64,000 nucleotides of DNA. Source: Thermoanaerobaculia bacterium. GTDB lineage: Bacteria > Acidobacteriota > Thermoanaerobaculia > Gp7-AA8. Below are positions 1-64,000 of this stretch, piece by piece (positions within the stretch are counted from its first letter, which is position 1; every line of letters starts with the position of its first letter). Location of the stretch: assembly GCA_017883205.1 (NCBI GenBank), contig JADGNZ010000025.1:1-64000 (forward strand), in the 5' to 3' direction. A program made the translations under genes and the position numbers. The notes beneath the pieces were generated by a model. It made no database searches. It saw only the letters and a program-made list of their open reading frames with translations, and was not told where the DNA came from.

Positions 1-84
1 CGCGCGGGCTGCGTGTCCCACCGCGCGGGCTGCGTGTCCCACCGCGCGGGCTGCGTGTCCCACCGCGCGGGCTGCGTGTCCCAC
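1..84. repeat. 21-bp tandem repeat, four identical copies
   Basis: Four exact head-to-tail copies of a 21-bp unit that begins CGCGCGGGCTGCG and ends TCCCAC. The array touches the window edge, so the true copy number is unknown. Two degenerate relatives of the unit lie at 370-390 and 391-410. A unit of 21 bp equals two turns of B-DNA and seven codons. The same period recurs in the arrays at 22145 and 55180. Confidence 0.9.
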
Positions 85-568
85 CTGCCGGTTCCGAAAA
101 TTCTGGCCGGTCGAAATCGGCCGAGATGACGTCGAGGGGTGGAGGTGGAGGAGTCAAGGGAGAGCGATCGTGAGCTCGCCTTTGCCTCGTTCGGTGTGTA
201 TCCAGCATGCCCTGGCCGCCGAGACGTTTGGCGCGGAGTACGTCGGTCACTTCCTTCAAGCGCCATCTCAAATTCGACGAGCTCGCAACCGTCGGCCCTG
301 ATCCAGCACCCCATCAACCGGCCAGAATTTCCGGAAAACAACCGGCAGAATTTCCGGAACCCACACCACCGCGCGGACCGCGTGTTCCACCGCGCGGACC
401 GGCGCCCCACCGCCCAGACGGCGCGCTGGTCGCAGCGCTGGTTTCTATCATCCACATCCCACTCCCCACTCCCCACTCCCCACCCCCCACTCCCACGTAA
501 ATTACTTCAATGGTTGAGTTTAAGCGGCATCGATCTCGCACTAGTAGAGGCCAGGAGGAACACCCCAA
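85..568. other. Gene-free repeat-rich leader region
   Basis: I see no gene here. The region holds an inverted pair, 88-110 against 318-336 (core CCGGCCAGAATTTCCGGAA), a direct repeat of that core at 342-360, degenerate 21-bp units at 370-410, and a C-rich CCCCACTCCC run at about 455-495. The same C-rich and G-rich runs appear beside many genes in this window. Long frames across the region have no family resemblance and only follow the repeats. Confidence 0.7.
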
Positions 569-814
569 ATGACCACCAACAAGATCCAGGCAGCAGTGCT
601 GAGCTTCGCGCTCCTTCTGCCTGCCGGAAGCGCATTTGCAGCTACGAATCATCATTACTATCGTCATCACCGCCACCACTACAGCCAGACCCGAGGGGCG
701 GTCATCGGAGCGGTTGCCGGGGCGGCGATCGACCACCATCAGCCGATCAAAGGCGCGCTGATCGGCGGTGCAATCGGCGACGGCGTGCAGATGATCCGCA
801 ACCACAAGCACTAA
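569..814 (+). CDS. Small exported glycine-zipper-like protein
   Basis: 81-aa protein with a clear Sec signal peptide (residues 1-24, ending SAFA) and a His/Tyr-rich stretch just after it. A Gly/Ala-rich segment follows at about residues 42-72, with RGAVIGAVAG and KGALIGGAIGDG, as in glycine-zipper or 17-kDa surface-antigen-like proteins. Such segments insert into or line membranes. The His cluster could bind metal, but this is inference. An AGGAGG-like Shine-Dalgarno (CAGGAGGAAC) lies at good spacing before the ATG. Confidence 0.7.
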   Translation: MTTNKIQAAVLSFALLLPAGSAFAATNHHYYRHHRHHYSQTRGAVIGAVAGAAIDHHQPIKGALIGGAIGDGVQMIRNHKH

Positions 815-849
815 CCCCGCTGCTGAGAACGGCGATATGGTGAGGCGCG

Positions 850-2316
850 ATGAAACGCCTCACCATTCTTTTTGTTCTTTTTCTCGCTACGAGCGCGCTC
901 GGCCAGAAGCCTGATCAGCACGCCGTGGTCGCCGAGTTCGTCGATCTTCTGGCGATTCCCAACCTTGCTTCCGATGCGCCCAACATCGCGCGCAATGCTG
1001 CCGCGATTCGTGCGATGTTCGAGAAGCGCGGCGTATCGACGCGGTTGCTCACCCTCGACGGCGCGCCACCGATCGTCATCGGAGACGTTCGCGTACCGGG
1101 CGCGACGCGCACGATTGCCTTCTACGCACACTACGACGGCCAGCCGGTCGATCCCGCGCAGTGGAAGAGTGCGCCGTGGACTCCCGTCATGCGCGATGCC
1201 GCGGGCAACGAAGTCGACTGGCGCAATGCGAAATCGCTGAATCCTGAGTGGCGGATCTATGCGCGCTCCTCGGGCGACGACAAGACTCCGATCATCGGAA
1301 TGGCCGCCGCGCTCGATGTGCTGCGCGCCGCCGGCCACAAAACCGCGGTCAATCTCCGCTTCGTTTTCGAAGGCGAAGAGGAAGCAGGCTCGCCCCATCT
1401 GGCCGCGTATCTCGCGAAGTATCCCGAGGTTCTTCGTCCTGATGCGTGGATTCTGTGCGACGGGCCGGTCCACCAGAGCCGGCGCATGCAACTCGTGTTC
1501 GGGGCGCGCGGCGTGGTCGATCTCGAGCTCACGGTCTACGGTCCGGTGAAAGGACTGCACGACGGCCACTACGGCAACTGGGTCCCGAACCCGATCGTGC
1601 GGCTCACGCACCTGATCGATTCGATGCGCGATGAGAGTGGACGCATTCTCATCGCTCATTTCTACGGCGACGTGCAGCGAATCTCGAGAGCGGAGCAGGA
1701 AGCGATCGCGAAGATGCCGTCTGTCGAGACGGATCTGAAACGCGAGTTCGGAATCGCGGCGACCGAGGGAGAAGGTCTTCCGCTCAACGAGATGCTCATG
1801 CTGCCGGCGTTGAACGTGCGCGGCATCCAGTCCGGACACGTCGGCGCGCAGGCGTCGAACACGATTCAGACCGAGGCACAGGCGTCGCTCGACTTCCGCC
1901 TGGTGCCCGCGGAGACGCCGGAGTCGGTGAAGACGCTCGTTGAGCAGCACATCGAGACGCAGGGCTACACGATCGTGCGCACGACTCCGGACGCAGCAAC
2001 GCGCGCCGCGCACGCGAAGCTCATCAAAGTCGTCTGGGGCTCCGGCTATCCGCCCGCGCGCACGCCGCTCGATCTCCCCTTCTCGAACCAGATCGCCTCA
2101 CTCATGGCCGCCGCCGGTCACGATCCCGTCCGCGTCCCCACCCTCGGCGGCAGCATCCCCATGTATCTCTTCCAGCAGCCCGCCAACACGCCGGTGCTGA
2201 TCCTCCCGATCGCCAATCACGACGACAACCAGCACGCCGCAAACGAGAACATCCGACTGCAGAATCTCTGGGATGGGATCGACGTGTATGTGGCGCTGTT
2301 CGAGGGGCTGAGGTAG
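850..2316 (+). CDS. Exported M20-family metallopeptidase
   Basis: 488-aa dipeptidase or carboxypeptidase-like protein with a signal peptide (residues 1-18, ending ALGQ). M20 landmarks are in order: HYDGQPVD (metal-binding His at about 94), SSGDDK (bridging Asp near 140), and EGEEEAGS (catalytic and metal Glu pair near 175-176). The central lid domain (GHYGNWVPNP) and a C-terminal metal-binding His (NHDDNQHAANE) are also present. It probably cleaves short peptides in the periplasm with two zinc ions. The length fits the larger M20 dipeptidases. It starts 35 bp after the glycine-zipper gene on the same strand. Confidence 0.9.
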   Translation: MKRLTILFVLFLATSALGQKPDQHAVVAEFVDLLAIPNLASDAPNIARNAAAIRAMFEKRGVSTRLLTLDGAPPIVIGDVRVPGATRTIAFYAHYDGQPVDPAQWKSAPWTPVMRDAAGNEVDWRNAKSLNPEWRIYARSSGDDKTPIIGMAAALDVLRAAGHKTAVNLRFVFEGEEEAGSPHLAAYLAKYPEVLRPDAWILCDGPVHQSRRMQLVFGARGVVDLELTVYGPVKGLHDGHYGNWVPNPIVRLTHLIDSMRDESGRILIAHFYGDVQRISRAEQEAIAKMPSVETDLKREFGIAATEGEGLPLNEMLMLPALNVRGIQSGHVGAQASNTIQTEAQASLDFRLVPAETPESVKTLVEQHIETQGYTIVRTTPDAATRAAHAKLIKVVWGSGYPPARTPLDLPFSNQIASLMAAAGHDPVRVPTLGGSIPMYLFQQPANTPVLILPIANHDDNQHAANENIRLQNLWDGIDVYVALFEGLR

Positions 2317-2446
2317 CGGCAGGACCGCCGATTCCATCTTTCGTTCTTGAATCACTCATCAATCGAACCTACATAGCTACTGGGAGCGGGCTCTTCGGCA
2401 ACAAGGTTGATCGTCCGCGTGAGCATCGCCCTACGGAGGATTACAA

Positions 2447-3082
2447 ATGATGAGAGAGCGATTCAGCGTGCTTCTTTTCAGTCTTCTTTTCGCCACCGTG
2501 GCTGGGGCGCAATTATCCCGCAATCCATGCATAAACTTCCCTTGCCCGGCGCTTCAGTCCTGCACCTCGCCGGCCGACGCACCGTACTGCGTTGCCGATC
2601 CCCCAACGACCTGCCAGACCGTAACCGTCTACACGCACGGGCTGATGGACTCGTTTGCTCAGCCCGTCGACCCGACGACGCCGAGCGCGGCCCTCAGCAC
2701 GCTCCTCGGCGCATCGCCCAGCAAGTACGACACGGCCGGTTGCAACAAGCGTTTCGGTGACAGCTTTCCGATCGGCTCTTGTCTGAATTGCAAGTTCTGC
2801 GGCGCCAAAGTGGAGATCCACCTGAAGCCGTGCGGAAGTGACCAGCCCGAGAACGACGACTACGTGATCGGCGTCGCACCATTCAGCGCGGCCCAGGTCC
2901 TCGCGTCGGGTCGAATCTGGCCAACAGGTGTCACGCCGAGGGAGGAGATTCTTGTGGTCAACATCCCGGCCGACAAGTTCAACCGGTTGTTCTGCAACGG
3001 GCCTAAGCCGCCCACTCTCGACGTCTACGTGGAAGACGACACGATCGTCGATTGGGTGCGCGTGACGATCTACTCGAATTAG
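2447..3082 (+). CDS. Cysteine-rich exported protein, unknown function
   Basis: 211-aa protein with a signal peptide (residues 1-22, ending AGAQ) and a strong GGAGG Shine-Dalgarno just upstream. The N-terminal part has many Cys (NPCINFPCPALQSC, later CLNCKFCG), which suggests disulfides in the periplasm or outside the cell. The C-terminal half reads as beta-rich and ends VRVTIYSN. I recognise no family. A perfect hairpin follows the stop. Confidence 0.65.
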   Translation: MMRERFSVLLFSLLFATVAGAQLSRNPCINFPCPALQSCTSPADAPYCVADPPTTCQTVTVYTHGLMDSFAQPVDPTTPSAALSTLLGASPSKYDTAGCNKRFGDSFPIGSCLNCKFCGAKVEIHLKPCGSDQPENDDYVIGVAPFSAAQVLASGRIWPTGVTPREEILVVNIPADKFNRLFCNGPKPPTLDVYVEDDTIVDWVRVTIYSN

Positions 3083-3114
3083 CTCCCGCAAGACCGCCGT
3101 TCCAAATTCGTGAT

Positions 3115-3142
3115 CGCGAGCCATCGACCGCGATGGCTCGCG
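3115..3142 (+). terminator. Perfect 12-bp hairpin after the Cys-rich gene
   Basis: CGCGAGCCATCG, loop ACCG, then its exact complement. It lies 33 bp after the stop at 3082. No T-run follows, so it is either a factor-dependent terminator or a stabilising 3' hairpin rather than a textbook intrinsic terminator. Confidence 0.45.
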
Positions 3143-3187
3143 CCTGACGTTCTTCTGCATCCATCGCGCTCGATCTAAACTGACGCG

Positions 3188-3798
3188 ATGAGTAAAGCCC
3201 GCCTGGAGACCTTCACCGACGGCGTGGTCGCCATCCTCATCACGATCATGGTGCTTGAGCTCCACGTACCGCATGGGAGGGAGTGGAGTGCGCTTCGCCA
3301 GCTCATCCCGACGCTCCTCACTTACGCGCTCAGTTTCATCTTTCTGGCCATCTACTGGAACAACCATCACCACATGTTTCACGCCGTCCACCGAGTGAAC
3401 GGCGGATCCTCTGGGCGAACATGCACCTGCTCTTCTGGCTCTCGCTCGTGCCGTTCGTGACCGGATGGATGGGCGAGAACAACTTCGCGTCGATCCCCCT
3501 GGCCGCGTACGGAGTCGTTCTGCTCATGGCGGCGATCGCCTACACGATTCTGCAATTCGCGATCATCGCGGACCAGGGGCCGCATTCGCCGCTCCTCGCA
3601 GCGGTCGGCGCTGACGTCAAAGGGAAGATCTCCGCCGCCCTGTACGCGATCGCGATCCCGCTCTCGTTTTACGAGCGCTGGATCGCCGGCGCGATCTACG
3701 TGACCGTTGCCCTCATCTGGCTAGCGCCCGATCGGCGCATCGAGGCCAAGGTTGCGTCAGGCGCTCTTCCGCACGAGAAGAGTGGTGGGCCGAAGTGA
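3188..3798 (+). pseudogene. TMEM175-family K+ channel-like protein, one-base frameshift
   Basis: Residues 1-72 in the first frame (RLETFTDGVVAILITIMVLEL, then IYWNNHHHMFHAVHRVNGG) are the typical TMEM175/DUF1211 N-terminus, with the FSD-like motif as FTDG. The family sequence continues one frame over (ILWANMHLLFWLSLVPF, then GENNFASIPLAAYG) to the stop at 3798. The break lies in GGCGGATCC at 3401-3406, where adding one base restores about 203 aa and all predicted membrane helices. It is either a real mutation or a consensus error in a G-rich spot. These proteins form potassium leak channels in membranes. Confidence 0.8.
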
Positions 3799-3964
3799 GC
3801 CCATCGTGTGCGGTGTCTTGCCGCCGTTCGCTGACGTAAGCCGCGCCACAGGCTCGAACGCAACGGTAAAAGCGGTGATGGAGACGCTTCGCAAGAACTA
3901 CCCGCGGGCGCCGTTCGGGGCACCGGATCACTGAGGCGGTTCAGAAAAGAACTGGTCAGACTGA

Positions 3965-4762
3965 TCAGACAGATCCGACCGATCGGTCGGATCTGCCCGT
4001 GGACTCCCCGGCTGCTTCGAAGGGCCTCGTTCCTTTGCATTCGGGATAGCCAGCACAGCCCCAGAACCGCGACCCGGCGCGGGCACCTTTGCGAGCGGTG
4101 CGTAGCTCCATACCCTTTCTGCAAGAAGGGCAAGCAGGAGCCCGCTCACCAGCCGGAGCAGTCGGATCAGCCCCCCTCTGTCTGGCCCATTCCGTCAGCC
4201 GCGCGGCTGCGAGTCGTTCGCTGTAGCCACCCTCGTGGATGAAGTCCCGCTCCAACGCGGCGATCTGACGATCGAGGAGGTAGTTGGCCTGGTGGATGAG
4301 GCAGATCACTGCGTTAGCGACCACGGCAGGGTCAGCGTGGTTCAGCCATTCCGCGTAGCTCGCAGCATCAGACTGATCCGACCGATCGGTCCGATCCTGC
4401 CTCCCTACCTCGCGGACCGCCTGCGCCTGCCGGTCGTCTTTTCCCCATTGCCTCAGACTCCGTTGTCGCAGGAAATCCTCATAGTCGAGCAGCAGCTCAT
4501 CCAGACTTGCCCGCGCCACGTTCACCAGGCGCAGCTCCGTCTGCGTCGAGGTGGCAGATGCCCGGCTGCCCTCGGCGATGTTCTGCCGTCCGCTGCGCGC
4601 CGCCTGCACCATCTGGTCCACAGTGCGTGATCGCTTGTCGACGAAGCGGCTGCAGAATGACACCGTCGCGTCGTAGATGATCGTGGTTACCTGAAACGAC
4701 CGTAGTTGGCGATACCCGCCACTCGGCCGCAGGCGCTTGATCGTGTCGATCGGCAACTGCAT
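3965..4762 (-). CDS. Four-helix-bundle protein with C-terminal zinc ribbon
   Basis: 265-aa protein. Residues about 25-125 resemble the S23/IVS four-helix-bundle family (QMVQAARSGRQNIAEGS, then ELRLVNVARASLDELLLDYEDFLRQR). A helical suffix domain follows, and then a topoisomerase-type zinc ribbon (CPSC, 19 residues, then CAGYPECKG). The family's role is unclear; the zinc ribbon suggests nucleic-acid contact. Two hydrophilic Ser/Asp/Arg patches (DRTDRSDQSD near the middle, and the C-terminal GRSDRSVGSV) are encoded by palindromic elements lying inside the gene. Confidence 0.75.
   Translation of the reverse strand: MQLPIDTIKRLRPSGGYRQLRSFQVTTIIYDATVSFCSRFVDKRSRTVDQMVQAARSGRQNIAEGSRASATSTQTELRLVNVARASLDELLLDYEDFLRQRSLRQWGKDDRQAQAVREVGRQDRTDRSDQSDAASYAEWLNHADPAVVANAVICLIHQANYLLDRQIAALERDFIHEGGYSERLAAARLTEWARQRGADPTAPAGERAPACPSCRKGMELRTARKGARAGSRFWGCAGYPECKGTRPFEAAGESTGRSDRSVGSV
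3970..3995. repeat. 26-bp perfect palindrome inside a coding sequence
   Basis: A self-complementary 26-mer centred on CCGATCGG, within the 3' end of the four-helix-bundle gene, where it encodes the last residues. A near copy lies at 4371-4400 in the same gene. Confidence 0.85.
4371..4400. repeat. Second copy of the GATCCGACCGATCGGTC palindrome
   Basis: It contains GATCCGACCGATCGGTC followed by CGATC, matching the 3970-3995 palindrome except for one arm position. It is in frame in the minus-strand four-helix-bundle gene and encodes part of its DRTDRSDQSD linker. Confidence 0.75.
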
Positions 4763-4932
4763 GTATTCAGTGTCTCAAATCGCGAGCCACTACCGCATTC
4801 TTCTACCTCTCGTAGCGAACGCGCGGGCGCTTCTTCCGCGGTACAGCGTAAGGTCGATAGGGTCATCTACTCTGAGTAGATACCCTCGATGCGCGTCTAC
4901 TGGCGGAGAGGCCCTGCGCCTTTCTTCCCGGA

Positions 4933-4965
4933 ATGTTGGACAACATGGCCAACATGGTGCAACAT
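4933..4965. promoter_or_regulatory. Candidate autoregulatory operator of the TA pair
   Basis: ATGTTG-GA-CAACAT forms an inverted repeat at 4933-4946. CAACAT then recurs at 4950-4955 and 4960-4965, about one helical turn apart. The block lies directly before the antitoxin start at 4974. Phd-type antitoxins usually bind such repeats to repress their own operon, so this is a plausible operator. No binding evidence is available from sequence alone. Confidence 0.4.
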
Positions 4966-4973
4966 CCTTGGTC

Positions 4974-5309
4974 ATGCCATCACGCGCGAAGCAACCTGCC
5001 ATCACGCACCCGGCCTCGGATGTGAAGGGGCACTGGCGTGACATTGTTGAGGAAGTCAACGCCAACGGAGAAGTCGTCGTCACAAATTACAATCGTCCCG
5101 CAGTGGTCGTGGTGTCGATGGAGCGGTATGCGAAGCTGAAAAAGGACGCGGCGTCGAACGATCCGCTCGCTTGGCTTCGGGCGGAGTTCGACAAGGAGAT
5201 GGCTGTCCTGCGCCAGCCGAACGCGGGACAGAAGCTGCGAAAGATCTTTGCGGCGTCTCCTGCCGAAATCGCGAAAGCGGCGAATGCGACCGCCATCCGC
5301 AAGCGTTGA
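4974..5309 (+). CDS. Phd/YefM-family antitoxin
   Basis: 111-aa protein. Residues about 14-55 have the Phd/YefM fold signature (ASDVKGHWRDIVEEVNANGE, then VVVTNYNRPAVVVVSMERYAKL): the N-terminal part dimerises and binds DNA. The C-terminal tail (PLAWLRAEFDKEMAVLRQ onward) should wrap and neutralise the toxin. The ATG at 4974 was chosen because the conserved domain begins there; longer upstream frames add unrelated sequence. Its stop codon TGA shares one base with the ATG of the zeta toxin, which implies translational coupling. Confidence 0.85.
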   Translation: MPSRAKQPAITHPASDVKGHWRDIVEEVNANGEVVVTNYNRPAVVVVSMERYAKLKKDAASNDPLAWLRAEFDKEMAVLRQPNAGQKLRKIFAASPAEIAKAANATAIRKR

Positions 5310-5968
5310 TGCCTTCTCGACAGCGCGAAGCGCCAGTCATCTTCGTGCTCGCCGGCGTCAATGGCGCTGGCAAGAGCTCCCTCGGCGGCGGGTTGCTCCG
5401 TCGCAGCGGACGGGATTACTTCAATCCGGACGAAACAGCACGACGCATCCGCGACTCGATCGGATGCACGTCAGATGAAGCCAATTCGCTTGCCTGGGAG
5501 GAAGGGAAGCGACGGTTGAACGTGGCGATCAAGGCAAGATTGAGTTATGCGTTCGAATCGACATTAGGAGGCCACACCATTCCCGCGTTGCTCGCCGAGG
5601 CCGCTGGCCCAGGAATCGAAGTCGTCGTCTGGTTCGCTGGCCTGTCCAGCCCCGAGCAGCACATCGCGCGCGTGCGCTCCCGCGTCGCCGCGGGCGGACA
5701 TGACATCCCGGACGATATGATCCGCAAGCGCTGGGACACGTCGCGGCGCAACATCATCGCCTTGCTGCCCTATCTGACCGAGCTCAAAGTGTTCGACAAC
5801 AGCAATGAGGGAGATCCAGCCGCAGGAACGATTCCGCCGCCACGCCTGCTGTTGCACTGGCGCCGCAATCGGATTGCCGCTCCCGGAACCAAGGAGTTGG
5901 GAGCCACCCCTGATTGGGCGAAACCAATCGTCGCAGCGGCAATGAAGCTGCAGCGTGCCTCGCGGTAG
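5309..5968 (+). CDS. Zeta-toxin-family kinase
   Basis: 219-aa P-loop kinase. Walker A is GVNGAGKS (residues 16-23). Further zeta landmarks are FNPDETARRIR, the YAFESTLGG segment, and an Arg-rich lid (IARVRSRVAAGGHDIPDDMIRKRW). Characterised zeta toxins phosphorylate UDP-N-acetylglucosamine and block peptidoglycan synthesis. The ATG overlaps the antitoxin stop by one base. The partner is Phd-type rather than the classical epsilon antitoxin. The pair probably serves maintenance or phage/stress response. Confidence 0.9.
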   Translation: MPSRQREAPVIFVLAGVNGAGKSSLGGGLLRRSGRDYFNPDETARRIRDSIGCTSDEANSLAWEEGKRRLNVAIKARLSYAFESTLGGHTIPALLAEAAGPGIEVVVWFAGLSSPEQHIARVRSRVAAGGHDIPDDMIRKRWDTSRRNIIALLPYLTELKVFDNSNEGDPAAGTIPPPRLLLHWRRNRIAAPGTKELGATPDWAKPIVAAAMKLQRASR

Positions 5969-6009
5969 TTTGGAACGATCACTCGACCTCTGATCGTAGA
6001 ATCGCCATC

Positions 6010-6966
6010 GTGAAGCGCATCCTTCCCCTCCTTTTCTTCTATGCGTCCGTTGCGTTTGCGGCTGACGGCACTCTGCAGATGGCCAGTCACGGCGATCTCA
6101 AACTCGACAGCGGGGAGGTCATTCGCGATTGCCGCGTCGGCTATCGGACGTATGGCACGCTCAAGGCGGACCGGTCGAATGTCATCGTCGTCACGACGTG
6201 GTTTGGCGGAACGACGGCGGGTTTGGCGGGCTGGATCGGGACGGGCAAGCTGTACGACTCTTCGAAGTATTACGTCGTGGCGATCGACGCGCTGGGCGAT
6301 GGGGTTTCGTCGTCGCCGTCGAACAGCAGCGCGCAGCATGGGGCGGACTTCCCGCTCATCTCGATGCGCGATCTGGTCCGCTCGCAGCATCAGCTTCTGA
6401 CGCACGAGCTCGGGCTCGATCATGTCTACGCGGTGAGTGGGCTCTCGATGGGTGGGATGCAGGCGTTTCAGTGGGCGGTCACGTTTCCTGATTTCATGGA
6501 CAAGGTGATTCCAATCGTCGGCACGCCGAAGCAGACGGCGTACGACCTTCTGCTCTGGAAAACAGAGCTCGGACTGATCGACAAGCCCCAGGGATTGAAG
6601 GCCGCGGCGGACATCAATGAAATGCACCTGCACACGCCCGCATGGATTGCCAGCCATCTGGAGGACGTCGACAAAGTGATGCAGTCGCACGAGCAGGCGC
6701 TGCAGAAACTCGATCCATTCGACTACGCGGCCCTGCTGCGGGCGATGATCGGGATCGACATCGGCGCGCCAGACAAGATCCACGCGAAGATGTTCATCGT
6801 CGTGTCGCTGCAGGATCAGATGGTGAATCCAGCGCCGGCGCGCGAGCTGGCGCGGATCACGAAGTCTCCCCTGCTCACGCTCACCGGCGACTGCGGCCAT
6901 CTCGCCACCTCCTGCGAACAGGAGATTCTCGTGCGCGAGGTGACACGCTTTCTCGACGCCCGATGA
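6010..6966 (+). CDS. Exported alpha/beta hydrolase, MetX/homoserine acetyltransferase-like
   Basis: 318-aa protein from a GTG start that gives a clean signal peptide (MKRILPLLFFYASVAFA). The fold follows homoserine O-acetyltransferase: YRTYGTL near the N-terminus, nucleophile elbow GLSMGGMQA (Ser near residue 146), catalytic Asp in SLQDQMVNP (about 267) and His in GDCGHLA (about 297). Export argues against a methionine-biosynthesis role, so it is more likely an esterase or acyltransferase of the periplasm. The longer frame from 5914 was rejected because it overlaps the toxin gene and hides the signal peptide. Confidence 0.85.
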   Translation: MKRILPLLFFYASVAFAADGTLQMASHGDLKLDSGEVIRDCRVGYRTYGTLKADRSNVIVVTTWFGGTTAGLAGWIGTGKLYDSSKYYVVAIDALGDGVSSSPSNSSAQHGADFPLISMRDLVRSQHQLLTHELGLDHVYAVSGLSMGGMQAFQWAVTFPDFMDKVIPIVGTPKQTAYDLLLWKTELGLIDKPQGLKAAADINEMHLHTPAWIASHLEDVDKVMQSHEQALQKLDPFDYAALLRAMIGIDIGAPDKIHAKMFIVVSLQDQMVNPAPARELARITKSPLLTLTGDCGHLATSCEQEILVREVTRFLDAR

Positions 6967-6996
6967 TCCCGCGATGATCCACTGACGACCTCCGTG

Positions 6997-7025
6997 TTGC
7001 TTTCAATACCCGAGGCCGCTACTAT
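6997..7025 (+). promoter_or_regulatory. Candidate sigma-70-type promoter
   Basis: TTGCTT (6997-7002), a 17-bp spacer, then TACTAT (7020-7025). Transcription would begin near 7032. It lies just upstream of an intrinsic terminator, so it could drive a short RNA or a leader of the 7114 gene. Confidence 0.45.
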
Positions 7026-7031
7026 TCGCTG

Positions 7032-7080
7032 CACAGCAACATGTGCATTACGAAAGGCCGGGTGCTCCCCGGCCTTTTTG
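7032..7080 (+). ncRNA. Possible short RNA or attenuated leader
   Basis: The stretch between the candidate promoter (6997-7025) and the end of a strong terminator would give a transcript of about 48 nt ending in a GC hairpin and U-run. It may be a small RNA, or a leader whose terminator attenuates the zinc-ribbon gene starting at 7114. No known riboswitch or T-box motif was seen. Confidence 0.3.
7053..7080 (+). terminator. Rho-independent terminator
   Basis: AAGGCCGGG, loop TGCT, CCCGGCCTT and then a T-run: a strong GC stem followed by five Ts. It could end transcription of the hydrolase gene (stop 6966) or of the short unit starting near 7032. Confidence 0.75.
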
Positions 7081-7113
7081 TCTTTGCACGAATTTCGGGA
7101 GGGAGGGGTTGCG

Positions 7114-7365
7114 ATGATGTCGGGGCAACAGATCGCGAAGCTTGCGAAACGAAGGAACTGTCCACGCTGCAGTCTGGAGAAAACCGAAGGGAACGCGCTC
7201 TGCCGGCGCTGCCGGTTCAAACTGCCGCCACACATGCGGCTGCCGCTGGAGGGAATCGTCAATCGCGAAGAATGGGTGGTGGCCAGCGCGCTGCGCGCCG
7301 CGGCGAACTACTTCGACATTCGATACAAGTCGATCCTGTTCTTTCGCGGGGGAAGGGTGCGGTAG
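7114..7365 (+). CDS. Small zinc-ribbon protein, unknown
   Basis: 83-aa basic protein with a CPRC...CRRC four-cysteine motif (residues about 16-39), probably binding one zinc ion, and a helical C-terminal half (REEWVVASALRAAANYF). A GGGAGGGG Shine-Dalgarno precedes the ATG at 7114. I do not recognise the family; a nucleic-acid-binding or regulatory role is a guess. It converges on the V-ATPase operon, whose last gene stops at 7401. Confidence 0.6.
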   Translation: MMSGQQIAKLAKRRNCPRCSLEKTEGNALCRRCRFKLPPHMRLPLEGIVNREEWVVASALRAAANYFDIRYKSILFFRGGRVR

Positions 7366-7400
7366 ACGGGGTTGCGGGGTTGCAGGCTCGCCCGAATTTC

Positions 7401-8018
7401 TCACACTCTCTCAGCGACTCCTACCCGTCCCACCAGCCGGCGCACGCCTTCGTCGCGCTCGTCCTCTTCGATTCCGTCGACGATGGCCCGGATGTTGGCT
7501 TCGATGCGCGGCAGGACGATCTTCTGCAGCGCGTTGACGAGTTTGGTCGTCTTTCGCATCGCAACGACAAGACGGGCGACGGCGATCTCTTCCTGCGCCA
7601 ACGCGACGAGATGCGGGACGAGTGCGGTGAATGCGGCACCGGCCTCGTCGAGCGATTCGGTGGTCGCGGCGGCGCCGTAGAACGCACGGTATGGCGCGAT
7701 GTTCGTGCTGAGCTGCGGGATCCGAACGCCCATCACCGAAATATCGCGCCGCTCAATCGGCTGCCGCGCCGGCTGCGCCAGCGCCGCCGCTTCGACACCA
7801 TTCATTCCCAGCTCGACGCGCGCAATCCCCAGCCGCAACCGCGCCTCGGCATACGCTGCCGCGACGACGGCGCGAAGCTCACGACGCAGGCGCTCGCGGC
7901 GGGCGATCTCGCGCAGCAGCACTTCGCGCTTCCGGTCGAGAAGCTCGGCACTGTGCCGCGCCGCGGAGCGATCGCGGCGAAGCTCGAACAGGCGCGAGCG
8001 CGTACTGGATCCGATCAT
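7401..8018 (-). CDS. atpD: V/A-type ATPase subunit D
   Basis: 205-aa central-stalk subunit. The antiparallel long-helix pattern of subunit D is clear (N-terminal RSRLFELRRDRSAARHSAELLDRKREVLL, C-terminal RKTTKLVNALQKIVLPRIEANIRAI). It is the rotor axle linking the catalytic A3B3 head to the membrane ring. The ATG overlaps the subunit B stop as ATGA. It is the last gene of the operon. Confidence 0.93.
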   Translation of the reverse strand: MIGSSTRSRLFELRRDRSAARHSAELLDRKREVLLREIARRERLRRELRAVVAAAYAEARLRLGIARVELGMNGVEAAALAQPARQPIERRDISVMGVRIPQLSTNIAPYRAFYGAAATTESLDEAGAAFTALVPHLVALAQEEIAVARLVVAMRKTTKLVNALQKIVLPRIEANIRAIVDGIEEDERDEGVRRLVGRVGVAERV

Positions 8019-9391
8019 GGCGCGTAGTACTTCTCCAGAACTGCATCGCTGACGCGGGTGAGCTCCGACCGAGGGAGCTCTCGCAACGCGCTCCAGGCGC
8101 GGTCGAGCGTTTGCGCGATCGTTCGCGATTCATCGCCGCGCTGCGCCACCACTTCGCGCTCGAAGCGCTCCCCGAATCGGAGGTAGGTCCGCTCGATCTC
8201 GGTCAGCTCATCGACGCCGATGATCGATGCCAGGCCGCGGGCGCGCTCCACGCGCGCGACAGCTGCATAAAGCTGCTTCGCGACGTCGGGATGATCGCCG
8301 CGCGTCCGTCCCTCGCCGATCCCATCGGACATGAGGCGCGAAAGCGACGAGAGCACCGCCACCGGCGGATAGATACCGCGCCGCGCGATCTCGCGGTCGA
8401 GAACGATCTGTCCCTCGGTGACGTAGCCGGTGAGATCAGGAATGGGATGACTGAGATCGCCCGAGGGAAGCGTGACGATCGGGATCTGGGTGATCGAACC
8501 GGCGCGGCCGGCGATCCGGCCGGCGCGCTCGAACAGCGACGCCAGATCGCTGTAAAGATAGCCGGGATAGCCTTTGCGGCTCGGTACCTCGCCGCGGGCG
8601 GCGGAGATCTCGCGCAGCGCCTCGCCGTAGTTCGTGATGTCGTGGAGCACGACGAGTACGTGATACCCGGCGTCGAAGGCCAGATATTCGGCCGCGGTCA
8701 GGGCGAGCCGCGGCGTGATGAGACGCTCGGCGGTCGGATCGTCGGCGAGATTGAGAAACGCGATCAGACGGCCGCGCGATCCGCTGGCCTGAAGATCGGC
8801 GAGATACCGCGCCGCGGTATCGCGCGGCAGACCGAGCGCCACGAAGACGACCGCGAATTTCTCGACCGAGGGCGCGCGCGCCTGCCGGATGATCTGCATG
8901 GCCAGATCGTCGTGCGCGAGACCGCTCTCCGTGAAGATGGGGATCTTCTGCCCCAGGACGATGCTGTTGAGCGCGTCGATCGCGGAGATGCCGGTCTCGA
9001 GAAAATCTCGCGGATAGGCGCGGCGGCATGGATTGATCGGCGAGCCGTTGATCGGACGGCGGTCGCCGCAGGCGGGCGCTGGAAGCGCGTCGCGCGGACG
9101 CCCGAGGCCGTCGAAAACGCGGCCGAGCAACTCGGGGCCGACGCCGAAACGCATCGGACGGCCGTGGAAGCGGACGCGCGACGCGTCGAGCTGCAGCCCG
9201 TCAGTTACGCCGAAAACTTCAACGATCGCGCCCTTCTCCGTAGTCGAGAGAACGCGGCCGGGACGCGTCTCGCCGTCCGAACCGACGAGGTCGACGAACT
9301 CATGAAAGGCGATGCCGTCGACGCCTTCGACGAAGGCGAGCGGCCCGCGCAGCTCGGTCAGTCCACGTCGTTCGACACCGGCGAGAGTCAC
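8015..9391 (-). CDS. atpB: V/A-type ATPase subunit B
   Basis: 458-aa non-catalytic nucleotide-binding subunit. Family landmarks include RVFDGLGRP, FLETGISAIDALNSIVLGQKIPIF, ITNYGEALREISAARGEVPSRKGYPGYLYSDLA and the Walker B-like VLHDITNY. As expected for B, the canonical GxxxxGKT P-loop is absent. The GTG start at 9391 overlaps the subunit A stop (GTGA), so translation is coupled. Confidence 0.95.
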   Translation of the reverse strand: MTLAGVERRGLTELRGPLAFVEGVDGIAFHEFVDLVGSDGETRPGRVLSTTEKGAIVEVFGVTDGLQLDASRVRFHGRPMRFGVGPELLGRVFDGLGRPRDALPAPACGDRRPINGSPINPCRRAYPRDFLETGISAIDALNSIVLGQKIPIFTESGLAHDDLAMQIIRQARAPSVEKFAVVFVALGLPRDTAARYLADLQASGSRGRLIAFLNLADDPTAERLITPRLALTAAEYLAFDAGYHVLVVLHDITNYGEALREISAARGEVPSRKGYPGYLYSDLASLFERAGRIAGRAGSITQIPIVTLPSGDLSHPIPDLTGYVTEGQIVLDREIARRGIYPPVAVLSSLSRLMSDGIGEGRTRGDHPDVAKQLYAAVARVERARGLASIIGVDELTEIERTYLRFGERFEREVVAQRGDESRTIAQTLDRAWSALRELPRSELTRVSDAVLEKYYAP

Positions 9392-11055
9392 GACGACGGC
9401 TCCGTCTTCATCCGCTGCAACGCGGCGAAGTCAACGCCGGGCGCTGCGCCATTCGCGATTCGACCGAGGCCTTCGTCGCGCGCATGCATGAAGGCTTCGA
9501 GCAACGTCATCTGGCGCGCCGGCGTGCAACAGGCATCGTTCGCGTCGTATGCGTTCTGCTGCAGAAAACCCTCTTGAAACGCATCGGAGAGCCGCAGCAG
9601 AAAGCGTTCGCGCTCCGGCAAACTGTCGACGCCGACGAGCCGCGCGGTCTCTTCGATCAGCGCGGCCTCTTCGAGAAACTTCATCGCTTCCTCGCGCGTG
9701 GTTGCCCACTGCGGCGAGACCTCGGCGGACCACCAGCTCTTCACGCCCGCTGGCACTTCGCTGTACGACGCGCGTGTGCTCACCGCCGGAAACACGCGCG
9801 CGGCGGCGAGCTGGCGATCGAGCGTCCAGAACGTCCGGACGAAGCGTCCGGCATGACGCGTGACCGGCTCGGTGAGATCGCCCGCCGGCGGCGAGATCGC
9901 GGTGATGATCGTCAGCGATCCGCTCTCGCCTGACAGCGTCACCACGCGGCCGGCGCGCTCGAAAAATGCGGCAAGCGCGCTGGAGAGGTACGGCGGATAG
10001 CCTTCTTCCGCCGGCATCTCACCGAGACGGCCGGAGATCTCGCGCAGCGCTTCAGCCCATCGCGAAAGCGAGTCGGCGAGGAGCAGAACATCGTAGCCGA
10101 GGTCGCGGTAGTACTCGCCGATCGTGACGCCCGTGAAGAGCGAGGCCTCGCGCGCCGACACCGGCATGTTCGAAGTGTTGGCGATGAGGATGCTGCGCTC
10201 CGCAAGGAGCCTCTTCGTTCGCGGATCGACGAGCCGCGGCAATTCGTCGATGAGCTGCGTGATCTCGTTTCCGCGCTCGCCGCAGCCGACGAAGATGATC
10301 ACATCGGCCTCGGCCCAGCGGCAGAGCTGATGCTGCGTCACTGTCTTGCCTGTGCCGAAGCCGCCCGGCATCGCCGCCGTTCCTCCGCGCGCCAGCGGAA
10401 AAAACGTGTCCAGCACGCGTTGCCCGGTGATCAACGGCGCATCGGGCACCAGGCGCTCACGCACCGGACGCCGCACCCGGGCGCGCCACTTCTGCAGCAT
10501 CGTCAGCTCGCGGCCGTCATCGAGCCGCGCGATGACGTCGGTGATGCGAAGCGGCCCCGCTGCCGCGATCCACGAGACCTTTCCGCTGACGCCCGGCGGC
10601 ACGACGATCGGATGCGCGAGCGCAGGCGTTTCGGGAACGCTGCCAAGGATGTCGCCTTCGTGAACGTCGCGGCCCGCTTCGAGGGCGGGAGTGAAATCCC
10701 ACAGCTTCTCGCGATCGAGCGCCGGCATCTGTGCGCCTCGCCCAATGAAATCGCCCTCGGCCTCCGCAAGACTGCGCAGCGGACGCTGCACGCCGTCGAA
10801 GACGCCGCCGAGAAGGCCCGGCCCAAGCTCGATCGAGAGCGGCTGCCCCGTCGCGAAAAGAGGATCGCCCGGCGCAACTCCTTCGGTCTCTTCGTAGACC
10901 TGGATCGTCGCAGCGCCGCGCTCGAGAGCGATGACTTCGCCGATGAGGCGCTCGTTGCCGACGAGAACCACTTCCCTGAGCGCGAGCGGTATCGCAGGAC
11001 GCGCGCGCACGACCCAGCCGGAGATCTCGGTGATGACGCCCGCCGCTTCGCTCAT
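9388..11055 (-). CDS. atpA: V/A-type ATPase catalytic subunit A
   Basis: 555-aa catalytic subunit. The P-loop is GGFGTGKT, followed by VGCGERGNEI (catalytic Glu), SNMPVSAREASLFTGVTIGEYYRD and LADSLSRWAEALREISGRLGEMP. The non-homologous region typical of A subunits is present in the N-terminal third (GSVPETPALAHPIVVPPGVSG). The ATG at 11055 overlaps the E-subunit stop (ATGA). It hydrolyses or makes ATP in the A3B3 head. Confidence 0.96.
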   Translation of the reverse strand: MSEAAGVITEISGWVVRARPAIPLALREVVLVGNERLIGEVIALERGAATIQVYEETEGVAPGDPLFATGQPLSIELGPGLLGGVFDGVQRPLRSLAEAEGDFIGRGAQMPALDREKLWDFTPALEAGRDVHEGDILGSVPETPALAHPIVVPPGVSGKVSWIAAAGPLRITDVIARLDDGRELTMLQKWRARVRRPVRERLVPDAPLITGQRVLDTFFPLARGGTAAMPGGFGTGKTVTQHQLCRWAEADVIIFVGCGERGNEITQLIDELPRLVDPRTKRLLAERSILIANTSNMPVSAREASLFTGVTIGEYYRDLGYDVLLLADSLSRWAEALREISGRLGEMPAEEGYPPYLSSALAAFFERAGRVVTLSGESGSLTIITAISPPAGDLTEPVTRHAGRFVRTFWTLDRQLAAARVFPAVSTRASYSEVPAGVKSWWSAEVSPQWATTREEAMKFLEEAALIEETARLVGVDSLPERERFLLRLSDAFQEGFLQQNAYDANDACCTPARQMTLLEAFMHARDEGLGRIANGAAPGVDFAALQRMKTEPSS

Positions 11056-11612
11056 AGCTTGTAGATCCCGCTCAGCGCGTTGCGCCACTCCGGCTCGAGC
11101 CGGCGCGCGCGCGCCTCGAAGCTGTTGTCGACCGAGACATTGCCCGCAGTGACGATGCAGCCGCCCGCGATCGCGGCGTTGACGAGAGGCAGTTCGGAAT
11201 CATCGACGAGCGCGCGATCGGAAGCACTCACCGCGGCTTCGCGGGCGACACCGCTGGGAAATCGCGACAACGCCTCGCGGATGAGCGCATTCAATTGCTC
11301 GCGGCGTGTCGCAGGATCACCGCCTGTCCACATCGTCCGCGCTTTCACGGCCACCCGCTGAATCCACGCCTCCCGCTGCTCGATCGCGTGACGCCGCCCT
11401 TCCCACTCCTGCATCGCGATCCGCTCTTCATTCATCCGCCGCGCGGCCGTCAGCCGCTCCTCGCGGTCCGCGATCACGACGTTCGCCGTCGCAGCCTCGG
11501 AGCGGAGCGACGCCAGCTCGGCGGTAGCCGCTTCCTCGATCCGTTGCACCTCGGCATCCGCATCTTCACGGATCGAGGCAACGACCGAGGCCGGACTCCC
11601 GAGCGTCTGCAT
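11052..11612 (-). CDS. atpE: V/A-type ATPase subunit E
   Basis: 186-aa peripheral-stalk subunit. The N-terminal half is a charged Ala/Glu/Arg-rich coiled coil (REDADAEVQRIEEAATAELASLRSEA) and the C-terminal part is globular, binding the B subunit. The ATG at 11612 shares its A with the F-subunit stop TGA. The identity rests on operon position and architecture as much as on sequence. Confidence 0.85.
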   Translation of the reverse strand: MQTLGSPASVVASIREDADAEVQRIEEAATAELASLRSEAATANVVIADREERLTAARRMNEERIAMQEWEGRRHAIEQREAWIQRVAVKARTMWTGGDPATRREQLNALIREALSRFPSGVAREAAVSASDRALVDDSELPLVNAAIAGGCIVTAGNVSVDNSFEARARRLEPEWRNALSGIYKL

Positions 11613-11815
11613 CACGACTCCGGCGGCAGCACGACGACGAATGGACCGCCCGATATCGCGCTCGCAAATGCGGACGAGAGGAAGACGAGCGTGTCGTCGC
11701 TCGCCTGCGCGACCAGCTTGCCCGCTTCTTCGCGCGTCGTGCAGACCGCGCCATCGATTCCGGCGAGCGCGAAGCCGGCGACATCCTCACGCGAACCGAC
11801 CACGAACGGTTTCAT
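11612..11815 (-). CDS. atpF: V/A-type ATPase subunit F (short)
   Basis: 67-aa central-stalk subunit (VVGSREDVAGFALAGIDGAV, then DTLVFLSSAFA). It is shorter than the usual 95-105 aa. The N-terminal Rossmann-like half, including GFALAGI, is present, but most of the C-terminal helix that touches the head and regulates ATPase activity is missing. The ATG overlaps the K-subunit stop. The assignment rests on the motif plus its slot between K and E. Confidence 0.8.
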   Translation of the reverse strand: MKPFVVGSREDVAGFALAGIDGAVCTTREEAGKLVAQASDDTLVFLSSAFASAISGGPFVVVLPPES

Positions 11816-12147
11816 CCCAGCCGCCCGAGGATCATGATCGCGATGATCAGTCCGTAGATGGCGATGCCTTCGGCGAGTCCGACGAAGATCAGTGCCCGTC
11901 CCGCCGTTTCCGGCTTCTCGGCGATCGCACCCATCGCCGCAGCACCAACGACCGCTACCGCATACGCAGCGCCGAGTGCGGCCAGGCCCGCAGCCAGCGC
12001 CGCCGCGACGAATCCCCATCGCACCACGTCCGGCGGAACGGGAACCGCCGCACGCGCCGCCTCCGGTGCGGCGAACATCGGGACGACGACGAGGATTGCG
12101 ATGACCGGCACAATCGCCAAGGCGATCCACAAGAGCTTCTTACGCAT
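11812..12147 (-). CDS. atpK: V/A-type ATPase ring subunit K (proteolipid)
   Basis: 111-aa c-ring subunit with an extra N-terminal hydrophobic segment (signal-like, residues about 3-25) before the hairpin of two helices. The ion-carrying Glu is in GLAEGIAIYGLIIAIMIL, and the loop between helices is EKPET. No Gln partner of the classical sodium site is visible, so proton coupling is likelier (inference). The ATG at 12147 was preferred over the GTG at 12156 because GAGGAG then sits at correct spacing. Confidence 0.9.
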   Translation of the reverse strand: MRKKLLWIALAIVPVIAILVVVPMFAAPEAARAAVPVPPDVVRWGFVAAALAAGLAALGAAYAVAVVGAAAMGAIAEKPETAGRALIFVGLAEGIAIYGLIIAIMILGRLG

Positions 12148-14137
12148 GACTTTCACTCCTCGGCCGCAGCGTCAATGGCGCGAACCGCTCGCCGCCGCCG
12201 CGGAAGAACTTTCCGAAAAACTCGTAGTACTCGAGCCGCAGAACCTGCACGGACACCGTCAGGCCCTCCAGCAGAATGACCAGAACGTTGCCGGCGACAT
12301 GGACTGCAATCGAGAGCGCGCCGCCGAAGCGCATCGCCGCCATCGTGTCCGCGAGGGCAAAGATGGCGATGAAGATCCCCGCGTGGACCGCCGCGAAGGC
12401 CGCGATGCGAACGAACGAGATCGTGTTCGCGAAAAACGAGAAGAGCGTGTCGACCAGCTCGACCGATGCTTCCAGCGCGTGCAGCCACCACGGCGTGGCG
12501 CGCACCGCCGGCCGCGGCCGATGCTCGCCATCGCGGCCGAGCCACTTCATCAGCGGGCCCGCCGCCGCGATCACCACGACCGCAGCGACGACGACATACG
12601 CGATGACGCTTGCCGGAATCCGCACCGTCGCCGGGACGAACGCGCGCGCCAGCACGACGAGAATGATCCAGTACAGCATCGCTCCCGTCGCGCCGCGCGG
12701 TCCGTACAAGGCTTCGCTCAGCTCGCCGCTTCGCCAGCGATTGATGATGTTGAGAACGAGTCCCGCAGTCACCACGAACACGCCGAACGCGACCGCGATC
12801 ATCATGAACCGCGGCAGATCGCGAATCGGCTCGAGCCAGAGCGCCGGCATGAGGCCCCGAATGCCGAAGAGGCTCCCGTACAGCAATCCGAAGACCGCCG
12901 ACGCCGTGCCCGCTTCCATCAGCAGGATCCCGTAGTCGAGGAATCGCGGCATGTAGCGGAAGAGGAACCAGCCGGCGGAGAAGAGGACCGCGCCGTGGCC
13001 GATGTCGCCGAACATCAGCCCGAACATGGCCAGGAATCCGATCGCGAAAAACGCCGTCGGTTGCACCTCGGTATACGACGGCGTCCCGTAAATGTCGATC
13101 AACTTCTGGAACGGCCGCAGCAGCAGCGGATTGTGATGAAGGATGGGAACGTGCATCGTTCCTTCGCTGACGCCGGGCACACTCTCCACCGGCTCGACTT
13201 CGACGATGGCGCGATCCTTCGTTGCCGCACGCACGCGTTGCGCGAGGCGATCGGCGCTGTCGCGCGGCACCCAACCCGAGATGACAACGAAACGCCCCGC
13301 GGCAGCGAAGAACGTCTGCGCCTGCAGGAGGAGCATCGCCACCTCGGCGCGGCGGCCGATCTGCTCGAGCAGTTCCAGCGATTGCCCGCGCTCCTCTTCG
13401 ATCGCCTGCTTTGCGTCCGCCACCGCCCGCTCCGCGTCGCCGAGCTCGCGCGCGAGGCGGTCCGCGTCCAGCTCGCCCGCAGACTTCGGCAGCGTCACGC
13501 CTCGCGAGCTGGTCAGCCGCATCGCCTCCTCCAGCCGCGATTTCGCGTAGGAAGGCATCACCGCGGCGAAGAGAACCGAGCCATCGTGCTCATCGAGCGG
13601 AATGACCGCATGCGATGACGGCGCGAGCATCGTCGTCATCGATTCCAGTCCCTCGGCCGGCTGCATGCCGAGCCGCACCGCGACGAAGCGCAGGGCATCG
13701 AGGCGTGCGACGTCGATGGCCGCGCGGCGAAGGCGGTCCGCATCGCTGCAACGGTCGCGCGTCACTGCCAGCAGCTCGCGAGCTTCGGCATTCCTGCGCA
13801 CGAGCTCCTGCACACGCTTCTCGATCGGCTCGAGCCCGAGGAGGATGCGCTCGCGCTCAGCGGCGAAGTCGGCGACGTCATCACCATCGATCGAACCCGC
13901 GGCCTCGGCGCGAGAAATGCCGAGGCGATCGGCGACCGCGTGGATGCGATGGACCAGATCGCGGAATCCCGCGTACAGCTCGCGCACGCCGGGCGGCGAT
14001 GCGTCGTACGGCGCGTGACCGTGCGCGATGTCGACGAGGTGCAGCAGTCCCTCGCCCGCGATCGCGCGCGTAGCCACGGCCGCATCACGATTCGGCACCT
14101 GCGCCCGGAAATGAACCATCGGAACGGATCGGAGCAT
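12140..14137 (-). CDS. atpI: V/A-type ATPase subunit I (a subunit)
   Basis: 665-aa membrane stator subunit. The cytosolic N-terminal half is a coiled coil (VPMVHFRAQVPNRDAAVATRA onward). The C-terminal half holds about seven or eight membrane helices, with GLMFGDIGHGAVLF and the ion-channel Arg region near VQVLRLEYYEFFGKFF. It forms the half-channels against the K ring and anchors the peripheral stalks. The ATG at 14137 lies two bases past the subunit C stop; the longer frame from 14179 was rejected because it lies within the C gene. Confidence 0.94.
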   Translation of the reverse strand: MLRSVPMVHFRAQVPNRDAAVATRAIAGEGLLHLVDIAHGHAPYDASPPGVRELYAGFRDLVHRIHAVADRLGISRAEAAGSIDGDDVADFAAERERILLGLEPIEKRVQELVRRNAEARELLAVTRDRCSDADRLRRAAIDVARLDALRFVAVRLGMQPAEGLESMTTMLAPSSHAVIPLDEHDGSVLFAAVMPSYAKSRLEEAMRLTSSRGVTLPKSAGELDADRLARELGDAERAVADAKQAIEEERGQSLELLEQIGRRAEVAMLLLQAQTFFAAAGRFVVISGWVPRDSADRLAQRVRAATKDRAIVEVEPVESVPGVSEGTMHVPILHHNPLLLRPFQKLIDIYGTPSYTEVQPTAFFAIGFLAMFGLMFGDIGHGAVLFSAGWFLFRYMPRFLDYGILLMEAGTASAVFGLLYGSLFGIRGLMPALWLEPIRDLPRFMMIAVAFGVFVVTAGLVLNIINRWRSGELSEALYGPRGATGAMLYWIILVVLARAFVPATVRIPASVIAYVVVAAVVVIAAAGPLMKWLGRDGEHRPRPAVRATPWWLHALEASVELVDTLFSFFANTISFVRIAAFAAVHAGIFIAIFALADTMAAMRFGGALSIAVHVAGNVLVILLEGLTVSVQVLRLEYYEFFGKFFRGGGERFAPLTLRPRSESHA

Positions 14138-14139
14138 CG

Positions 14140-15048
14140 TCACGCGCCACGCTCCGATCCGAGCTGCGATCCGGCGCACGCGCGGATCATCGGCGCATCG
14201 AGACGCTCGTCACCCATGCGCTCGACGAGCGCTCGCACCGCGCGGAGCTCTTCTTCCGCGAGGAGCACGACTGCCACCGCCGGCGCGAGTTGGAATGGGC
14301 TGCCGACGAACGCGCGCCGGCAGAGGCGCAGCCGCTCACGGCGCAGAGTCGTGATGTCGATGGCATCGGGCGATGAGACATTCGGGGCCACGCTCGCCAG
14401 TCCGTACCACTTCGCGCCGCGGAGAAGGAGCTGCGCCTCGCGCTCGCGAACCACGAGCTCGATCAGTCGCCGAGCGATCGATTCCCGCTTTGGCAGCAAC
14501 CGCCCCTCGGCGAGCAGACGCTGCGACGCCCAGCGATCGAAGGCAAGCTCCGCGGCGGCGATATCACTTCCATGCGCACGCGCGGCCGTCATGGCGATCG
14601 CGGCATACGGCGTCGCTGCGAGCTGCGTCGCCAGCTCATTCGGCGTCGCCGCGTGCAGGATCGGAAAGGATGCAAGTTCGCCGAGGTCGATCCAGAGACG
14701 CGCGATGAGGGTGGGCGGGACGGTCTTTGCCGTGGCCCGCCAGAGCAGCTTCACATTTTCGATCTCGTGAAGTTGCAGCAACGCGCGGAACAACGGGACG
14801 CCGTCGCGGTATCCGCGCATCGCCGTTTGATACACGCGCAACAGCCGCTGCATCGGAGACTCGACTCCGATCGCCGCGATGGCGCGTTGCATCGAAGCTG
14901 CATCGGCCGCGGTGAAGAGCGGCGCGGCATCGGCCCTTGTCAGCAGCCGCGACTTGCAGGCGCGGATGCGGGCATGCGCGTACGCGATCGCGCCACGCGA
15001 AGTCGCCCCTCGGCGAGTCGAGCTTCGCGTCATCGCGTCTCGCGTCAT
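14140..15048 (-). CDS. atpC: V/A-type ATPase subunit C (V0 d/AC39-type)
   Basis: 302-aa helical socket subunit. AC39-family features include an N-terminal YAHARIRACKSRLLTRAD segment and the mid-region LHEIENVKLLWRATA. It caps the K ring and holds the D/F axle. The ATG at 15048 has a GAGGTGG Shine-Dalgarno and overlaps the upstream stop as ATGA. The N-terminal codons repeat (MTRDAMTR), so the start could be 15033. Confidence 0.88.
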   Translation of the reverse strand: MTRDAMTRSSTRRGATSRGAIAYAHARIRACKSRLLTRADAAPLFTAADAASMQRAIAAIGVESPMQRLLRVYQTAMRGYRDGVPLFRALLQLHEIENVKLLWRATAKTVPPTLIARLWIDLGELASFPILHAATPNELATQLAATPYAAIAMTAARAHGSDIAAAELAFDRWASQRLLAEGRLLPKRESIARRLIELVVREREAQLLLRGAKWYGLASVAPNVSSPDAIDITTLRRERLRLCRRAFVGSPFQLAPAVAVVLLAEEELRAVRALVERMGDERLDAPMIRACAGSQLGSERGA

Positions 15049-15383
15049 CGCGCCACCTCGCACACCGTCCGTAGAAAGAGCGCGACGCCGTCGTCGAACC
15101 GCAGCTCGCCCGCCGCGGCGAGCGTCGCCAGATACTGCTCCTGCTGTCGCTGAAGCGTTTCGATGCGCGAATCTCCCTCCGCCCGAATGATCTGCAGCTC
15201 GTTCTCGAGCGCGTCCGAGGCCGCCTTCTTCCGCGCAGCGATCGACGCATCACGCTCCGCTCGCGCCGCGCTCACCTCGCGCTCGCGCCGCTCCTCGGCA
15301 TGTGCCACACGCGACCGCGCTTCTTCGTCCGCCGAAACGATCGTCTCGAGGTCGGGATGCATCCATGCCTCCAGCTTGGACAT
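15045..15383 (-). CDS. V/A-type ATPase stalk subunit H/G-like
   Basis: 112-aa protein, nearly all coiled coil, rich in Ala, Glu and Arg (VSADEEARSRVAHAEERREREV onward), as in the G/H peripheral-stalk subunit that pairs with E. The start ATG 15383 was chosen because the upstream frame extension is basic and unrelated. It is the first gene of the nine-gene operon and diverges from the cytochrome gene at 15535 across 151 bp, which must hold the operon promoter. No clear -10/-35 was identified there. Confidence 0.75.
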   Translation of the reverse strand: MSKLEAWMHPDLETIVSADEEARSRVAHAEERREREVSAARAERDASIAARKKAASDALENELQIIRAEGDSRIETLQRQQEQYLATLAAAGELRFDDGVALFLRTVCEVAR

Positions 15384-15534
15384 TGAGGTGCGAGCACTGG
15401 AAACGCGATGCGAGCGCGCACACCTCCACGTGATCTGCCGCACGGGCGGACGTGGTGCGAGTCGCGAAGGTAGCTCACCGCGAGAGGTCACGCGTATCAC
15501 TGACATTCCATCTGCTCGCGGCCATCGTCAACGC

Positions 15535-15993
15535 ATGAACCGCTATCTCATCGCTCTCACTCTCGCCATATGGGTACCAGCCGCGATGGCGGCGCCGCGC
15601 GCGATCCCCGGCATCAACGCAAAGGATGCCTATCCCGCCGCTTGCGTCGACTGTCACGTGAAAGACATGCATCTCAGCACCAAGCTCGCCCGCTGGAACG
15701 GAACGGTCGACGCAAAGAGCCTCGCGGCCATACAGGCCTTCGCGCCGAAGGGACTGACGCTGAAGGGCAAGCACCCGCCGGTCACGGGCAAAGACATTCC
15801 GGCGTCATGTTTGAAATGCCACGCTGCGATGGCGAAGGCCGCACCCCCACTCGCACCGCTGCTCCACGGCATTCACCTCGCGAGCGGCGACCAAAGCGAT
15901 TTCGTGAAGCAGTTCCAGGGCGAGTGCACGTACTGCCACAAACTGAACAAGACGACCGGAACGTGGTCGATACCGAGCGGCGCCGAGAAGTAA
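15535..15993 (+). CDS. Periplasmic triheme c-type cytochrome
   Basis: 152-aa protein with a signal peptide (residues 1-20, ending AAMAA) and three CxxCH heme motifs: CVDCH (about 37), CLKCH (about 92) and CTYCH (about 131). Extra His residues could act as distal ligands. The spacing resembles small class III/c7-like or NapB-like electron carriers. It probably moves electrons in the periplasm; no partner oxidoreductase is adjacent. Export is required for heme attachment. Confidence 0.88.
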   Translation: MNRYLIALTLAIWVPAAMAAPRAIPGINAKDAYPAACVDCHVKDMHLSTKLARWNGTVDAKSLAAIQAFAPKGLTLKGKHPPVTGKDIPASCLKCHAAMAKAAPPLAPLLHGIHLASGDQSDFVKQFQGECTYCHKLNKTTGTWSIPSGAEK

Positions 15994-16021
15994 GCGAGAA
16001 ACTCGTGACGACCGCAGCTCG

Positions 16022-16258
16022 CTAGGGCGTCAGCGTCCCTTCGATCTCGAGCTTCAGCGCTCCCAGTGAGCGGTTGATGTCGGCGATGTACATGACGAGC
16101 GAGGCGATCAAGCCGGTCATGCAGGCGATGAACAGGCCGCCGACGACCGGCGCCGTCACCGCCAGGCCAAGCATCGCGCCGACGAAGAGAACGATCACGA
16201 GCAGCGCCGCAAACAGCACGCTGAGGCATGCCGCCGCGATCGCAGCGCGCAGGCGCAC
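16022..16258 (-). CDS. Small membrane protein, DUF2721 C-terminal-like
   Basis: 78-aa protein from a GTG start with two membrane helices (residues about 5-32 and 37-60) and a tail [17 protein letters not shown] like the end of DUF2721 proteins. Full DUF2721 proteins are about 130-150 aa, so this is a short form lacking the N-terminal half. An in-frame TAA at 16274 rules out a longer start. Function unknown. Confidence 0.55.
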
Positions 16259-16282
16259 GCTTCTTTCGGGGTCTTAGAATCG

Positions 16283-16357
16283 GTTCACGCGGAGGCGCGG
16301 AGAACGCGGAGAAACGCAGTCCTCTCTCTCCGCGTTCTCCGCGTCTCCGCGTGACCG
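16283..16357. repeat. Inverted repeat, GCGGAGNCGCGGAG type
   Basis: Arms at 16285-16311 and 16328-16356 are almost fully complementary (TCACGCGGAGGCGCGGAGAA and its reverse). It is built like the palindromes at 18814-18878 and 32736-32799, but with G/C in place of A/C. It lies 42 bp before the copper ATPase. Confidence 0.8.
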
Positions 16358-16398
16358 GTCCCCCGTTGGTCAACCGGTCGAGTAAAGTCCGTCCAGCC

Positions 16399-18801
16399 AT
16401 GACCACCGACCATCTCGATCCTGTTTGCGGCATGACGGTCGATCCCGACCACGCTGCCGGTTCCTCCACTTACCGCGGGCAGACGATCTACTTCTGCGGG
16501 CTCCATTGCAAAAAGAAGTTTGATGCGAACCCTGCGGCGTACGGCGGCGATGCGCAGCCGGCAGTTGCGGCCGCGGCAGACAACTACGTCTGTCCGATGG
16601 ACCCCGAGGTGCGGCAGGATCATCCCGGGGCGTGCCCGAAGTGCGGGATGGCGCTGGAGCCGGAGATGGTGTCCGCGCCGGCGGCGAAGGTTGAGTGGAC
16701 CTGTCCCATGCACCCTGAGGTTGTGCGCGACGCCCCGGGGAGCTGCCCGATCTGCGGGATGGCGCTCGAGCCGCGCACGGTCCAGATCGAGGAGGACAAT
16801 CCTGAGCTGCGCGATATGTCGCGGCGATTCTGGATCAGCGTCGCGCTCACCGCGCCGCTCGTCGCCTTCGCCATGCTGCGGCATCTGCCGGGCGGCGGCA
16901 TGTTCCCGCACGCGCTGATGCCGTGGGCCTCATGGATCGAGCTCACGCTGGCCGCTCCGGTCGTTCTCTGGTGCGGCTGGCCCTTTTTCGAGCGCGCCTG
17001 GAGCTCGCTCGTTTCGCGTCATCTCAACATGTTCACGTTGATCGGGCTCGGCGTGACGGTGGCATTTCTCTACAGTCTTTTCGCGACGCTGCTGCCGAAT
17101 CTCTTTCCGAGCGGGCTTCGCGATCACGCTGGCAACGTCGGCGTGTACTACGAAGCCGCTGCCGCGATCGTTACGCTCGTCCTCCTCGGACAGGTGATGG
17201 AGTTGCGCGCGCGAAGCCGCACCGGCGCTGCGATTCGAGCGCTGCTCGGACTCGCGCCAACGACGGCGCGGCGGATCGATGCCGACGGAACTGAGCACGA
17301 CGTCGCCCTCGATCAGGTCGTCGCCGGTGATCTGCTGCGCGTGCGGCCCGGCGAGAAAGTGCCGGTCGACGGCAGCGTCGTCGAGGGATCGAGCAACATC
17401 GACGAATCGATGGTCTCGGGCGAGCCGCTGCCAGTCGCGAAACACGCCGGCGACCAGGTAGTCGGCGCGACGGTGAACGGCACCGGATCGCTCGTCATGC
17501 GCGCCGAGCACGTCGGCGCAGACACGCTTCTTTCGCGGATCGTGAACATGGTGGCGCAGGCGCAACGCAGCCGCGCGCCGATTCAGAGACTCGCCGATCG
17601 GGTGTCGGGATGGTTCGTCCCGGCCGTGATCGTGATCGCAATCATCACGTTCGTCGTGTGGGCCATCGCCGGCCCGAATCCGCGGCTCGTCTACGCGCTC
17701 GTGAACGCCGTGGCCGTGCTGATCATCGCCTGCCCCTGCGCGCTCGGGCTGGCCACGCCGATGTCGATCATGGTGGCGGTCGGTAAGGGCGCAACGGCCG
17801 GCGTTCTGTTCCGCGATGCGGAAGCGATCGAGGTGCTGCGCACGGTCGACACGCTCGTCATCGACAAGACCGGAACGCTGACGGCCGGCAAGCCGGAAGT
17901 GGTGACCGTCATCGCCGCAACCGGTTTCGACGAAAACGAGCTGCTTCGCCTCGGCGCGAGCGTCGAGCGCGCCAGCGAGCATCCGCTGGCGGCCGCGATC
18001 ATCAGCGCCGCGGAACGCCGAGGCGCGAAGGTGACTGCCGCGACGGAGGTCGAATCGATCAGCGGAAAAGGTGTCCGCGGTTTGGCCGGCGGAAAGCGCG
18101 TGGCACTCGGCAATCGTGCGCTGATGGAGGAGCTAGGCATCGATGCCGCGACACTCGCCGATCGCGCCGAGGCGTTGCGCGTAGACGGCCAGACAGTGAT
18201 GTTCGTGGTCGTCGACGGCGCCATCGCGGCACTCATCGGCGTCGCTGATCCTGTGAAAGAAACAACGGACGAAGCGATCAAAGCACTGCATGCCGAAGGA
18301 CTGCGGATCGTGATGCTTACCGGCGACAACGAGACGACCGCGCGTGCCGTCGCGGCGAAGCTCGGTATCGACGAAGTCATCGCCGAAGTGTTGCCCGATC
18401 AGAAGGCGGAAGCGGTGAAACGTCTGCAGCGGGAAGGGCGCATGGTGGCGATGGCAGGCGACGGCATCAACGACGCTCCTGCGCTGGCGCAAGCGGCGGT
18501 CGGCATCGCCATGGGAACCGGAACCGACGTGGCGATGGAGAGCGCGGGCGTGACGCTCGTGAGCGGCGATCTTCGCGGCATCGTTCGCGCGCTGCGCCTC
18601 AGCAACGCAACCATGCGCAACATCAGACAGAACCTCTTCTTCGCATTCGTCTACAACGCCATCGGCGTGCCGGTTGCCGCCGGCGTGCTGTATCCGTTCT
18701 TCGGCATTCTGCTCAGCCCCATGATCGCCGCGGCAGCGATGAGCTTCAGCTCCGTCTCGGTCATCACGAACGCGCTGCGGCTGAGGAACGCGAAGATCTA
18801 G
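16399..18801 (+). CDS. Copper/heavy-metal-translocating P1B-type ATPase
   Basis: 800-aa inner-membrane pump. Order of domains: YHS domain (residues about 5-48, DPVCGMTV...[10 protein letters not shown]), two CPMHPEV-type heavy-metal-binding modules (about 60-85 and 97-122), membrane helices, actuator domain (SGEPLPV), CPC metal-transport motif (IIACPCALG, about 446), phosphorylated Asp in DKTGTLT (about 489), SEHPLAAAI, and GDGINDAPA (about 687). CPC with CPMHPEV modules points to Cu(I)/Ag(I) export. The longer frame from 16228 was rejected because it crosses the inverted repeat. No metal-responsive regulator is adjacent. Confidence 0.95.
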
Positions 18802-18813
18802 CAAGACCTTTTT

Positions 18814-18878
18814 AACCACAGAGGCACAGAGGTCGCAGAGAACGGCGTCAACTCTGCGTCCTCAGTGTCTCTGTGGTT
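18814..18878. repeat. Inverted repeat, ACCACAGAGGCACAGAG type
   Basis: The left arm begins AACCACAGAGGCACAGAGG and the right arm ends with its near complement at 18852-18878. A second member lies at 32736-32799. It sits right after the copper ATPase and may fold into a long stem in the transcript. Confidence 0.85.
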
Positions 18879-18883
18879 CATTC

Positions 18884-19027
18884 TTACATCGCGTAGAAGA
18901 ACTCTTCCCTCACGATCTTTCCGTTTGCAACCGTGTAGAGCGCGACCTCGTCCATCGCCATTCTCTTGCCGATCGCAGCGATGCCCATCGCGATTGCGGC
19001 GGCGTAACGGAACGGGGCGGAGGTCAT
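18884..19027 (-). pseudogene. SnoaL/NTF2-like C-terminal remnant
   Basis: A 47-codon minus-strand frame reads APFRYAAAIAMGIAAIGKRM, then MDEVALYTVANGKIVREEFF and a stop. The second part is typical of the last strands of SnoaL/NTF2-like ketosteroid-isomerase folds, but the first two thirds of the fold are missing. The frame stays open upstream only into the end of the next gene. A decayed or truncated gene is the best reading. Confidence 0.5.
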
Positions 19028-19063
19028 CAGGCGAATCTTGAGTTTAGCAGCGCATGATCTGGT

Positions 19064-20743
19064 TCAACGGTGCGCCAGCGAACGCAGCACGGTCGACGCC
19101 AGGTCGAGCGGATCGATCGGTTTCTTCAGGTACTCGTCGAACCCGGCGGCGAGCGCATATTGCCGCTCTTCCGGCCGGCCGAACGCGGTTAGCGCGATCA
19201 CCGGAGTCGTGTTTGCCGGCGCGGGCAGCGCCCGGACCGCGCGCACGAATGCGTATCCGTCCTCCTCGGGCATCGCCAGATCGCAAACGACGACGTCGGG
19301 GCTCGCACTGCGGAAGCGCTCCAGTCCCTGGCGCACGGAGCTGGCTATGCAGACATCAGCACCCGCGCGCCGGAACACCGCGATGACGAGATCGCGCGTA
19401 AGCGCCTGATCGTCGATGACGAGGATGTGGATGCCAGTCAGCTTCGGCAGTTCCGACGCGGATGCGCTCGTGAACGGAGTCTCTGTCCGCGGCGCGATGC
19501 GCTTTACCACTGGCGTCGATTCCATGGTCGGAAACTCGACCGTGAAGATGGCACCGCGGCCCGCGCCGTCGCTTGCGGCGCGGATGCGGCCGCCATGAAG
19601 CTCGACCAGCGAGCGCACGATCGACAGGCCGAGTCCGAGCCCTTCGTGCGAGCGCGTCATCGTCCCATCTTCCTGGCTGAAAGGCTCGAAGATATGCGGC
19701 AGGTAATCGGGCTCGATCCCTTTGCCGTTGTCCTGCACGGTGAGCCGCAGGATGGAATCGGTCTGCACGAGCCGAACGGTGATGGCGCCGCCGATGGGTG
19801 TGAACTTCACGGCGTTCGAGAGGAGATTCCAGATGATCTGCTGCAGCCGGCCCTCGTCGCCAAGAATGCAGGGAAGCCGCGGCGTCACGCTGACCAGGAT
19901 CTCGATTCCTTTCGCGGCCGCGGCCGGATGCACCGTCGTCATCGCCGCCTGGAGCACGGAGCTGACGTCGATCGGGACCGGCTTGAAGGTCATCTTGCCG
20001 GCCACGATCCGGGAGACGTCGAGCACATCGTCGATGAGCTGGGCCTGAATCTCCGCGCTTTTCTCGATGGCATCGAGTGCTTCGCGCGTCTCGCTTTCGG
20101 ACAGCCCCAGTTTGAGCATGCGCGCCCACCCGAGTACGGCGGTCATCGGCGTGCGCAACTCGTGCGAGAGGGTGGCCAGGAACTGATCCTTGCGGCGGTT
20201 GGCGTCTTCGAGCGTCTTCTGCGCGAGCAGCTCGTCGGTGATGTCGCGAAACTCGAGGACGGCGCCCGCGGCGCGGCCGTCGCGTTGCAGCGGCGAGACG
20301 GCGCACGAGACGGGAAAGGTCGATCCGTCCCTGCGCATGAAGATGTCGCGATGTTTCTTGAGCGGCGTCATCTTCTCGCGCGCGTTCCGGATCGGACACT
20401 CCGCCGCGGGGTGGCCTCCCCGCTCGACCGGCACGTGAAGAAGATCGTGAAGCGACGCCGAGGCCATCTCTTCCAAAGTGTGGCCGGTCTCCTCGATGGC
20501 TGCGGGATTCATGTACGTAGTGATGCCGCGGTCGTTCAGCATGAGCAGTCCCGAGGCGGCGTTCTCGGCGATCGTCCGGATGAGCTCATTCGCCCTCTCC
20601 AGCTCCTCGGTGCGCAACTCGAGCGCTTCCTTGGCCGCGACGAGCTCCTGCTCGGAACGCTGCCGCGCCAGCAGGATGCTTTGCGAGTTTTGAATCGCGC
20701 CCGAACGGAGCCGCCCTTCCTCATCGTCGTGTACCAACGCCAC
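19064..20743 (-). CDS. Cytosolic PAS hybrid histidine kinase
   Basis: 559-aa protein. A short coiled coil (residues about 28-55) leads into a PAS domain (about 55-175, IRTIAENAASGLLMLNDRGI). The HisKA box LSHELRTPMTAVLGW has the phospho-His at about 194. The HATPase has NLLSNAVKFTP, DNGKGI and GLGLGLS. A C-terminal receiver domain carries the phospho-Asp in VVCDLAMPEEDGY (about 489) and ends EYLKKPIDP. There is no membrane segment, so it senses a cytosolic signal. Start is GTG. No output response regulator is adjacent; the receiver may feed a phosphorelay. Confidence 0.92.
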   Translation of the reverse strand: MALVHDDEEGRLRSGAIQNSQSILLARQRSEQELVAAKEALELRTEELERANELIRTIAENAASGLLMLNDRGITTYMNPAAIEETGHTLEEMASASLHDLLHVPVERGGHPAAECPIRNAREKMTPLKKHRDIFMRRDGSTFPVSCAVSPLQRDGRAAGAVLEFRDITDELLAQKTLEDANRRKDQFLATLSHELRTPMTAVLGWARMLKLGLSESETREALDAIEKSAEIQAQLIDDVLDVSRIVAGKMTFKPVPIDVSSVLQAAMTTVHPAAAAKGIEILVSVTPRLPCILGDEGRLQQIIWNLLSNAVKFTPIGGAITVRLVQTDSILRLTVQDNGKGIEPDYLPHIFEPFSQEDGTMTRSHEGLGLGLSIVRSLVELHGGRIRAASDGAGRGAIFTVEFPTMESTPVVKRIAPRTETPFTSASASELPKLTGIHILVIDDQALTRDLVIAVFRRAGADVCIASSVRQGLERFRSASPDVVVCDLAMPEEDGYAFVRAVRALPAPANTTPVIALTAFGRPEERQYALAAGFDEYLKKPIDPLDLASTVLRSLAHR

Positions 20744-20795
20744 GTCTCAGTTGCCCCCGAGCCGTTCTACTGCGAGAGCGGTGCCGTCGACGTTT

Positions 20796-20879
20796 GATCC
20801 GCAGATGTCGCAGATAGAAACAGATAAAAGCCAGTCACGGTGCCTCTATCTGCGTCTCATCTGCGTTATCTGCGGATGA
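20796..20879. repeat. Inverted repeat, ATCCGCAGATG type
   Basis: Arms GATCCGCAGATGTCGCAGAT and its near complement at the right end. The right end overlaps the stop region of the amidohydrolase gene, so the element supplies its terminal codons. A full relative is at 37511-37584 and a half copy at about 37262-37290. Confidence 0.8.
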
Positions 20880-22077
20880 CTCTTCCGCTCTTCATCACGA
20901 ACGACACATGCGACAGTGCCGTGATGTCGCGCAACGGGTTGCCGTCCACGGCGATCAGATCGGCCTCGTAACCGCCGGCGATCGTCCCCACGCGGTCACC
21001 GAGGCCGAGCGACTCCGCGGCAAGGGACGTCGCCGACGTGATCGCGTCCATCGCCTTCTGCCCGCCGGTCGCAACGCGGTACTCGAGCTCCTGAAAGTTC
21101 CGGCCGTGCGATCCGGCCACCGCGTCGGTCCCGAAGACGATCTTCAGCCGCGGCGTGGCCAGGCCGAGCTGGAAGACGTGCAGCGCCTTCGGCACCGCCA
21201 GCTTCATCTGCGCAAAACCTTCGTCGGTGTAGTTGCCGATGCCGAGGTAGTGGGACTTGTTCTCGAAGTAATTGCGGAAGACGAGGTCGATGTTGGGATC
21301 GAAATACGTGCCGTGCGCCGCCATCAGATCGAGCTCCGGCTGCCCGATCAGCGCGCCATGCTCGATCGATGTGCAGCCCGCGAGCACGGCGCGCCGCACG
21401 CTCTCGGGCCCATGCGCGTGAACCGCCACGCGGAGGTTATGCTTCTTGGCCTCGCCGCAGATCGCATCCATCTGCTCCTGCGACATGGTCGGTCCGCCGC
21501 CGCTGCGAATGCTCTCCGACGCAAAGACTTTGACGACGTCCGCTCCCTCGCCGGCCAGCTTGCCGACCGCCGCGCGCAACGCTTCGGGCGTCAGCTTGTC
21601 GTCGAAAATCGGCTCGATGGCCGTGAGAATGCGCGGTCCGGGCAGCGTGCCGCGGGCGATGGCATCCCGCAACGGCTTGTCCACAGGCGCACCAAGCGAC
21701 TGTACGGTGGTGATGCCGCCTTCCAACGTACGCACCGCATTCTCGGCCGCGTAAAGCACGGTCTCCTGCGGCGTCTCATTCCGATCGGTCTCATCGTCAT
21801 GCGACCGCCCATCCTTCGCATCGAAGTGCCAGCCGATGTGCACATGCGTATCGACCCCGCCCGGCATGATGGTGCGGTCGCCGAGGTCGATGGTGACGTC
21901 CTTCAACGCCGAGGCGTGCGGGATGATCCTCACGATCCTTGATCCATCAACGACGACCGCCGCATCCTCGACGACGTTCCCCCGCCCATCGATGACCCGC
22001 GCCGCGCGGATGACGACGGGCTGTGCCGTGGCGGTGGTGGCGAAGAAGAGGGCGAGGAGGAGGGTTCTCATCGACAT
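20866..22077 (-). CDS. Exported amidohydrolase-family protein
   Basis: 403-aa metal-dependent hydrolase with a signal peptide (residues 1-19, ending ATAQ). Amidohydrolase landmarks are in order: MPGGVDTHVHIG (HxH), carboxylated-Lys candidate in VVKVFAS, HAHG, SIEHGAL, and FGTDAVAGSHG (catalytic Asp). The set matches imidazolonepropionase/prolidase-like amidohydrolases common in periplasmic peptide use. Start is 22077 or 22071 (MSM). Several other exported hydrolases are encoded in this window. Confidence 0.9.
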   Translation of the reverse strand: MSMRTLLLALFFATTATAQPVVIRAARVIDGRGNVVEDAAVVVDGSRIVRIIPHASALKDVTIDLGDRTIMPGGVDTHVHIGWHFDAKDGRSHDDETDRNETPQETVLYAAENAVRTLEGGITTVQSLGAPVDKPLRDAIARGTLPGPRILTAIEPIFDDKLTPEALRAAVGKLAGEGADVVKVFASESIRSGGGPTMSQEQMDAICGEAKKHNLRVAVHAHGPESVRRAVLAGCTSIEHGALIGQPELDLMAAHGTYFDPNIDLVFRNYFENKSHYLGIGNYTDEGFAQMKLAVPKALHVFQLGLATPRLKIVFGTDAVAGSHGRNFQELEYRVATGGQKAMDAITSATSLAAESLGLGDRVGTIAGGYEADLIAVDGNPLRDITALSHVSFVMKSGRVIRR

Positions 22078-22144
22078 AGTCTAGTGAAATGTCGTAGTTG
22101 CGCGGTTCGCAGATGGTAGAAGCCGAGCGTGTGGGCTAGCTGTC

Positions 22145-22546
22145 CGCGCGGTGAAACATCCGGTCCGCGCGGTAAACCCTCGGGGTCGCGCGGTAAACCC
22201 TCCGGGTCGCGCGGTAAACCCTCGGGGTCGCACGGTAAACCCTCGGGGTTCGCACAGAATACCCAAGGGTTCGCATGGAAAACCCCGAGGTTCGCACGGT
22301 AAACCCTCCGGGTCAGCACTGAATACCCAAGGGTTCGCATGGAAAACCCTCAGGTTCGCACGGAATACCCAAGGGTCCGCATGGAAAACCCTCAGGTCTG
22401 CACGGAAAACCCTCGGGTCCGCACTGAATACCCAAGGGTCCACATGGAAAACCCTCAGGTCCGCGCGGTAAACCCTCGGGTCCACACTGAATACCCAAGG
22501 GTCCGGCATGGAAAACCCAAGGATCCGCGCGGTAAACCCTCGGGTT
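22145..22546. repeat. 21-bp tandem array, about 19 units in three types
   Basis: About 19 units of 21 bp (one indel). Three variants alternate: A with CGGTAAACCCTCGGG, B with CTGAATACCCAAGGG and C with TGGAAAACCCTCAGG. After four starting A units the order becomes largely A-B-C or B-C, a 63-bp higher-order repeat. All frames stay open because 21 is a multiple of three, which makes false ORFs on both strands. There are no unique spacers, so it is not CRISPR. Confidence 0.92.
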
Positions 22547-22576
22547 CGCGACGAATTTTCGACCGCCGCCCTGACA

Positions 22577-22628
22577 GCACTCGGGCGAGGACGCCCGAGT
22601 GCCCGCGGTCGAGACGACCGCACTCCTT
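22577..22628. repeat. Hairpin plus CCGCGGTCGAGACGACCG element
   Basis: GCACTCGGGCG, loop AGGA and its exact complement (22577-22602), then CCGCGGTCGAGACGACCG and ACTCCTTT. The same tail follows a different hairpin at 55870-55919, so the two are members of one dispersed family. Between this element and 22750 I see no gene. Confidence 0.75.
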
Positions 22629-22750
22629 TCGACGTGCATGCATCGCAGAGCTGAGGAGTGTGGGCGTCCCGCCTCGGTGGTTGGATCCGACCTGGAAGAC
22701 AAGCCCGAGCCCTAGCGCTGTCCAGCCGCCGAATCGCCACCGAACCTCGC

Positions 22751-22779
22751 TTGACAGATTGATGCGTGCTGCGTACGTT
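22751..22779 (+). promoter_or_regulatory. Candidate promoter of the VapB-like gene
   Basis: A consensus TTGACA (22751-22756), 17-bp spacer, then TACGTT (22774-22779). The transcript would begin around 22786, only a few bases before the ATG at 22789. No Shine-Dalgarno is present, so the mRNA may be leaderless. Confidence 0.45.
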
Positions 22780-22788
22780 CTGATACGC

Positions 22789-23043
22789 ATGAGAACAACC
22801 GTACGGCTCGATCCTCATCTTCTCGCCGAGGCCAAGAGAGTTGCGGCGTCGAGCGGCAAAACCCTGACGTCGGTAATCGAAGACGCACTGCGCGAGTCTC
22901 TCGGCCGGCGACGTGAGCCGCGAGCGGTGTCAAGCGGGAAGCTCCCCACATTCCGCGGACAAGGGCTTCGTCCGGGCGTCAATCTGGACGATAGTGCCGC
23001 CCTGCTCGAGTTGATGGAGAGCGATCGTGATTCTGATCTCTGA
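22789..23043 (+). CDS. VapB-type ribbon-helix-helix antitoxin (orphan)
   Basis: 84-aa protein. MRTTVRLDPHLLAEAKRVA, then SGKTLTSVIEDALRESLGRR is a standard RHH/VapB DNA-binding domain. The tail (FRGQGLRPGVNLDDSAALLELME) is the usual toxin-binding part. ATG 22789 begins the RHH strand; 22762 is an in-frame alternative. A normal vapC would start at the GTG at 23027 inside its last codons, but that frame closes after 14 codons, so the antitoxin has no intact partner here. Confidence 0.8.
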   Translation: MRTTVRLDPHLLAEAKRVAASSGKTLTSVIEDALRESLGRRREPRAVSSGKLPTFRGQGLRPGVNLDDSAALLELMESDRDSDL

Positions 23044-23071
23044 TCCCTGCTCTCTGACCCTTGATCTCTGA
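23027..23071 (+). pseudogene. Possible vapC start remnant
   Basis: GTG ATT CTG ATC TCT GAT encodes MILISD, matching the MILIDxN-type start of PIN toxins, overlapping the vapB end as expected. The frame stops at 23069-23071 within a low-complexity TCTGATC-type repeat. The rest of the PIN domain is absent. This is suggestive only, because the repeat alone could produce the match. Confidence 0.25.
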
Positions 23072-23100
23072 TTTCCACCCACACCCGCTACACTCATCGC

Positions 23101-24165
23101 GTGCAGATTCTTACCCGCGCGTACCGCGGCGATCACGTTGAGTCGTTTCACACCGGATCGATTGCTGTCGTCGACTCGCTGGGACGCCTCGTCGCCTATG
23201 CCGGCGAGCCGGGCCTTCGAACCTGCCTGCGCTCGGCGGCAAAGCCGTTTCAGGCCATCCCTCTTCTCGAATACGGCGGCCTCGAGGAGTACGAGCTCTC
23301 GGGCGAGGAGCTGGCGCTCACCTGCTCATCGCACGGAGGCGAGCCGGTGCATGTCGCCACCGCGGCGGCGCTGTTGCGCAAAGGCGAGTTCGACGAAACC
23401 GATCTGCTCTGCGGCGCGCACATGCCGTATGACGAGAAGTCGGCGGCGGAGTTGCGCGCGTCCGGCGAAGAGCCATCGCCGCTTCACAACAACTGCTCCG
23501 GAAAACATGCCGGGATGCTGCTGGCGACGCAGGTGATGGACGTTCCCGCGGCGCGTTACATCGACGCGGATCATCCGCTGCAGGAGACCATGCGCGCGAC
23601 GCTCAGCGATTTCGCCGGTCTCGATCCGGAGGAGATTCCGATCGCCGTCGATGGCTGCGGCGTACCCGCCTTTTTTCTCTCGCTCCACCGCGCGGCATTT
23701 GCCTACGCGCGTCTCATGGCCACGAGCGCCGGTGCCGCGCCGGGAGCGCTGCAGCGGTACTCCACGAGCACCGAGCACATCGTCGGAGCGATGACGGCGT
23801 TTCCTTACTATGTCGCCGGAGCCTGGAGCATCACCACGCCGCTCATGAAGGCATTCGATGGCGAGCTGCTGGCGAAGGAAGGGGCGGAGGGTTTTTACAC
23901 GATGGCACTCGCGCCCTCGCTGGCCTCGACATTGACCGGACGCCTCGGCCTCGCGGATGATGTGTCCTTAGGCATCGCCCTGAAGATCCACGATGGCTCG
24001 ATGGTGCGCGGCCGTTATCCCGTGATTCTGAGGACGCTCGAGCTTCTCGGCGTCGACATCGCCACGGCCCCCGATCTGCAACAGTTCCGAAAGCTGCCGG
24101 TCGCAAACGTGGCCGGAGCGATCGTCGGCGAAGTCCGCGCCGAATTCGACCTGGAGATTTTGTAG
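23101..24165 (+). CDS. Asparaginase, rhizobial AnsA-type family
   Basis: 354-aa protein from a GTG start. It matches the L-asparaginase family of the Rhizobium etli type: LRSAAKPFQAIPLL, ALTCSSHGGEP, HNNCSGKHAGML and VDGCGVPAFFLSLHRAA (Ser/Lys and Cys active-site pair in the first three motifs). It should hydrolyse asparagine to aspartate and ammonia. There is no signal peptide, so it is cytosolic. It is distinct from E. coli-type asparaginases I and II. Confidence 0.9.
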   Translation: MQILTRAYRGDHVESFHTGSIAVVDSLGRLVAYAGEPGLRTCLRSAAKPFQAIPLLEYGGLEEYELSGEELALTCSSHGGEPVHVATAAALLRKGEFDETDLLCGAHMPYDEKSAAELRASGEEPSPLHNNCSGKHAGMLLATQVMDVPAARYIDADHPLQETMRATLSDFAGLDPEEIPIAVDGCGVPAFFLSLHRAAFAYARLMATSAGAAPGALQRYSTSTEHIVGAMTAFPYYVAGAWSITTPLMKAFDGELLAKEGAEGFYTMALAPSLASTLTGRLGLADDVSLGIALKIHDGSMVRGRYPVILRTLELLGVDIATAPDLQQFRKLPVANVAGAIVGEVRAEFDLEIL

Positions 24166-24172
24166 AAAGGAT

Positions 24173-24244
24173 GAACGATGAAGGGTGAGGGATGAACAGT
24201 TGATCGGAGGCGTTCATCCTTCAGCCTTCATCCTTCATCATTTA
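24173..24244. repeat. Inverted repeat, GGATGAACGATGAAGG type
   Basis: Purine-rich left part (AGGATGAACGATGAAGG) and pyrimidine-rich right part (TTCATCCTTCAGCCTTCATC) pair across the middle. A second member is at about 28645-28728. Confidence 0.7.
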
Positions 24245-24253
24245 AGGAGCGTC

Positions 24254-24667
24254 ATGCGCAACGCAATTCTTCTAACGATGCTTTCGATCACGGCCGCTTC
24301 CTGCAACACCATCGGCGTCTCGAAAACGACCGGTGGCTTCAGCGAGATCTCGCCCGCGGTGGCGGCGGAGATGATCCTCGACAGCCAGCAGATCGTCGTG
24401 ATTGATGTCCGCTCCACGGCAGACTATCGCGGCCCGGAAGGGCACATCGCCGGAGCCATCAATGCTCCGTTCGACGTGATCGAGACGCGGTTGCCGGAGC
24501 TGTTGCCGTACCAGAACCAGACCGTGCTCGTCTATGGTGAGACATCGACCGATGGCGCGGTGGCAGCCCAACTGCTCACCGTCGCCGGCTTCCGGAACAT
24601 CGTCCACGTCAACGGCGGCATCAAGAATTGGATTGAACACGGCTACCGCACTGTTAATGCGCAGTGA
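24254..24667 (+). CDS. Rhodanese-fold lipoprotein, active Cys missing
   Basis: 137-aa protein with a lipoprotein signal (TAASC, Cys at 17) and a rhodanese domain: VVIDVRSTADYRGPEGHIAGA is the classical first motif, and VNGGIKNWIEHGY the last. Where active rhodaneses have the catalytic Cys loop (VYC-x-x-G-x-R-S), this reads VYGETSTDGAVAA, so sulfur transfer is unlikely. It may be a binding or structural domain at the membrane. A good AAGGAGC Shine-Dalgarno precedes the ATG. A DsbA-like gene begins 30 bp downstream, so the two are probably co-transcribed. Confidence 0.85.
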   Translation: MRNAILLTMLSITAASCNTIGVSKTTGGFSEISPAVAAEMILDSQQIVVIDVRSTADYRGPEGHIAGAINAPFDVIETRLPELLPYQNQTVLVYGETSTDGAVAAQLLTVAGFRNIVHVNGGIKNWIEHGYRTVNAQ

Positions 24668-24697
24668 CCTGAATCCGATTCGAGGAAGAACCAAACT

Positions 24698-25771
24698 ATG
24701 AAACGAGTCCTGATGGCCACCGCGGTGGCACTTCTCCCCTTCTGTGCGCAGGCGCAAATGGCCCCTTCGCTCAGCGTCGCGCTGAAGAACTACGCCGTGC
24801 GCTCGTCGGCCCAGTGTCCTGATAACCGCATCGCGGTCGACCCCGTCAGCGGCGTCAACGGCGGACCAACCGGATTCTCCCTCTACCAATTGACGCAGGA
24901 GTCGTCCGACCCGAGCTGCCAGCGCAAGACGTACCTGCTCTTTTCTCCGGCCACGTCGCAGGTTTTGATCGGAACGATCTTCGGCCTCGAACAGGACGGT
25001 AAGACGCCCGCGGCGAAGATCGCCGAAGTGGCAGGCGCCGCACTCAAGAGCAAAGTCGTCGCCACCATCGCTCCCTTTCCCCTGCCCGACGGCATCCACG
25101 CGGTCGCGATCACGAAGCAGTCGAAAGAGGCCGGAGGCGCCTTCACCTACAACGGCTTCCTCGACGCCTCGAACAACTATCTGATCGTCGGCACCCGAGG
25201 AAATCTGCGCAACGACCCGGGCAAGGCGCTGATCGAATCGATCGGCCTCGCCGGCGCAACCCGCCGCGGCAATCCGAAGGCGAAAGTTCAGATCGTCGAG
25301 CTGTCCGACTTCGAGTGCCCCACCTGCGGGCGCGCGCACAAGAAGGTCGAGCCGATCATCGCGAAGAATCTGGACAAGGTCGACTACTACCGCCTCGACC
25401 TGCCTCTCTTCGAGCATCACGAATGGGCTCTCAGCGCCGCCCTCGGCGCGCGTGCGCTCGCCAAAGTGGCGCCATCCAAGTACTGGAGCTACGTCAACTT
25501 CGTGTTCGAGAATCAGGAGACGATCGGCAAGCAGCCGTTCGACACGGTCCTCAAGAATTTCGCCGACGACAACGACGTGAACTGGAAAGCGGTCGAGAAG
25601 ATCTACCGCTCCCCTGCCGAGAAAAAGGCGCTCATCGATCAAGTGAGCCGCGCGTTCGATAACGGCGTCCTTTCGACGCCGACCTACATCGTGAACGGCC
25701 AGGTCCTCGGCTTCGGCCCCGAGGGATCATTCACGATCGACGCGATCAAGAAAGCGCTCGGCGTGAAGTAG
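24698..25771 (+). CDS. Exported DsbA/thioredoxin-fold protein
   Basis: 357-aa protein with a signal peptide (residues 1-19, ending AQAQ). The N-terminal domain (about 25-170) is of unknown type. The C-terminal domain (about 185-355) is a DsbA-like fold with active site CPTC (206-209, in SDFECPTCGRAHKK) and cis-Pro loop STPTYIVNG (near 327). It probably oxidises or shuffles thiols in the periplasm. Its neighbour is the inactive rhodanese lipoprotein. Confidence 0.9.
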   Translation: MKRVLMATAVALLPFCAQAQMAPSLSVALKNYAVRSSAQCPDNRIAVDPVSGVNGGPTGFSLYQLTQESSDPSCQRKTYLLFSPATSQVLIGTIFGLEQDGKTPAAKIAEVAGAALKSKVVATIAPFPLPDGIHAVAITKQSKEAGGAFTYNGFLDASNNYLIVGTRGNLRNDPGKALIESIGLAGATRRGNPKAKVQIVELSDFECPTCGRAHKKVEPIIAKNLDKVDYYRLDLPLFEHHEWALSAALGARALAKVAPSKYWSYVNFVFENQETIGKQPFDTVLKNFADDNDVNWKAVEKIYRSPAEKKALIDQVSRAFDNGVLSTPTYIVNGQVLGFGPEGSFTIDAIKKALGVK

Positions 25772-25778
25772 GAGCGAA

Positions 25779-25893
25779 GCCGCATTTCTCACACTTTCTA
25801 AGCGCCTACCTTCAAATCGAGCGCCTTCTCCCCCCACGCTTTTTGGGGGGGAAAAGGTGGCGAAGCCGGATGAGGGGGGCGTTAAGAAATGCG
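25779..25893. repeat. CTTCTCCCCCCACG-type palindromic element
   Basis: CGCCTTCTCCCCCCACGC, then TTTTT and a G-run (25820-25881), followed by GGTGGCGAAGCCGGATGAGG. It is preceded by GCCGCATTTCTCACACTTT, which also precedes the related pair at 29363-29604. It fills the gap between two convergent genes. Confidence 0.75.
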
Positions 25894-25947
25894 ACAACCT
25901 TGTTCTCCGCGGGAGCCCTGAGAGAAGGCGCTGGATTGGAGAGTAGT

Positions 25948-27507
25948 TCAACGAAGTTCGAGAAGTGTGGCCTGCGCAGGACTCCACACCGCGACCTTCC
26001 CAGCGGCAATCGTGACGGTTGCCGCTGACGCGCCCGCAACGACGCGATATTCGCCCGGAGCGAGGCCGAGCATCCCGAAGAATCCGTTGCCGTCGGTGCG
26101 TGCGGTGCGCATGTCATGCGTGGCCAGCGACTCGACGGTGACGAGCGTGCCGTCGCCTTCCGCGTAACCCATCACCGCTCCGTTCGCCTCCTCGGCGTGT
26201 CGCGGTGCGGGAAGCGTGGCGGCGAAGAGCGGCAAGTCGGTGTACTCGAAGGCGGTCCGTCCGTCCGTGCTCTTGCGCAGCGCCAGGAAGAACTCCTCAT
26301 TCGGACGCTTCGGCGTGTACACACCGGCAACCGGGATCGCGTATGGATTGTGTCGTACGGCGTCGTTGGTGCTGTTGGCGAGGATCGACCACGGCTTCGT
26401 GTCGCCCATGGCAAAGAAGATGATTCCGTCGGCGTTCGCGGCACGGGCGCGGCGAGCTTGCCGGAGCGTTCCTTCGATGGAATTGAGATAGGCGCCGATG
26501 CCCGGTAGTGCCGCGCGGCCATTCGTATGCGCGGTGGTCACGAGAAACTGCAGCCAGTCGTCGAACTGCTTCTTCTCCGCCGGCACGTGCTCCCGCTTGT
26601 AAAGCATCGGACTGCCAGCGTCGATGATGCCTTCGCGCAGCCACCCTTCCCAATCCTGAAAGGCGACGCGATAGGCGTCCGTGTTCTTGAACCCGCCGTT
26701 CGCGCCGGGGCCGGTGCCCCAGGAGATGAGGGCCGCGGAGATCGTGATCGAGGGACGGATTGCCTTCGCGCCGAGGGACACGCGGCGAACAAAATTCGTG
26801 ACCTGCTCGCGGCGCCAGTCGTTCCAGAGCGGATCCTTGGCGCGCGGCAGACGCCCGTAGCGCGCACGAAAACGCGCCACGCTGGTTTCGTTGTATCCGA
26901 CGTCGGCGCGCGGCGACTCGGGATAGCGAACGCGGTCGAGGTGCAGGCCGTCGATGTCATACGCGCGCACGAGGTGGAGCAGAACGTCGGCCGTGTACGC
27001 CGCCGCCTGCGGATGCCCGAGGTCGGCGTACCAGTCGGAGGCGAAGAGATAGCGCCCTTTGCTCGTGCGCGTTCCCCACTGCCGCGCTCCACGAAACGGC
27101 TTGCGCGTTTTCGCATCCCAGAAGTGCTGCAGGAAGACGTGATGCGGATCGCGCGGAAGCGGATCGACTGCCGGATCGCCGCGAAAGACCGCTCCCACGA
27201 TCACGAATGCATGCACTTGAATCCCGCGGCTGTGCGCGAGGTCGAGCATCGCGCGGAGAGGATCGAAGGTGCCGTCGAGCGTCTCCGCCAGCGGCTCGGA
27301 AGCATCGAGGTACCAGGCATCCCCGCGCCGCCGCACCTGCACGAAAAGTGCGTTGGCGTTGCTGTCGACCGCCGCATCGACGATGCGGTTCACATCCGCC
27401 GGAGTGGCGAACGGAGTGCGAAAGGTGTCGACCCAATAGGCGCGGTACTCGTCCGCACACGCGGCAGAGGCCGTGAGGAAGAGGATGATTGCGATGAACC
27501 GCTTCAT
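25948..27507 (-). CDS. Exported GHL10-type glycoside hydrolase
   Basis: 519-aa protein with a signal peptide (MKRFIAIILFLTASAACA). The (beta/alpha)8 domain (residues about 20-370) follows the GHL10/DUF187 family: RAYWVDTFRTPF at the start, HAFVIVGAVF, DIDGLHLDRVRYP, and ISAALISWG. A C-terminal Ig-like domain (about 430-515, TDGNGFFGMLGLAPGEYRVV) resembles a carboxypeptidase-regulatory fold. It probably cleaves a polysaccharide or peptidoglycan glycan outside the inner membrane; the substrate is unknown. ATG 27507 was chosen for the signal peptide. Confidence 0.85.
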   Translation of the reverse strand: MKRFIAIILFLTASAACADEYRAYWVDTFRTPFATPADVNRIVDAAVDSNANALFVQVRRRGDAWYLDASEPLAETLDGTFDPLRAMLDLAHSRGIQVHAFVIVGAVFRGDPAVDPLPRDPHHVFLQHFWDAKTRKPFRGARQWGTRTSKGRYLFASDWYADLGHPQAAAYTADVLLHLVRAYDIDGLHLDRVRYPESPRADVGYNETSVARFRARYGRLPRAKDPLWNDWRREQVTNFVRRVSLGAKAIRPSITISAALISWGTGPGANGGFKNTDAYRVAFQDWEGWLREGIIDAGSPMLYKREHVPAEKKQFDDWLQFLVTTAHTNGRAALPGIGAYLNSIEGTLRQARRARAANADGIIFFAMGDTKPWSILANSTNDAVRHNPYAIPVAGVYTPKRPNEEFFLALRKSTDGRTAFEYTDLPLFAATLPAPRHAEEANGAVMGYAEGDGTLVTVESLATHDMRTARTDGNGFFGMLGLAPGEYRVVAGASAATVTIAAGKVAVWSPAQATLLELR

Positions 27508-27630
27508 GGACCGTGAAGATTGTAAATGGTGATTATTCAATGTTGGGTGTTGAATCGCCACGAAGAAGAGCTGCTATCCAAGCCGTCATCCATCGTGTCA
27601 TCAGGATGAAACCGGGACTAACAGCATTTG

Positions 27631-27755
27631 GTGTCATCCTGAGACAGCCGGAGCCGCCATCGGTGCTCGATCGATTTGCGCAGCGTGTTGTGGCGGCACA
27701 TTCGGCGCGGGCGGATCGATTCACGTGGGCGGCTCCGGCAGTCTCAGGATGACAC
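27631..27755. repeat. Long inverted repeat, GTGTCATCCTGAGAC type
   Basis: 28-bp arms at 27631-27658 and 27728-27755 match at 27 of 28 positions (GTGTCATCCTGAGACAGCCG and complement), around a 69-bp centre. The whole 27508-27841 gap has no gene; this element is its main content. Confidence 0.88.
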
Positions 27756-27841
27756 GAAACTAGAGCCTTCCTCAATCGACACCAAAACACAAAAGAAGGA
27801 TCAATCTGGAACTTTCATGAAAGCATCACCCTTCGTTCAAC

Positions 27842-28588
27842 ATGCACATCAACAAACCGCCACCCGGCAACCGGCCACTGAAGACATTGGAGCGCGTTCT
27901 CTCGAAGGCCGGCATCGGCTCGCGCACGGAGGCGCGGACGTGGATCGGCGGCGGGCGCGTGCAGGTCAACGGGCGCGTTGTGCGCGATCCTGACGTGTGG
28001 GTCGACCTCGAGCTTGACCGCATCGAATTCGATGGCAAACCGTTGCGCAGCGAGCAGCGCGTCTACGTTCTTCTCCACAAACCGGCCGGCTACCTGACGA
28101 CCTATCGCGATCCGCAGTCCCGGCCGACGATCTACGATCTCCTCCCCGACCGCGAGCGACACCTCGTTCATGTCGGCCGCCTCGATTTCGACACCAGCGG
28201 TCTGCTCATCCTGACGAACGACACGCAGTTCGCCGAACGGATGACCAATCCCGAGTATCACATCCCGAAGACGTACCTCGTCGAAGCCTCGCGCCCCATT
28301 ACTGACGATGAGCTCGACGTCCTGCGCAGCGGCATTGAGCTGCGCGACGGACCGACGCGTCCCGCGCGTGTCGAGCGCGTAGGCGAGAGCGGCGGCAACG
28401 GCGTCTTCGAGATCACGATCACCGAAGGCCGCAACCGCCAGGTGCGCCGCATGGTCGAAGCGCTCGACGCAAAGGTACTGAAGCTCGTCCGCGTCGCCAT
28501 CGGCCCGATCCGCATCGGCGACCTGCCGGTCGGGAAGATGCGCGAGTTGACGGGGGATGAGGTTGTTGTGTTGGGGGGTGGGGGGTAG
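27842..28588 (+). CDS. RsuA/RluB-family pseudouridine synthase
   Basis: 248-aa protein. An S4 RNA-binding domain (residues about 14-60, LERVLSKAGIGSRTEARTWI) precedes the catalytic domain. The conserved Asp is in VGRLDFDTSGLLILTND (near 116), with KTYLVEA and EGRNRQVRRM. It converts a uridine in rRNA to pseudouridine; the length fits RluB/RsuA proteins. The C-terminal end runs into G-rich repeat sequence, encoding the final GGGG. Confidence 0.92.
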   Translation: MHINKPPPGNRPLKTLERVLSKAGIGSRTEARTWIGGGRVQVNGRVVRDPDVWVDLELDRIEFDGKPLRSEQRVYVLLHKPAGYLTTYRDPQSRPTIYDLLPDRERHLVHVGRLDFDTSGLLILTNDTQFAERMTNPEYHIPKTYLVEASRPITDDELDVLRSGIELRDGPTRPARVERVGESGGNGVFEITITEGRNRQVRRMVEALDAKVLKLVRVAIGPIRIGDLPVGKMRELTGDEVVVLGGGG

Positions 28589-28800
28589 GGAGTGGGGGGT
28601 AGGGAGTGGGGGGTAGGGAGTGGGGGAAGTGGGACGCGTTGAGAAGGATGAATGGTGAAGGATGAAGGATGAATGACTCCTGCTGACTTCATTCATCCTT
28701 CATCCTTCGTCGTTCATCCTTCGCAACGCTCCGACCCCCGACTGCCGACCCCCGACTCCCGCGATCCACCCCCCACTCCCCACTCCCCACCCCCGTTATA
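28575..28800. repeat. G-rich/C-rich and GGATGAA inverted-repeat block
   Basis: GGGTAGGGAGTGGGG-type runs (28575-28630) are balanced by CCCCACTCCCC-type runs (about 28740-28795). Between them lies a second member of the GGATGAA/TTCATCC inverted repeat (about 28645-28728). The G-tracts fit a quadruplex pattern. No gene is present. Confidence 0.75.
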
Positions 28801-28813
28801 CGATCAACATCAC

Positions 28814-29323
28814 ATGTGGACCGCACGCCGAATCATCAAAGAGCTCGCTGACTCCGACCGCCGCCGCCGCATTCTCGTCGCCTTCTGGCGCTTCGGAGAC
28901 GACACCGCGAAGATGCTGGCCGTGGCGCAGCTCGCCAAGGCCCTGCACTTTCGCGAGGAGTCCATCCGCAAGCTCCCCGTCGAAAAGAAGGCGGAGATGT
29001 TTGCCTCGCGCGCCACGGCGCCGGAGTTCGAACAGGCGCTCGACACAGCGCTGATGCACTACCACACCCACGAGCAGAGCGCGCTCCTGGCAGCGTTCCT
29101 CGATCAGTGGAAGATCCCGCACGTAGACGGCTCGATCGAGGCGGACGAATACACCGCGCCGTCGGAGGAACAAGTGCGCGCTGCCGTAAAGGCGGTCGAA
29201 GGTTTCCCGCCACGCGACGTCGTGATCTATCTCGCTTCCGCCGGATTGCTGATGGGCGAGGATTGGCGCGCCGCCACATGGCCGGTCGTGGATGATCTTG
29301 CGGCGAAACTCGCCGATCAGTGA
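28814..29323 (+). CDS. Conserved-looking helical protein, unknown
   Basis: 169-aa soluble protein without signal or membrane segment, predicted mostly helical (WTARRIIKELADSDRRRRIL, AKMLAVAQLAKALHFREESI, EEQVRAAVKAVEGFPPRDV). I do not recognise a family. Codon use and the stable reading frame support a real gene. ATG 28814 was chosen because the upstream extension is repeat-derived. Confidence 0.6.
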   Translation: MWTARRIIKELADSDRRRRILVAFWRFGDDTAKMLAVAQLAKALHFREESIRKLPVEKKAEMFASRATAPEFEQALDTALMHYHTHEQSALLAAFLDQWKIPHVDGSIEADEYTAPSEEQVRAAVKAVEGFPPRDVVIYLASAGLLMGEDWRAATWPVVDDLAAKLADQ

Positions 29324-29362
29324 TCGATGGATCGGATCCACTTGCTGATTAGCCCTTGATCA

Positions 29363-29604
29363 GCCGCATTTCTCACACTTTTCAAGCGACTCTCTAACAT
29401 CGAGCGCCTTCTCCCCTCGCGGTTTTGGCGAGGGGAGAAGGTGCCGAAGGCGGATGAGGGGTGTCGTGCAATCGAGCGAAATGGAGTTCTAACCTCCGCG
29501 AAGTTTCTCCTTCGTCAGCTGCGTTTGCCGCGACAGTCAAACGCCCCCTCATCCGGCTTCGCCACCTTCTCCCCCACAAAAAGCGTGGGGGAGAAGGCGC
29601 TCGA
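29363..29604. repeat. Inverted pair of CTTCTCCCC-type elements
   Basis: Member one at 29402-29463 (CGCCTTCTCCCCTCGCGG...) and member two in reverse at 29541-29604 (CCCCCTCATCCGGCTTCGCC...), related to 25820-25881. GCCGCATTTCTCACACTTT at 29363 precedes the first. Together they could form one large stem. The 29324-29656 gap holds no gene. Confidence 0.75.
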
Positions 29605-29656
29605 TGGAAAGGAGTCGCTGAAAAAGAGCGAGAAACGTGGGCCATCTAGTCGCGCC

Positions 29657-30049
29657 TCACTCCGGCGCCAACCGTCCCGCCGCCTGCCCCAGCACGTACT
29701 TCCATTCGCCAGAAATGCGCACGTACGTGTCGCTGAACCAGAGTTTGTAGTGGAATGGCTCGCCGTCCTCGGTCCCTTTGGCCGAGAGCAGCGCGGTGAT
29801 CACGGCGGTGTCGCCCCATACGCGGACAGCTTGCTCGCTGTCGGTCTGATATTCGTAGACGACGCGGCCGCTGCGCGCTTCTTCCAGCAGGTCGGCCTTC
29901 GTGAAGACCTTGCCGCGGCTGCCGATCAACACGAAGTCGTCCGCCAGAATACGGTCCATCGTCGCTGCGTCGTTCTTTTCGACGGCCGCCTGATACTCCG
30001 TGTCGATCGCCGCTACAGCTTTCTGATCCTCGATCAACTGATCCGTCAT
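29657..30049 (-). CDS. DUF4440/SnoaL-like NTF2-fold protein
   Basis: 130-aa protein with the NTF2-like DUF4440 pattern: helix ALEKND-like (EYQAAVEKNDAATMDRILADDFVLIGSRGKV), then strands ending WFSDTYVRISGEWKYVLGQAAG. Members are small cytosolic proteins of mostly unknown role. A GAGGATGAC Shine-Dalgarno precedes ATG 30049; the upstream extension lies in a G-rich repeat and is not coding. Confidence 0.8.
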   Translation of the reverse strand: MTDQLIEDQKAVAAIDTEYQAAVEKNDAATMDRILADDFVLIGSRGKVFTKADLLEEARSGRVVYEYQTDSEQAVRVWGDTAVITALLSAKGTEDGEPFHYKLWFSDTYVRISGEWKYVLGQAAGRLAPE

Positions 30050-30059
30050 GTCATCCTCA

Positions 30060-30136
30060 TTCGGGGGTCGCGGTTCGGGAGTCGGGAGTCGGAGCAATGC
30101 AAGTCTTCCGACACCCGACTCCCGAAACCCGACCCC
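30060..30136. repeat. GGGAGTCGGGAGTCGG inverted repeat
   Basis: TCGGGGGTCGCGGTTCGGGA at the left pairs with CCCGAAACCCGACCCCCG at the right, with about 10 bp between the arms. The same motif family lies at 54991-55095, 59161-59304 and 61916-62129. Confidence 0.75.
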
Positions 30137-30138
30137 CG

Positions 30139-32694
30139 TCACAATGGCAACCAGTAGGAAACCTTCACAAGAAACACGTCACGCGACGGTTCCGTTCGGA
30201 TGGCACGAAAATCGCGGATGAAACGGAAGTCACCGATGGGCGCGACGTCGGCGCGGTTTTCGTTCCAGACCACGTACAACGCCGAGCCGGGCCGGAACTC
30301 CCAGCGCACCACAGCGCTGCCTCGCACGCTGCGGAAATTGAAGTCGGGATTGCCCGGGTCGCCGGTGAATGCCACGTAGTCGCGCGTCCTCGCGGCGGCG
30401 AGCGAGTGGTAATCGTGATAATCGCCGGCTGCCACGAACGGCTGCAGATAGAGCTGGAACGAGAGATGCGAGCTGACCGTCCAGTCGGCGCGCGTGCCTA
30501 GCTCGAACGAGCGCTGCTCCAGGTCCGCGAACACGTAGCGCGTCCCATAGGTCGCCACCGCCGTCGGGTCGCTGAGCGCCTTCACATACGCGGTGTGATC
30601 GTGCGAGCGCGTGAAGGCGGGGCTGACGGTCACGTGAAGATTCGGCACCGGCAGCGCCGAGAGGTCCATGCTGAGCGAGCGGTTGTAGGAACCATCCTGC
30701 GAATGGTCTGCGTGCCCGTTCCATCCGACCGTGAAGCGCTTGCGGGTATCGCTGGAAACATTGGCGTCGCTGCTCCAGCTCGCCGGCATGCGCACGAGCG
30801 GACCGCCACGCGTCAGGCGATCGGACAACGCTCCCGTGTTGAGAAAAAGAGATTGATGCACATACCAGTAGTTCAGCAACGTGGCCTGCGAATCGACGAA
30901 TGCTCCCTGCTCGATGGTGTTGCCGTCGAAGTTCCGGTTCTGCCAGACGCCGAACCATGACGATTTGGAGCGCAAATGCGCCGTCGGATTGTCATTCACG
31001 TACTGCATCAGCGCGTGCGACGAGATGATGTCAGTCCGCTGCATGAAGCCGGTGTCGTTGGTCTCGAATCCAGGCGAAAACGCCTGCACCTGCACGTTGG
31101 GACGCCAGAAGCCTGTGGCCTTGGAGAGCATCATCCTGCCGCCCCATCCGCTCAGCGAGGTTCGCGTCGGATCGAACTGAATGTTCTCCGCGTCGGGCCG
31201 CTGGTAGTAACGCGACGACGATGTCTGCGCCAGCGCGATCGCATCCTCGCTGCCGGTCACTTTCGATCCCACAGCCGAGCCTTCGAGAATCCACGATTTG
31301 TTCAGGAAGCTCGCGTATCCATCCACCCCCGCCGTCAACGCGTCGCTGCGCAGCGACGAAAGATCATCGGGAAGACTGCGATTGACGGAGGTGAGCATGA
31401 ATCCGAGCCGGTTGCCGTCGCCGATCTCCTTCGTTCCTCGGGAGACGAAATAATTCGTCAACGGTTCGACGGTCTGCCGCCCGGACACGCCGCCGCTCAC
31501 GAACCGCGCATGCTCCGCCGCAGTAAGCGCGTCGAGCTCACCGATTGCCCAGCCGCCCGGCAACTTGCCGGTGAGTTTCGCGGCGCCGAGGATCGTCGTG
31601 TCGGATGGGGAGACAGAGAAGTCCGCGTCCGGCGACACCTGCGGCGCGCGCCCGATCCGCCGCGTGTAGAAAAGACTCGGCGGAAAAAAGAAGTTGAAGT
31701 GGCTCGGCGCGGGCGTGTCGCCGAAAGCGAAGATATTCAACCCTTCCGTGAAGAAGGGCCTCTTCTCCGGATAGAACGTCTCGAACTGGCTGAGATTGAC
31801 GACCGCCGGATCGACTTCCACCTGGCCGAAGTCGGGATTGATCGTCCCGGTCAGCGTGAGGCTCGACGTCAGCGCGTACTTCACGTCGAGACCGCCGTCG
31901 GCCTTGTAGTCCTGATTCTGGAGCAGCGGATTGTTCGGATCCTTGTGCGAGAGGATGTCCGTGCGCGTCACCGCGTACGGCACGAGCTCGAGCGGGCGCC
32001 CGCGGTGAATCCCTTCCAATCCGACGATGTCCGCGAAGTGCGAGACGAACCCTGTCTCCCCTTTCTTCGTGTTGACGATGCGCACCCATTCGTTGTTGCG
32101 CACGGTCCGCCGCGTGATGTTGAGTCCCCACACGTGGACCGGCTTGTCCGGAAACCGCAGCTGCGAGAACGGCACCCGCACCTCGGCCACCCAGCCGTCG
32201 GGCACGATCTTCACTGCCGAATCCCAGACACCGTCCCAGCTCACGTCCTCGCCGATGTCGTTGTACAGAACCGAGTCGGCCTGCACGTTGGCCGGCGTGA
32301 CCGTGAAGGCGTTGCCCGAGAGGTGGTCATGTTGCGAGTCGATGTTGATGGAGAGGAAGTCGCTCTGATCGGAAAAGTTATCGCGGCGAAAGATGACGCG
32401 CGAGGGCGTCTGCGGGTCGGTCATCTTGGCGCCGAAGTAAATGGCCTGATCGTCGTACACGATGCGGATGCTCGTCGCCATCGTCGGCGGCTTTCCGTCA
32501 TCCGGATCGTGTTGCGAGAACTCCGTGAACTCCGGCGCGCTTTGCCAGGCAGCATCGGAGAGATCGCCGTCGATGACCGGACCTTTGGCCACGCGGACAG
32601 CACGAAGCACCGGATGCTCCGGCCAGTTGGCCGCCCGTGCTGCGGTGACCACGCCGATGGCAGCGAAGAAAACGAGTAGAGAGCGCTTATTCAT
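30139..32694 (-). CDS. Outer-membrane DUF5916 protein with CBM9-like domain
   Basis: 851-aa protein with a signal peptide (residues 1-21). The N-terminal domain (about 28-215) is CBM9-like: GPVIDGDLSDAAWQSA, IRIVYDDQAIYFGAKM, WVAEVRVPFSQLRF. The remaining 600 residues are the DUF5916 region, rich in amphipathic beta strands, ending VSYWLPL with a terminal hydrophobic residue as in outer-membrane barrels. Such proteins are thought to bind or import glycans. It is long but typical for the family, and sits alone between repeats. Confidence 0.88.
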   Translation of the reverse strand: MNKRSLLVFFAAIGVVTAARAANWPEHPVLRAVRVAKGPVIDGDLSDAAWQSAPEFTEFSQHDPDDGKPPTMATSIRIVYDDQAIYFGAKMTDPQTPSRVIFRRDNFSDQSDFLSINIDSQHDHLSGNAFTVTPANVQADSVLYNDIGEDVSWDGVWDSAVKIVPDGWVAEVRVPFSQLRFPDKPVHVWGLNITRRTVRNNEWVRIVNTKKGETGFVSHFADIVGLEGIHRGRPLELVPYAVTRTDILSHKDPNNPLLQNQDYKADGGLDVKYALTSSLTLTGTINPDFGQVEVDPAVVNLSQFETFYPEKRPFFTEGLNIFAFGDTPAPSHFNFFFPPSLFYTRRIGRAPQVSPDADFSVSPSDTTILGAAKLTGKLPGGWAIGELDALTAAEHARFVSGGVSGRQTVEPLTNYFVSRGTKEIGDGNRLGFMLTSVNRSLPDDLSSLRSDALTAGVDGYASFLNKSWILEGSAVGSKVTGSEDAIALAQTSSSRYYQRPDAENIQFDPTRTSLSGWGGRMMLSKATGFWRPNVQVQAFSPGFETNDTGFMQRTDIISSHALMQYVNDNPTAHLRSKSSWFGVWQNRNFDGNTIEQGAFVDSQATLLNYWYVHQSLFLNTGALSDRLTRGGPLVRMPASWSSDANVSSDTRKRFTVGWNGHADHSQDGSYNRSLSMDLSALPVPNLHVTVSPAFTRSHDHTAYVKALSDPTAVATYGTRYVFADLEQRSFELGTRADWTVSSHLSFQLYLQPFVAAGDYHDYHSLAAARTRDYVAFTGDPGNPDFNFRSVRGSAVVRWEFRPGSALYVVWNENRADVAPIGDFRFIRDFRAIRTEPSRDVFLVKVSYWLPL

Positions 32695-32735
32695 GTGCGT
32701 GCGAAGAATACGGGATCGGAGCCTAAGAAAAACCG

Positions 32736-32799
32736 AACCACAGAGACGCAGAGGTCACAGAGATGCAAAGCTCCTCTGTGCTCTCTGCGCCTCTGTGGT
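32736..32799. repeat. Inverted repeat, ACCACAGAG type (second member)
   Basis: Left arm AACCACAGAGACGCAGAGG and right arm ending CTCTGTGGT. Same family as 18814-18878. It lies between the divergent starts and stops of two minus-strand genes. Confidence 0.85.
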
Positions 32800-32824
32800 G
32801 ATGGTGTGGTGGCGGAACCGGAAT

Positions 32825-33478
32825 TCAGCGAGCCTGCCGCGTGACCCTAGCCTCGGGGAGCGTGATCTTGATTTCGCGCCGTGCGTCGCTCTCCTGAAAG
32901 GCCACATCATGAAGCTTGGCGACGCTGGTAATAGGAGAAGTCCACACGACCAGATCCCAGTTGCCAGCCTGCGGGAGCGGAAACGCAAAACGGCCTTCCT
33001 TATCGAAGGGAACCGCGAACCCCCAGCTCTTTCCCGGCTTGAACTCGGAGGGGTAGAAGCTGATCTGTCCGTGCAACGGTTGACCCGATAGTTTGGCGCT
33101 GCCGGCAAGGATCACAGGGCGAATCGGTATCAACGTCTCGAATCGCGGGCCGGACGGCACATCGAGGTTCATCCCTTCGGAGACTACGTACAACGTTCCG
33201 CCCATCTTCAGAAAGGTCCGAATCGTCCACTTGCCCGGGACAATGTCGTTTGCCGTGACGGTGGCACCGGTCGTATTGATGGTAAATCGCTTTCCCTCCT
33301 CGGAAGAACCGGCCACCATGACCGACGTGATGCGCCCTGCTCTGAGGTTGTCACGGACGGAGTCGCTGTAATCGAGATGCAGGACCAGCGCCCCGCTCTG
33401 CGGCGAATCGGCCAGAACCAGTGCTGGACAAAGAAGAAAGGCGATCAGAAGGGAAGCGAAAGTGTAGGCGCGGTGCAT
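32825..33478 (-). CDS. Exported beta-rich protein, unknown
   Basis: 217-aa protein with a signal peptide (residues 1-23, ending LVLA). The mature part looks like two to three beta-sandwich segments (GKWTIRTFLKMGGTLYVVSEGM, ISFYPSEFKPGKSWGFAVPFDKEGRFAFPLPQAGNWDLVVW), similar in style to carboxypeptidase-regulatory-like domains. I cannot assign a family. It may act in the periplasm or on the surface. Confidence 0.65.
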   Translation of the reverse strand: MHRAYTFASLLIAFLLCPALVLADSPQSGALVLHLDYSDSVRDNLRAGRITSVMVAGSSEEGKRFTINTTGATVTANDIVPGKWTIRTFLKMGGTLYVVSEGMNLDVPSGPRFETLIPIRPVILAGSAKLSGQPLHGQISFYPSEFKPGKSWGFAVPFDKEGRFAFPLPQAGNWDLVVWTSPITSVAKLHDVAFQESDARREIKITLPEARVTRQAR

Positions 33479-33559
33479 GTCGGTCTCCTTTGCGTAGGTG
33501 CTGGTTGCGGTCTCTCTACGCTATTGAGACGCGCGGGAAAACGTTTGGTTACTCCCGGG

Positions 33560-33889
33560 TCAATCGACGATGAACAGGCGCACACCGGTTTCCGTTGACG
33601 ACCGATGCGGGGCGACCTCGTCCGAGACCTGGTACGACATGCCTTGCGAGAGCGTGTGACTGGTCCCGTCCTGGATTTCTGTCAGGAGAACGCCCTCGAG
33701 CACGAGGAGGATGTGGCCGCGAGAGCACCAATGATCGGCGAGGTAGCCGGGAGAATAGGTAACCATGCGAACACGCACATCGCCCGCTTGAACGGTTCGC
33801 CAGTGGGCGACGCCGCTCTCTCCGGGATGGATGGTCTCCGGCACCGCGGTCCAGTCGGTAAGCTCGAATGGGACGTTCTCGATTTTCAT
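33560..33889 (-). CDS. DHCW-motif cupin-fold protein
   Basis: 109-aa single-domain cupin. The ADHWCSRGHILLVLEG segment is the DHCW-type cupin motif, followed by LSQGMSYQVSDEVAPHRSS. His and Cys residues could bind one metal. ATG 33889 gives the usual family length; the upstream extension comes from palindromic sequence. The substrate is unknown. Confidence 0.85.
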   Translation of the reverse strand: MKIENVPFELTDWTAVPETIHPGESGVAHWRTVQAGDVRVRMVTYSPGYLADHWCSRGHILLVLEGVLLTEIQDGTSHTLSQGMSYQVSDEVAPHRSSTETGVRLFIVD

Positions 33890-33919
33890 GCAGGCCCTCC
33901 GTCTTTCGCTTGCTGTGAA

Positions 33920-34073
33920 GTAGCGCAGACGTCCTCGTCTGCTACCGCCGGGCGTCCTCGCCCGGCAGGGGTTTTCGGCTCGATCGCCATGCAACTGTCT
34001 TCCGCGTCGCACACGCGAAACATCCCGTCGGGCGAGGACGCCCGACGGTAGCAGGCAAGGATGCCTGCGCTAC
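33920..34073. repeat. Cluster of nested GGCGAGGACGCC palindromes
   Basis: GTAGCGCAGACG-TCCT-CGTCTGCTAC (33920-33945), CGCCGGGCG-TCCT-CGCCCGGC (33946-33966), and a larger one at 34024-34073 with GTCGGGCG-AGGA-CGCCCGAC nested by flanks. The TCCT/AGGA loops are shared, so these are members of one family, also at 22577 and 57672. Confidence 0.8.
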
Positions 34074-34085
34074 GATAAACACCCG

Positions 34086-34994
34086 ATGACGCCGTCAGAA
34101 CATCAAGGTGTCCACGCTCGAGGCGTGCGCAAGTCCTTCCACTCCGCCGGCCGCCGGGTCGAAGTACTCAAAGGAATCGACCTCGACCTTCTTCCCGGTG
34201 AAGTCGTTGGGCTGATCGGACCGAACGGCGCCGGCAAGACCACTCTCATGTCATGCCTCCTCGGCTTTCTGCGGCCGGAAGAAGCCCGGATTACCTTCGA
34301 CGGCCTGCCCAACAACGACCTCACCATTCGCGGGCGCACCGGTTTCGTCCCCGAGCGGATGAACCTCGGGCGGAGAGGCACGGGCTGGCAGTTCCTCCGC
34401 TACATGGCGCGCATCTCCGGCGTTCCGCGCGACGAGATCGACGATCGCGTGGCCAGCATGCTGGAGCGCCTCGGCCTCACGAGCGCCAGGCACGCCAGCC
34501 TGCGCGAATACTCGCGCGGAATGCTGCAGCGCATCGCCATTGCGCAGGCACTCCTGCACAAGCCCGATTTCATTTTCCTCGACGAACCGGCGTCCGCACT
34601 CGATCCAAACGGCGTCCTCCTCGTCCGCGATCTCATCAACGAAGAGAAGCAGCGCGGAGCGATGGTGCTGCTCAACTCTCACCAACTCGCGGAAGTGGAG
34701 AAGGTGTGCGACCGCGTCTTGTTCCTTCACGGCGGCCTCGTGGCGCGTGCGGAGACGCTTCGCAATGCCGATCGCTGCGTCATGGCCATCCGACTGCTGA
34801 GCGGATCGTTTGACGCGATAACAGTAGAGCGGATCGCCGGCGTCGCGCCAACCGACGACATTGTGATCGTCTCCTCCGAGACGGAGCGCGGCGTTGCACT
34901 GATCGTTCGACAACTGATCACCAGCGGCGCGGACATCGTGGAGATCCGGCCGCAGACCGCGGACCTCGAAGGCATTTTCCGAGGTGCGTCATGA
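34086..34994 (+). CDS. ABC transporter ATP-binding protein
   Basis: 302-aa ATPase. Walker A GPNGAGKTT (near residues 47-55), signature YSRGMLQRIAIAQALL (a variant of LSGGQ), Walker B FIFLDEPASALDPNG, and switch His in LLNSHQLAEVE. The C-terminal 80 residues are a regulatory extension seen in drug or lipid exporters of the CcmA/NatA type. It pairs with the permease gene at 34991. Confidence 0.93.
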   Translation: MTPSEHQGVHARGVRKSFHSAGRRVEVLKGIDLDLLPGEVVGLIGPNGAGKTTLMSCLLGFLRPEEARITFDGLPNNDLTIRGRTGFVPERMNLGRRGTGWQFLRYMARISGVPRDEIDDRVASMLERLGLTSARHASLREYSRGMLQRIAIAQALLHKPDFIFLDEPASALDPNGVLLVRDLINEEKQRGAMVLLNSHQLAEVEKVCDRVLFLHGGLVARAETLRNADRCVMAIRLLSGSFDAITVERIAGVAPTDDIVIVSSETERGVALIVRQLITSGADIVEIRPQTADLEGIFRGAS

Positions 34995-35713
34995 ACGCGG
35001 CCGTGGTCATGGAAACGATGCGGCGGCATTTCACCAGCATCGGCTTCATCACGTACTTGATTCTGATTGCTATGACCGGCCTGTTCGTGGCGACCTTCAA
35101 CACGCCCGCCTCCATCTGGCCGGGACTGGTGGCGATCCTGTCGATCATCACCGGCGCCGCAATCATCGGACCGGAGTTCTCGACTGCACGACTCCAACTG
35201 ATCGTGTCGCGGCCGATCCGGAGATCGGTCTATTTGCTCTCGCGCGTGACCGGAGTGCTGGCCAGCGTCGCCGTCGCCGCGACTGTGGGAGTCACGTCCG
35301 AAATCGTAGCGCGCCTTCTGCTCGGATCCGCGGTGCCGTGGCTGCCTCTTGCAACCGTCTATGCGAGCTCTCTCCTGGTCTCGCTTCTGGCAATCTCCCT
35401 CCTGACCATGCTCGGCAGCCTCACCACCGCCTACTTCAACGTAGCCATCTACGCCGGCGTCCAGGTCGCGCTCTCCGCAGTAGAAACGCTGTTAGGCCTT
35501 CTCCGCACAAGACCCAACAGCCTCAGCGAGTTTCTCCACAGCCATCAACAACTGGAAAATGGCCTCATCGCCCTCGACGACCTCCTCTTCCCCGCCCCCC
35601 CGCCCCACCCCGACACCGCATGGCTTCTCCGCGTCGCCGCAACCGCCGCCGCAGCACTGGTCCTGGCGTGCATCGCGTTCGAGCGCCGCGAGGTGCCGTA
35701 CGGCGGGGAGTAG
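34991..35713 (+). CDS. ABC-2-like transporter permease
   Basis: 240-aa membrane protein with about six hydrophobic helices and the ABC-2 pattern (ITGAAIIGPEFSTARLQLIVSRPIRRSVYLLSR). Its ATG overlaps the ATPase stop as ATGA. Together they form a two-gene exporter (two ATPases plus two permeases), substrate unknown. Confidence 0.88.
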   Translation: MNAAVVMETMRRHFTSIGFITYLILIAMTGLFVATFNTPASIWPGLVAILSIITGAAIIGPEFSTARLQLIVSRPIRRSVYLLSRVTGVLASVAVAATVGVTSEIVARLLLGSAVPWLPLATVYASSLLVSLLAISLLTMLGSLTTAYFNVAIYAGVQVALSAVETLLGLLRTRPNSLSEFLHSHQQLENGLIALDDLLFPAPPPHPDTAWLLRVAATAAAALVLACIAFERREVPYGGE

Positions 35714-35744
35714 ATCGCGCGGCGTTCGGGTCACGCGCGGCGTT

Positions 35745-35809
35745 GGGGTCAGGCCCTTGGTCAACGCATGGTTGAGTCGATAGACAAAGGCCTGGCCCCA
35801 ATCGGAACC
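35745..35809. repeat. RAYT-type REP, copy 1
   Basis: GGGGTCAGGCCCTTGGTC (35745-35762) and GACAAAGGCCTGGCCCC (35783-35799) are the imperfect arms, followed by AATCGGAACC. It lies downstream of the transposase gene. From 35810 to 36014 I see no gene. Confidence 0.85.
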
Positions 35810-36014
35810 AATCTTGATCGTCGCTGAAGGTGCGGAAAGGCGCTCGGTGCCGGTAGCCAGGCAGAACGTGAGGAGAACAGCTCCAAGGTTCTCGCCGAGG
35901 TTGACAAGAACCGGACAGAAATGGCACGTGGATGCCGGCTTCAGTCAGTCGCACCCGTCGGACGGCACACCCTCGCCCTGACTCATTGATCTTGAATCGT
36001 TCTACGACTGACTT

Positions 36015-36974
36015 TCAGGCCCGCAACGCGGCGAGCGCGCGGTCGTGCTGGTCGAGCAGTTCGTCGCTCTCGGAGAACGCCTGCTCGCATCGCCGGATCA
36101 GGTTCGAGATGTGTCCTTCACTTCGAAGCCGGAGCGACGCGGCAATCGAGCGCAGCGTGACCAGACCTTCATGCCATCCGAGCCACGCAACCAGGCTTCG
36201 CAGGATATGGCCTTGCGTCGAGCGAATGGTCTCTGCTGTCTCCCCCGCAGCCTTCGCCACCGCACTTACGATCATGTGCATCTTCGGCCTCGCCACCGCG
36301 CGCTGCGTCCGAGGATGGTCCGTCGAGCGCACTTTCGACTCGACCTGCTTGCGCATCGTCTTGAGCCATTCCTCGCTACCGAGGTATAGCTGATTGGTGA
36401 GCTGGTCCCAAAGGCGATCCTCGCAGCCGATCTTTGCCAGCACGAAGTCGCGGTACGCCGATTGCGCATTCGCCTCGTCGGGACCGAACAAACCATGAAC
36501 CGCCGCCACGTCCAGCCAGCTTGGCGCCGGCTCCAGTCCGGCGGTCGGGCGATAACTCGACCAGGGATACTGCTCGGGGCGCTCGCACATCTTCGCGCGC
36601 ACCGGATTGAGCACGACGTAGCGCAACACGTCCGCGAAATACGCCTCCCGGTCGATCAGCAGCGCCTTGAAGCGTCCCTGAAAGAGATGGCCGCATCGCC
36701 CGTGGACGCGATTGAACCAGTTCGCGTACGCGCTGTTGAGCCATTGCATTCCTTGCGAGAGGTTCGGCTCCGGCGTCTGCAGAACGAGGTGAAAGTGGTT
36801 CGTCATCAGCACCCAGGCCGTGACCGACCAACCGAATCGGAGCGCCGCCGCACCGAGGAAGGTCAGGAACTTTTCCCTGTCCCGGTTGGTGCGAAAGATC
36901 GCGCGGCGTTCATTGCCTCGGGAGGTGATGTGGTACAGCGCATCAGCGAACTCAAGTCGTAGCGGTCGTGCCAT
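36015..36974 (-). CDS. REP-associated tyrosine transposase (RAYT)
   Basis: 319-aa Y1-type (IS200-like, HUH) enzyme. HUH motif in TNHFHLVLQ (His pair near residues 60-62) and catalytic Tyr in DVLRYVVLNPVRAKM (near 120). SRGNERRAIF at the start and HLFQGRFKALLID are family hallmarks. The C-terminal third (HMIVSAVAKAAGETAETIR onward) is a DnaA-like helix-turn-helix region often fused to RAYTs. These enzymes cut single-stranded REP hairpins and are thought to spread them. Matching palindromes flank it at 35745 and 37142. ATG 36974 begins the conserved N-terminus. Confidence 0.93.
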   Translation of the reverse strand: MARPLRLEFADALYHITSRGNERRAIFRTNRDREKFLTFLGAAALRFGWSVTAWVLMTNHFHLVLQTPEPNLSQGMQWLNSAYANWFNRVHGRCGHLFQGRFKALLIDREAYFADVLRYVVLNPVRAKMCERPEQYPWSSYRPTAGLEPAPSWLDVAAVHGLFGPDEANAQSAYRDFVLAKIGCEDRLWDQLTNQLYLGSEEWLKTMRKQVESKVRSTDHPRTQRAVARPKMHMIVSAVAKAAGETAETIRSTQGHILRSLVAWLGWHEGLVTLRSIAASLRLRSEGHISNLIRRCEQAFSESDELLDQHDRALAALRA

Positions 36975-37108
36975 AGTGCCACCGAGCATCCCTCGGCAGC
37001 GCCAGAACACCGAGGAAATCCAAAAGGAGTAGCGAAAGCGGCCCCGGACCTCCTCGGAATGGAAGATCGCTCTACGGTGGGTGGAATGGCTGATTGCAGA
37101 GCCGACGA

Positions 37109-37256
37109 CCGAAGGTCTGGCCCCGACGGGTCCCAATGATCGGGGTCAGGCCTTCGATCGTCGCAGGGGTGAGTCGATAACCAAAGGCCTGGCCCCAATT
37201 GGAACAGGAACAGATGAATTGGAACAGATGGGCGTGGCCCCAATTGGAACAGATGG
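37109..37256. repeat. RAYT-type REP, copy 2 with partial copies
   Basis: Full element at 37142-37205 (GGGGTCAGGCCTTCGATC to ACCAAAGGCCTGGCCCC, then AATTGGAAC). A half element precedes it (37109-37139, GAAGGTCTGGCCCC) and another follows (37230-37256, GTGGCCCCAATTGGAACAG). It sits upstream of the RAYT start. From 36975 to 37292 there is no gene. Confidence 0.88.
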
Positions 37257-37292
37257 ACGACGGTCCCCATCTGCGTCCATCTGCGGATCGTT

Positions 37293-37502
37293 TTATGTTT
37301 CCTCGGCAGGCCTGACATTCGGATTCAGGCAGACGACCGGCTCCGCAGCATCCAACGTTTTCAAGTGCGTCAGCAGCCGCGCGCGTACCTCGGATGGCGT
37401 ACCCGAGGAGTCGAGGGCGAGGAGGTCGCAGGCGCGACGGAGCTGGTCCGCGCTCGTGGCGGGATTCTCCGCAAACCGCAACGCCTCGGGGAGAAGTGGC
37501 AT
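37293..37502 (-). CDS. Possible small SAP-motif protein
   Basis: 69-aa frame whose centre (SADQLRRACDLLALDSSGTPSEVRARLLTHLKTL) matches the SAP helix-turn-helix DNA-binding pattern (Leu/Gly spacing with GTPSEVRARL). It lies between two palindromes. No Shine-Dalgarno is evident, so it may be a real tiny gene or a fragment of a larger SAP protein. Confidence 0.45.
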   Translation of the reverse strand: MPLLPEALRFAENPATSADQLRRACDLLALDSSGTPSEVRARLLTHLKTLDAAEPVVCLNPNVRPAEET

Positions 37503-37510
37503 AGATAGGT

Positions 37511-37584
37511 CATCCGCAGACGACGCAGATGCACATAGATAGAGACCGACTCTTATCTGCGTCCCTCTGCGTCATCTGCGGATC
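37511..37584. repeat. Inverted repeat, ATCCGCAGA type (second member)
   Basis: CATCCGCAGACGACGCAGAT and the near complement ending TCATCTGCGGAT. Same family as 20796-20879. Confidence 0.8.
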
Positions 37585-37594
37585 GTCTCTCAGA

Positions 37595-38323
37595 TCAGAA
37601 TGCATCCGCAAGCCTGCGAGCAATCGCAGCGTAGCCCAGCGCTCCCGGATGGAAATGATCGATCGGACTGATGCGGTCGTCGCGCACGAGAAGATCGACG
37701 ATCCGAACGACCGTGACGCCTGGCGTCGATGCGAACTCCTGAATCAACCCGCTATCCCATAGGTTCACCTGCGTATCGATCCATGAAAGCGACGCTGCGA
37801 CGCTGTTACGCCGATACGGGTTGTACAACCCGAGGAGATAAATCCGCGCCGAGGGATTCATTCGCTGGATGACAGCGACGACACCTTCAACCCTGATGAG
37901 CGTCCTCTCGCGCTGATACCACGGCCAGACGGTGCTGAACAGGCGCGCCCACGAGTCGCCATAAAGATCGTTTCCACCTACGGACAGGACGATGACGTCT
38001 GCCTGTCCGATCGCCACACGCACAGCCGGCTCGCGCAGTACCCGCGCGACATTGGCTGTTCGGGCACCGTCGATCCCGAGATTCAGCGTGGCGCTGACAA
38101 CCGAGGATTTCGCTCGTAACTCACGATCCAACCAGCCCGGCAAACCAAGCCGCTGCTCGTCACCAGCTCCGTGAGCAACCGAGTCACCAAGCACGACTAC
38201 CCGAAGCGGGCCGCTACCCGAGTGCACCGGCATCGCAATCCTCGCTCCCCGATCAGGGCGCAGGACAACGGCGGCTGTGATGCCAGCGCACAGGAGGAGA
38301 AGCGCGATGAGCGGCCGCCGCAT
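37595..38323 (-). CDS. SGNH/GDSL-family hydrolase, exported or anchored
   Basis: 242-aa protein with an N-terminal hydrophobic segment (residues 1-20, signal or anchor). SGNH blocks: VVLGDSVAHGAGD (nucleophile Ser), LNLGIDGART, VGGNDLYGD, and PIDHFHPGALGYAAIA (Asp/His). It is likely an esterase or acyl hydrolase in the periplasm. The length fits GDSL lipases. Confidence 0.88.
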   Translation of the reverse strand: MRRPLIALLLLCAGITAAVVLRPDRGARIAMPVHSGSGPLRVVVLGDSVAHGAGDEQRLGLPGWLDRELRAKSSVVSATLNLGIDGARTANVARVLREPAVRVAIGQADVIVLSVGGNDLYGDSWARLFSTVWPWYQRERTLIRVEGVVAVIQRMNPSARIYLLGLYNPYRRNSVAASLSWIDTQVNLWDSGLIQEFASTPGVTVVRIVDLLVRDDRISPIDHFHPGALGYAAIARRLADAF

Positions 38324-38467
38324 GCGTACAAGTACGTGATGAGACGGACATGGTTTGCGACGGTGGGGAGGAAGTCCTTAGGACTATCCGGCTGCCGGCG
38401 AGATATGGCACTTCGGTCGATGCTGTTCTGACGAACGAAATCGCGGCGTCATCGAGGCCACCTCATC

Positions 38468-38532
38468 GGGGTCAGGCCTTCGATCATCGCAAGGGGGAGT
38501 CGATGACCAAAGGCCTGGCCCCAATTGGAACC
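38468..38532. repeat. RAYT-type REP, copy 3
   Basis: GGGGTCAGGCCTTCGATC to GACCAAAGGCCTGGCCCC, then AATTGGAACC. Almost identical to 37142-37205. No gene lies in 38324-38550. Confidence 0.88.
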
Positions 38533-38550
38533 ATTCTGTCTTCGAAAGAT

Positions 38551-40650
38551 TCAAGGTTTGGCCGCTGCGAACACAATTTTCGCGGACTGATAACCAGCCG
38601 TTACTGCAATGTTCACCGGCGCGGGTGGTGGTGAGCCGGATGTGACCGCGTTCAATTGTTGCCGGTCGAGGGGCCAGATCTCATAGCGGCCGGGGGGAAG
38701 ATGCGTTAGCAAAAGCCGGCCTTGGCCGTCGCTGAACATGGGCAAGCCCTGGTAATTGATCATTCCTTCCCAGACAGGAATCGGCAGCTGGACTCCGTCG
38801 ATGCGGATCAGCACCGAGACACCGGTCAACGCGGCGCCTGATGTCGTCTCGCAAACGATTTCGAGAGAGGCGTTGCCGTCGGGGACCCGGACGAGGATGT
38901 CGTCTGCCCCTTGCGCGAGCGAGTTGAATCGGGCGACACCGATGGAGCCTGATCTTGGGAGAACGAAAACCATACCGTAGTCTTCGGGGCTGACTGGCAA
39001 TAGGATGCGGCCGTCCTCGTCGGTAGCTCCTACAAGATGTGTTCCGTTCCGAGTGCTTACGTATACGGCTGCCGAAACTGGCGCGCCGAACGCGTTCGTC
39101 ACAACGACCGGCCGGTTTCCGGCCGCCTTGAGCCGCACTTGGGGAGTCTGGTCGGTTGCCGTCTCGTCGAGGGTGATCCATGATGTCTCCGAGGATTGAT
39201 ATCCACTCTTCGAGACAGCGAGCCTGTAGCTGCCGGCCGGAAAGGCGCCCAGCTCGAAGCGTCCGTCCTCCCCGCTCCGTAGCGTGACGTAGTTTGAGTG
39301 ATCGTCGTTTTTCATCGTGACTTCGATGCGTGCGTCGCGGATGGGCTGTCCACTGGAGTCGTCCATGACGTGTCCCAGAAGCCGCCGGTTCGGAACGGAG
39401 ATGGACCACCTGTTCTTATCGCCGTCGATGCGCTCTGTCTCCCGCCAGAATGGAATGAGTGGCCGCTGCGTAACGGTCGCGACATAGGTCCCCTGTTGCC
39501 AGACCTCTTCCGTCACGCTCCCCTCGCTGTCCGTCGTCACCGAGGAAGTCCACGAGCTATCCTCTGGATGAATGCGGACGGTGGCTCCGGCGAGTGGCTT
39601 GTCGTCGTAGCGGACGGTAACATCCAGCACCGACGGAGAGATCTGCATTACTGCCTCTGCCTCGCCCCCGTCGGTCAACGTCACGAGTTTGCCGATTCGC
39701 TGAAGTGGATTCGCACCTAAGACGATCACACGGTATTTGCCCGGCTCGAGCGCATCGACAACCGCCTCCTTTTGCCCCCCAGGGAGCCGTCCGCTGTGCG
39801 CGAGCTCGTCGCCAGGAGGCCCCGGCAGCAATCGTCTTACTTCCCACCCGACCTCCTCCTGGCCGACTGCCGGAACGAGGCTGATGGTCAGCGATCCACC
39901 TTTGGACAGACGTACTGAAAGCTCAGTATCCGCAACGGCCTTGGGCAGGGGAACGGTACGCCTTGCATAACCGGCCATGGCCACGCGAACAAACTGCGGC
40001 CACACGTCAGCGACAGGCGCGCGGAAGTTACCTTTCCGGTCGGTCACCGCAAGCGAGTCGCCGTTGGGCAGATACACGCGGGCATCTCGGAGCGGAATTG
40101 CGGTTTTCGCGTCGATGACCGTCCCCGACAGGATAGGCATTTTCTGCAGGAACACATTGCCAACCTCTACCTCGCGCAGTTGCCGTTCGACACTCCGGTA
40201 TCCGTTGCTCTTGAGCAGCAGAGTACAGCCGCTGCCAGGATGGCGGAGATCCACGCCCGGCACCGGCACGCGCGAGACAGACCACTTCCAGGTCAAATCC
40301 TGGCATCGAAGCTCAAAATCGAGGGTCGCTCGTGTCGAGCCATCCGATAGCCGCGGGGCCAGCTTATGGTGCTGCGAGGCTGCGGGAAGACTGACTACGT
40401 TGGCGCCGGCCTGGATCGTTCCGGTTGCGATCTGCTTGAGGTCAGAGGAGATCCACACGAAATCCCGGACAGTGTCCGAAGGGGCGACGGTGCCCGGGAT
40501 CTCGTTAACAGCTTGGCAACGCTGCTGAATGCAGAACGTGGAAGGCGGGGCTGCAACAGTCTGAACCGCCAAAAACGCGGCGATCAGGATCGTCACAAGC
40601 TGGACCGTCCGTCTGACCCGCGCTTGATGGTCACGGACACTAGCTTCCAC
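38551..40650 (-). CDS. Exported carboxypeptidase-regulatory-like repeat protein
   Basis: 699-aa protein from a GTG start with a hydrophobic segment near residues 14-32 (signal). The body repeats Ig-like regulatory domains with the signature SGTVIDAKTAIPLRDARVYLP...DRKGNFRAPV, GHVMDDSSGQPIRDARIEV...GEDGRFELGAFPAGSYRLAVSKSGY, and a final GQGRLLLTHLPPGRYEIWPL. Such proteins are surface or periplasmic beta-sandwich chains. The start overlaps the next upstream small gene by 58 bp, and the first 13 residues may be dispensable. Confidence 0.8.
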   Translation of the reverse strand: MEASVRDHQARVRRTVQLVTILIAAFLAVQTVAAPPSTFCIQQRCQAVNEIPGTVAPSDTVRDFVWISSDLKQIATGTIQAGANVVSLPAASQHHKLAPRLSDGSTRATLDFELRCQDLTWKWSVSRVPVPGVDLRHPGSGCTLLLKSNGYRSVERQLREVEVGNVFLQKMPILSGTVIDAKTAIPLRDARVYLPNGDSLAVTDRKGNFRAPVADVWPQFVRVAMAGYARRTVPLPKAVADTELSVRLSKGGSLTISLVPAVGQEEVGWEVRRLLPGPPGDELAHSGRLPGGQKEAVVDALEPGKYRVIVLGANPLQRIGKLVTLTDGGEAEAVMQISPSVLDVTVRYDDKPLAGATVRIHPEDSSWTSSVTTDSEGSVTEEVWQQGTYVATVTQRPLIPFWRETERIDGDKNRWSISVPNRRLLGHVMDDSSGQPIRDARIEVTMKNDDHSNYVTLRSGEDGRFELGAFPAGSYRLAVSKSGYQSSETSWITLDETATDQTPQVRLKAAGNRPVVVTNAFGAPVSAAVYVSTRNGTHLVGATDEDGRILLPVSPEDYGMVFVLPRSGSIGVARFNSLAQGADDILVRVPDGNASLEIVCETTSGAALTGVSVLIRIDGVQLPIPVWEGMINYQGLPMFSDGQGRLLLTHLPPGRYEIWPLDRQQLNAVTSGSPPPAPVNIAVTAGYQSAKIVFAAAKP

Positions 40651-40961
40651 TCGCCGGAGCGGTAGGGCAGGCGAGGTCCACGCCTATCTTCAACTAATAG
40701 GACAACGCAGCCGGATTTCGTGGAGCCGGCGCAACCGTCCGCACCCAAATAACCGTCGCATTGCCCAGTTAGTTCGCACGCGGTGAAATCTACATCGAAG
40801 TCGAACATGCTGCACAAGACCCACGCGTTGTAAAGAGTGGATTGACAGCCCGTGCAGCCGGTAAAGGGACTGGGACCGCAATACTGGCACTGGGCTTGGG
40901 AGTCCGTGGCGGTGAAGACAAGAAGGAGGAGAACGGCAATACCGAGGAGCATTCCTTTCAT
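40593..40961 (-). CDS. Small exported Cys-rich protein
   Basis: 122-aa protein with a signal peptide (residues 1-23, ending SQAQ). Twelve or so Cys are packed into the first 70 mature residues (CQYCGPSPFTGCTGCQ, CELTGQCDGYLGADGCAG), then a Lys/Arg-rich tail that overlaps the next gene's start. It is probably disulfide-rich and exported. It shares a likely transcript with the repeat protein at 38551. Confidence 0.65.
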   Translation of the reverse strand: MKGMLLGIAVLLLLVFTATDSQAQCQYCGPSPFTGCTGCQSTLYNAWVLCSMFDFDVDFTACELTGQCDGYLGADGCAGSTKSGCVVLLVEDRRGPRLPYRSGEWKLVSVTIKRGSDGRSSL

Positions 40962-41172
40962 ACGTTAAAACCTCCGAACAGATGGTACATCTATGCTGCT
41001 AGCTGTGTCTACAGCCACTCTTGTCGTGGCGGTACGACAGAGTTGTGGAACGAATAGGAGTCGCCTGCGTGGTTGCCACGTTCCTTTCAGCAGATGAGGC
41101 CAGCGATGGTGTGGCCTACGTTTGCGTCCGGATCGTGGCCCCGATTCGCGTCCCGTCTACAATCCCCCACCC

Positions 41173-41370
41173 ATGCCCGCCTTGATCATCGCTCTCGCTC
41201 TCGCGATGTTCCTCCTCGCGAATGTCGCCGCGTATCGCGTGCTCGTGCGGGTGCATCCGCGCAGGCGGGGGGGCGTCATCGCGTTGGTTGTCGTCGGGAA
41301 TGCGATGTGGGGGGTGTTTCCGTGGCTGAATGCTCGGACGGATTTCTCGCGCTTCGTGCGGCGTCATCTG
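41173..41370 (+). pseudogene. Truncated duplicate of the metallophosphoesterase gene
   Basis: 66 codons match the first 66 of the intact gene at 53860 (MPALIIALALAMFLLANVAAYRVLV, ARTDFSRFVR); similarity extends to the shared upstream TACAATCCCCCACCC. DNA identity looks near 90 percent by eye. The match ends at 41370 exactly where a RAYT-type REP begins, and the frame then runs through the REP into the antisense of sbcC. It encodes only membrane helices and no catalytic domain. Confidence 0.85.
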
Positions 41371-41432
41371 GGCAGGCCTTTGATCATCGCAGGGGTGAGT
41401 CGATTACCAAAGGCCTGGCCCCAATCGGAACC
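41369..41432. repeat. RAYT-type REP, copy 4, at a gene break
   Basis: GGGCAGGCCTTTGATCATCGC to ACCAAAGGCCTGGCCCC and AATCGGAACC, lacking the GTC of other copies at its left end. It joins the truncated metallophosphoesterase to the sbcC end. Confidence 0.85.
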
Positions 41433-41461
41433 ACACCAACGGGGCATGCCAGAGAAGACCG

Positions 41462-44400
41462 TTATCCCACCAAGACTTCGACGCGGCTCCGGCCCGCGCC
41501 TTCTGGAGTGACCGCGACACGCACTCCGATCCTCTCCTGCAGAACGTCGATGTGACTGATGATCCCGATCAGTCGACCGCCGGCCTGAAGCTGTTCCAGA
41601 ACGGCCAGCGCCATGTTCAAACTGTTCGAGTCGAGAGCGCCGAAACCCTCATCGATGAAAAGACTCTCGACTTTCACTCCCTGCGCGGACGACATGCTCG
41701 CCAATCCCAGAGCGAGCGCGAGGCTCACGAGAAAACGCTCGCCACCGGACAGACTGTGAACGCCGCGAACTTCGTCTGCCATGTCGTGGTCGATGACCTG
41801 CAGCGCCAACTCATTCCCGCGTGTTCGCGCCAATTCGTAACGCGGATAGAGATGTCGGAGTTGGCTGTTCGCGAGATCAACGAGGCGTTCAAACGTCAAC
41901 GATTGCGCGAAGTCGCGGAACCTTCGACCGTCCGAAGATCCGATCAATGCAGACAATCGCTGAGAGACTGTTGAGCGCGCAATGGCCACCTTAAGGCCTG
42001 CGCGAAGGGAAGCAGCACGTTCTCCACACTCTTTGTCACGTCGGAGCTTGTCGTTAAGCAATGTGAAGGTGTCGTTCGCCGTCTTGAGCTCAGTGGCGGC
42101 TGCGGCCATCGCCTCAGTGAGAGCCCCTTCGGCAATCGAGGGATGGCCAGATGCTCGGTGGCGCTCGGACGCGGCCTGTCGTTCCTCGATAATGGCTCTC
42201 GCGTTGCCTGCCAACTGGCGGAGAAGAGCGAGTTGAGTTTCCTTCGCATCGGCCCACGCCTCCCCGCGCTGAATCGCGTCGCGCGCGAATGTGACATCGA
42301 GTTGAAGGGCATCCAGCTTGGCATCGAGCACTTCGGTCGCGGTACGCAGTGCATGCCTACAGCGTTCGCTCTCCTTGGTCGCATTCTCCATGTCTGCGGT
42401 TCGCACAGTCGCGGCGTCCTTGGCACGTGATCGTTGGTCGTCGGCGTCGTGCCAACGCTCGTTCGCACTTTCGGCGCGAACGCGGTACTCCGTTCGCACT
42501 TCTCCGGGCGCGCGCCCGCCAATTACACCAGCTCGCTCATCGCGAAGGGCGGCGAGATCGCTCACCTTTTCGTTGTATTCGGAGTCGTTGACGTATCGCA
42601 ATCCTTCGGCGGCTGCTGACTCTGCACGCTTCGTCGCAACATCGAGCGCGAGCTCCGCCGCTCGCTCCCGGAGGGAGGCTAACTCCGCGGTCGATTCGTT
42701 CCAGTCGGCAGCGATGCGGCGACTCTGCTCAATCGCACGCTCGACTGGGTCGATCGTGCGCCATCCCGACAGCACATCAGCGAGAACACGATCGATCTGA
42801 TCACCTGCTCCATCGCGCCGTGTCTTCGCGGTGCGGAACTGGATCTCTTTGGTCTGCAAAATGCCGTTGGCGGCGTCAATCTTCTGCCGCAGTTCAGTCA
42901 GCTCCCGATCGAGACGGGCTATCTCATGTCGAATCGTCTCACGCTGCGCCGAGAGGTCGCGCCGGCTCCTCTCCAACGCATCTAGCACCTCGACCCGCTT
43001 TTCGGCGTCTTCGGCGATGTTCCCGATGACCGCGGCACTTACCCCGAGGACGTTTACCAGGTTCGCCAGTTCGGAAGCGACCTCGTCCCGCTTCCGCACT
43101 GCTCGTTCGCGCGCGGCCTCAGCCGCGGAATGCTCCCGATGAAGTCGTTCGATGTCCCTCAGGGCCGCGCTTTGTTGCGCCTCGCTCTGAGCTTTCGCCG
43201 TCATGGCCTCGCGGACTAATCGCTCGATCTCTCCGACACGCGCCTGATCACTGGCCACGCGGGTGCGCAGGACATCGTCCACAAACTCAGTGTGATGCGA
43301 AGTCGCGCCACAGACCGGACACGGCTCGCCTTCGACCAACTGCAGCCGCAACCATTCAGTGGTTTCTTCCGCCGACGCCGCGGACAAGTTGAGTGCCCGT
43401 TGCGCTTCACGCAGCGAAGCCTCGTGGACCGGCAGTTCTCTCGTAGCGATCGCCGCGGTTTCACATGCCGCGTCGAACGCACGCGCCTGCTCCATCTCCT
43501 CGTTATCAAGACGGCGTACGTCAGCGGCCGTCTTCTCGAGTTCTTCGGACCAGTGTCGCTCCTCGGTAGCCACAGCTTGCGCTCGAAGTGCCGCATCGCG
43601 CCTTGCATTGAGCGCCGCACGATCGATTCCGCTGAGCGATACCTCGATCGATGCGATCTCCCCGGCCACAACGCGCTCCCGTTCCACCGCCGTAAGTTTT
43701 TCGACTGACTTCGTTTCGATCGTGTAGGCCGTATCGCGACGCTGCCCGCCGAGTGTAGTGATCGCCTTCTCTGCGCGTTCCATTTCGCTCGAAGCAACGC
43801 CCCAGTCTTGAAGATTCTTGACAACCTCTTCGAGATGTGACGCCAGCGAAGCCGAGGATTGATGCTCGTCGAGCCAGCTCCGCAGACCCGCAACTCGGGT
43901 GACATTCCGCGCCGCCGCCTCCAGTGCCTCGTCCATCGCACTTAGGGCGAGTTCCGCCCGAGTCACTGCGCTTTCTCGGATCTCCGCGCGTCGGTTGAGC
44001 TCCTTCATCACCACGTCAATACGCGCATCGAGGCCTGTCGCCCTTGTCAGCTCGGGCCCGATCTCGTCGTATTCTCGTTGTGCCGCGAGCATTGCCTCTT
44101 GCGCATACGAGGCCTCCAACGCTGCCTGTTCCAATGTCGCCATGGCCTCGACGTTCACACGCTCCGTGTGTACGTTATGCTCCACGGCTCGATCGAAATC
44201 GCGCTGAGCCCCGTCGGCCGCGTCAAGCTCCGAACGTGCGGAGAACGCGCGACGCGAACGCGCAAGTTCCGCCCGTTCCGCATCAGCGATGCGATCCGCC
44301 TCCTCCGCGCAAGCCAGAGCTTCTCTCCCTGTTGTGACGCGTGCTACGAGATCCGCGTCCGTCTCGTACCACATTTTCGCTTGATCAAGCTCCATCCGAC

Positions 44401-45166
44401 GCGCTGACAGCCGATCGATCGATGCGCGCAATGTGGGTATCTGGTCTTCGACTTCCTGCCGTGCACGCTCATCGAGTGGCTCAAGCGTCTGCAGCTGCTC
44501 CTCGATGCGCTCGGCTGTGCCACGATCAAGCTTCGCACGCTCGTACGCTTCGCACGAGATCAGTGAATAGACCTCCGTCCCAGTGATCCTTTCAAGAAGT
44601 GATGATCGCGCGTTGGAGTCTGAGCGGATGAACATGTCGAATTCGTTCTGCGCGAGCATCGCGGCGCGGCGGAATTGATCGAAACCGAGACCGACCCGCT
44701 TTTGAATCTCCGCGAGCGTGTCTGACTTCCCTTGACCTACCGCTTCGCCGGTGATCAGGTCGGTCAGCGTGATCGCCTGTGCTTGCAGCGCGCCGTCGGG
44801 CCTGCTGCGGCTGCGATGGACCGACCAACGCGCACGGCATTTCCGCCCGTCTTGATCGATGAAATCGACCTCGGCAAAACCATCGCCGCACCCGTGGCGA
44901 AGAATGTTCCGGACGTCTGCTGAAGAAACCTCGCGCGATGCGTCGCCGTCTCCTCGCGAGATCTTCGCCTTCTTTTCAGCATCGACAAGTCGCGGCAGAC
45001 GATCAAAAAACGCAAGGCAAATCGCGTCAAGGATCGTCGACTTTCCTGCCCCGGTCGGTCCTGTGATGGCGAAGATACCAGCGCCGCGGATCGGCTCCGC
45101 TTCGAAATCGAGATCGAACTGCGGAAGGCTGGCCAGGTTTCCGCCCCGAATTGCAAGAATTCTCAC
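41462..45166 (-). CDS. sbcC: SbcC-like SMC-family nuclease subunit
   Basis: 1234-aa ATPase. Walker A is GPTGAGKST (residues about 36-44), long coiled coils flank a zinc hook CPVC (near 616), and the C-terminal half has the ABC signature LSGGERFLVSLALALGLA (near 1138) and Walker B SLFIDEGFGALD (near 1165). With SbcD it forms a Mre11-Rad50-type complex that cuts hairpins and protein-blocked DNA ends. Start is GTG, overlapping the sbcD stop (GTGA). It is the last gene of the six-gene operon. Confidence 0.95.
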   Translation of the reverse strand: MRILAIRGGNLASLPQFDLDFEAEPIRGAGIFAITGPTGAGKSTILDAICLAFFDRLPRLVDAEKKAKISRGDGDASREVSSADVRNILRHGCGDGFAEVDFIDQDGRKCRARWSVHRSRSRPDGALQAQAITLTDLITGEAVGQGKSDTLAEIQKRVGLGFDQFRRAAMLAQNEFDMFIRSDSNARSSLLERITGTEVYSLISCEAYERAKLDRGTAERIEEQLQTLEPLDERARQEVEDQIPTLRASIDRLSARRMELDQAKMWYETDADLVARVTTGREALACAEEADRIADAERAELARSRRAFSARSELDAADGAQRDFDRAVEHNVHTERVNVEAMATLEQAALEASYAQEAMLAAQREYDEIGPELTRATGLDARIDVVMKELNRRAEIRESAVTRAELALSAMDEALEAAARNVTRVAGLRSWLDEHQSSASLASHLEEVVKNLQDWGVASSEMERAEKAITTLGGQRRDTAYTIETKSVEKLTAVERERVVAGEIASIEVSLSGIDRAALNARRDAALRAQAVATEERHWSEELEKTAADVRRLDNEEMEQARAFDAACETAAIATRELPVHEASLREAQRALNLSAASAEETTEWLRLQLVEGEPCPVCGATSHHTEFVDDVLRTRVASDQARVGEIERLVREAMTAKAQSEAQQSAALRDIERLHREHSAAEAARERAVRKRDEVASELANLVNVLGVSAAVIGNIAEDAEKRVEVLDALERSRRDLSAQRETIRHEIARLDRELTELRQKIDAANGILQTKEIQFRTAKTRRDGAGDQIDRVLADVLSGWRTIDPVERAIEQSRRIAADWNESTAELASLRERAAELALDVATKRAESAAAEGLRYVNDSEYNEKVSDLAALRDERAGVIGGRAPGEVRTEYRVRAESANERWHDADDQRSRAKDAATVRTADMENATKESERCRHALRTATEVLDAKLDALQLDVTFARDAIQRGEAWADAKETQLALLRQLAGNARAIIEERQAASERHRASGHPSIAEGALTEAMAAAATELKTANDTFTLLNDKLRRDKECGERAASLRAGLKVAIARSTVSQRLSALIGSSDGRRFRDFAQSLTFERLVDLANSQLRHLYPRYELARTRGNELALQVIDHDMADEVRGVHSLSGGERFLVSLALALGLASMSSAQGVKVESLFIDEGFGALDSNSLNMALAVLEQLQAGGRLIGIISHIDVLQERIGVRVAVTPEGAGRSRVEVLVG

Positions 45167-46392
45167 GCGAGTTGCTCCTCGCGTGCAGGCTCAAGCGCCG
45201 CCGCAACGACCTCGTCGAAGAGCGCGGACAACTCCTCGTCGGGATCCGTCCTGAACTGCTGCTGGTGGAGCCGCCGGAAAACATCGGCAGGCTTCAAATC
45301 CACGAGGTCACTTTTCGAAGCAATGACGTCGGCGAGCAGCCCGTCCCCACCGAGTTTCTGGCGCTCTACGCGCAGGAGGCGGACTGCTTTCATCGCGAGC
45401 GCTTCTTCAATGCGCCGTCCTAAATTAGGTTCCGCGGTAAAAAGTTGGACCGACACTTCGAGAAACGGCCGCCGATCGAGAGCGCAAGCGTCGATGCTCA
45501 GCATTCGCAGCTGATCCTCGACTGCTTCCAGCGTCGATGAGCCCTCGTCCGGAACCCGGAGGAACGCGACATGCCGCGGGATGGGCATGAGGTCGATCGT
45601 CGCCGTGCCGCTGTCATCGATATCGACAATGGCGACACTATGCTCGTACGCCCGCTCGACGACTGACATCGGAAATGGCGAGCCCGCGTAACGAATCAAG
45701 GTCGGGCCTGCGACGCGCTGTGGTTTGTGGAGATGCCCGAGGGCGACGTAACTAATGTCACTATCGAACAGCTCCGAAGACAACGCCGCCTCTCCGCCGA
45801 TATAGATGCGACGCTCGCTCAACTCCGAGATCTCGCCGCCATGAAGATGCATGTGTCCTGTCGCGATGATTGGCAGCCGCGCCGCGCGTGCGTGCTCGAC
45901 CGCCTCGGCGTACAGCGCGCGGACACCCGCCGCACCCATGCCGGGCGGAAGATCCGCGGCGCGGAGGAACGGCATGGCCACGCATGATGCCGACGCGTCA
46001 CCACGTCGATCGTGAAGCGTTACGACCGTGCCGCCGCTGTCAGGTCGCCCGCCGGTGCGTGGCAATGCTCCTACAACGCGCAGACGTCCTTCTGTGAGGA
46101 GGTCGCGCGGCAACTCCAAGCGTCCGGGAGAATCATGATTACCGCCAATAAGGACGATCTGCAGGCAATCGTTCAGCGCCAGAGCTCTGCTCAGAAATCG
46201 ATACAACCGGCTCTGCGCCGGCACGGACGGATTCCCCGAGTCATAGATATCCCCCGTGACCACGAGAACGTCGGCCTCAACCCGCCTCACAAGCAGTAAC
46301 AGCCACGCGAGAAACGCATCGTGCTCCGGCCCGCGGTCGAAGTCGTGCAACTCCTGGCCAAGATGCCAGTCGGACGTATGTATCAAGCGCAT
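45163..46392 (-). CDS. sbcD: SbcD-like Mre11-family nuclease
   Basis: 409-aa phosphoesterase. Metal-binding motifs in order: HTSDWHLGQ, VVTGDIYDSG, IGGNHDSPGRL, IIATGHMHLHGG, and ALGHLHKPQ. It is the Mn-dependent nuclease partner of SbcC. Its start lies 10 bp inside the nuclease gene end, which implies coupling. The length fits the SbcD family. Confidence 0.95.
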   Translation of the reverse strand: MRLIHTSDWHLGQELHDFDRGPEHDAFLAWLLLLVRRVEADVLVVTGDIYDSGNPSVPAQSRLYRFLSRALALNDCLQIVLIGGNHDSPGRLELPRDLLTEGRLRVVGALPRTGGRPDSGGTVVTLHDRRGDASASCVAMPFLRAADLPPGMGAAGVRALYAEAVEHARAARLPIIATGHMHLHGGEISELSERRIYIGGEAALSSELFDSDISYVALGHLHKPQRVAGPTLIRYAGSPFPMSVVERAYEHSVAIVDIDDSGTATIDLMPIPRHVAFLRVPDEGSSTLEAVEDQLRMLSIDACALDRRPFLEVSVQLFTAEPNLGRRIEEALAMKAVRLLRVERQKLGGDGLLADVIASKSDLVDLKPADVFRRLHQQQFRTDPDEELSALFDEVVAAALEPAREEQLA

Positions 46393-46964
46393 GATGGACT
46401 CCGATATACGACACGCATTGATTCGAAAAGTGGCATTTGCTCCGGGATCGGGCGCTCTGGGGTGGCTCCGATGATCGACGAGAGCTGCTCGCTGTAACAG
46501 GCAACCTGCAAAAGGAAGTGGGGCTTGACGGAACGGGAGAGTTTCACGTCAGCCACCTCGTAGCTATGCTCTCCCAGCAGCGACGGGCGTTCGACACGCT
46601 TCAGCAGATCGGCGATTCCGATCCAGAGTCCGTCGAAGAAGGTTGCCTGGTACACATAATCGACCCCGCTACTCATTGCCGCTATCGTGCGTTCGTGCGC
46701 GTCGCGCAACTGCGCGAGCCCTGCACGCGGACGCTCGATCGTGATGAGGGTCTTGCCGCTCGCGATAAGGCTGTCGACGTATGCTTTCTCGTGCTCACTG
46801 CCGCGTCGCGCGATTACTTCCGACGCTGGAGATCGCAGCGGTGGTGCGAGCGGTTCGAGAGTGCCCAAAGCGTTGCTGAAGTCGAGGTGCGCTAGGTGCT
46901 CACACCGGCTGAACTTCGTCAGATCCGTTGCTGACAGCAGCAACACTCCGTCGACAATTCTCAT
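46383..46964 (-). CDS. Short PD-(D/E)XK nuclease, TM0106/RecB-like
   Basis: 193-aa protein. SATDLTKFSRCEHLAHLDF is the start typical of TM0106-type RecB-like nucleases. YEVADVKLSRSVK holds the Asp-x-Lys catalytic pair, and LLQVACYSEQLSSI is the QxxxY motif. Relatives are usually 400 aa or more, some fused to helicases; this version ends right after the nuclease core. No Cas4-type iron-sulfur Cys set is seen. The ATG at 46964 has GGAGAG upstream and overlaps the helicase gene by 65 bp. Confidence 0.75.
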   Translation of the reverse strand: MRIVDGVLLLSATDLTKFSRCEHLAHLDFSNALGTLEPLAPPLRSPASEVIARRGSEHEKAYVDSLIASGKTLITIERPRAGLAQLRDAHERTIAAMSSGVDYVYQATFFDGLWIGIADLLKRVERPSLLGEHSYEVADVKLSRSVKPHFLLQVACYSEQLSSIIGATPERPIPEQMPLFESMRVVYRSPSCA

Positions 46965-49164
46965 CAAACTCTCCGATCATCCGCATGAGAACCGCACGGG
47001 CCCGCGGAACGTCCAGCCGCCGCGCCGCGTAGGCGGCGTTCAGAGTCTCATCATCGACATACCCGTCGTACTTCTCTTCCTGCTTATTCGACACTGTTGC
47101 GGCCAGAGTGTGGGGATCGAGCGAATCGTCGGCCGCGATCCTGGTCAGGTACGCCATTGTGTCGACGGGAGAGACGTCATCGACGAGGATCGCAACGTCT
47201 TCAGCCGAGGCCTTCACTCCGCACGCGCCTAGGGCTCGGACGATCGTGTTCATCACGCGGTCTCCGCACCACGGGAAGAGCAGGGTGTCTGTACCGTGCG
47301 GGATGACACAGGTCTCGTCTAGTCCCAAGCGTCGAAAGTTGTCGCGCCCCTCCGCGAGCAGGCCGGCCGCGACTGAATCGCTAAACGCGCATGGTGCCGT
47401 CGCGCGGTAAATCGTAAGCATCGTGGCGCGGACGCGATCATCGACGTCGCCGAATCCATGGCCTTCGAACGGCGGCAGTCTCCCTCCCTTCGAAGGCGCG
47501 AGGTCGATGACGTGTTGCCGTTCGTCCACCGCGGTCACGCACCAGCGCCTCCCTCCAAAGATTAGGAATGAGCCCGGCGAGAGCGGCGTCCGGACGGGAA
47601 GTGTGCCGAGCGTTCGCCCGTCGCTCACCAAGCGGTACTCCTCCGATGTGATGAAGGCGGTATAGAAGGTGTAGTGGTCGACGAGCCGCTCGCCTTCGGC
47701 ACCGAGGAGCAGCAGACCGTTGATCGCCCGCTCGATAATCTTATGAACCACGAGCCCCGACACGATCCGCTCAAACGCAATGGCGTCGATTCGACGGAAC
47801 GGCCCGGCTGCGCATAGCAGGTGCCACGCCCGATCGGGATAGACGCCTCCGTGCTGCGCGATGAGCGACATGAGCTGCTGTACAAATGTCGATGGATGCA
47901 TGGCCGCGACGTCGTTCGGCTCGTTCCACGGTTCGAGCAGTAATTCGACCATCGCGATCGTCTGGACAAGCGACGGACGGAGAGTGAAATGCGGCGGGGT
48001 TCGGGCATCGATCTCCTGCTCGCGTATGTATGCACGTAGAACGGGTGGCGAGCCGCGGCGACCAGATCGGCCGAGTCGTTGCCGCATAGCGGCCACAGAT
48101 GGCGGGGGACCGATCTGCGCGACACTCTTCACCGCACCGATGTCGATGCCCATCTCGAGCGTGCTCGTGCAGACGGCAGTAGTCGGGCGAGTGCCGTCCT
48201 TCAGCATCGCCTCGACGTCCGTACGTAGCTCACGTGACAGGCTGCCATGATGCGCGTAGAACTCGAGCGGTACGCGCTCGGCCTCGGAAATGCGCGCCAG
48301 GAGATCCGCAAGCCACTCGACCACCTGCCGCCGGTTTGCGAAGATGAGGTTGTTTGATCCGCGGAGCGTACGAAAAAGATGCGCCGCGATCGCACGCACC
48401 GACTCCTCCTCCTCTTCCGGCTGCTGGTCCTCTTCGCGCGGCGGCCGTTGCCGGTAGCCGCGCACCTGCAGCAGCACCTCTTGATCGCCGCTGGCCGACG
48501 TGATGATCCGCACGTCGCGCTGATCGTCATATGCGCGCAAAAAGTCGGCGGCGATCCGGGTGTCGCCCAGTGTCGCACTCAGACCGATGCGCCGTACGCG
48601 CCTCTTCAGCGCGAAATCCAAGCGATGCAGCAGCGACAGCAATTGCATGCCGCGCTCCGACCCGATGAATGAGTGTAGCTCATCGACAACTACGTCGTGT
48701 GTCTCAGCGAAGAGACGCGCAATATCCGATCCGTGGAGCACAAAGATCGCCTCGAGCGACTCCGGTGTGATCAGCAGGATGCCGCACGGATTGCGAAGAA
48801 GCCGCTGCTTCGCACTCGACGAGACGTCGCCATGCCACCGATGTACGGGAATGTCGAGCTGCTCGCAAAGCTCGTCGAGGCGGCTCCACTGATCGTTAAT
48901 CAAGGCTTTCAGCGGCCCGACGTACACGGCGCGGATGCCCTGACCTGCGCTTTCGGTAACCAGTCGAGAGCAGATCGGGAGGAACGCTGCTTCGGTCTTC
49001 CCGGATGCGGTTGCTGCCGAGATGATGATGTCGGAGGCATCCGATAACACGGCGGCGATCGATTCCTGCTGGATGTCGCGCAGACCCGGCCAGCCACGGT
49101 TCCAGATCCATCGCTGCACTTTCTCGTGCAGAAGGTCGAAGGAGGCGCGCTCGATATCGGACAT
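46900..49164 (-). CDS. Lhr/BrxHI-like SF2 helicase
   Basis: 754-aa helicase. Motif I ATASGKTEA (about 49-56), motif II DELH (near 164), motif III SAT, and motif VI QRLGRSGRRG (near 363), then a long C-terminal part like Lhr core proteins (FGGRRWCVTAVDERQHVIDL, GGRLPPFEG). In type 2 BREX loci such a helicase (BrxHI) sits next to BrxD, as here. It likely translocates on DNA and is loaded by the ATPase encoded before it. The gap to the upstream gene is 4 bp. Confidence 0.92.
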   Translation of the reverse strand: MSDIERASFDLLHEKVQRWIWNRGWPGLRDIQQESIAAVLSDASDIIISAATASGKTEAAFLPICSRLVTESAGQGIRAVYVGPLKALINDQWSRLDELCEQLDIPVHRWHGDVSSSAKQRLLRNPCGILLITPESLEAIFVLHGSDIARLFAETHDVVVDELHSFIGSERGMQLLSLLHRLDFALKRRVRRIGLSATLGDTRIAADFLRAYDDQRDVRIITSASGDQEVLLQVRGYRQRPPREEDQQPEEEEESVRAIAAHLFRTLRGSNNLIFANRRQVVEWLADLLARISEAERVPLEFYAHHGSLSRELRTDVEAMLKDGTRPTTAVCTSTLEMGIDIGAVKSVAQIGPPPSVAAMRQRLGRSGRRGSPPVLRAYIREQEIDARTPPHFTLRPSLVQTIAMVELLLEPWNEPNDVAAMHPSTFVQQLMSLIAQHGGVYPDRAWHLLCAAGPFRRIDAIAFERIVSGLVVHKIIERAINGLLLLGAEGERLVDHYTFYTAFITSEEYRLVSDGRTLGTLPVRTPLSPGSFLIFGGRRWCVTAVDERQHVIDLAPSKGGRLPPFEGHGFGDVDDRVRATMLTIYRATAPCAFSDSVAAGLLAEGRDNFRRLGLDETCVIPHGTDTLLFPWCGDRVMNTIVRALGACGVKASAEDVAILVDDVSPVDTMAYLTRIAADDSLDPHTLAATVSNKQEEKYDGYVDDETLNAAYAARRLDVPRARAVLMRMIGEFDENCRRSVAAVSNGSDEVQPV

Positions 49165-49168
49165 TCCC

Positions 49169-50467
49169 TCAGATCCGGAACGATGTCAGCTCGTCCTCGT
49201 CGTCCACGTGTAGATCGCCATCGCGGTCGCTTGCGATGTCAACGCTGCCGAGAATCTCACGCCATGAGGTATTGGGATTTTGCTCGAGGACCGCTAAGAG
49301 GCCGACGAACTCCCGGATCGTGTTGCGCGGCGTCTGAAAGTACGCGTCTCCGATTTTCTCTGAGCAATGCAGCATGAACGCTTCGAGTCCTTCATCCGGG
49401 ACAAGGTAGGCTGCCGGGTTGCCGGAGGCATACACATTCCGCACATTGCGCAGGAGGACGTAGAGGTCTTCTTTTGTGAGATTCGAAAGCCGGAGCACAG
49501 GACCGCTGTAGTCGACCAAGCTATCCGTCGCGAACCGGTTTTCCGACAGCCGGGACTGCAGCGCCGTGTAGCTGTAGACACCGCGCCGCGTATCGAAGAG
49601 AAACTCCGGCGTGCCGCCGAAGAGGAAGCCGAGACCTGCGGAAGAACCCTGCAGTGTGTCGTTAACGATGCGGAGGATCTGCTCGTAGTTGCTGTTGCGC
49701 GCCTGAGCACTGGCCAGCTTATAGATGTTGACCATCTCATCGAGGCACACGAGGAGACCGCCGTAGCCGGCTATGCGAACAAACCTGCTGAGCAGCTTGA
49801 GCTGGTCGTACACATTGTTGTCATCGACGATCGAGCGGACTCCGAGCGCAGCGCGCGCGTCTGTACGCGTCGCGAACTCGCCCCGCAACCATCTCAGTGC
49901 CGCCGTCTTCAATTCCTCATTTGCCGTGTCGTGCCCGCGCCAGTACGCCGCGATGACCTCCGCGAAGTCATAGCCACCGACGAGCTCGGACAGCGACACC
50001 AGCTGCTCGCGGATGACAACCTCAACCTCCACACCGCGCGTCCGCGCATCGCTGAGCGCGGTCGAGACGAACTTCTCCACGATGCTGGGAAGAGCGCCGC
50101 CATCGGGCTTTGATCGCGTGGCGATGTTCCGCAGTAGCTCGTTGTAGAGCGACCGTGCTTGGCCCCCGCTGGCGTGGAGCCGCCGGTCGGGGTTGAGATC
50201 GGCCTGCACTGCGACCAGGTTCTTGTCCAGCGCCATGGCGCGAACGAGGAAGAGAAAGAACGTTTTCCCTGACCCGTACGGACCAATAATGAAGCGGACT
50301 ACCGCTCCTCCATCGGCGATGCTAACGAGATCACGCAGCAGAGCGCTGACTTCGTTGGCTCGTCCCACCTGGATGTGCTGATGCCCGATCCGCGGCACGA
50401 CGCCCGCACGCAGGGACTGCAGGATAGCTTCACGATACTTGGGTCGAATCGTGTCGATGACGGTCAC
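49169..50467 (-). CDS. BrxD-like P-loop ATPase (DUF2791 family)
   Basis: 432-aa ATPase. N-terminal RAGVVPRIGHQHIQVGRANE is the family start, followed by Walker A GPYGSGKTFF (about 62-71), Walker B GLLVCLDEMVNIYK (near 240), and sensor-like FLFGGTPEFL. BrxD is the putative helicase-loading ATPase of type 2 BREX. No PglX, PglZ or BrxL lies nearby. The ATG overlaps the TerB gene stop by 4 bp, so the two are tightly coupled. Confidence 0.88.
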   Translation of the reverse strand: MTVIDTIRPKYREAILQSLRAGVVPRIGHQHIQVGRANEVSALLRDLVSIADGGAVVRFIIGPYGSGKTFFLFLVRAMALDKNLVAVQADLNPDRRLHASGGQARSLYNELLRNIATRSKPDGGALPSIVEKFVSTALSDARTRGVEVEVVIREQLVSLSELVGGYDFAEVIAAYWRGHDTANEELKTAALRWLRGEFATRTDARAALGVRSIVDDNNVYDQLKLLSRFVRIAGYGGLLVCLDEMVNIYKLASAQARNSNYEQILRIVNDTLQGSSAGLGFLFGGTPEFLFDTRRGVYSYTALQSRLSENRFATDSLVDYSGPVLRLSNLTKEDLYVLLRNVRNVYASGNPAAYLVPDEGLEAFMLHCSEKIGDAYFQTPRNTIREFVGLLAVLEQNPNTSWREILGSVDIASDRDGDLHVDDEDELTSFRI

Positions 50468-53400
50468 GCCAGGATCTCCTTCGCCACATAGTCATTGATG
50501 ATGATGGGGTCGTCGCCTTCCCATATTGGATCGCCCCAATGCTCAAACGCGTAATCGTTGACCGCCTCGAGCGCGCCATCGACAAGGAGCGCATGTTCCG
50601 ATGCCAACAACTCCACATCGTGGCGCGGCCATTCGCCCCGGGCGATTAGACTGCGCAAAAACGCACCCTGTGCCGCATCGAGGCTGCCGATTCCGGACGG
50701 TGTCGGGGTGTTTACACCGACCGAGGACGTTGCCTGTGCCTCATCCTCGTCGGCGAAGACATCGGCTAGAAGCGACGACACCGTCGCTGTCTGGGCGAGC
50801 TTCGTCTGCACCCGCATCATGTCGAGGCCGACACCCCGCGATTGTGTCTTTGGCGCCGGCGTCTGCTCCCCGTCGTTGGTCATGACCGTATGAACGCTTC
50901 GGTAGAGGTCGTCGGCGGTTAGCCCGAGCGACCTGTAAAGCTTCTCGAGCGCCCGCATCTCTGCGGCATCGACAGCGCCGTCTGCCGCGGCGATCCTAGT
51001 TACGTACCCGCCGACCTTCGCGCGTTGGCCGGGAGCGAGTGTCGCAATCTGCTTCTTGACCCCCGTCGTTCCAAGATTCTCGCGACTGAGCCAATCCACG
51101 TGAGCATCCAACCGACGGCGCTCAGCATCATGCAGTTCAAAAGCGTCGGCAATTGAGCGATGCAGCGCGTCCCGCTCGCCGTGCGTGAAGACTCCGTCGG
51201 CATTCGCGATCGCCACGCCGAGCCGCGCCAGTACCAGCGCGGCTGCGTACTCAGGTGATGCCGCCGCGGGCGCGTCGGCCACCCGGCTGAAGATGATGAT
51301 CGAGCCGCCGGAAGCGGGCGGATGACCCCCGAAGCGGACGTCGGGCTCCATCGAGTATCCGATTTTCTCCAGCGCCTGCGCGAGCTGAACAGCCTCACTC
51401 TTTGTCAATCTGAGTGGATTTGCGACCGGCCAGTAGAAGAGGAGATCGTCAGCGGTGATCGAAATGTATTCGGCCTCGCCGAGGCGGTTTGAGAGGAACG
51501 AGGTGAGCGTGCGGACGTCCTCGGAGTCCACGACCAGCATCAGTTCAGCGGGCAGCATGCTGATTGCGGCGAGGCCATGCGCTGATTGAGGGTTCTTCGC
51601 AATCCAGCGGCTGTACGAATCCAGCTCGTCACAGCAGAGGTCAGCGATTCTTTCGAATTCCGACAGCGGCTTTGTGAGTGCGGTGACGTCCGGCAGGCCT
51701 TCGACCTTCAAGGAACGCTCGCGGAGCGCGCTACTCGCCGGCGTATGGCGCACGGCCAGCGACGTCTTGTTCGCGCGCAGCCGCATACCACCGGCGAAGT
51801 GTTCCGTGTACCGGATGGCAAACAGTTTTTCGAACTCGGCCGGACACCGCGACGCGGGTGTGCGCAACCCTCTGCCGCCGCTGCGAAGCCACTCAAGCGC
51901 CAAACCGGCCGGCAGTGTGGCGCCCGCTGAGGCGAGCTTCCCGAGAGTTACGCGTGTTGCAAACGGGAGGGTATCTCCGGGCCGCAAACGGTCGCCGTGA
52001 GACGGCGCAATCAACTCGGGCTCGCGAGCACTCAGCAGATCCAGTAGGCTGCTGGCATAGGAGCCGAATGACTCGTGCTGATAGATCGAAAGCAGACGCT
52101 CGAGTTCGCGGGCGATGGCGACACACTCCGCGACATCAGATCCTTTTCCGGCCAGGTGTTCGAACGCGCGGCGCTCCAGCCCGTAGAAGAAAAGGAAAAC
52201 AAAACCGATCGGAGCTGCTGGATCCTTGCGACCGCTCGCCAGCCAGTTAAGAAACGCCGCACGGACGGGCGAAGTCAGACGTTCGTACGAAGGCGAGTAT
52301 CCGATCTGCCCATCCGACGGGACCGCCATGTTCAAGCGGTCGATCGACAGCGATGGGTCAATGAGCGCCGGCTCGACGAAGTGAATGTCTAGTCCACGCA
52401 GGCGCTGCCCAACGTAAACGAACCCACCGATCTCGAAGCCATGAACGGTCACGCCTCGCGACGGCGGAATCCACAGCGCGTTGCCATCCGGCAGCGTCGG
52501 CCGCTTTGCTGGCTCGGCCGGTTTATCGACCCTCAGAGTAGATTCGGCGCGGATAAGGACGCGCGCCAACTCTTCGACTTTGACAGGGCGTGCAGGAACA
52601 GCCGCGTTGGACGCCGTCGTCGCGGCGGGGATTGCGTTCGGAACGATGGCCCGGATTGCGGTAAGCGAACTCGCCGCCGAGCTGACCTCTGGAGAAGTCG
52701 CTACATGGGGAGTGGCGTGAAGAGCCGGAGCTACTGAAGCGACGACTCGGACCGATGGCGGCTGCGTGGTTGTCTTTGGCTTGCCGATCGCGAGGAGAGA
52801 GCTGCGGAATTGTTCGGCGGCCACAGGGTTCGAGACCGAGAGCGACTCGTTCAACACGCCCGAGGCGGAGATCGTCAATTGTCCAGTTTCGACGATTGGC
52901 AGCAGAGGGTTGTGCTTGTGACGCCGGTCAGGCGAGCCGTCTTTTCGTTGATATTGCCACTGCTGTCCCACTCGCGGCGAATCTGAAGAAGGACTGCCGT
53001 AAACCACGTTTCGAGACCGACTTGCCTCCACCTTCATCTGGCCATACGCCACAAACCAGACACCCGTTTCGTGGAGGATAAGTACTCCGTCCGGCAGAAA
53101 CTGCGCCCGCATTGGCCCGAGCAATAGCTCCGGAGACGTGACGTTGGTCGTGATCGGTGCGGTGGCAACGCCCACGTTGACCGGCCCCCGCGACGACGAC
53201 CGACGCTGGCTCCGCGCAATCCACGCAACGCCGTTCGCTACGCCTTGGTACAGCGCCTCGGCTTCTTCGGTGAGACTGTAAAGAACGAATATAGCGCGAC
53301 GTGCCTTGTCGGCGCTCCGCACAACAAGCACTGAAATGAGCGTCGCGACTGCGATCGCGGCTGACAGCCATACGCTCGCTGCCACTGCGATGGCGCTCGC

Positions 53401-53679
53401 TGCCACGCCAATGATCAGAACGACGGGCAAGCGCGAACGGCGCCCGACCCTCACAGCAATCTCCGTCATGATCTCGCTGAGCGAGCTCTCGACACACGTT
53501 CCGGCTTCATCCGTAACCCGTCGATATGCCGGTTCGCCGCTTTGCCCGACCGAAACGTGGAATGCGGCATGACGCGCGTCCGCTGGTCCCGAGACGACTC
53601 GGCCATGCAGCGTGCGAACGGGTCCGGCGCCAAAAGCGTCCAGCTGGAACATAGGCATGATGGTTGATGGAGCCACCAT
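50464..53679 (-). CDS. Membrane-anchored TerB_N/TerB/TerB_C protein
   Basis: 1071-aa protein, first gene of the operon. Residues about 80-123 form two adjacent membrane helices. A low-complexity linker rich in Ala, Thr and Val spans about 270-400. TerB_N begins at about 400 (ALWIPPSRGVTVHGFEIGGFVYVGQRL) and runs on for some 200 residues. TerB (about 808-925) has ADGVFTHGERDAL and AADGAVDAAEMRALEKLYRSLG, the acidic metal-binding pattern. TerB_C (about 993-1071) ends EAVNDYAFEHWGDPIWEGDDPIIIN. TerB proteins link to tellurite/phage stress responses. ATG 53679 was chosen with AGGAAAG upstream; a TTG at 53706 is an alternative. Confidence 0.85.
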   Translation of the reverse strand: MVAPSTIMPMFQLDAFGAGPVRTLHGRVVSGPADARHAAFHVSVGQSGEPAYRRVTDEAGTCVESSLSEIMTEIAVRVGRRSRLPVVLIIGVAASAIAVAASVWLSAAIAVATLISVLVVRSADKARRAIFVLYSLTEEAEALYQGVANGVAWIARSQRRSSSRGPVNVGVATAPITTNVTSPELLLGPMRAQFLPDGVLILHETGVWFVAYGQMKVEASRSRNVVYGSPSSDSPRVGQQWQYQRKDGSPDRRHKHNPLLPIVETGQLTISASGVLNESLSVSNPVAAEQFRSSLLAIGKPKTTTQPPSVRVVASVAPALHATPHVATSPEVSSAASSLTAIRAIVPNAIPAATTASNAAVPARPVKVEELARVLIRAESTLRVDKPAEPAKRPTLPDGNALWIPPSRGVTVHGFEIGGFVYVGQRLRGLDIHFVEPALIDPSLSIDRLNMAVPSDGQIGYSPSYERLTSPVRAAFLNWLASGRKDPAAPIGFVFLFFYGLERRAFEHLAGKGSDVAECVAIARELERLLSIYQHESFGSYASSLLDLLSAREPELIAPSHGDRLRPGDTLPFATRVTLGKLASAGATLPAGLALEWLRSGGRGLRTPASRCPAEFEKLFAIRYTEHFAGGMRLRANKTSLAVRHTPASSALRERSLKVEGLPDVTALTKPLSEFERIADLCCDELDSYSRWIAKNPQSAHGLAAISMLPAELMLVVDSEDVRTLTSFLSNRLGEAEYISITADDLLFYWPVANPLRLTKSEAVQLAQALEKIGYSMEPDVRFGGHPPASGGSIIIFSRVADAPAAASPEYAAALVLARLGVAIANADGVFTHGERDALHRSIADAFELHDAERRRLDAHVDWLSRENLGTTGVKKQIATLAPGQRAKVGGYVTRIAAADGAVDAAEMRALEKLYRSLGLTADDLYRSVHTVMTNDGEQTPAPKTQSRGVGLDMMRVQTKLAQTATVSSLLADVFADEDEAQATSSVGVNTPTPSGIGSLDAAQGAFLRSLIARGEWPRHDVELLASEHALLVDGALEAVNDYAFEHWGDPIWEGDDPIIINDYVAKEILA

Positions 53680-53843
53680 GGTAATTCCATCTTTCCTGTT
53701 CAACAAACGTGTGTTGGGAAGATTGGCGATTCAGTCCGTGGCAGAGCGTCCTGCTCGGCTTTGGCGGATAGATCAAACGACGGCCGACCTGACATCGTTC
53801 GAACTTGACTGCTGATGGAAGCGAAGCAGAGATTCCCGCCCCG

Positions 53844-54057
53844 CTACAATCCCCCACCCATGCCCGCCCTGATCATCGCCTTCGCCCTCGCGACGTTCCT
53901 CCTCGCGAACATCGCCGCGTATCGCGTGCTCGTGCGGGCGCATCCGCGGCGGCGGGGGATCGTCATCGGGTTGGTCGTCGTGGGGAATGCGATGTGGGGG
54001 GTCTTTCCGTGGCTGAATGCGCGGACGGATTTCTCGCGCTTCGTGCGGGCGACGCTG
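53844..54057 (+). repeat. Right direct repeat (intact gene 5' end)
   Basis: About 214 bp nearly identical to 41157-41370, in the same orientation, spanning the start of the metallophosphoesterase and its TACAAT box. The two copies bracket the 12-kb operon. Confidence 0.8.
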
Positions 54058-54990
54058 GGGCCGCCCTGGTTTGCGTGGACTTGTTTTGCGATTCTGTACT
54101 CGGCGTTCGTGCTGGTGGTGGCGGTGGTTTGGGTGGTGGTGGGGAGGCGGGGGGCGTTTGCGCGGTTTGCACGGTGGCCGTCGCGGGTCTTTCTTTGGGC
54201 GACGCTGATTGCGCTCGTGGTGGGTGTTTGGAATGCGCTCGTGCCGTTGCGGGTGGAGCGGGTGGTGGTGACCGTGGCGGGGTTGCCGGCGGAGATGGAG
54301 GGATTTCGCGTCGCGCTCATCTCGGATCTGCACACGGGGCTTTACACGCGGGCTTCGCGATTAGAGACGATCTTCACGACCGCTGCGGCCCAGAGACCGG
54401 ATGTCATTCTGATTGCCGGCGACAACGTCGATGACGATCCGGTGTTCACGACGAAGTTGCTGAACGCCACGCATGTGCTGGATTCGCGGATGCCGCTCAT
54501 CGCGGTGCTGGGCAATCATGAGATGTATGGCGATCCGTTCGATGCCATCCGGCGGTTGCGCGGCAGCAGGATTCAGCTCCTCGTCAATGAAGGGACGTCG
54601 ATAAGAAACGTCTGGATCGCGGGGATCTCCGACTTTGCTGCGCGGACTCCGCGGCTGGCGCCGGATGTCGATGCGGCGTTGCGCAGGAAACCGGCGGGGG
54701 CGTTTCCGATCCTGCTGGCGCATCAGCCGAAAGCGTTCGCCGAGGGGATCAAGCGCGGGTTGCCGCTGACGCTTTGCGGGCATTCGCATGGAGGGCAGTT
54801 TGCCTTCCGGCCGTTGCACTGGTCGCTGTCGGGAGTGTTCCTTCCCTACCACATGGGTTTGTATCGGCGCGGCGGGTCGCAGTTGTACGTGAGCACGGGG
54901 ACGGGATACTGGCTGCTGCCGTGGCGGTTCGGGATCGGGATCTCGCCGGAGATTACGGTGGTTGAGTTGCGCGGGCGCGGGAGTCGGTGA
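53860..54990 (+). CDS. Membrane metallophosphoesterase (YaeI-type)
   Basis: 376-aa protein. N-terminal four membrane helices (residues about 1-125) are followed by a calcineurin-like phosphoesterase domain: ISDLHTG (near 155), AGDNVDD, LGNHEMYGD, LLAHQP, and CGHSHGGQ. It resembles YaeI/YkuE enzymes acting on lipid-linked or membrane phosphates. TACAATCCCCCACCC precedes the ATG in both copies, so the message may be nearly leaderless. Confidence 0.9.
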   Translation: MPALIIAFALATFLLANIAAYRVLVRAHPRRRGIVIGLVVVGNAMWGVFPWLNARTDFSRFVRATLGPPWFAWTCFAILYSAFVLVVAVVWVVVGRRGAFARFARWPSRVFLWATLIALVVGVWNALVPLRVERVVVTVAGLPAEMEGFRVALISDLHTGLYTRASRLETIFTTAAAQRPDVILIAGDNVDDDPVFTTKLLNATHVLDSRMPLIAVLGNHEMYGDPFDAIRRLRGSRIQLLVNEGTSIRNVWIAGISDFAARTPRLAPDVDAALRRKPAGAFPILLAHQPKAFAEGIKRGLPLTLCGHSHGGQFAFRPLHWSLSGVFLPYHMGLYRRGGSQLYVSTGTGYWLLPWRFGIGISPEITVVELRGRGSR

Positions 54991-55179
54991 TCGGGGATCG
55001 GGAGTCGGAGAGAACAAGTCTCTGCTTCGGCGCTCGACGTTCTACGCCCGGCGCTCGTGCGGGAGTCGCTGATCGGGGGTCGGGAGTCGGAGGGAACAAA
55101 GTTTCTACTCCGGCACTCGACGCCTCACGCCCGGTGCCTCTTCGATCAGTGCCTTCGGCTGCTCAATCTAGCGTTTGTC
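54991..55179. repeat. GGGAGTCGG-type repeats, non-coding
   Basis: GATCGGGGATCGGGAGTCGG at about 54991-55008 recurs at 55072-55092, with AGCACTCGACG-type blocks between. It belongs to the G-rich family seen beside several genes. There is no gene from 54991 to 55918. Confidence 0.7.
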
Positions 55180-55557
55180 CTCTTCAAGATCTGGTTCTCA
55201 GATCTTCAATCGGTGTTCTGACTCTTCAAGGTCTGGCTTTCAGATCTTCAAAAGGCGTTTCGACTCTTCAAGATCTGGCGCTCAGATCTTCGAAAGGCAT
55301 TTTGACTCTTCAAGATCTGGCGTTCAGATCTTCAAAAGGCATTTTGGCTCTTCAAGATCTGGCGCTCAGATCTTCAAAAGGCTTTTTGGCTCTTCAAGAT
55401 CTGACGCTCAGATCTTCGCAAGGCGTTTTGGCTCTTCAAGATCTAACGCTCAGATCTTCAAAGGGCGTTTTGGCTCTTCAAGATCTGGCGCTCAGATCTT
55501 CAAAAGGCATTTTGGCTCTTCAAGATCTGGCGCCCAGATCTTCAGAGGGGCGAGAGC
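55180..55557. repeat. 42-bp tandem array of nine hairpin units
   Basis: Units start at 55180, 55222, 55264, 55306, 55348, 55390, 55432, 55474 and 55516, exactly 42 bp apart with no indel. Each has CTCTTCAAGATCTGGCGCTC and its AGATCTTC complement, giving AAGATCTG/CAGATCTT stems with 5-nt loops. Just after the array, a degenerate unit at about 55590-55620 reads AAGGTCTG/CAGACCTT, keeping base pairing. Period 42 = 2 x 21. All frames stay open, so ORFs over it are false. Confidence 0.92.
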
Positions 55558-55869
55558 CTTCTCGATATCTGGGCGGCAGCCCTCAACAAGCCAGAAAGCC
55601 TTTGGAAGGTCTGCGCGTCAGACCTTCAGACGGGCCTGCCGATCTTCACGAAGGAAAAAGGCGGTTGGCAAAGCGAAACCGACCGATACAGAAGCGCAAC
55701 GGACAGCGGCAGTAGTGAGGAAGGTTCTCGGGCCAGCCGCGAGACGGTTTCCGGGGCAGCAAGCGCCTCTTGCGAAGACGTTGATGCTTATCCGCGACCA
55801 CGAAGTAGTTCAGGAGTGGTCGTGGCGGCCGCTTCTTCGGCGCTTGGGCCTCGTCGGGTCGGGAAAACA

Positions 55870-55919
55870 CGTCGAGGCGGGACGCCTCGACGCCGCGGTC
55901 GAGACGACCGTACTCCTTT
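55870..55919. repeat. Hairpin plus CCGCGGTCGAGACGACCG element (second copy)
   Basis: CGTCGAGGCG-GGA-CGCCTCGACG hairpin followed by CCGCGGTCGAGACGACCG and TACTCCTTTT. The tail matches 22602-22628. It touches the stop codon of the EAL gene. Confidence 0.75.
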
Positions 55920-57637
55920 TAGCGCGCGGCGCTTAACAGGCGGCGCGCGGCGTCGGCCTTCAGCGACGCTTCGACCTCTTCGTCGCCGATCGACGGCTCG
56001 TCCTGGGGATGGGCGAGGTAGTAGCCCTGGAGTAAGTCGATGCCGAGGTCGCGGCACCATTCGTATTCTTCGACGGTCTCGATGCCCTCGGCCAGCGTCT
56101 TCGCGCCGATCTTGCCCGCGAGGTCGACCAGCATCTTCACGAGGTCCTGTTTGATCGGCTCGTCAGCCAGCGTCGAGACCAGACCTTTGGTGATCTTCAA
56201 GTAGTCGGGGGCGAGCGCGGCGATCGCTTCGAGTGAGGCGTAGCCGGAGCCGGCATCGTCGATGGCCACTTCGATGCCCTTCTCGCGGAACTCGTCGAGC
56301 AGTCTGCGGAAGACGGCGTAGTCTTCGATGGCAGCACGCTCGGTCAGCTCGAACACGAAGTTGCCTCGGTGCTCGGAAAAGAACGAGACCATCTCGTGGA
56401 TGCGGAACTCCGACTCCTCGAACATCTCCGCTTCGAGATTGAGCAGAAACTTCTTGCCGTCGAGCTCGAACGAGCGCAGACGCTTCAACGCCGCTTCGAG
56501 CGCTACCGTCTCCAGCGCCCAGGCCAGCTTGGCCTCGCGCGCGAAGCCGAAGAGGACGTCGGAATTGCGGAACGATGAATTCGGCAGGCCGCGCGTCAGC
56601 ACCTCGTAGCCAAAGACGGCCGACTTCTGCGCCCAGACGATCGGCTGGAAGAGCGTCGTCACTTTCTTGCGACGGATGATGTCGCGCAGCTCGCGCGTCA
56701 GTTCCTTCTTGCGCTGCTGCTCGGCGTTGCGCACGGTATCGCCGGCACTCTGCATCCCCTGATAGACCTGCCGCTCCAGGCGGATCTGCGGCCGGTAATC
56801 GATGCGGGCGGCGCCGACGAAGAATCCGATCTGTCCCTGCTGCATGTTCGGGAAGCGCTCGCGCATCGCCGCGATCAGCTTCTCGCGCACGTCGCTGGCC
56901 ATGTGGTCGAAGGCCGTCTCCTGGCGCAGATCGGTGCCGCGCGATTCGAAGAAAATGTAGAAGCTCGATCCGCCGACGAGGTTCGCGGCCACGATTGCTT
57001 TCGGAAATCGATTCCGCGCCTCGGCTGCAACTGCTTCACCAGCGCAGCGCAGGAACTCATCGAAGAAGGCCCAGCCGTACTCCGCCTCAATCGACTCGAA
57101 CTGCTCGATGTCGACGTAGACGATGCCGATCTCCCCCTGCTCGATGAGCATCTCCTTCAGTTGCGCCAGGACCATCGGCATCGTCGGCAGGCCGCTGGCC
57201 TTGTCGAAGAGCATGCTCTCGGACGCCTTGGCCAGTTCGCCGGCCGAGTACGTGTCGCGGTGCTTGCGCTGGAGGAGCGCAGCGATTCTCTTGACGACCT
57301 CGTCGCGATTGAACGGCTTGACGAGGTAATCGTCCGCCCCAAGCTGCAAGCCGGTCAGCCGGTCCTTCACATCTCCGCGGCCCGTGACGAGCACGACGGC
57401 GATGTGCGACGTTCGCTGCACAGCCTTGAGCGCCTGGCAGACTTCCCAGCCGCTGCGCTTGGGCATCATCACGTCGAGCAGCACGAGGTCAGGCAGGCGC
57501 GACTGTGCGATGGCCAGCGCTGCCTCGCCGTCGCGGGCCGTGAGGACCTCGCAATCGAGAGGGCGCACATACAACGTCAGCAGGCGCTGCACGTCCTCAT
57601 CATCATCAGCAATCAGAATTACGGGCCGCTCGGGCAT
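55919..57637 (-). CDS. REC - degenerate GGDEF - EAL signalling protein
   Basis: 572-aa protein. Receiver domain (residues about 5-120) has phospho-Asp in VLLDVMMPKRSG and LVTGRGDVKDRL. The GGDEF domain (about 150-310) is degenerate: the active motif reads GGSSF. The EAL domain (about 320-560) has YEVLTRG instead of EALxR, with NLEAEMF, FELTERAA, IDDAGSGYASL, LKITKGLV and LAEGIET, so most metal and catalytic residues are kept. It is probably a c-di-GMP phosphodiesterase or binding protein controlled by phosphorylation. Confidence 0.9.
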   Translation of the reverse strand: MPERPVILIADDDEDVQRLLTLYVRPLDCEVLTARDGEAALAIAQSRLPDLVLLDVMMPKRSGWEVCQALKAVQRTSHIAVVLVTGRGDVKDRLTGLQLGADDYLVKPFNRDEVVKRIAALLQRKHRDTYSAGELAKASESMLFDKASGLPTMPMVLAQLKEMLIEQGEIGIVYVDIEQFESIEAEYGWAFFDEFLRCAGEAVAAEARNRFPKAIVAANLVGGSSFYIFFESRGTDLRQETAFDHMASDVREKLIAAMRERFPNMQQGQIGFFVGAARIDYRPQIRLERQVYQGMQSAGDTVRNAEQQRKKELTRELRDIIRRKKVTTLFQPIVWAQKSAVFGYEVLTRGLPNSSFRNSDVLFGFAREAKLAWALETVALEAALKRLRSFELDGKKFLLNLEAEMFEESEFRIHEMVSFFSEHRGNFVFELTERAAIEDYAVFRRLLDEFREKGIEVAIDDAGSGYASLEAIAALAPDYLKITKGLVSTLADEPIKQDLVKMLVDLAGKIGAKTLAEGIETVEEYEWCRDLGIDLLQGYYLAHPQDEPSIGDEEVEASLKADAARRLLSAAR

Positions 57638-57671
57638 GGCTCGCGCATCTTATTGCGTGAACCGGGCCAGT

Positions 57672-57719
57672 GCCTGGGAGCGTGGGGAACCAGCGGGCGA
57701 GACGCCCGCGCTCCCAGGC
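57672..57719. repeat. Nested palindrome, GCCTGGGAGCG type
   Basis: GCCTGGGAGCG at 57672-57682 pairs with CGCTCCCAGGC at 57709-57719, enclosing AGCGGGCG-AGA-CGCCCGC. It sits between divergent genes (57637 and 57760). Confidence 0.8.
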
Positions 57720-57759
57720 AATGTGTTAAGTTCCCACGCCGCACTTGCTTAGGAGAACC

Positions 57760-59160
57760 ATGATCAAATTCGGGACCTCGGGATGGCGTGGCATCATCGG
57801 CGAGGATTTCACTTTCAACAACGTCCGCATCGCCAGCCAGGGCATCGCCAATTACCTGAAAAAATCAAATCTGAAAGGGAACGGCGTCGTCATCGCCTAC
57901 GACACGCGGTTCCTCTCCGAGAAGTTCGCGCTGGAGGCGGCCCGCATCCTCGCCTTCAACGGCATCCAGGCTTACCTCTGCACGCGCGACGTCCCCACGC
58001 CCACCGCTGCGTTCGAGACCGTGCGGCGCAAGGCCATGGGGGCGATCAACTTCACCGCCTCGCACAACCCACCCGAGTACAACGGACTGAAGTTCTCCAC
58101 CTCCAACGGCGCGCCCGCGCTCCCCGAGATCACGAAGCAGATCGAGGAAGAGATCCGCATCGTCGCCGAGACCGGCGAGCGGATCGACGTCTACGAAAAG
58201 GCCGAGCTCATCGAAGAGATCGATCCGAAAGACCGCTACCTCAACGAGCTCAAACAGAAAGTCGACGTCGACGTCATCCGCAAGAGCGGGCTGCGCATCG
58301 CCATCGATTCGCTTTACGGAACCTCGCGCGATTACCTCGACTACTTCCTCCTCGAGTCGGGCGTCGAGGTCAAGATCATCCACAACTATCGCGACCCCTA
58401 CTTCGGCGGCTTCTCCCCCGAGTGCAACGAGAAGAACCTCGGCGAGCTGCGCAAGGTCGTCACCGACGAGGGCTTCGACCTCGGCCTGGCCACCGACGGC
58501 GACGCCGACCGCTTCGGCATCATCGACGACCGCAACCGCTTCGTCTCGCCGAACGTGATCATTTCGCTGCTGGCGCTCTACCTCAAACGCGAGCGCAAGA
58601 TCCCCGGCGGCCTGGCACGCTCTGTGGCCACGACGCACCTCATCGACGCCATCGCGCGCAAGCTCGACGTCGAGCTGTTCGAGACACCCGTCGGCTTCAA
58701 GTACATCGGCGAGTTGATCCTCGAGGACAAGATCGCCATGGGCGGCGAAGAGAGCGCCGGCATGTCAATGTATCGCCACCTCCCGGAAAAGGATGGCATC
58801 CTGGCCTGCCTGCTCGTGGCCGAGATGGTCGCGGCCACCGGCAAGAAGCTGAATCAGCTCGTCGAAGAGATGTACGCGGAGTTCGGCTACTTCTACTCCA
58901 AGCGCATCGACATGAAGCTGACGCCGCAGCTCAAAGAATCGCTGGCCGAGAAACTGGCCAACCCGCCGAAGTCGATCGACGCCTTCACCGTCCGCGAAGT
59001 CAACAAGACCGATGGCGTGAAGCTGATCTTCGACGACAGCAACTGGCTCCTCTTCCGCCTCTCCGGAACGGAACCCGTCGCGCGCATCTACGCCGAAGCA
59101 TGCAGCCCGCGGGATCTGAAGAACGTGCTGGATGCGGGGAAGAAGTGGGCGTTGTCGTGA
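57760..59160 (+). CDS. Phosphoglucomutase/phosphomannomutase family enzyme
   Basis: 466-aa alpha-D-phosphohexomutase. KFGTSGWRG start, phosphoserine loop TASHNPPEYNG (Ser near 101), metal loop ATDGDADRFGI (near 246), sugar-binding GGEESAGMSM (near 328), and phosphate-binding RLSGTEPVARIY (near 435). It interconverts hexose 1- and 6-phosphates for cell-wall or glycan precursors. AGGAGAACC precedes the ATG. Confidence 0.94.
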   Translation: MIKFGTSGWRGIIGEDFTFNNVRIASQGIANYLKKSNLKGNGVVIAYDTRFLSEKFALEAARILAFNGIQAYLCTRDVPTPTAAFETVRRKAMGAINFTASHNPPEYNGLKFSTSNGAPALPEITKQIEEEIRIVAETGERIDVYEKAELIEEIDPKDRYLNELKQKVDVDVIRKSGLRIAIDSLYGTSRDYLDYFLLESGVEVKIIHNYRDPYFGGFSPECNEKNLGELRKVVTDEGFDLGLATDGDADRFGIIDDRNRFVSPNVIISLLALYLKRERKIPGGLARSVATTHLIDAIARKLDVELFETPVGFKYIGELILEDKIAMGGEESAGMSMYRHLPEKDGILACLLVAEMVAATGKKLNQLVEEMYAEFGYFYSKRIDMKLTPQLKESLAEKLANPPKSIDAFTVREVNKTDGVKLIFDDSNWLLFRLSGTEPVARIYAEACSPRDLKNVLDAGKKWALS

Positions 59161-59304
59161 GTGGGGTGTGGGGAGTAGGGAGTGGGGGGTGGGAGAAAGA
59201 ACCGAGCTCGAGGCCAGCTCCCTCGAACTGATTCCCCATACAAATAGGTTAACGACAATGAACTCATCTACCAACCCCCACTCCCGACACCCCACCCCCC
59301 ATCC
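59161..59304. repeat. G-rich/C-rich flank pair
   Basis: GTGGGGTGTGGGGAGTAGGG runs at about 59160-59195 and CCCCCACTCCC...ACCCCACCCCCC runs at about 59272-59300 face each other, as at 28575-28800. No gene. Confidence 0.7.
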
Positions 59305-59646
59305 ATGAAATACCCCTTTGAAAAACACTTCCTGGTCTGCATCGGCGCGCGATGCAGCGATCCGGAGCGTGGCATTGAGCGCGGGGAGTGCATTCAGGCG
59401 GAGCTCAAAGAGCACAACAAGACGATGAAGCGCAAGGCGACGGTGCGCGTCTGCACGGTCTCGTGCCTCGAGCTGTGCGATCACGGGCCGAACATGATCG
59501 TCGACGACATCGTCTACTCGCACCTCACGCGCGAAACGGCACGCGAAGTCTACGCGGGTGTCATGGGCGACGGGCCGCCGCGGGATGATCTGCAACTGAG
59601 CGAAGAGGAGTTCCGCGCCGGCGGCAGCGCGGCGTTGAAAAAATAG
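59305..59646 (+). CDS. Thioredoxin-like [2Fe-2S] ferredoxin
   Basis: 113-aa protein. Cluster-binding Cys pattern C-x5-C (CIGARC region) and CTVSCLELCDHGPN, as in the thioredoxin-fold [2Fe-2S] ferredoxins. It is a small electron carrier or sulfur/iron protein in the cytosol. Three bases separate it from the next gene, so they are probably co-transcribed. Confidence 0.85.
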   Translation: MKYPFEKHFLVCIGARCSDPERGIERGECIQAELKEHNKTMKRKATVRVCTVSCLELCDHGPNMIVDDIVYSHLTRETAREVYAGVMGDGPPRDDLQLSEEEFRAGGSAALKK

Positions 59647-59648
59647 CG

Positions 59649-60437
59649 ATGCGTCGTGCACTTGCCGCGATCGCGATGCTGCTCGCCGCATGCGCGCGGG
59701 AGCCGAAACCGAAATCGTTCGTCCTGGCCACGACGACGACGGTGCAGGGATCGGGCGTCCTGCCGATGCTCATCGTCGAATTCAAACGCGACACCGGCAT
59801 CGACATTCATCCGCTCGTCGTCAGCTCGGCGCGTGCGCTCGAGTTCGCGGCGCAGCATGAAGCCGACACCACGATCACCCACGACGCCGGTGCCGAACGA
59901 CGGTTCATCAAAGCGAACGGCGCGAAGCTCTACCGCCAGTTCATGTGGAACGACTTCGTCATCGTCGGTCCGCCCAACGACCCCGCCGACGTCGCGCATG
60001 CCCGTAGCGCCGCGGATGCCTTCCGGCGCATCCATGAAGGCCACCGAGTCTTCACCTCGCGCGATGATCAGTCGGGAACGAACACGAAAGAGCGCGCGAT
60101 CTGGCGGGCCGCGCTGGTCGTGCCCGAATTCAATCCCGGTTACATCAAGATGGGGCAACCGATGCCGGCGCTTCTTCGTTCATCGAGCGAGCTGCGCGCC
60201 TACACGCTGAGCGACCGCGCCACATTCGAGCAACTCGCCGACAACCTGCAGCTCCGCCTGCTCTTCGCCGGCGATCCCTTCCTGCGCAACACCTACGCCG
60301 TGATCCTCCCTCAACCCTCGGCGCGACCCGAAGCCGCAAACGCGGAACGGTTCGTCGATTGGCTCTTGAACGGGCGCGGGCACGCGCTGCTGGAGAAGTT
60401 CGAGATCAAGGGGAAGCGCGCGTTTCAGATGCTGTGA
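59649..60437 (+). CDS. tupA: TupA-like tungstate-binding lipoprotein
   Basis: 262-aa protein with a lipoprotein signal (LLAACA, Cys near 15). LATTTTVQGSGVLPMLIVEF is the oxyanion-binding start of TupA proteins, followed by SRDDQSGTNTKE and YTLSDRATF. It should deliver tungstate or molybdate to an ABC importer; no tupB/tupC lies in the window. It follows the ferredoxin gene by 2 bp. Confidence 0.85.
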   Translation: MRRALAAIAMLLAACAREPKPKSFVLATTTTVQGSGVLPMLIVEFKRDTGIDIHPLVVSSARALEFAAQHEADTTITHDAGAERRFIKANGAKLYRQFMWNDFVIVGPPNDPADVAHARSAADAFRRIHEGHRVFTSRDDQSGTNTKERAIWRAALVVPEFNPGYIKMGQPMPALLRSSSELRAYTLSDRATFEQLADNLQLRLLFAGDPFLRNTYAVILPQPSARPEAANAERFVDWLLNGRGHALLEKFEIKGKRAFQML

Positions 60438-60438
60438 T

Positions 60439-60577
60439 ATTGCGCTGCGCGCGTTGTCGGTTGTCGGTTGATTGCGCTTCGCGCGTTGTCAGAAGAAACG
60501 AGAGAGCGATAACGATTACGCGCCGATCGGGCAACCGACATCAATAGGATTCCGGCCGACAACGCGCGCAGCGCAAT
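60439..60577. repeat. Perfect 22-bp inverted repeat between convergent genes
   Basis: ATTGCGCTGCGCGCGTTGTC start at 60439-60460 and exact complement at 60556-60577, with a GCGCTTCGCGCGTTGTC half-copy between. It may act as a two-way transcription end for the converging tupA and protease genes. Confidence 0.88.
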
Positions 60578-60580
60578 AGA

Positions 60581-61843
60581 TCACCGCGCCAAACGCGCGA
60601 TCGCCGTTCCCACGCTGTGCTGCGCCGTGATCACCGCGGGCGCATCACGCACGAAGGCCACCTTGCCGTCGGCGCGGCTGGCGTCGGGATTGATGATCCG
60701 CGATTGCGTGGAGGTGATCATCGCTTCGAGCTCCTGCGGCGTCAGGTTTGGGTTCTCGGACAGCAGCCGGGCGGCGATGCCGGAGATGATCGGCGCCGCA
60801 AACGACGTCCCGGAGCGGAGGTTCGGCTTCGTGCCGCGGTAGTGATCGACCGCCGTGATCGATGCGCTGAAAATCCCCTGCGACGGCGCCAGAATCTCCA
60901 GCCCTCCGTGACAGGCTCCCGGCCACCAACTGTTCTCCTCGGTCATGCCTCCGACCGTGATCAGGCCGTCGATTTCTTTCCCCAGAATTGCCGGAAAGCG
61001 GTCGACGACGCCGGCGCGGCCGCAGCCGTTGTCGACGTTGTTGCCGGCGACGACGAACAGAAAGCGCTTGCCGTTCGGATCGGGATGTCCCGTCGCGTCG
61101 ACGCCATTGATCATGTCGCGGATCTTCTGCTCGACGGCGGCGAACGTCACCGGATTGGCATCGTGATTCGAAGCCAGCTTCTCCAGAACCCATCCGCTGA
61201 TGTTGACCACCGCGGTCCGGAACTGCGGCGTCGACGGATCCCAGGCATGCGAGACGATGCGGTTCAGTCCCTCGAGGTACGTCCGCGTCGTCGCCAGCGC
61301 CGACTCGTTCATCACACGGATGCTGACGATGAGCGCTTCCGGCGCGACGCCGACGTTCTTCCCGGCAACCAGCGAGGCCACGCTCGTACCGTGCGATGCC
61401 TCGATCAGTTCATTCGTGTTCGAGTAGCAGGGAGCGAGCGATTTGTTCGCGCTCGTGCAATGTGACGAGCCAATCGTGACTCCGCGGGTCACGTCGAAGC
61501 CGGCGATGACGCGGCTTCCATCGCCAGCGTCATTGGCAAATTCAGCGTGCGTGGCCATGACGCCCGTGTCCATCACGTAAACGACGGTTCCGGCGCCGAG
61601 GTCGTGGCGGCGATAGAGACCGTCGAGGGCGCCGTCCTGCTGATCGATCCGGTCGAGGTGCCAGAGGAGATTGGGCGCCGAGGAGTCGCCGCAGCCGTCG
61701 AGTTTGGCGGCGTTGTGCGTTGCGTCGAGAATGACCTCCGACTCGTGGCAGCGCGTCGACACGAAATCCTGCGCTCCGGCCGCCGCTGGGTAAACGGCGA
61801 ACGCAAAAAGGAAAGCAGCGAACGGTCTTCGCAGCGGGATCAC
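60581..61843 (-). CDS. Exported S8 (subtilisin-like) serine protease
   Basis: 420-aa protease. Catalytic Asp in VMDTGVMATHAEF (near 92), His in ASHGTSVASLVAG (near 151), oxyanion Asn region FVVAGNNVDNG, and Ser in SGTSFAAPIISG (near 345). A signal peptide is given by the GTG start at 61843 (PFAAFLFAFAVYPAAAGA). No clear propeptide domain is seen. The longer frame to 62002 crosses G-rich repeats and was rejected. There is no good Shine-Dalgarno. Confidence 0.88.
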   Translation of the reverse strand: MIPLRRPFAAFLFAFAVYPAAAGAQDFVSTRCHESEVILDATHNAAKLDGCGDSSAPNLLWHLDRIDQQDGALDGLYRRHDLGAGTVVYVMDTGVMATHAEFANDAGDGSRVIAGFDVTRGVTIGSSHCTSANKSLAPCYSNTNELIEASHGTSVASLVAGKNVGVAPEALIVSIRVMNESALATTRTYLEGLNRIVSHAWDPSTPQFRTAVVNISGWVLEKLASNHDANPVTFAAVEQKIRDMINGVDATGHPDPNGKRFLFVVAGNNVDNGCGRAGVVDRFPAILGKEIDGLITVGGMTEENSWWPGACHGGLEILAPSQGIFSASITAVDHYRGTKPNLRSGTSFAAPIISGIAARLLSENPNLTPQELEAMITSTQSRIINPDASRADGKVAFVRDAPAVITAQHSVGTAIARLAR

Positions 61844-61915
61844 CTGATTTTTTGGAGCGTCTTGGACGACGCGAAATAAGATTCGGGCAAAGCGGGGAAA
61901 ATGGCAAGAACTAAT

Positions 61916-62129
61916 TTGGGGAGTGGGGAGTTGTCCGGCGGGGGTCGGGAGTCGGGGGTCGGGAGTCGGAGTGGGCGACTGCTCTCTCGGGGCCAGCAAC
62001 ATCCTTTAGTGGATGACGATCAGATCTCGCCAAATGGCGAGCAGAAAGATGAGTCAACGATCAGAAACAACGAGCCGCCGATTCCGCGCATAACCCACTC
62101 CGACCCCCGACCCCCGACTCCCGACACCC
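61916..62129. repeat. GGGAGTCGGGGGTCGGG / CCCCCGACTCCCGA pair
   Basis: G-rich run at 61916-61972 and its C-rich complement at 62098-62129 enclose about 125 bp, including a small GATCTCGCCAAATGGCGAG hairpin. The right run lies within the proposed N-terminus of the STT3-like gene, which makes that start uncertain. Confidence 0.7.
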
Positions 62130-63838
62130 GCGTAAGACTCGCCCTACTCGCCTTCACCATCGCCCTCGTCGTCCGGCTTCTGAATGCGCCGTACATCTTC
62201 GAAGGGGGCGCGCCGAGGATTCCCCCCGTCGATGAGGACTACCACTGGAAGCGGATCGCCTTTTCGGCGGCGCATTTTCCGCACGTGCTCGAATTCGATC
62301 GCGACCGCGGCATCGGCGGCGCGTTCTGTCCGTGGCCTCCGCTCTACGACGTCGCCGCCGGCGGCGCTACGCGCCTCCTCGGCGCGACAGATCCCGACGC
62401 CGTCCTCGCGAGAATCGTCTGGTTCCCGCCGTTGCTATTCGCGCTCTTCGCCGGCCTCGCCGTCTTCGCGCTGGCAAGCGTCTGCGGCGATGCGGTCGCG
62501 ATTCTTTGCGGGATCGCGCTGGCCACGTCGCCGTTTCTCGTCACGACATCGTGGATTGGCAGCATCGATCATCACTACCTCGAACCGCCGCTGACCTTCG
62601 CGATTCTCGGCGCGACCTGTCTCGGCCTGCGAAGAACAGATCGCCGGCACCAACTGATCGCCGGCCTCCTCCTCGGCATCGCCATCACCGCAGCGATGTT
62701 CGTCCAGACCGCGCTCCTGGTCGCCGCCGCCCTCGCCTTCGCCATCCTCTTCTTCTGGAGCGATGGCATCGCCGCCGCGTACGGCTTCACGATCGCCGCG
62801 ATCGCCGTCACGCTCTACCGCGTCACCCGCCCCCCCGCCTTCCCCGACAACCAATGGTTCCTCGGCTGGACGCACGCCGCCCTCTTCGCCGCCGCCGCCG
62901 TCGCCTGCGGGTTGAAGAACGTAGGTCGGACTCTCCAGTCCGACGAATCACGACTGTCGGACTGGAGAGTCCGACCTACGTTCTTCGCCCTCCTCGCCGG
63001 CACCGTGGTCTTCCTCGCCGTCCCCACCGCCCTCCCCTCCCTCCTCACCGGCGCGCACTTCTTCGGCGGCGACCGATGGCTCAAGACCATCCAGGAGTTC
63101 CAGCCGCTCTGGCGCGCGCACGGCGACGACCTCGTCTCCGATCTCGCCGGTCTCTCCGGCGGCGCAATCCTCGTCTGGTTCCTCCTCGCGCGCTCGATAC
63201 GAACGCGCGACCGCGCGCGGCTCGCTGTCGCCATCTTCGCCATCGCCTACCTCGGCCTCACCATCACCAGCCGCCGCTTCTGGATCGTAGCCATCCCTTT
63301 GCTCGCGCTGGCCGGCGCGCTCTACGTCCCGCTCATCGCCCGCAAGCGATGGGCGATCCTCGCCGCGACGCCGATCGCACTACTACCTCCGCTGCAACTC
63401 GCAGGATGGCTCTTGACTCCGATGACGCCAGTCCCACCCAACCAGCAGCAGTGGCTCCGCGCAGCAGAGTTCATGAAGCATCAGGAGCCCGGCCGCGTCC
63501 TCGGTCCCTGGTCGCTCGGACATGCCATCGACGTCGAAGGAAAGCATCCCGTCGTCCTCGACAACTTCGGAACCATGCCCGATGCGCGCACGTTCGAGAG
63601 CGCGCACGAAGCGCTTCTCAGCCGCGCCGAAACGTCGCTGGCGCGCTACTGCGACGCCAACGGCATCCGCTACCTGATCCTCGACAGCCCGAAGTTCGGC
63701 GTCGCCTCGGCCAATGCAATCACCGGCGAGAATCAGGAGTTGCAATCAACCTGGTGGTGGCGGGTTCATCATGGCGCCGAACCGCGCCAGTTCCGTCTGA
63801 TCTGGAGCGAGCCTGGCTTGCGCATCTACCGACGATGA
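62009..63838 (+). CDS. STT3-like oligosaccharyltransferase-type glycosyltransferase
   Basis: 609-aa (start uncertain) GT-C protein with about 11 membrane helices. DEDYHWKRI is the first acidic catalytic loop and SWIGSIDHHYLEPPL matches the STT3 DHH motif; the C-terminal soluble part is short. It probably transfers a glycan from a lipid carrier to protein in the periplasm. In-frame GTG 62009 is the only candidate start near; the first 45 residues are repeat-derived. Residues about 303-326 are encoded by a 71-bp palindromic element placed in a loop between helices. Confidence 0.75.
   Translation: MDDDQISPNGEQKDESTIRNNEPPIPRITHSDPRPPTPDTRVRLALLAFTIALVVRLLNAPYIFEGGAPRIPPVDEDYHWKRIAFSAAHFPHVLEFDRDRGIGGAFCPWPPLYDVAAGGATRLLGATDPDAVLARIVWFPPLLFALFAGLAVFALASVCGDAVAILCGIALATSPFLVTTSWIGSIDHHYLEPPLTFAILGATCLGLRRTDRRHQLIAGLLLGIAITAAMFVQTALLVAAALAFAILFFWSDGIAAAYGFTIAAIAVTLYRVTRPPAFPDNQWFLGWTHAALFAAAAVACGLKNVGRTLQSDESRLSDWRVRPTFFALLAGTVVFLAVPTALPSLLTGAHFFGGDRWLKTIQEFQPLWRAHGDDLVSDLAGLSGGAILVWFLLARSIRTRDRARLAVAIFAIAYLGLTITSRRFWIVAIPLLALAGALYVPLIARKRWAILAATPIALLPPLQLAGWLLTPMTPVPPNQQQWLRAAEFMKHQEPGRVLGPWSLGHAIDVEGKHPVVLDNFGTMPDARTFESAHEALLSRAETSLARYCDANGIRYLILDSPKFGVASANAITGENQELQSTWWWRVHHGAEPRQFRLIWSEPGLRIYRR
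62915..62985. repeat. Perfect 30-bp inverted repeat inside the STT3-like gene
   Basis: AAGAACGTAGGTCGGACTCT onward (62915-62944) and its exact 30-base complement (62956-62985) around an 11-base loop. It is in frame and adds NVGRTLQSDESRLSDWRVRP to the protein. Confidence 0.95.
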
Positions 63839-63851
63839 AGTCCCAACAGTG

Positions 63852-64000
63852 ATGTTCGAAGAATACACAGCGGAACCGATGCAGCCGCCGATTCTGGAGC
63901 GGTGGTTTGCGCCGTCCGTTTCGCCATCATTCGTTCGCGCCCGCTGGATCTGGCTTCGCTGCCTCGGCGCGATCTTCTTCTCCGCCTTCTACTCGCTCTA
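63852..64000 (+). CDS. Lipase-maturation-factor-like protein (partial)
   Basis: Only the first 49 residues are in the window: MFEEYTAEPMQPPILERWF, then RARWIWLRCLGAIFFSAFYSL. The Arg/Trp-rich helix start followed by SAFYSL resembles the first membrane helix of lipase maturation factor (LMF1-type) proteins. The gene runs off the end, so this is tentative. Confidence 0.5.
   Translation, partial: MFEEYTAEPMQPPILERWFAPSVSPSFVRARWIWLRCLGAIFFSAFYSL

Follow-up and report, generated by a model that had tools for sequence, protein, structure and literature searches.

A TIRYT-like RAYT locus and its neighbouring palindromes in a Thermoanaerobaculia bacterium

Described tyrosine transposase systems and the window locus

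Tyrosine transposases bounded by inverted repeats carrying the motif GGGGWSAS have been described as TIRYTs (Di Nocera et al. 2013, PMC3733652). In that study the TIRYT group with the sharpest definition is acidobacterial, and some of the terminal inverted repeats (TIRs) occur as families of repeated, dimeric or clustered copies. Most TIRYTs have been placed in subclass 2.1 of the TnpA-Y1 family, and no REP-like sequences were reported near this subclass (Quentin et al. 2018, PMC6006769). A GTAG motif is central to the TnpAREP enzymes so far studied (PMC8266576). Our search of the openly licensed literature found no biochemical evidence for subclass 2.1.

The locus analyzed here lies in a stretch of 64,000 nucleotides (the window) from a Thermoanaerobaculia bacterium whose genome, G000, comprises 6.37 Mb in 105 contigs. 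It matches a known, little-studied kind of element, the TIRYT/TIRtron of subclass 2.1. As in the acidobacterial TIRYT group, a tyrosine transposase gene is bounded by GGGGWSAS inverted repeats (GGGGTCAG in the window), but here the bounding sequences are complete TIR-TIR palindromes, and the palindrome families of this locus (C44) and of a paralogous one (C74) stay no more than about 7.4 kb from their gene. What is new is this close confinement to the gene, which is undescribed in the openly licensed literature. With subclass 2.1, or Bertels group 1, the locus shares NHFH, Y-x-x-LNP and a long protein, and a DnaA-like C-terminal helix-turn-helix can be detected in close relatives; unlike the subclass as surveyed (PMC6006769), most of our loci have cognate palindromes or paired ends. 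The REPtron or RAYT-REPIN systems of E. coli, Pseudomonas and Stenotrophomonas also combine a Y1 RAYT with cognate palindromes possibly mobilised in trans, but the window locus differs from them in having no GTAG foot, another hairpin architecture and few, local copies. IS200/IS605 elements and their miniature derivatives have the HUH/Y1 core and hairpin ends in common with it, and a duplicated relative on contig C41 of G000 shows no obvious target duplication by eye. The window-type elements differ from IS200/IS605 in their accessory domain, their long terminal inverted repeats, their mostly single diverged copies and a unit without tnpB.

The transposase gene and the palindromes around it

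The transposase gene lies on the minus strand at 36015-36974 and encodes 319 aa from its ATG. The initial annotation read it as a Y1/HUH RAYT, and profile searches bear this out: the protein matches Pfam Y1_Tnp at 2e-12 and the NCBIfam model for REP-associated tyrosine transposases, REP_Tyr_transpos, at 79.7 bits by hmmscan (cut-off 80) and at 81.6 bits, above the cut-off, in the genome search. The IS200 transposase model scores 17.7 bits against a cut-off of 55. The HUH motif N59-H60-F61-H62 and Y119 in RYVVLNP are invariant across the homologues (alignment A5); Tyr119 is the candidate catalytic tyrosine. Together with the length of the protein, NHFH and YVVLNP conform to the subclass 2.1 pattern (NH[YF]H, Y[IV]xLNP, long protein). 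By sequence the closest solved structure is E. coli TnpArep (4er8, E=0.0044). Bac_DnaA_C is matched at about 1e-5, below its curated cut-off, by the C-termini of two homologues (L032 and L033). For the C-terminus of the window RAYT the sole match of this kind is Sigma70_r4 at a non-significant E=8.5, and the AlphaFold model is helical there at low confidence (mean pLDDT 53). Comparison with relatives gave dN/dS values of 0.14-0.20 with dS near saturation, which is consistent with a maintained protein function. In G000 a paralogue on contig C74 has 75% aa identity to the window RAYT. Two truncated relatives, apparently decaying copies, are present at G000:C42:48500-48934 (79% identity) and G000:C91:137808-138506 (73% identity), with no complete palindromes of the window family nearby.

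Palindromes on both sides of the gene and two further copies had been noted, all within 6 kb. We found four 64-bp units, all on the plus strand, starting at 35745, 37142, 38468 and 41368 (the last had been placed at 41369); they span less than 5.7 kb, with the RAYT gene between the first two, and 49 of their 64 columns are invariant. Each unit consists of a 55-bp palindrome (GGGGTCAGGCCTTYGATC...ACCAAAGGCCTGGCCCC) followed by a 9-nt tail, AATYGGAAC, and each forms one long hairpin made of two abutted terminal inverted repeats starting GGGGTCAG. The palindrome downstream of the gene occupies 35745-35799 and is followed by its tail AATCGGAAC at 35800-35808, outside the palindrome; the one upstream occupies 37142-37196, with the tail AATTGGAAC at 37197-37205. 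The third palindrome with its tail (38468-38531) is intergenic and gives the strongest hairpin (z -5.3), and in the fourth (41368-41431) the left tip is degraded (CTGGGCAG). All four units carry the right arm AAAGGCCTGGCCCC without a mismatch; when up to two mismatches are allowed it has eight matches in the window against 0.36 expected by chance. The shared tail and the core GAGTCGAT are indeed invariant in the four units, as had been proposed, but GATCATCGC, also thought to be kept, is only partly so (GGTCAACGC in the first copy and GATCGTCGC in the second). A repeat longer than 64 bp was rejected: a repeat search gave 111 nt, yet to the left of the palindrome the alignment contained no genuine homology.

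Folding energies of the four units lie well outside those of dinucleotide shuffles (z -3.6 to -5.3). Stem-pair covariation was no higher than in shuffles, and the hairpin is therefore supported by complementarity and by folding energy. No T-run follows the stem. The window also holds two half-sites absent from the initial annotation, a gene-proximal left end (GGGGCCAGACCTTC) on the minus strand at 37111-37124, 150 bp before the RAYT start codon, and a solo half-site on the plus strand at 37231-37250 (GGCGTGGCCCCAATTGGAAC) that adjoins ATTGGAACAGATG repeats. These palindromes had been taken for REPs belonging to the RAYT. They are cognate and strongly enriched near the gene, but they are not REPs in the strict sense, being single TIR-TIR hairpins of the GGGGWSAS type described in PMC3733652: the units start with GGGGTCAG and end with TGGCCCC, and the GT[AG]G foot of canonical REPs is found at neither end. 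At 33920-34073 the window carries a 58-bp imperfect inverted repeat beginning GTAGCGCAGACGTCCTCGTCTGC, with similar repeats in relatives (several matches in G017, for example), which looks like a separate, GTAG-bearing repeat family.

We surveyed the ends around RAYT relatives at 32 loci of G000 and of related genomes. Left-end motifs occur 55 times upstream and 12 times downstream of the gene, and right-end motifs 61 times downstream and 11 times upstream, against a background of 0.07-0.08 per kb in distant DNA; the ends at these loci are correctly oriented. At the 24 loci with both ends, left and right arms outside the search motif are 67% identical within a locus and 39% between mismatched loci (0 of 20,000 permutations). 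A proximal left end lies 140-180 bp before the start codon in 11 of 27 cases; in the window it lies at -150 (37124). End tips are also tandemly duplicated along with several bases of their flanks, the left ones on the upstream side and the right ones on the downstream side, at L127, L135, L125, L142, L114 and L134 and in the window, where 35716-35751 holds an 18 bp x 2 duplication of the outer palindrome tip at 35745 and its flank; tandem repeats take up 6.6% of the 450-bp RAYT flanks and 1.9% of sequence far away.

Distribution of the palindromes

We counted the palindromes of G000 with a covariance model, R2, built from four copies of the window family and six C74 copies, all near RAYTs; its first pass scored 150 of 10,247 candidates, and weak, diverged copies could be missed. 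This census led to the identification of 11 palindromes, four at the window RAYT and seven at the C74 paralogue, all within about 7.4 kb of these two genes, those of the window within about 5 kb, and none elsewhere. The count called for in the initial annotation thus excludes a lack of enrichment near the gene, and it also departs from the high, dispersed copy number of canonical REPs. Copy orientation is uniform inside each of the two loci; an account of this by strand or replication was set aside, as GC skew along the contigs is too weak and irregular for replichores to be assigned. Pattern searches agree with the census, the tail-bearing form being confined to the window apart from three near-matches at C74, and an exact 14-mer search of G000 added one solo half-site on contig C52. 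In two genomes of the same genus that took no part in model building, eight of nine elements lie near a RAYT relative. Pooling three same-genus genomes, 19 of 20 elements lie within 7.5 kb of one; G001, which belongs to the same genus, has a RAYT at 3518-4474, and its C61 RAYT, one of those counted, is frameshifted. The binomial probability of such proximity is about 1e-29 if 2.5% of the genome is taken to lie that close, a figure that treats as independent some pairs only about 70-150 bp apart. Among the 19 genomes checked, none had many palindrome copies and no RAYT. Because none of the 60 relatives searched is syntenic with the window around the RAYT, no empty site turned up for the four palindromes.

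Other, more diverged families in G000 and in the relative G008 are dispersed. Half-sites of the C41/C73-type family of G000 (arms CACTTTC...TGACCCC) number 73; they are spread over about two dozen contigs and are dense at the C41 and C73 RAYTs. Genome G008 has a single RAYT, whose inverted ends GGGGTCAGGCCTTTCC are separated by about 1.07 kb, and these two ends, or a near variant, recur abutted as 71-bp palindromes on some eleven further contigs. G005 has about ten half-sites around the C34 RAYT and one beside another RAYT (C94), and the remainder are spread over five other contigs. Locality is therefore a trait of particular families.

The dispersed C41/C73-type and G008 palindromes lie between flanks that complement one another over about 6 bp, for example GGCGTGA|element|TCACGCC and GTGCAT|element|ATGCAC. 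Over 34 elements (L155, L160, L162, L165, L167, L169, L172 and L176 among them) the mean number of leading complementary bases is 2.3 against 0.83 after permutation (0 of 5000). Candidate readings are insertion at the centre of short palindromes and extension of the arms through template switching. Flanks of the window family do not show this complementarity.

The proposed mobile unit and competing explanations

Contig C41 carries two RAYT units on the same strand, 7.58 kb apart and 90% identical over 1,261 bp. Homology between them starts exactly at the outer GGGG of the left palindrome and reaches a few bases past the outer CCCC of the right one; on either side the alignment breaks off. This limit at the outer palindrome tips indicates that palindrome, RAYT and palindrome moved locally as one block, and it is the best evidence for such movement, although the pair could in principle stem from a recombination-based duplication. 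By analogy the window block would be the 1,452 bp at 35745-37196, bounded by the first two palindromes and close to the interval first marked (35745-37256). It had been suggested that the 64-bp unit moves; what can be demonstrated as a mover is the whole block, at 1.26 kb in the related C41 element, and the small unit may in addition move by itself.

We read the window locus as a TIRYT/TIRtron-type element, that is, a subclass 2.1 RAYT whose substrate is the hairpin-forming pair of ends bounding it and which has short-range, non-autonomous derivatives, and we give this reading a probability of roughly 0.7. The RAYT would recognise GGGGTCAG...CCCC hairpins in single-stranded DNA, cut and rejoin one strand through Tyr119, and move the whole palindrome-RAYT-palindrome unit; it may also move, in trans, palindromes of 55-64 bp made only of two ends, and may still be active. 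Re-insertion in the window family would be mostly short-range, and copies would then pile up, all oriented alike, no more than a few kb from the gene. More tentatively, and with less confidence than doubt, we propose that subclass 2.1 RAYTs in general move palindromic end-dimers with a strong preference for nearby sites (mostly less than 10 kb away and in one strand orientation), so that each RAYT keeps a private substrate neighbourhood and not a genome-wide population.

Solo palindromes could also be deletion remnants of full elements, and single orientation and closeness fit segmental duplication as well. The main rival builds on this, taking the clustered palindromes for what is left of successive tandem full RAYT elements after recombination or deletion between direct repeats, and not for independent miniature insertions. 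Uniform orientation agrees with it, as do the truncated RAYTs on C42 and C91, the tandem tips near many RAYTs (35716-35751 included) and a truncated third copy on C41 that abuts the first unit and has a palindrome in common with it. However, unrelated host genes, and no RAYT remnants, lie between the RAYT and the palindromes at 38468 and 41368 and also between these two palindromes, and complete palindromes of the G008 and C41/C73-type families stand at many distant sites devoid of a RAYT; we consider this rival possible but rather unlikely.

The hairpins are strong and intergenic, as host regulatory or terminator structures with no tie to the transposase would be, yet their stems lack a following T-run, loop and tail are conserved in sequence, the palindromes keep to RAYT neighbourhoods, and the arms of each family match the ends of its own RAYT, which leaves such an origin very hard to credit. 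A classic REP/REPIN-RAYT system could account for a RAYT family protein with flanking palindromes and for inverted half-sites that look like REPINs. It is improbable given the single long hairpin where two would be expected, the missing GTAG/GTGG foot and the low, local copy number, and given protein motifs and ends that fit TIRYTs of subclass 2.1, reported without REPs (PMC6006769). Quite improbable, too, is an ordinary active insertion sequence of the IS200/IS605 family: the predicted chemistry is of the Y1/HUH kind, the ends of the unit are defined and C41 provides a duplicated copy, but the IS200 model scores far below the RAYT model (17.7 against 79.7 bits), and most of the paralogues have diverged (aa identity about 45-75%, with 90% at the DNA level for the C41 pair) where near-identical multiple copies would be expected.

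These loci offer, gene by gene, candidate hairpins with matched ends as substrates for group 1 or subclass 2.1 RAYTs, near which the published survey found no REPs. Together with the exact boundaries of the duplicated C41 unit, these hairpins make binding and cleavage assays easy to design, and proximity-limited spread, if true, would be a population dynamic unlike that of REPINs.

On contig C41 (L069, 4045-8370) the RAYT and an adjacent RND-type efflux ORF both take their C-terminus and stop codon, GSDRK*, from the tip of the palindrome. The C41 RAYT ORF also contains another palindrome, which leaves its frame unbroken.
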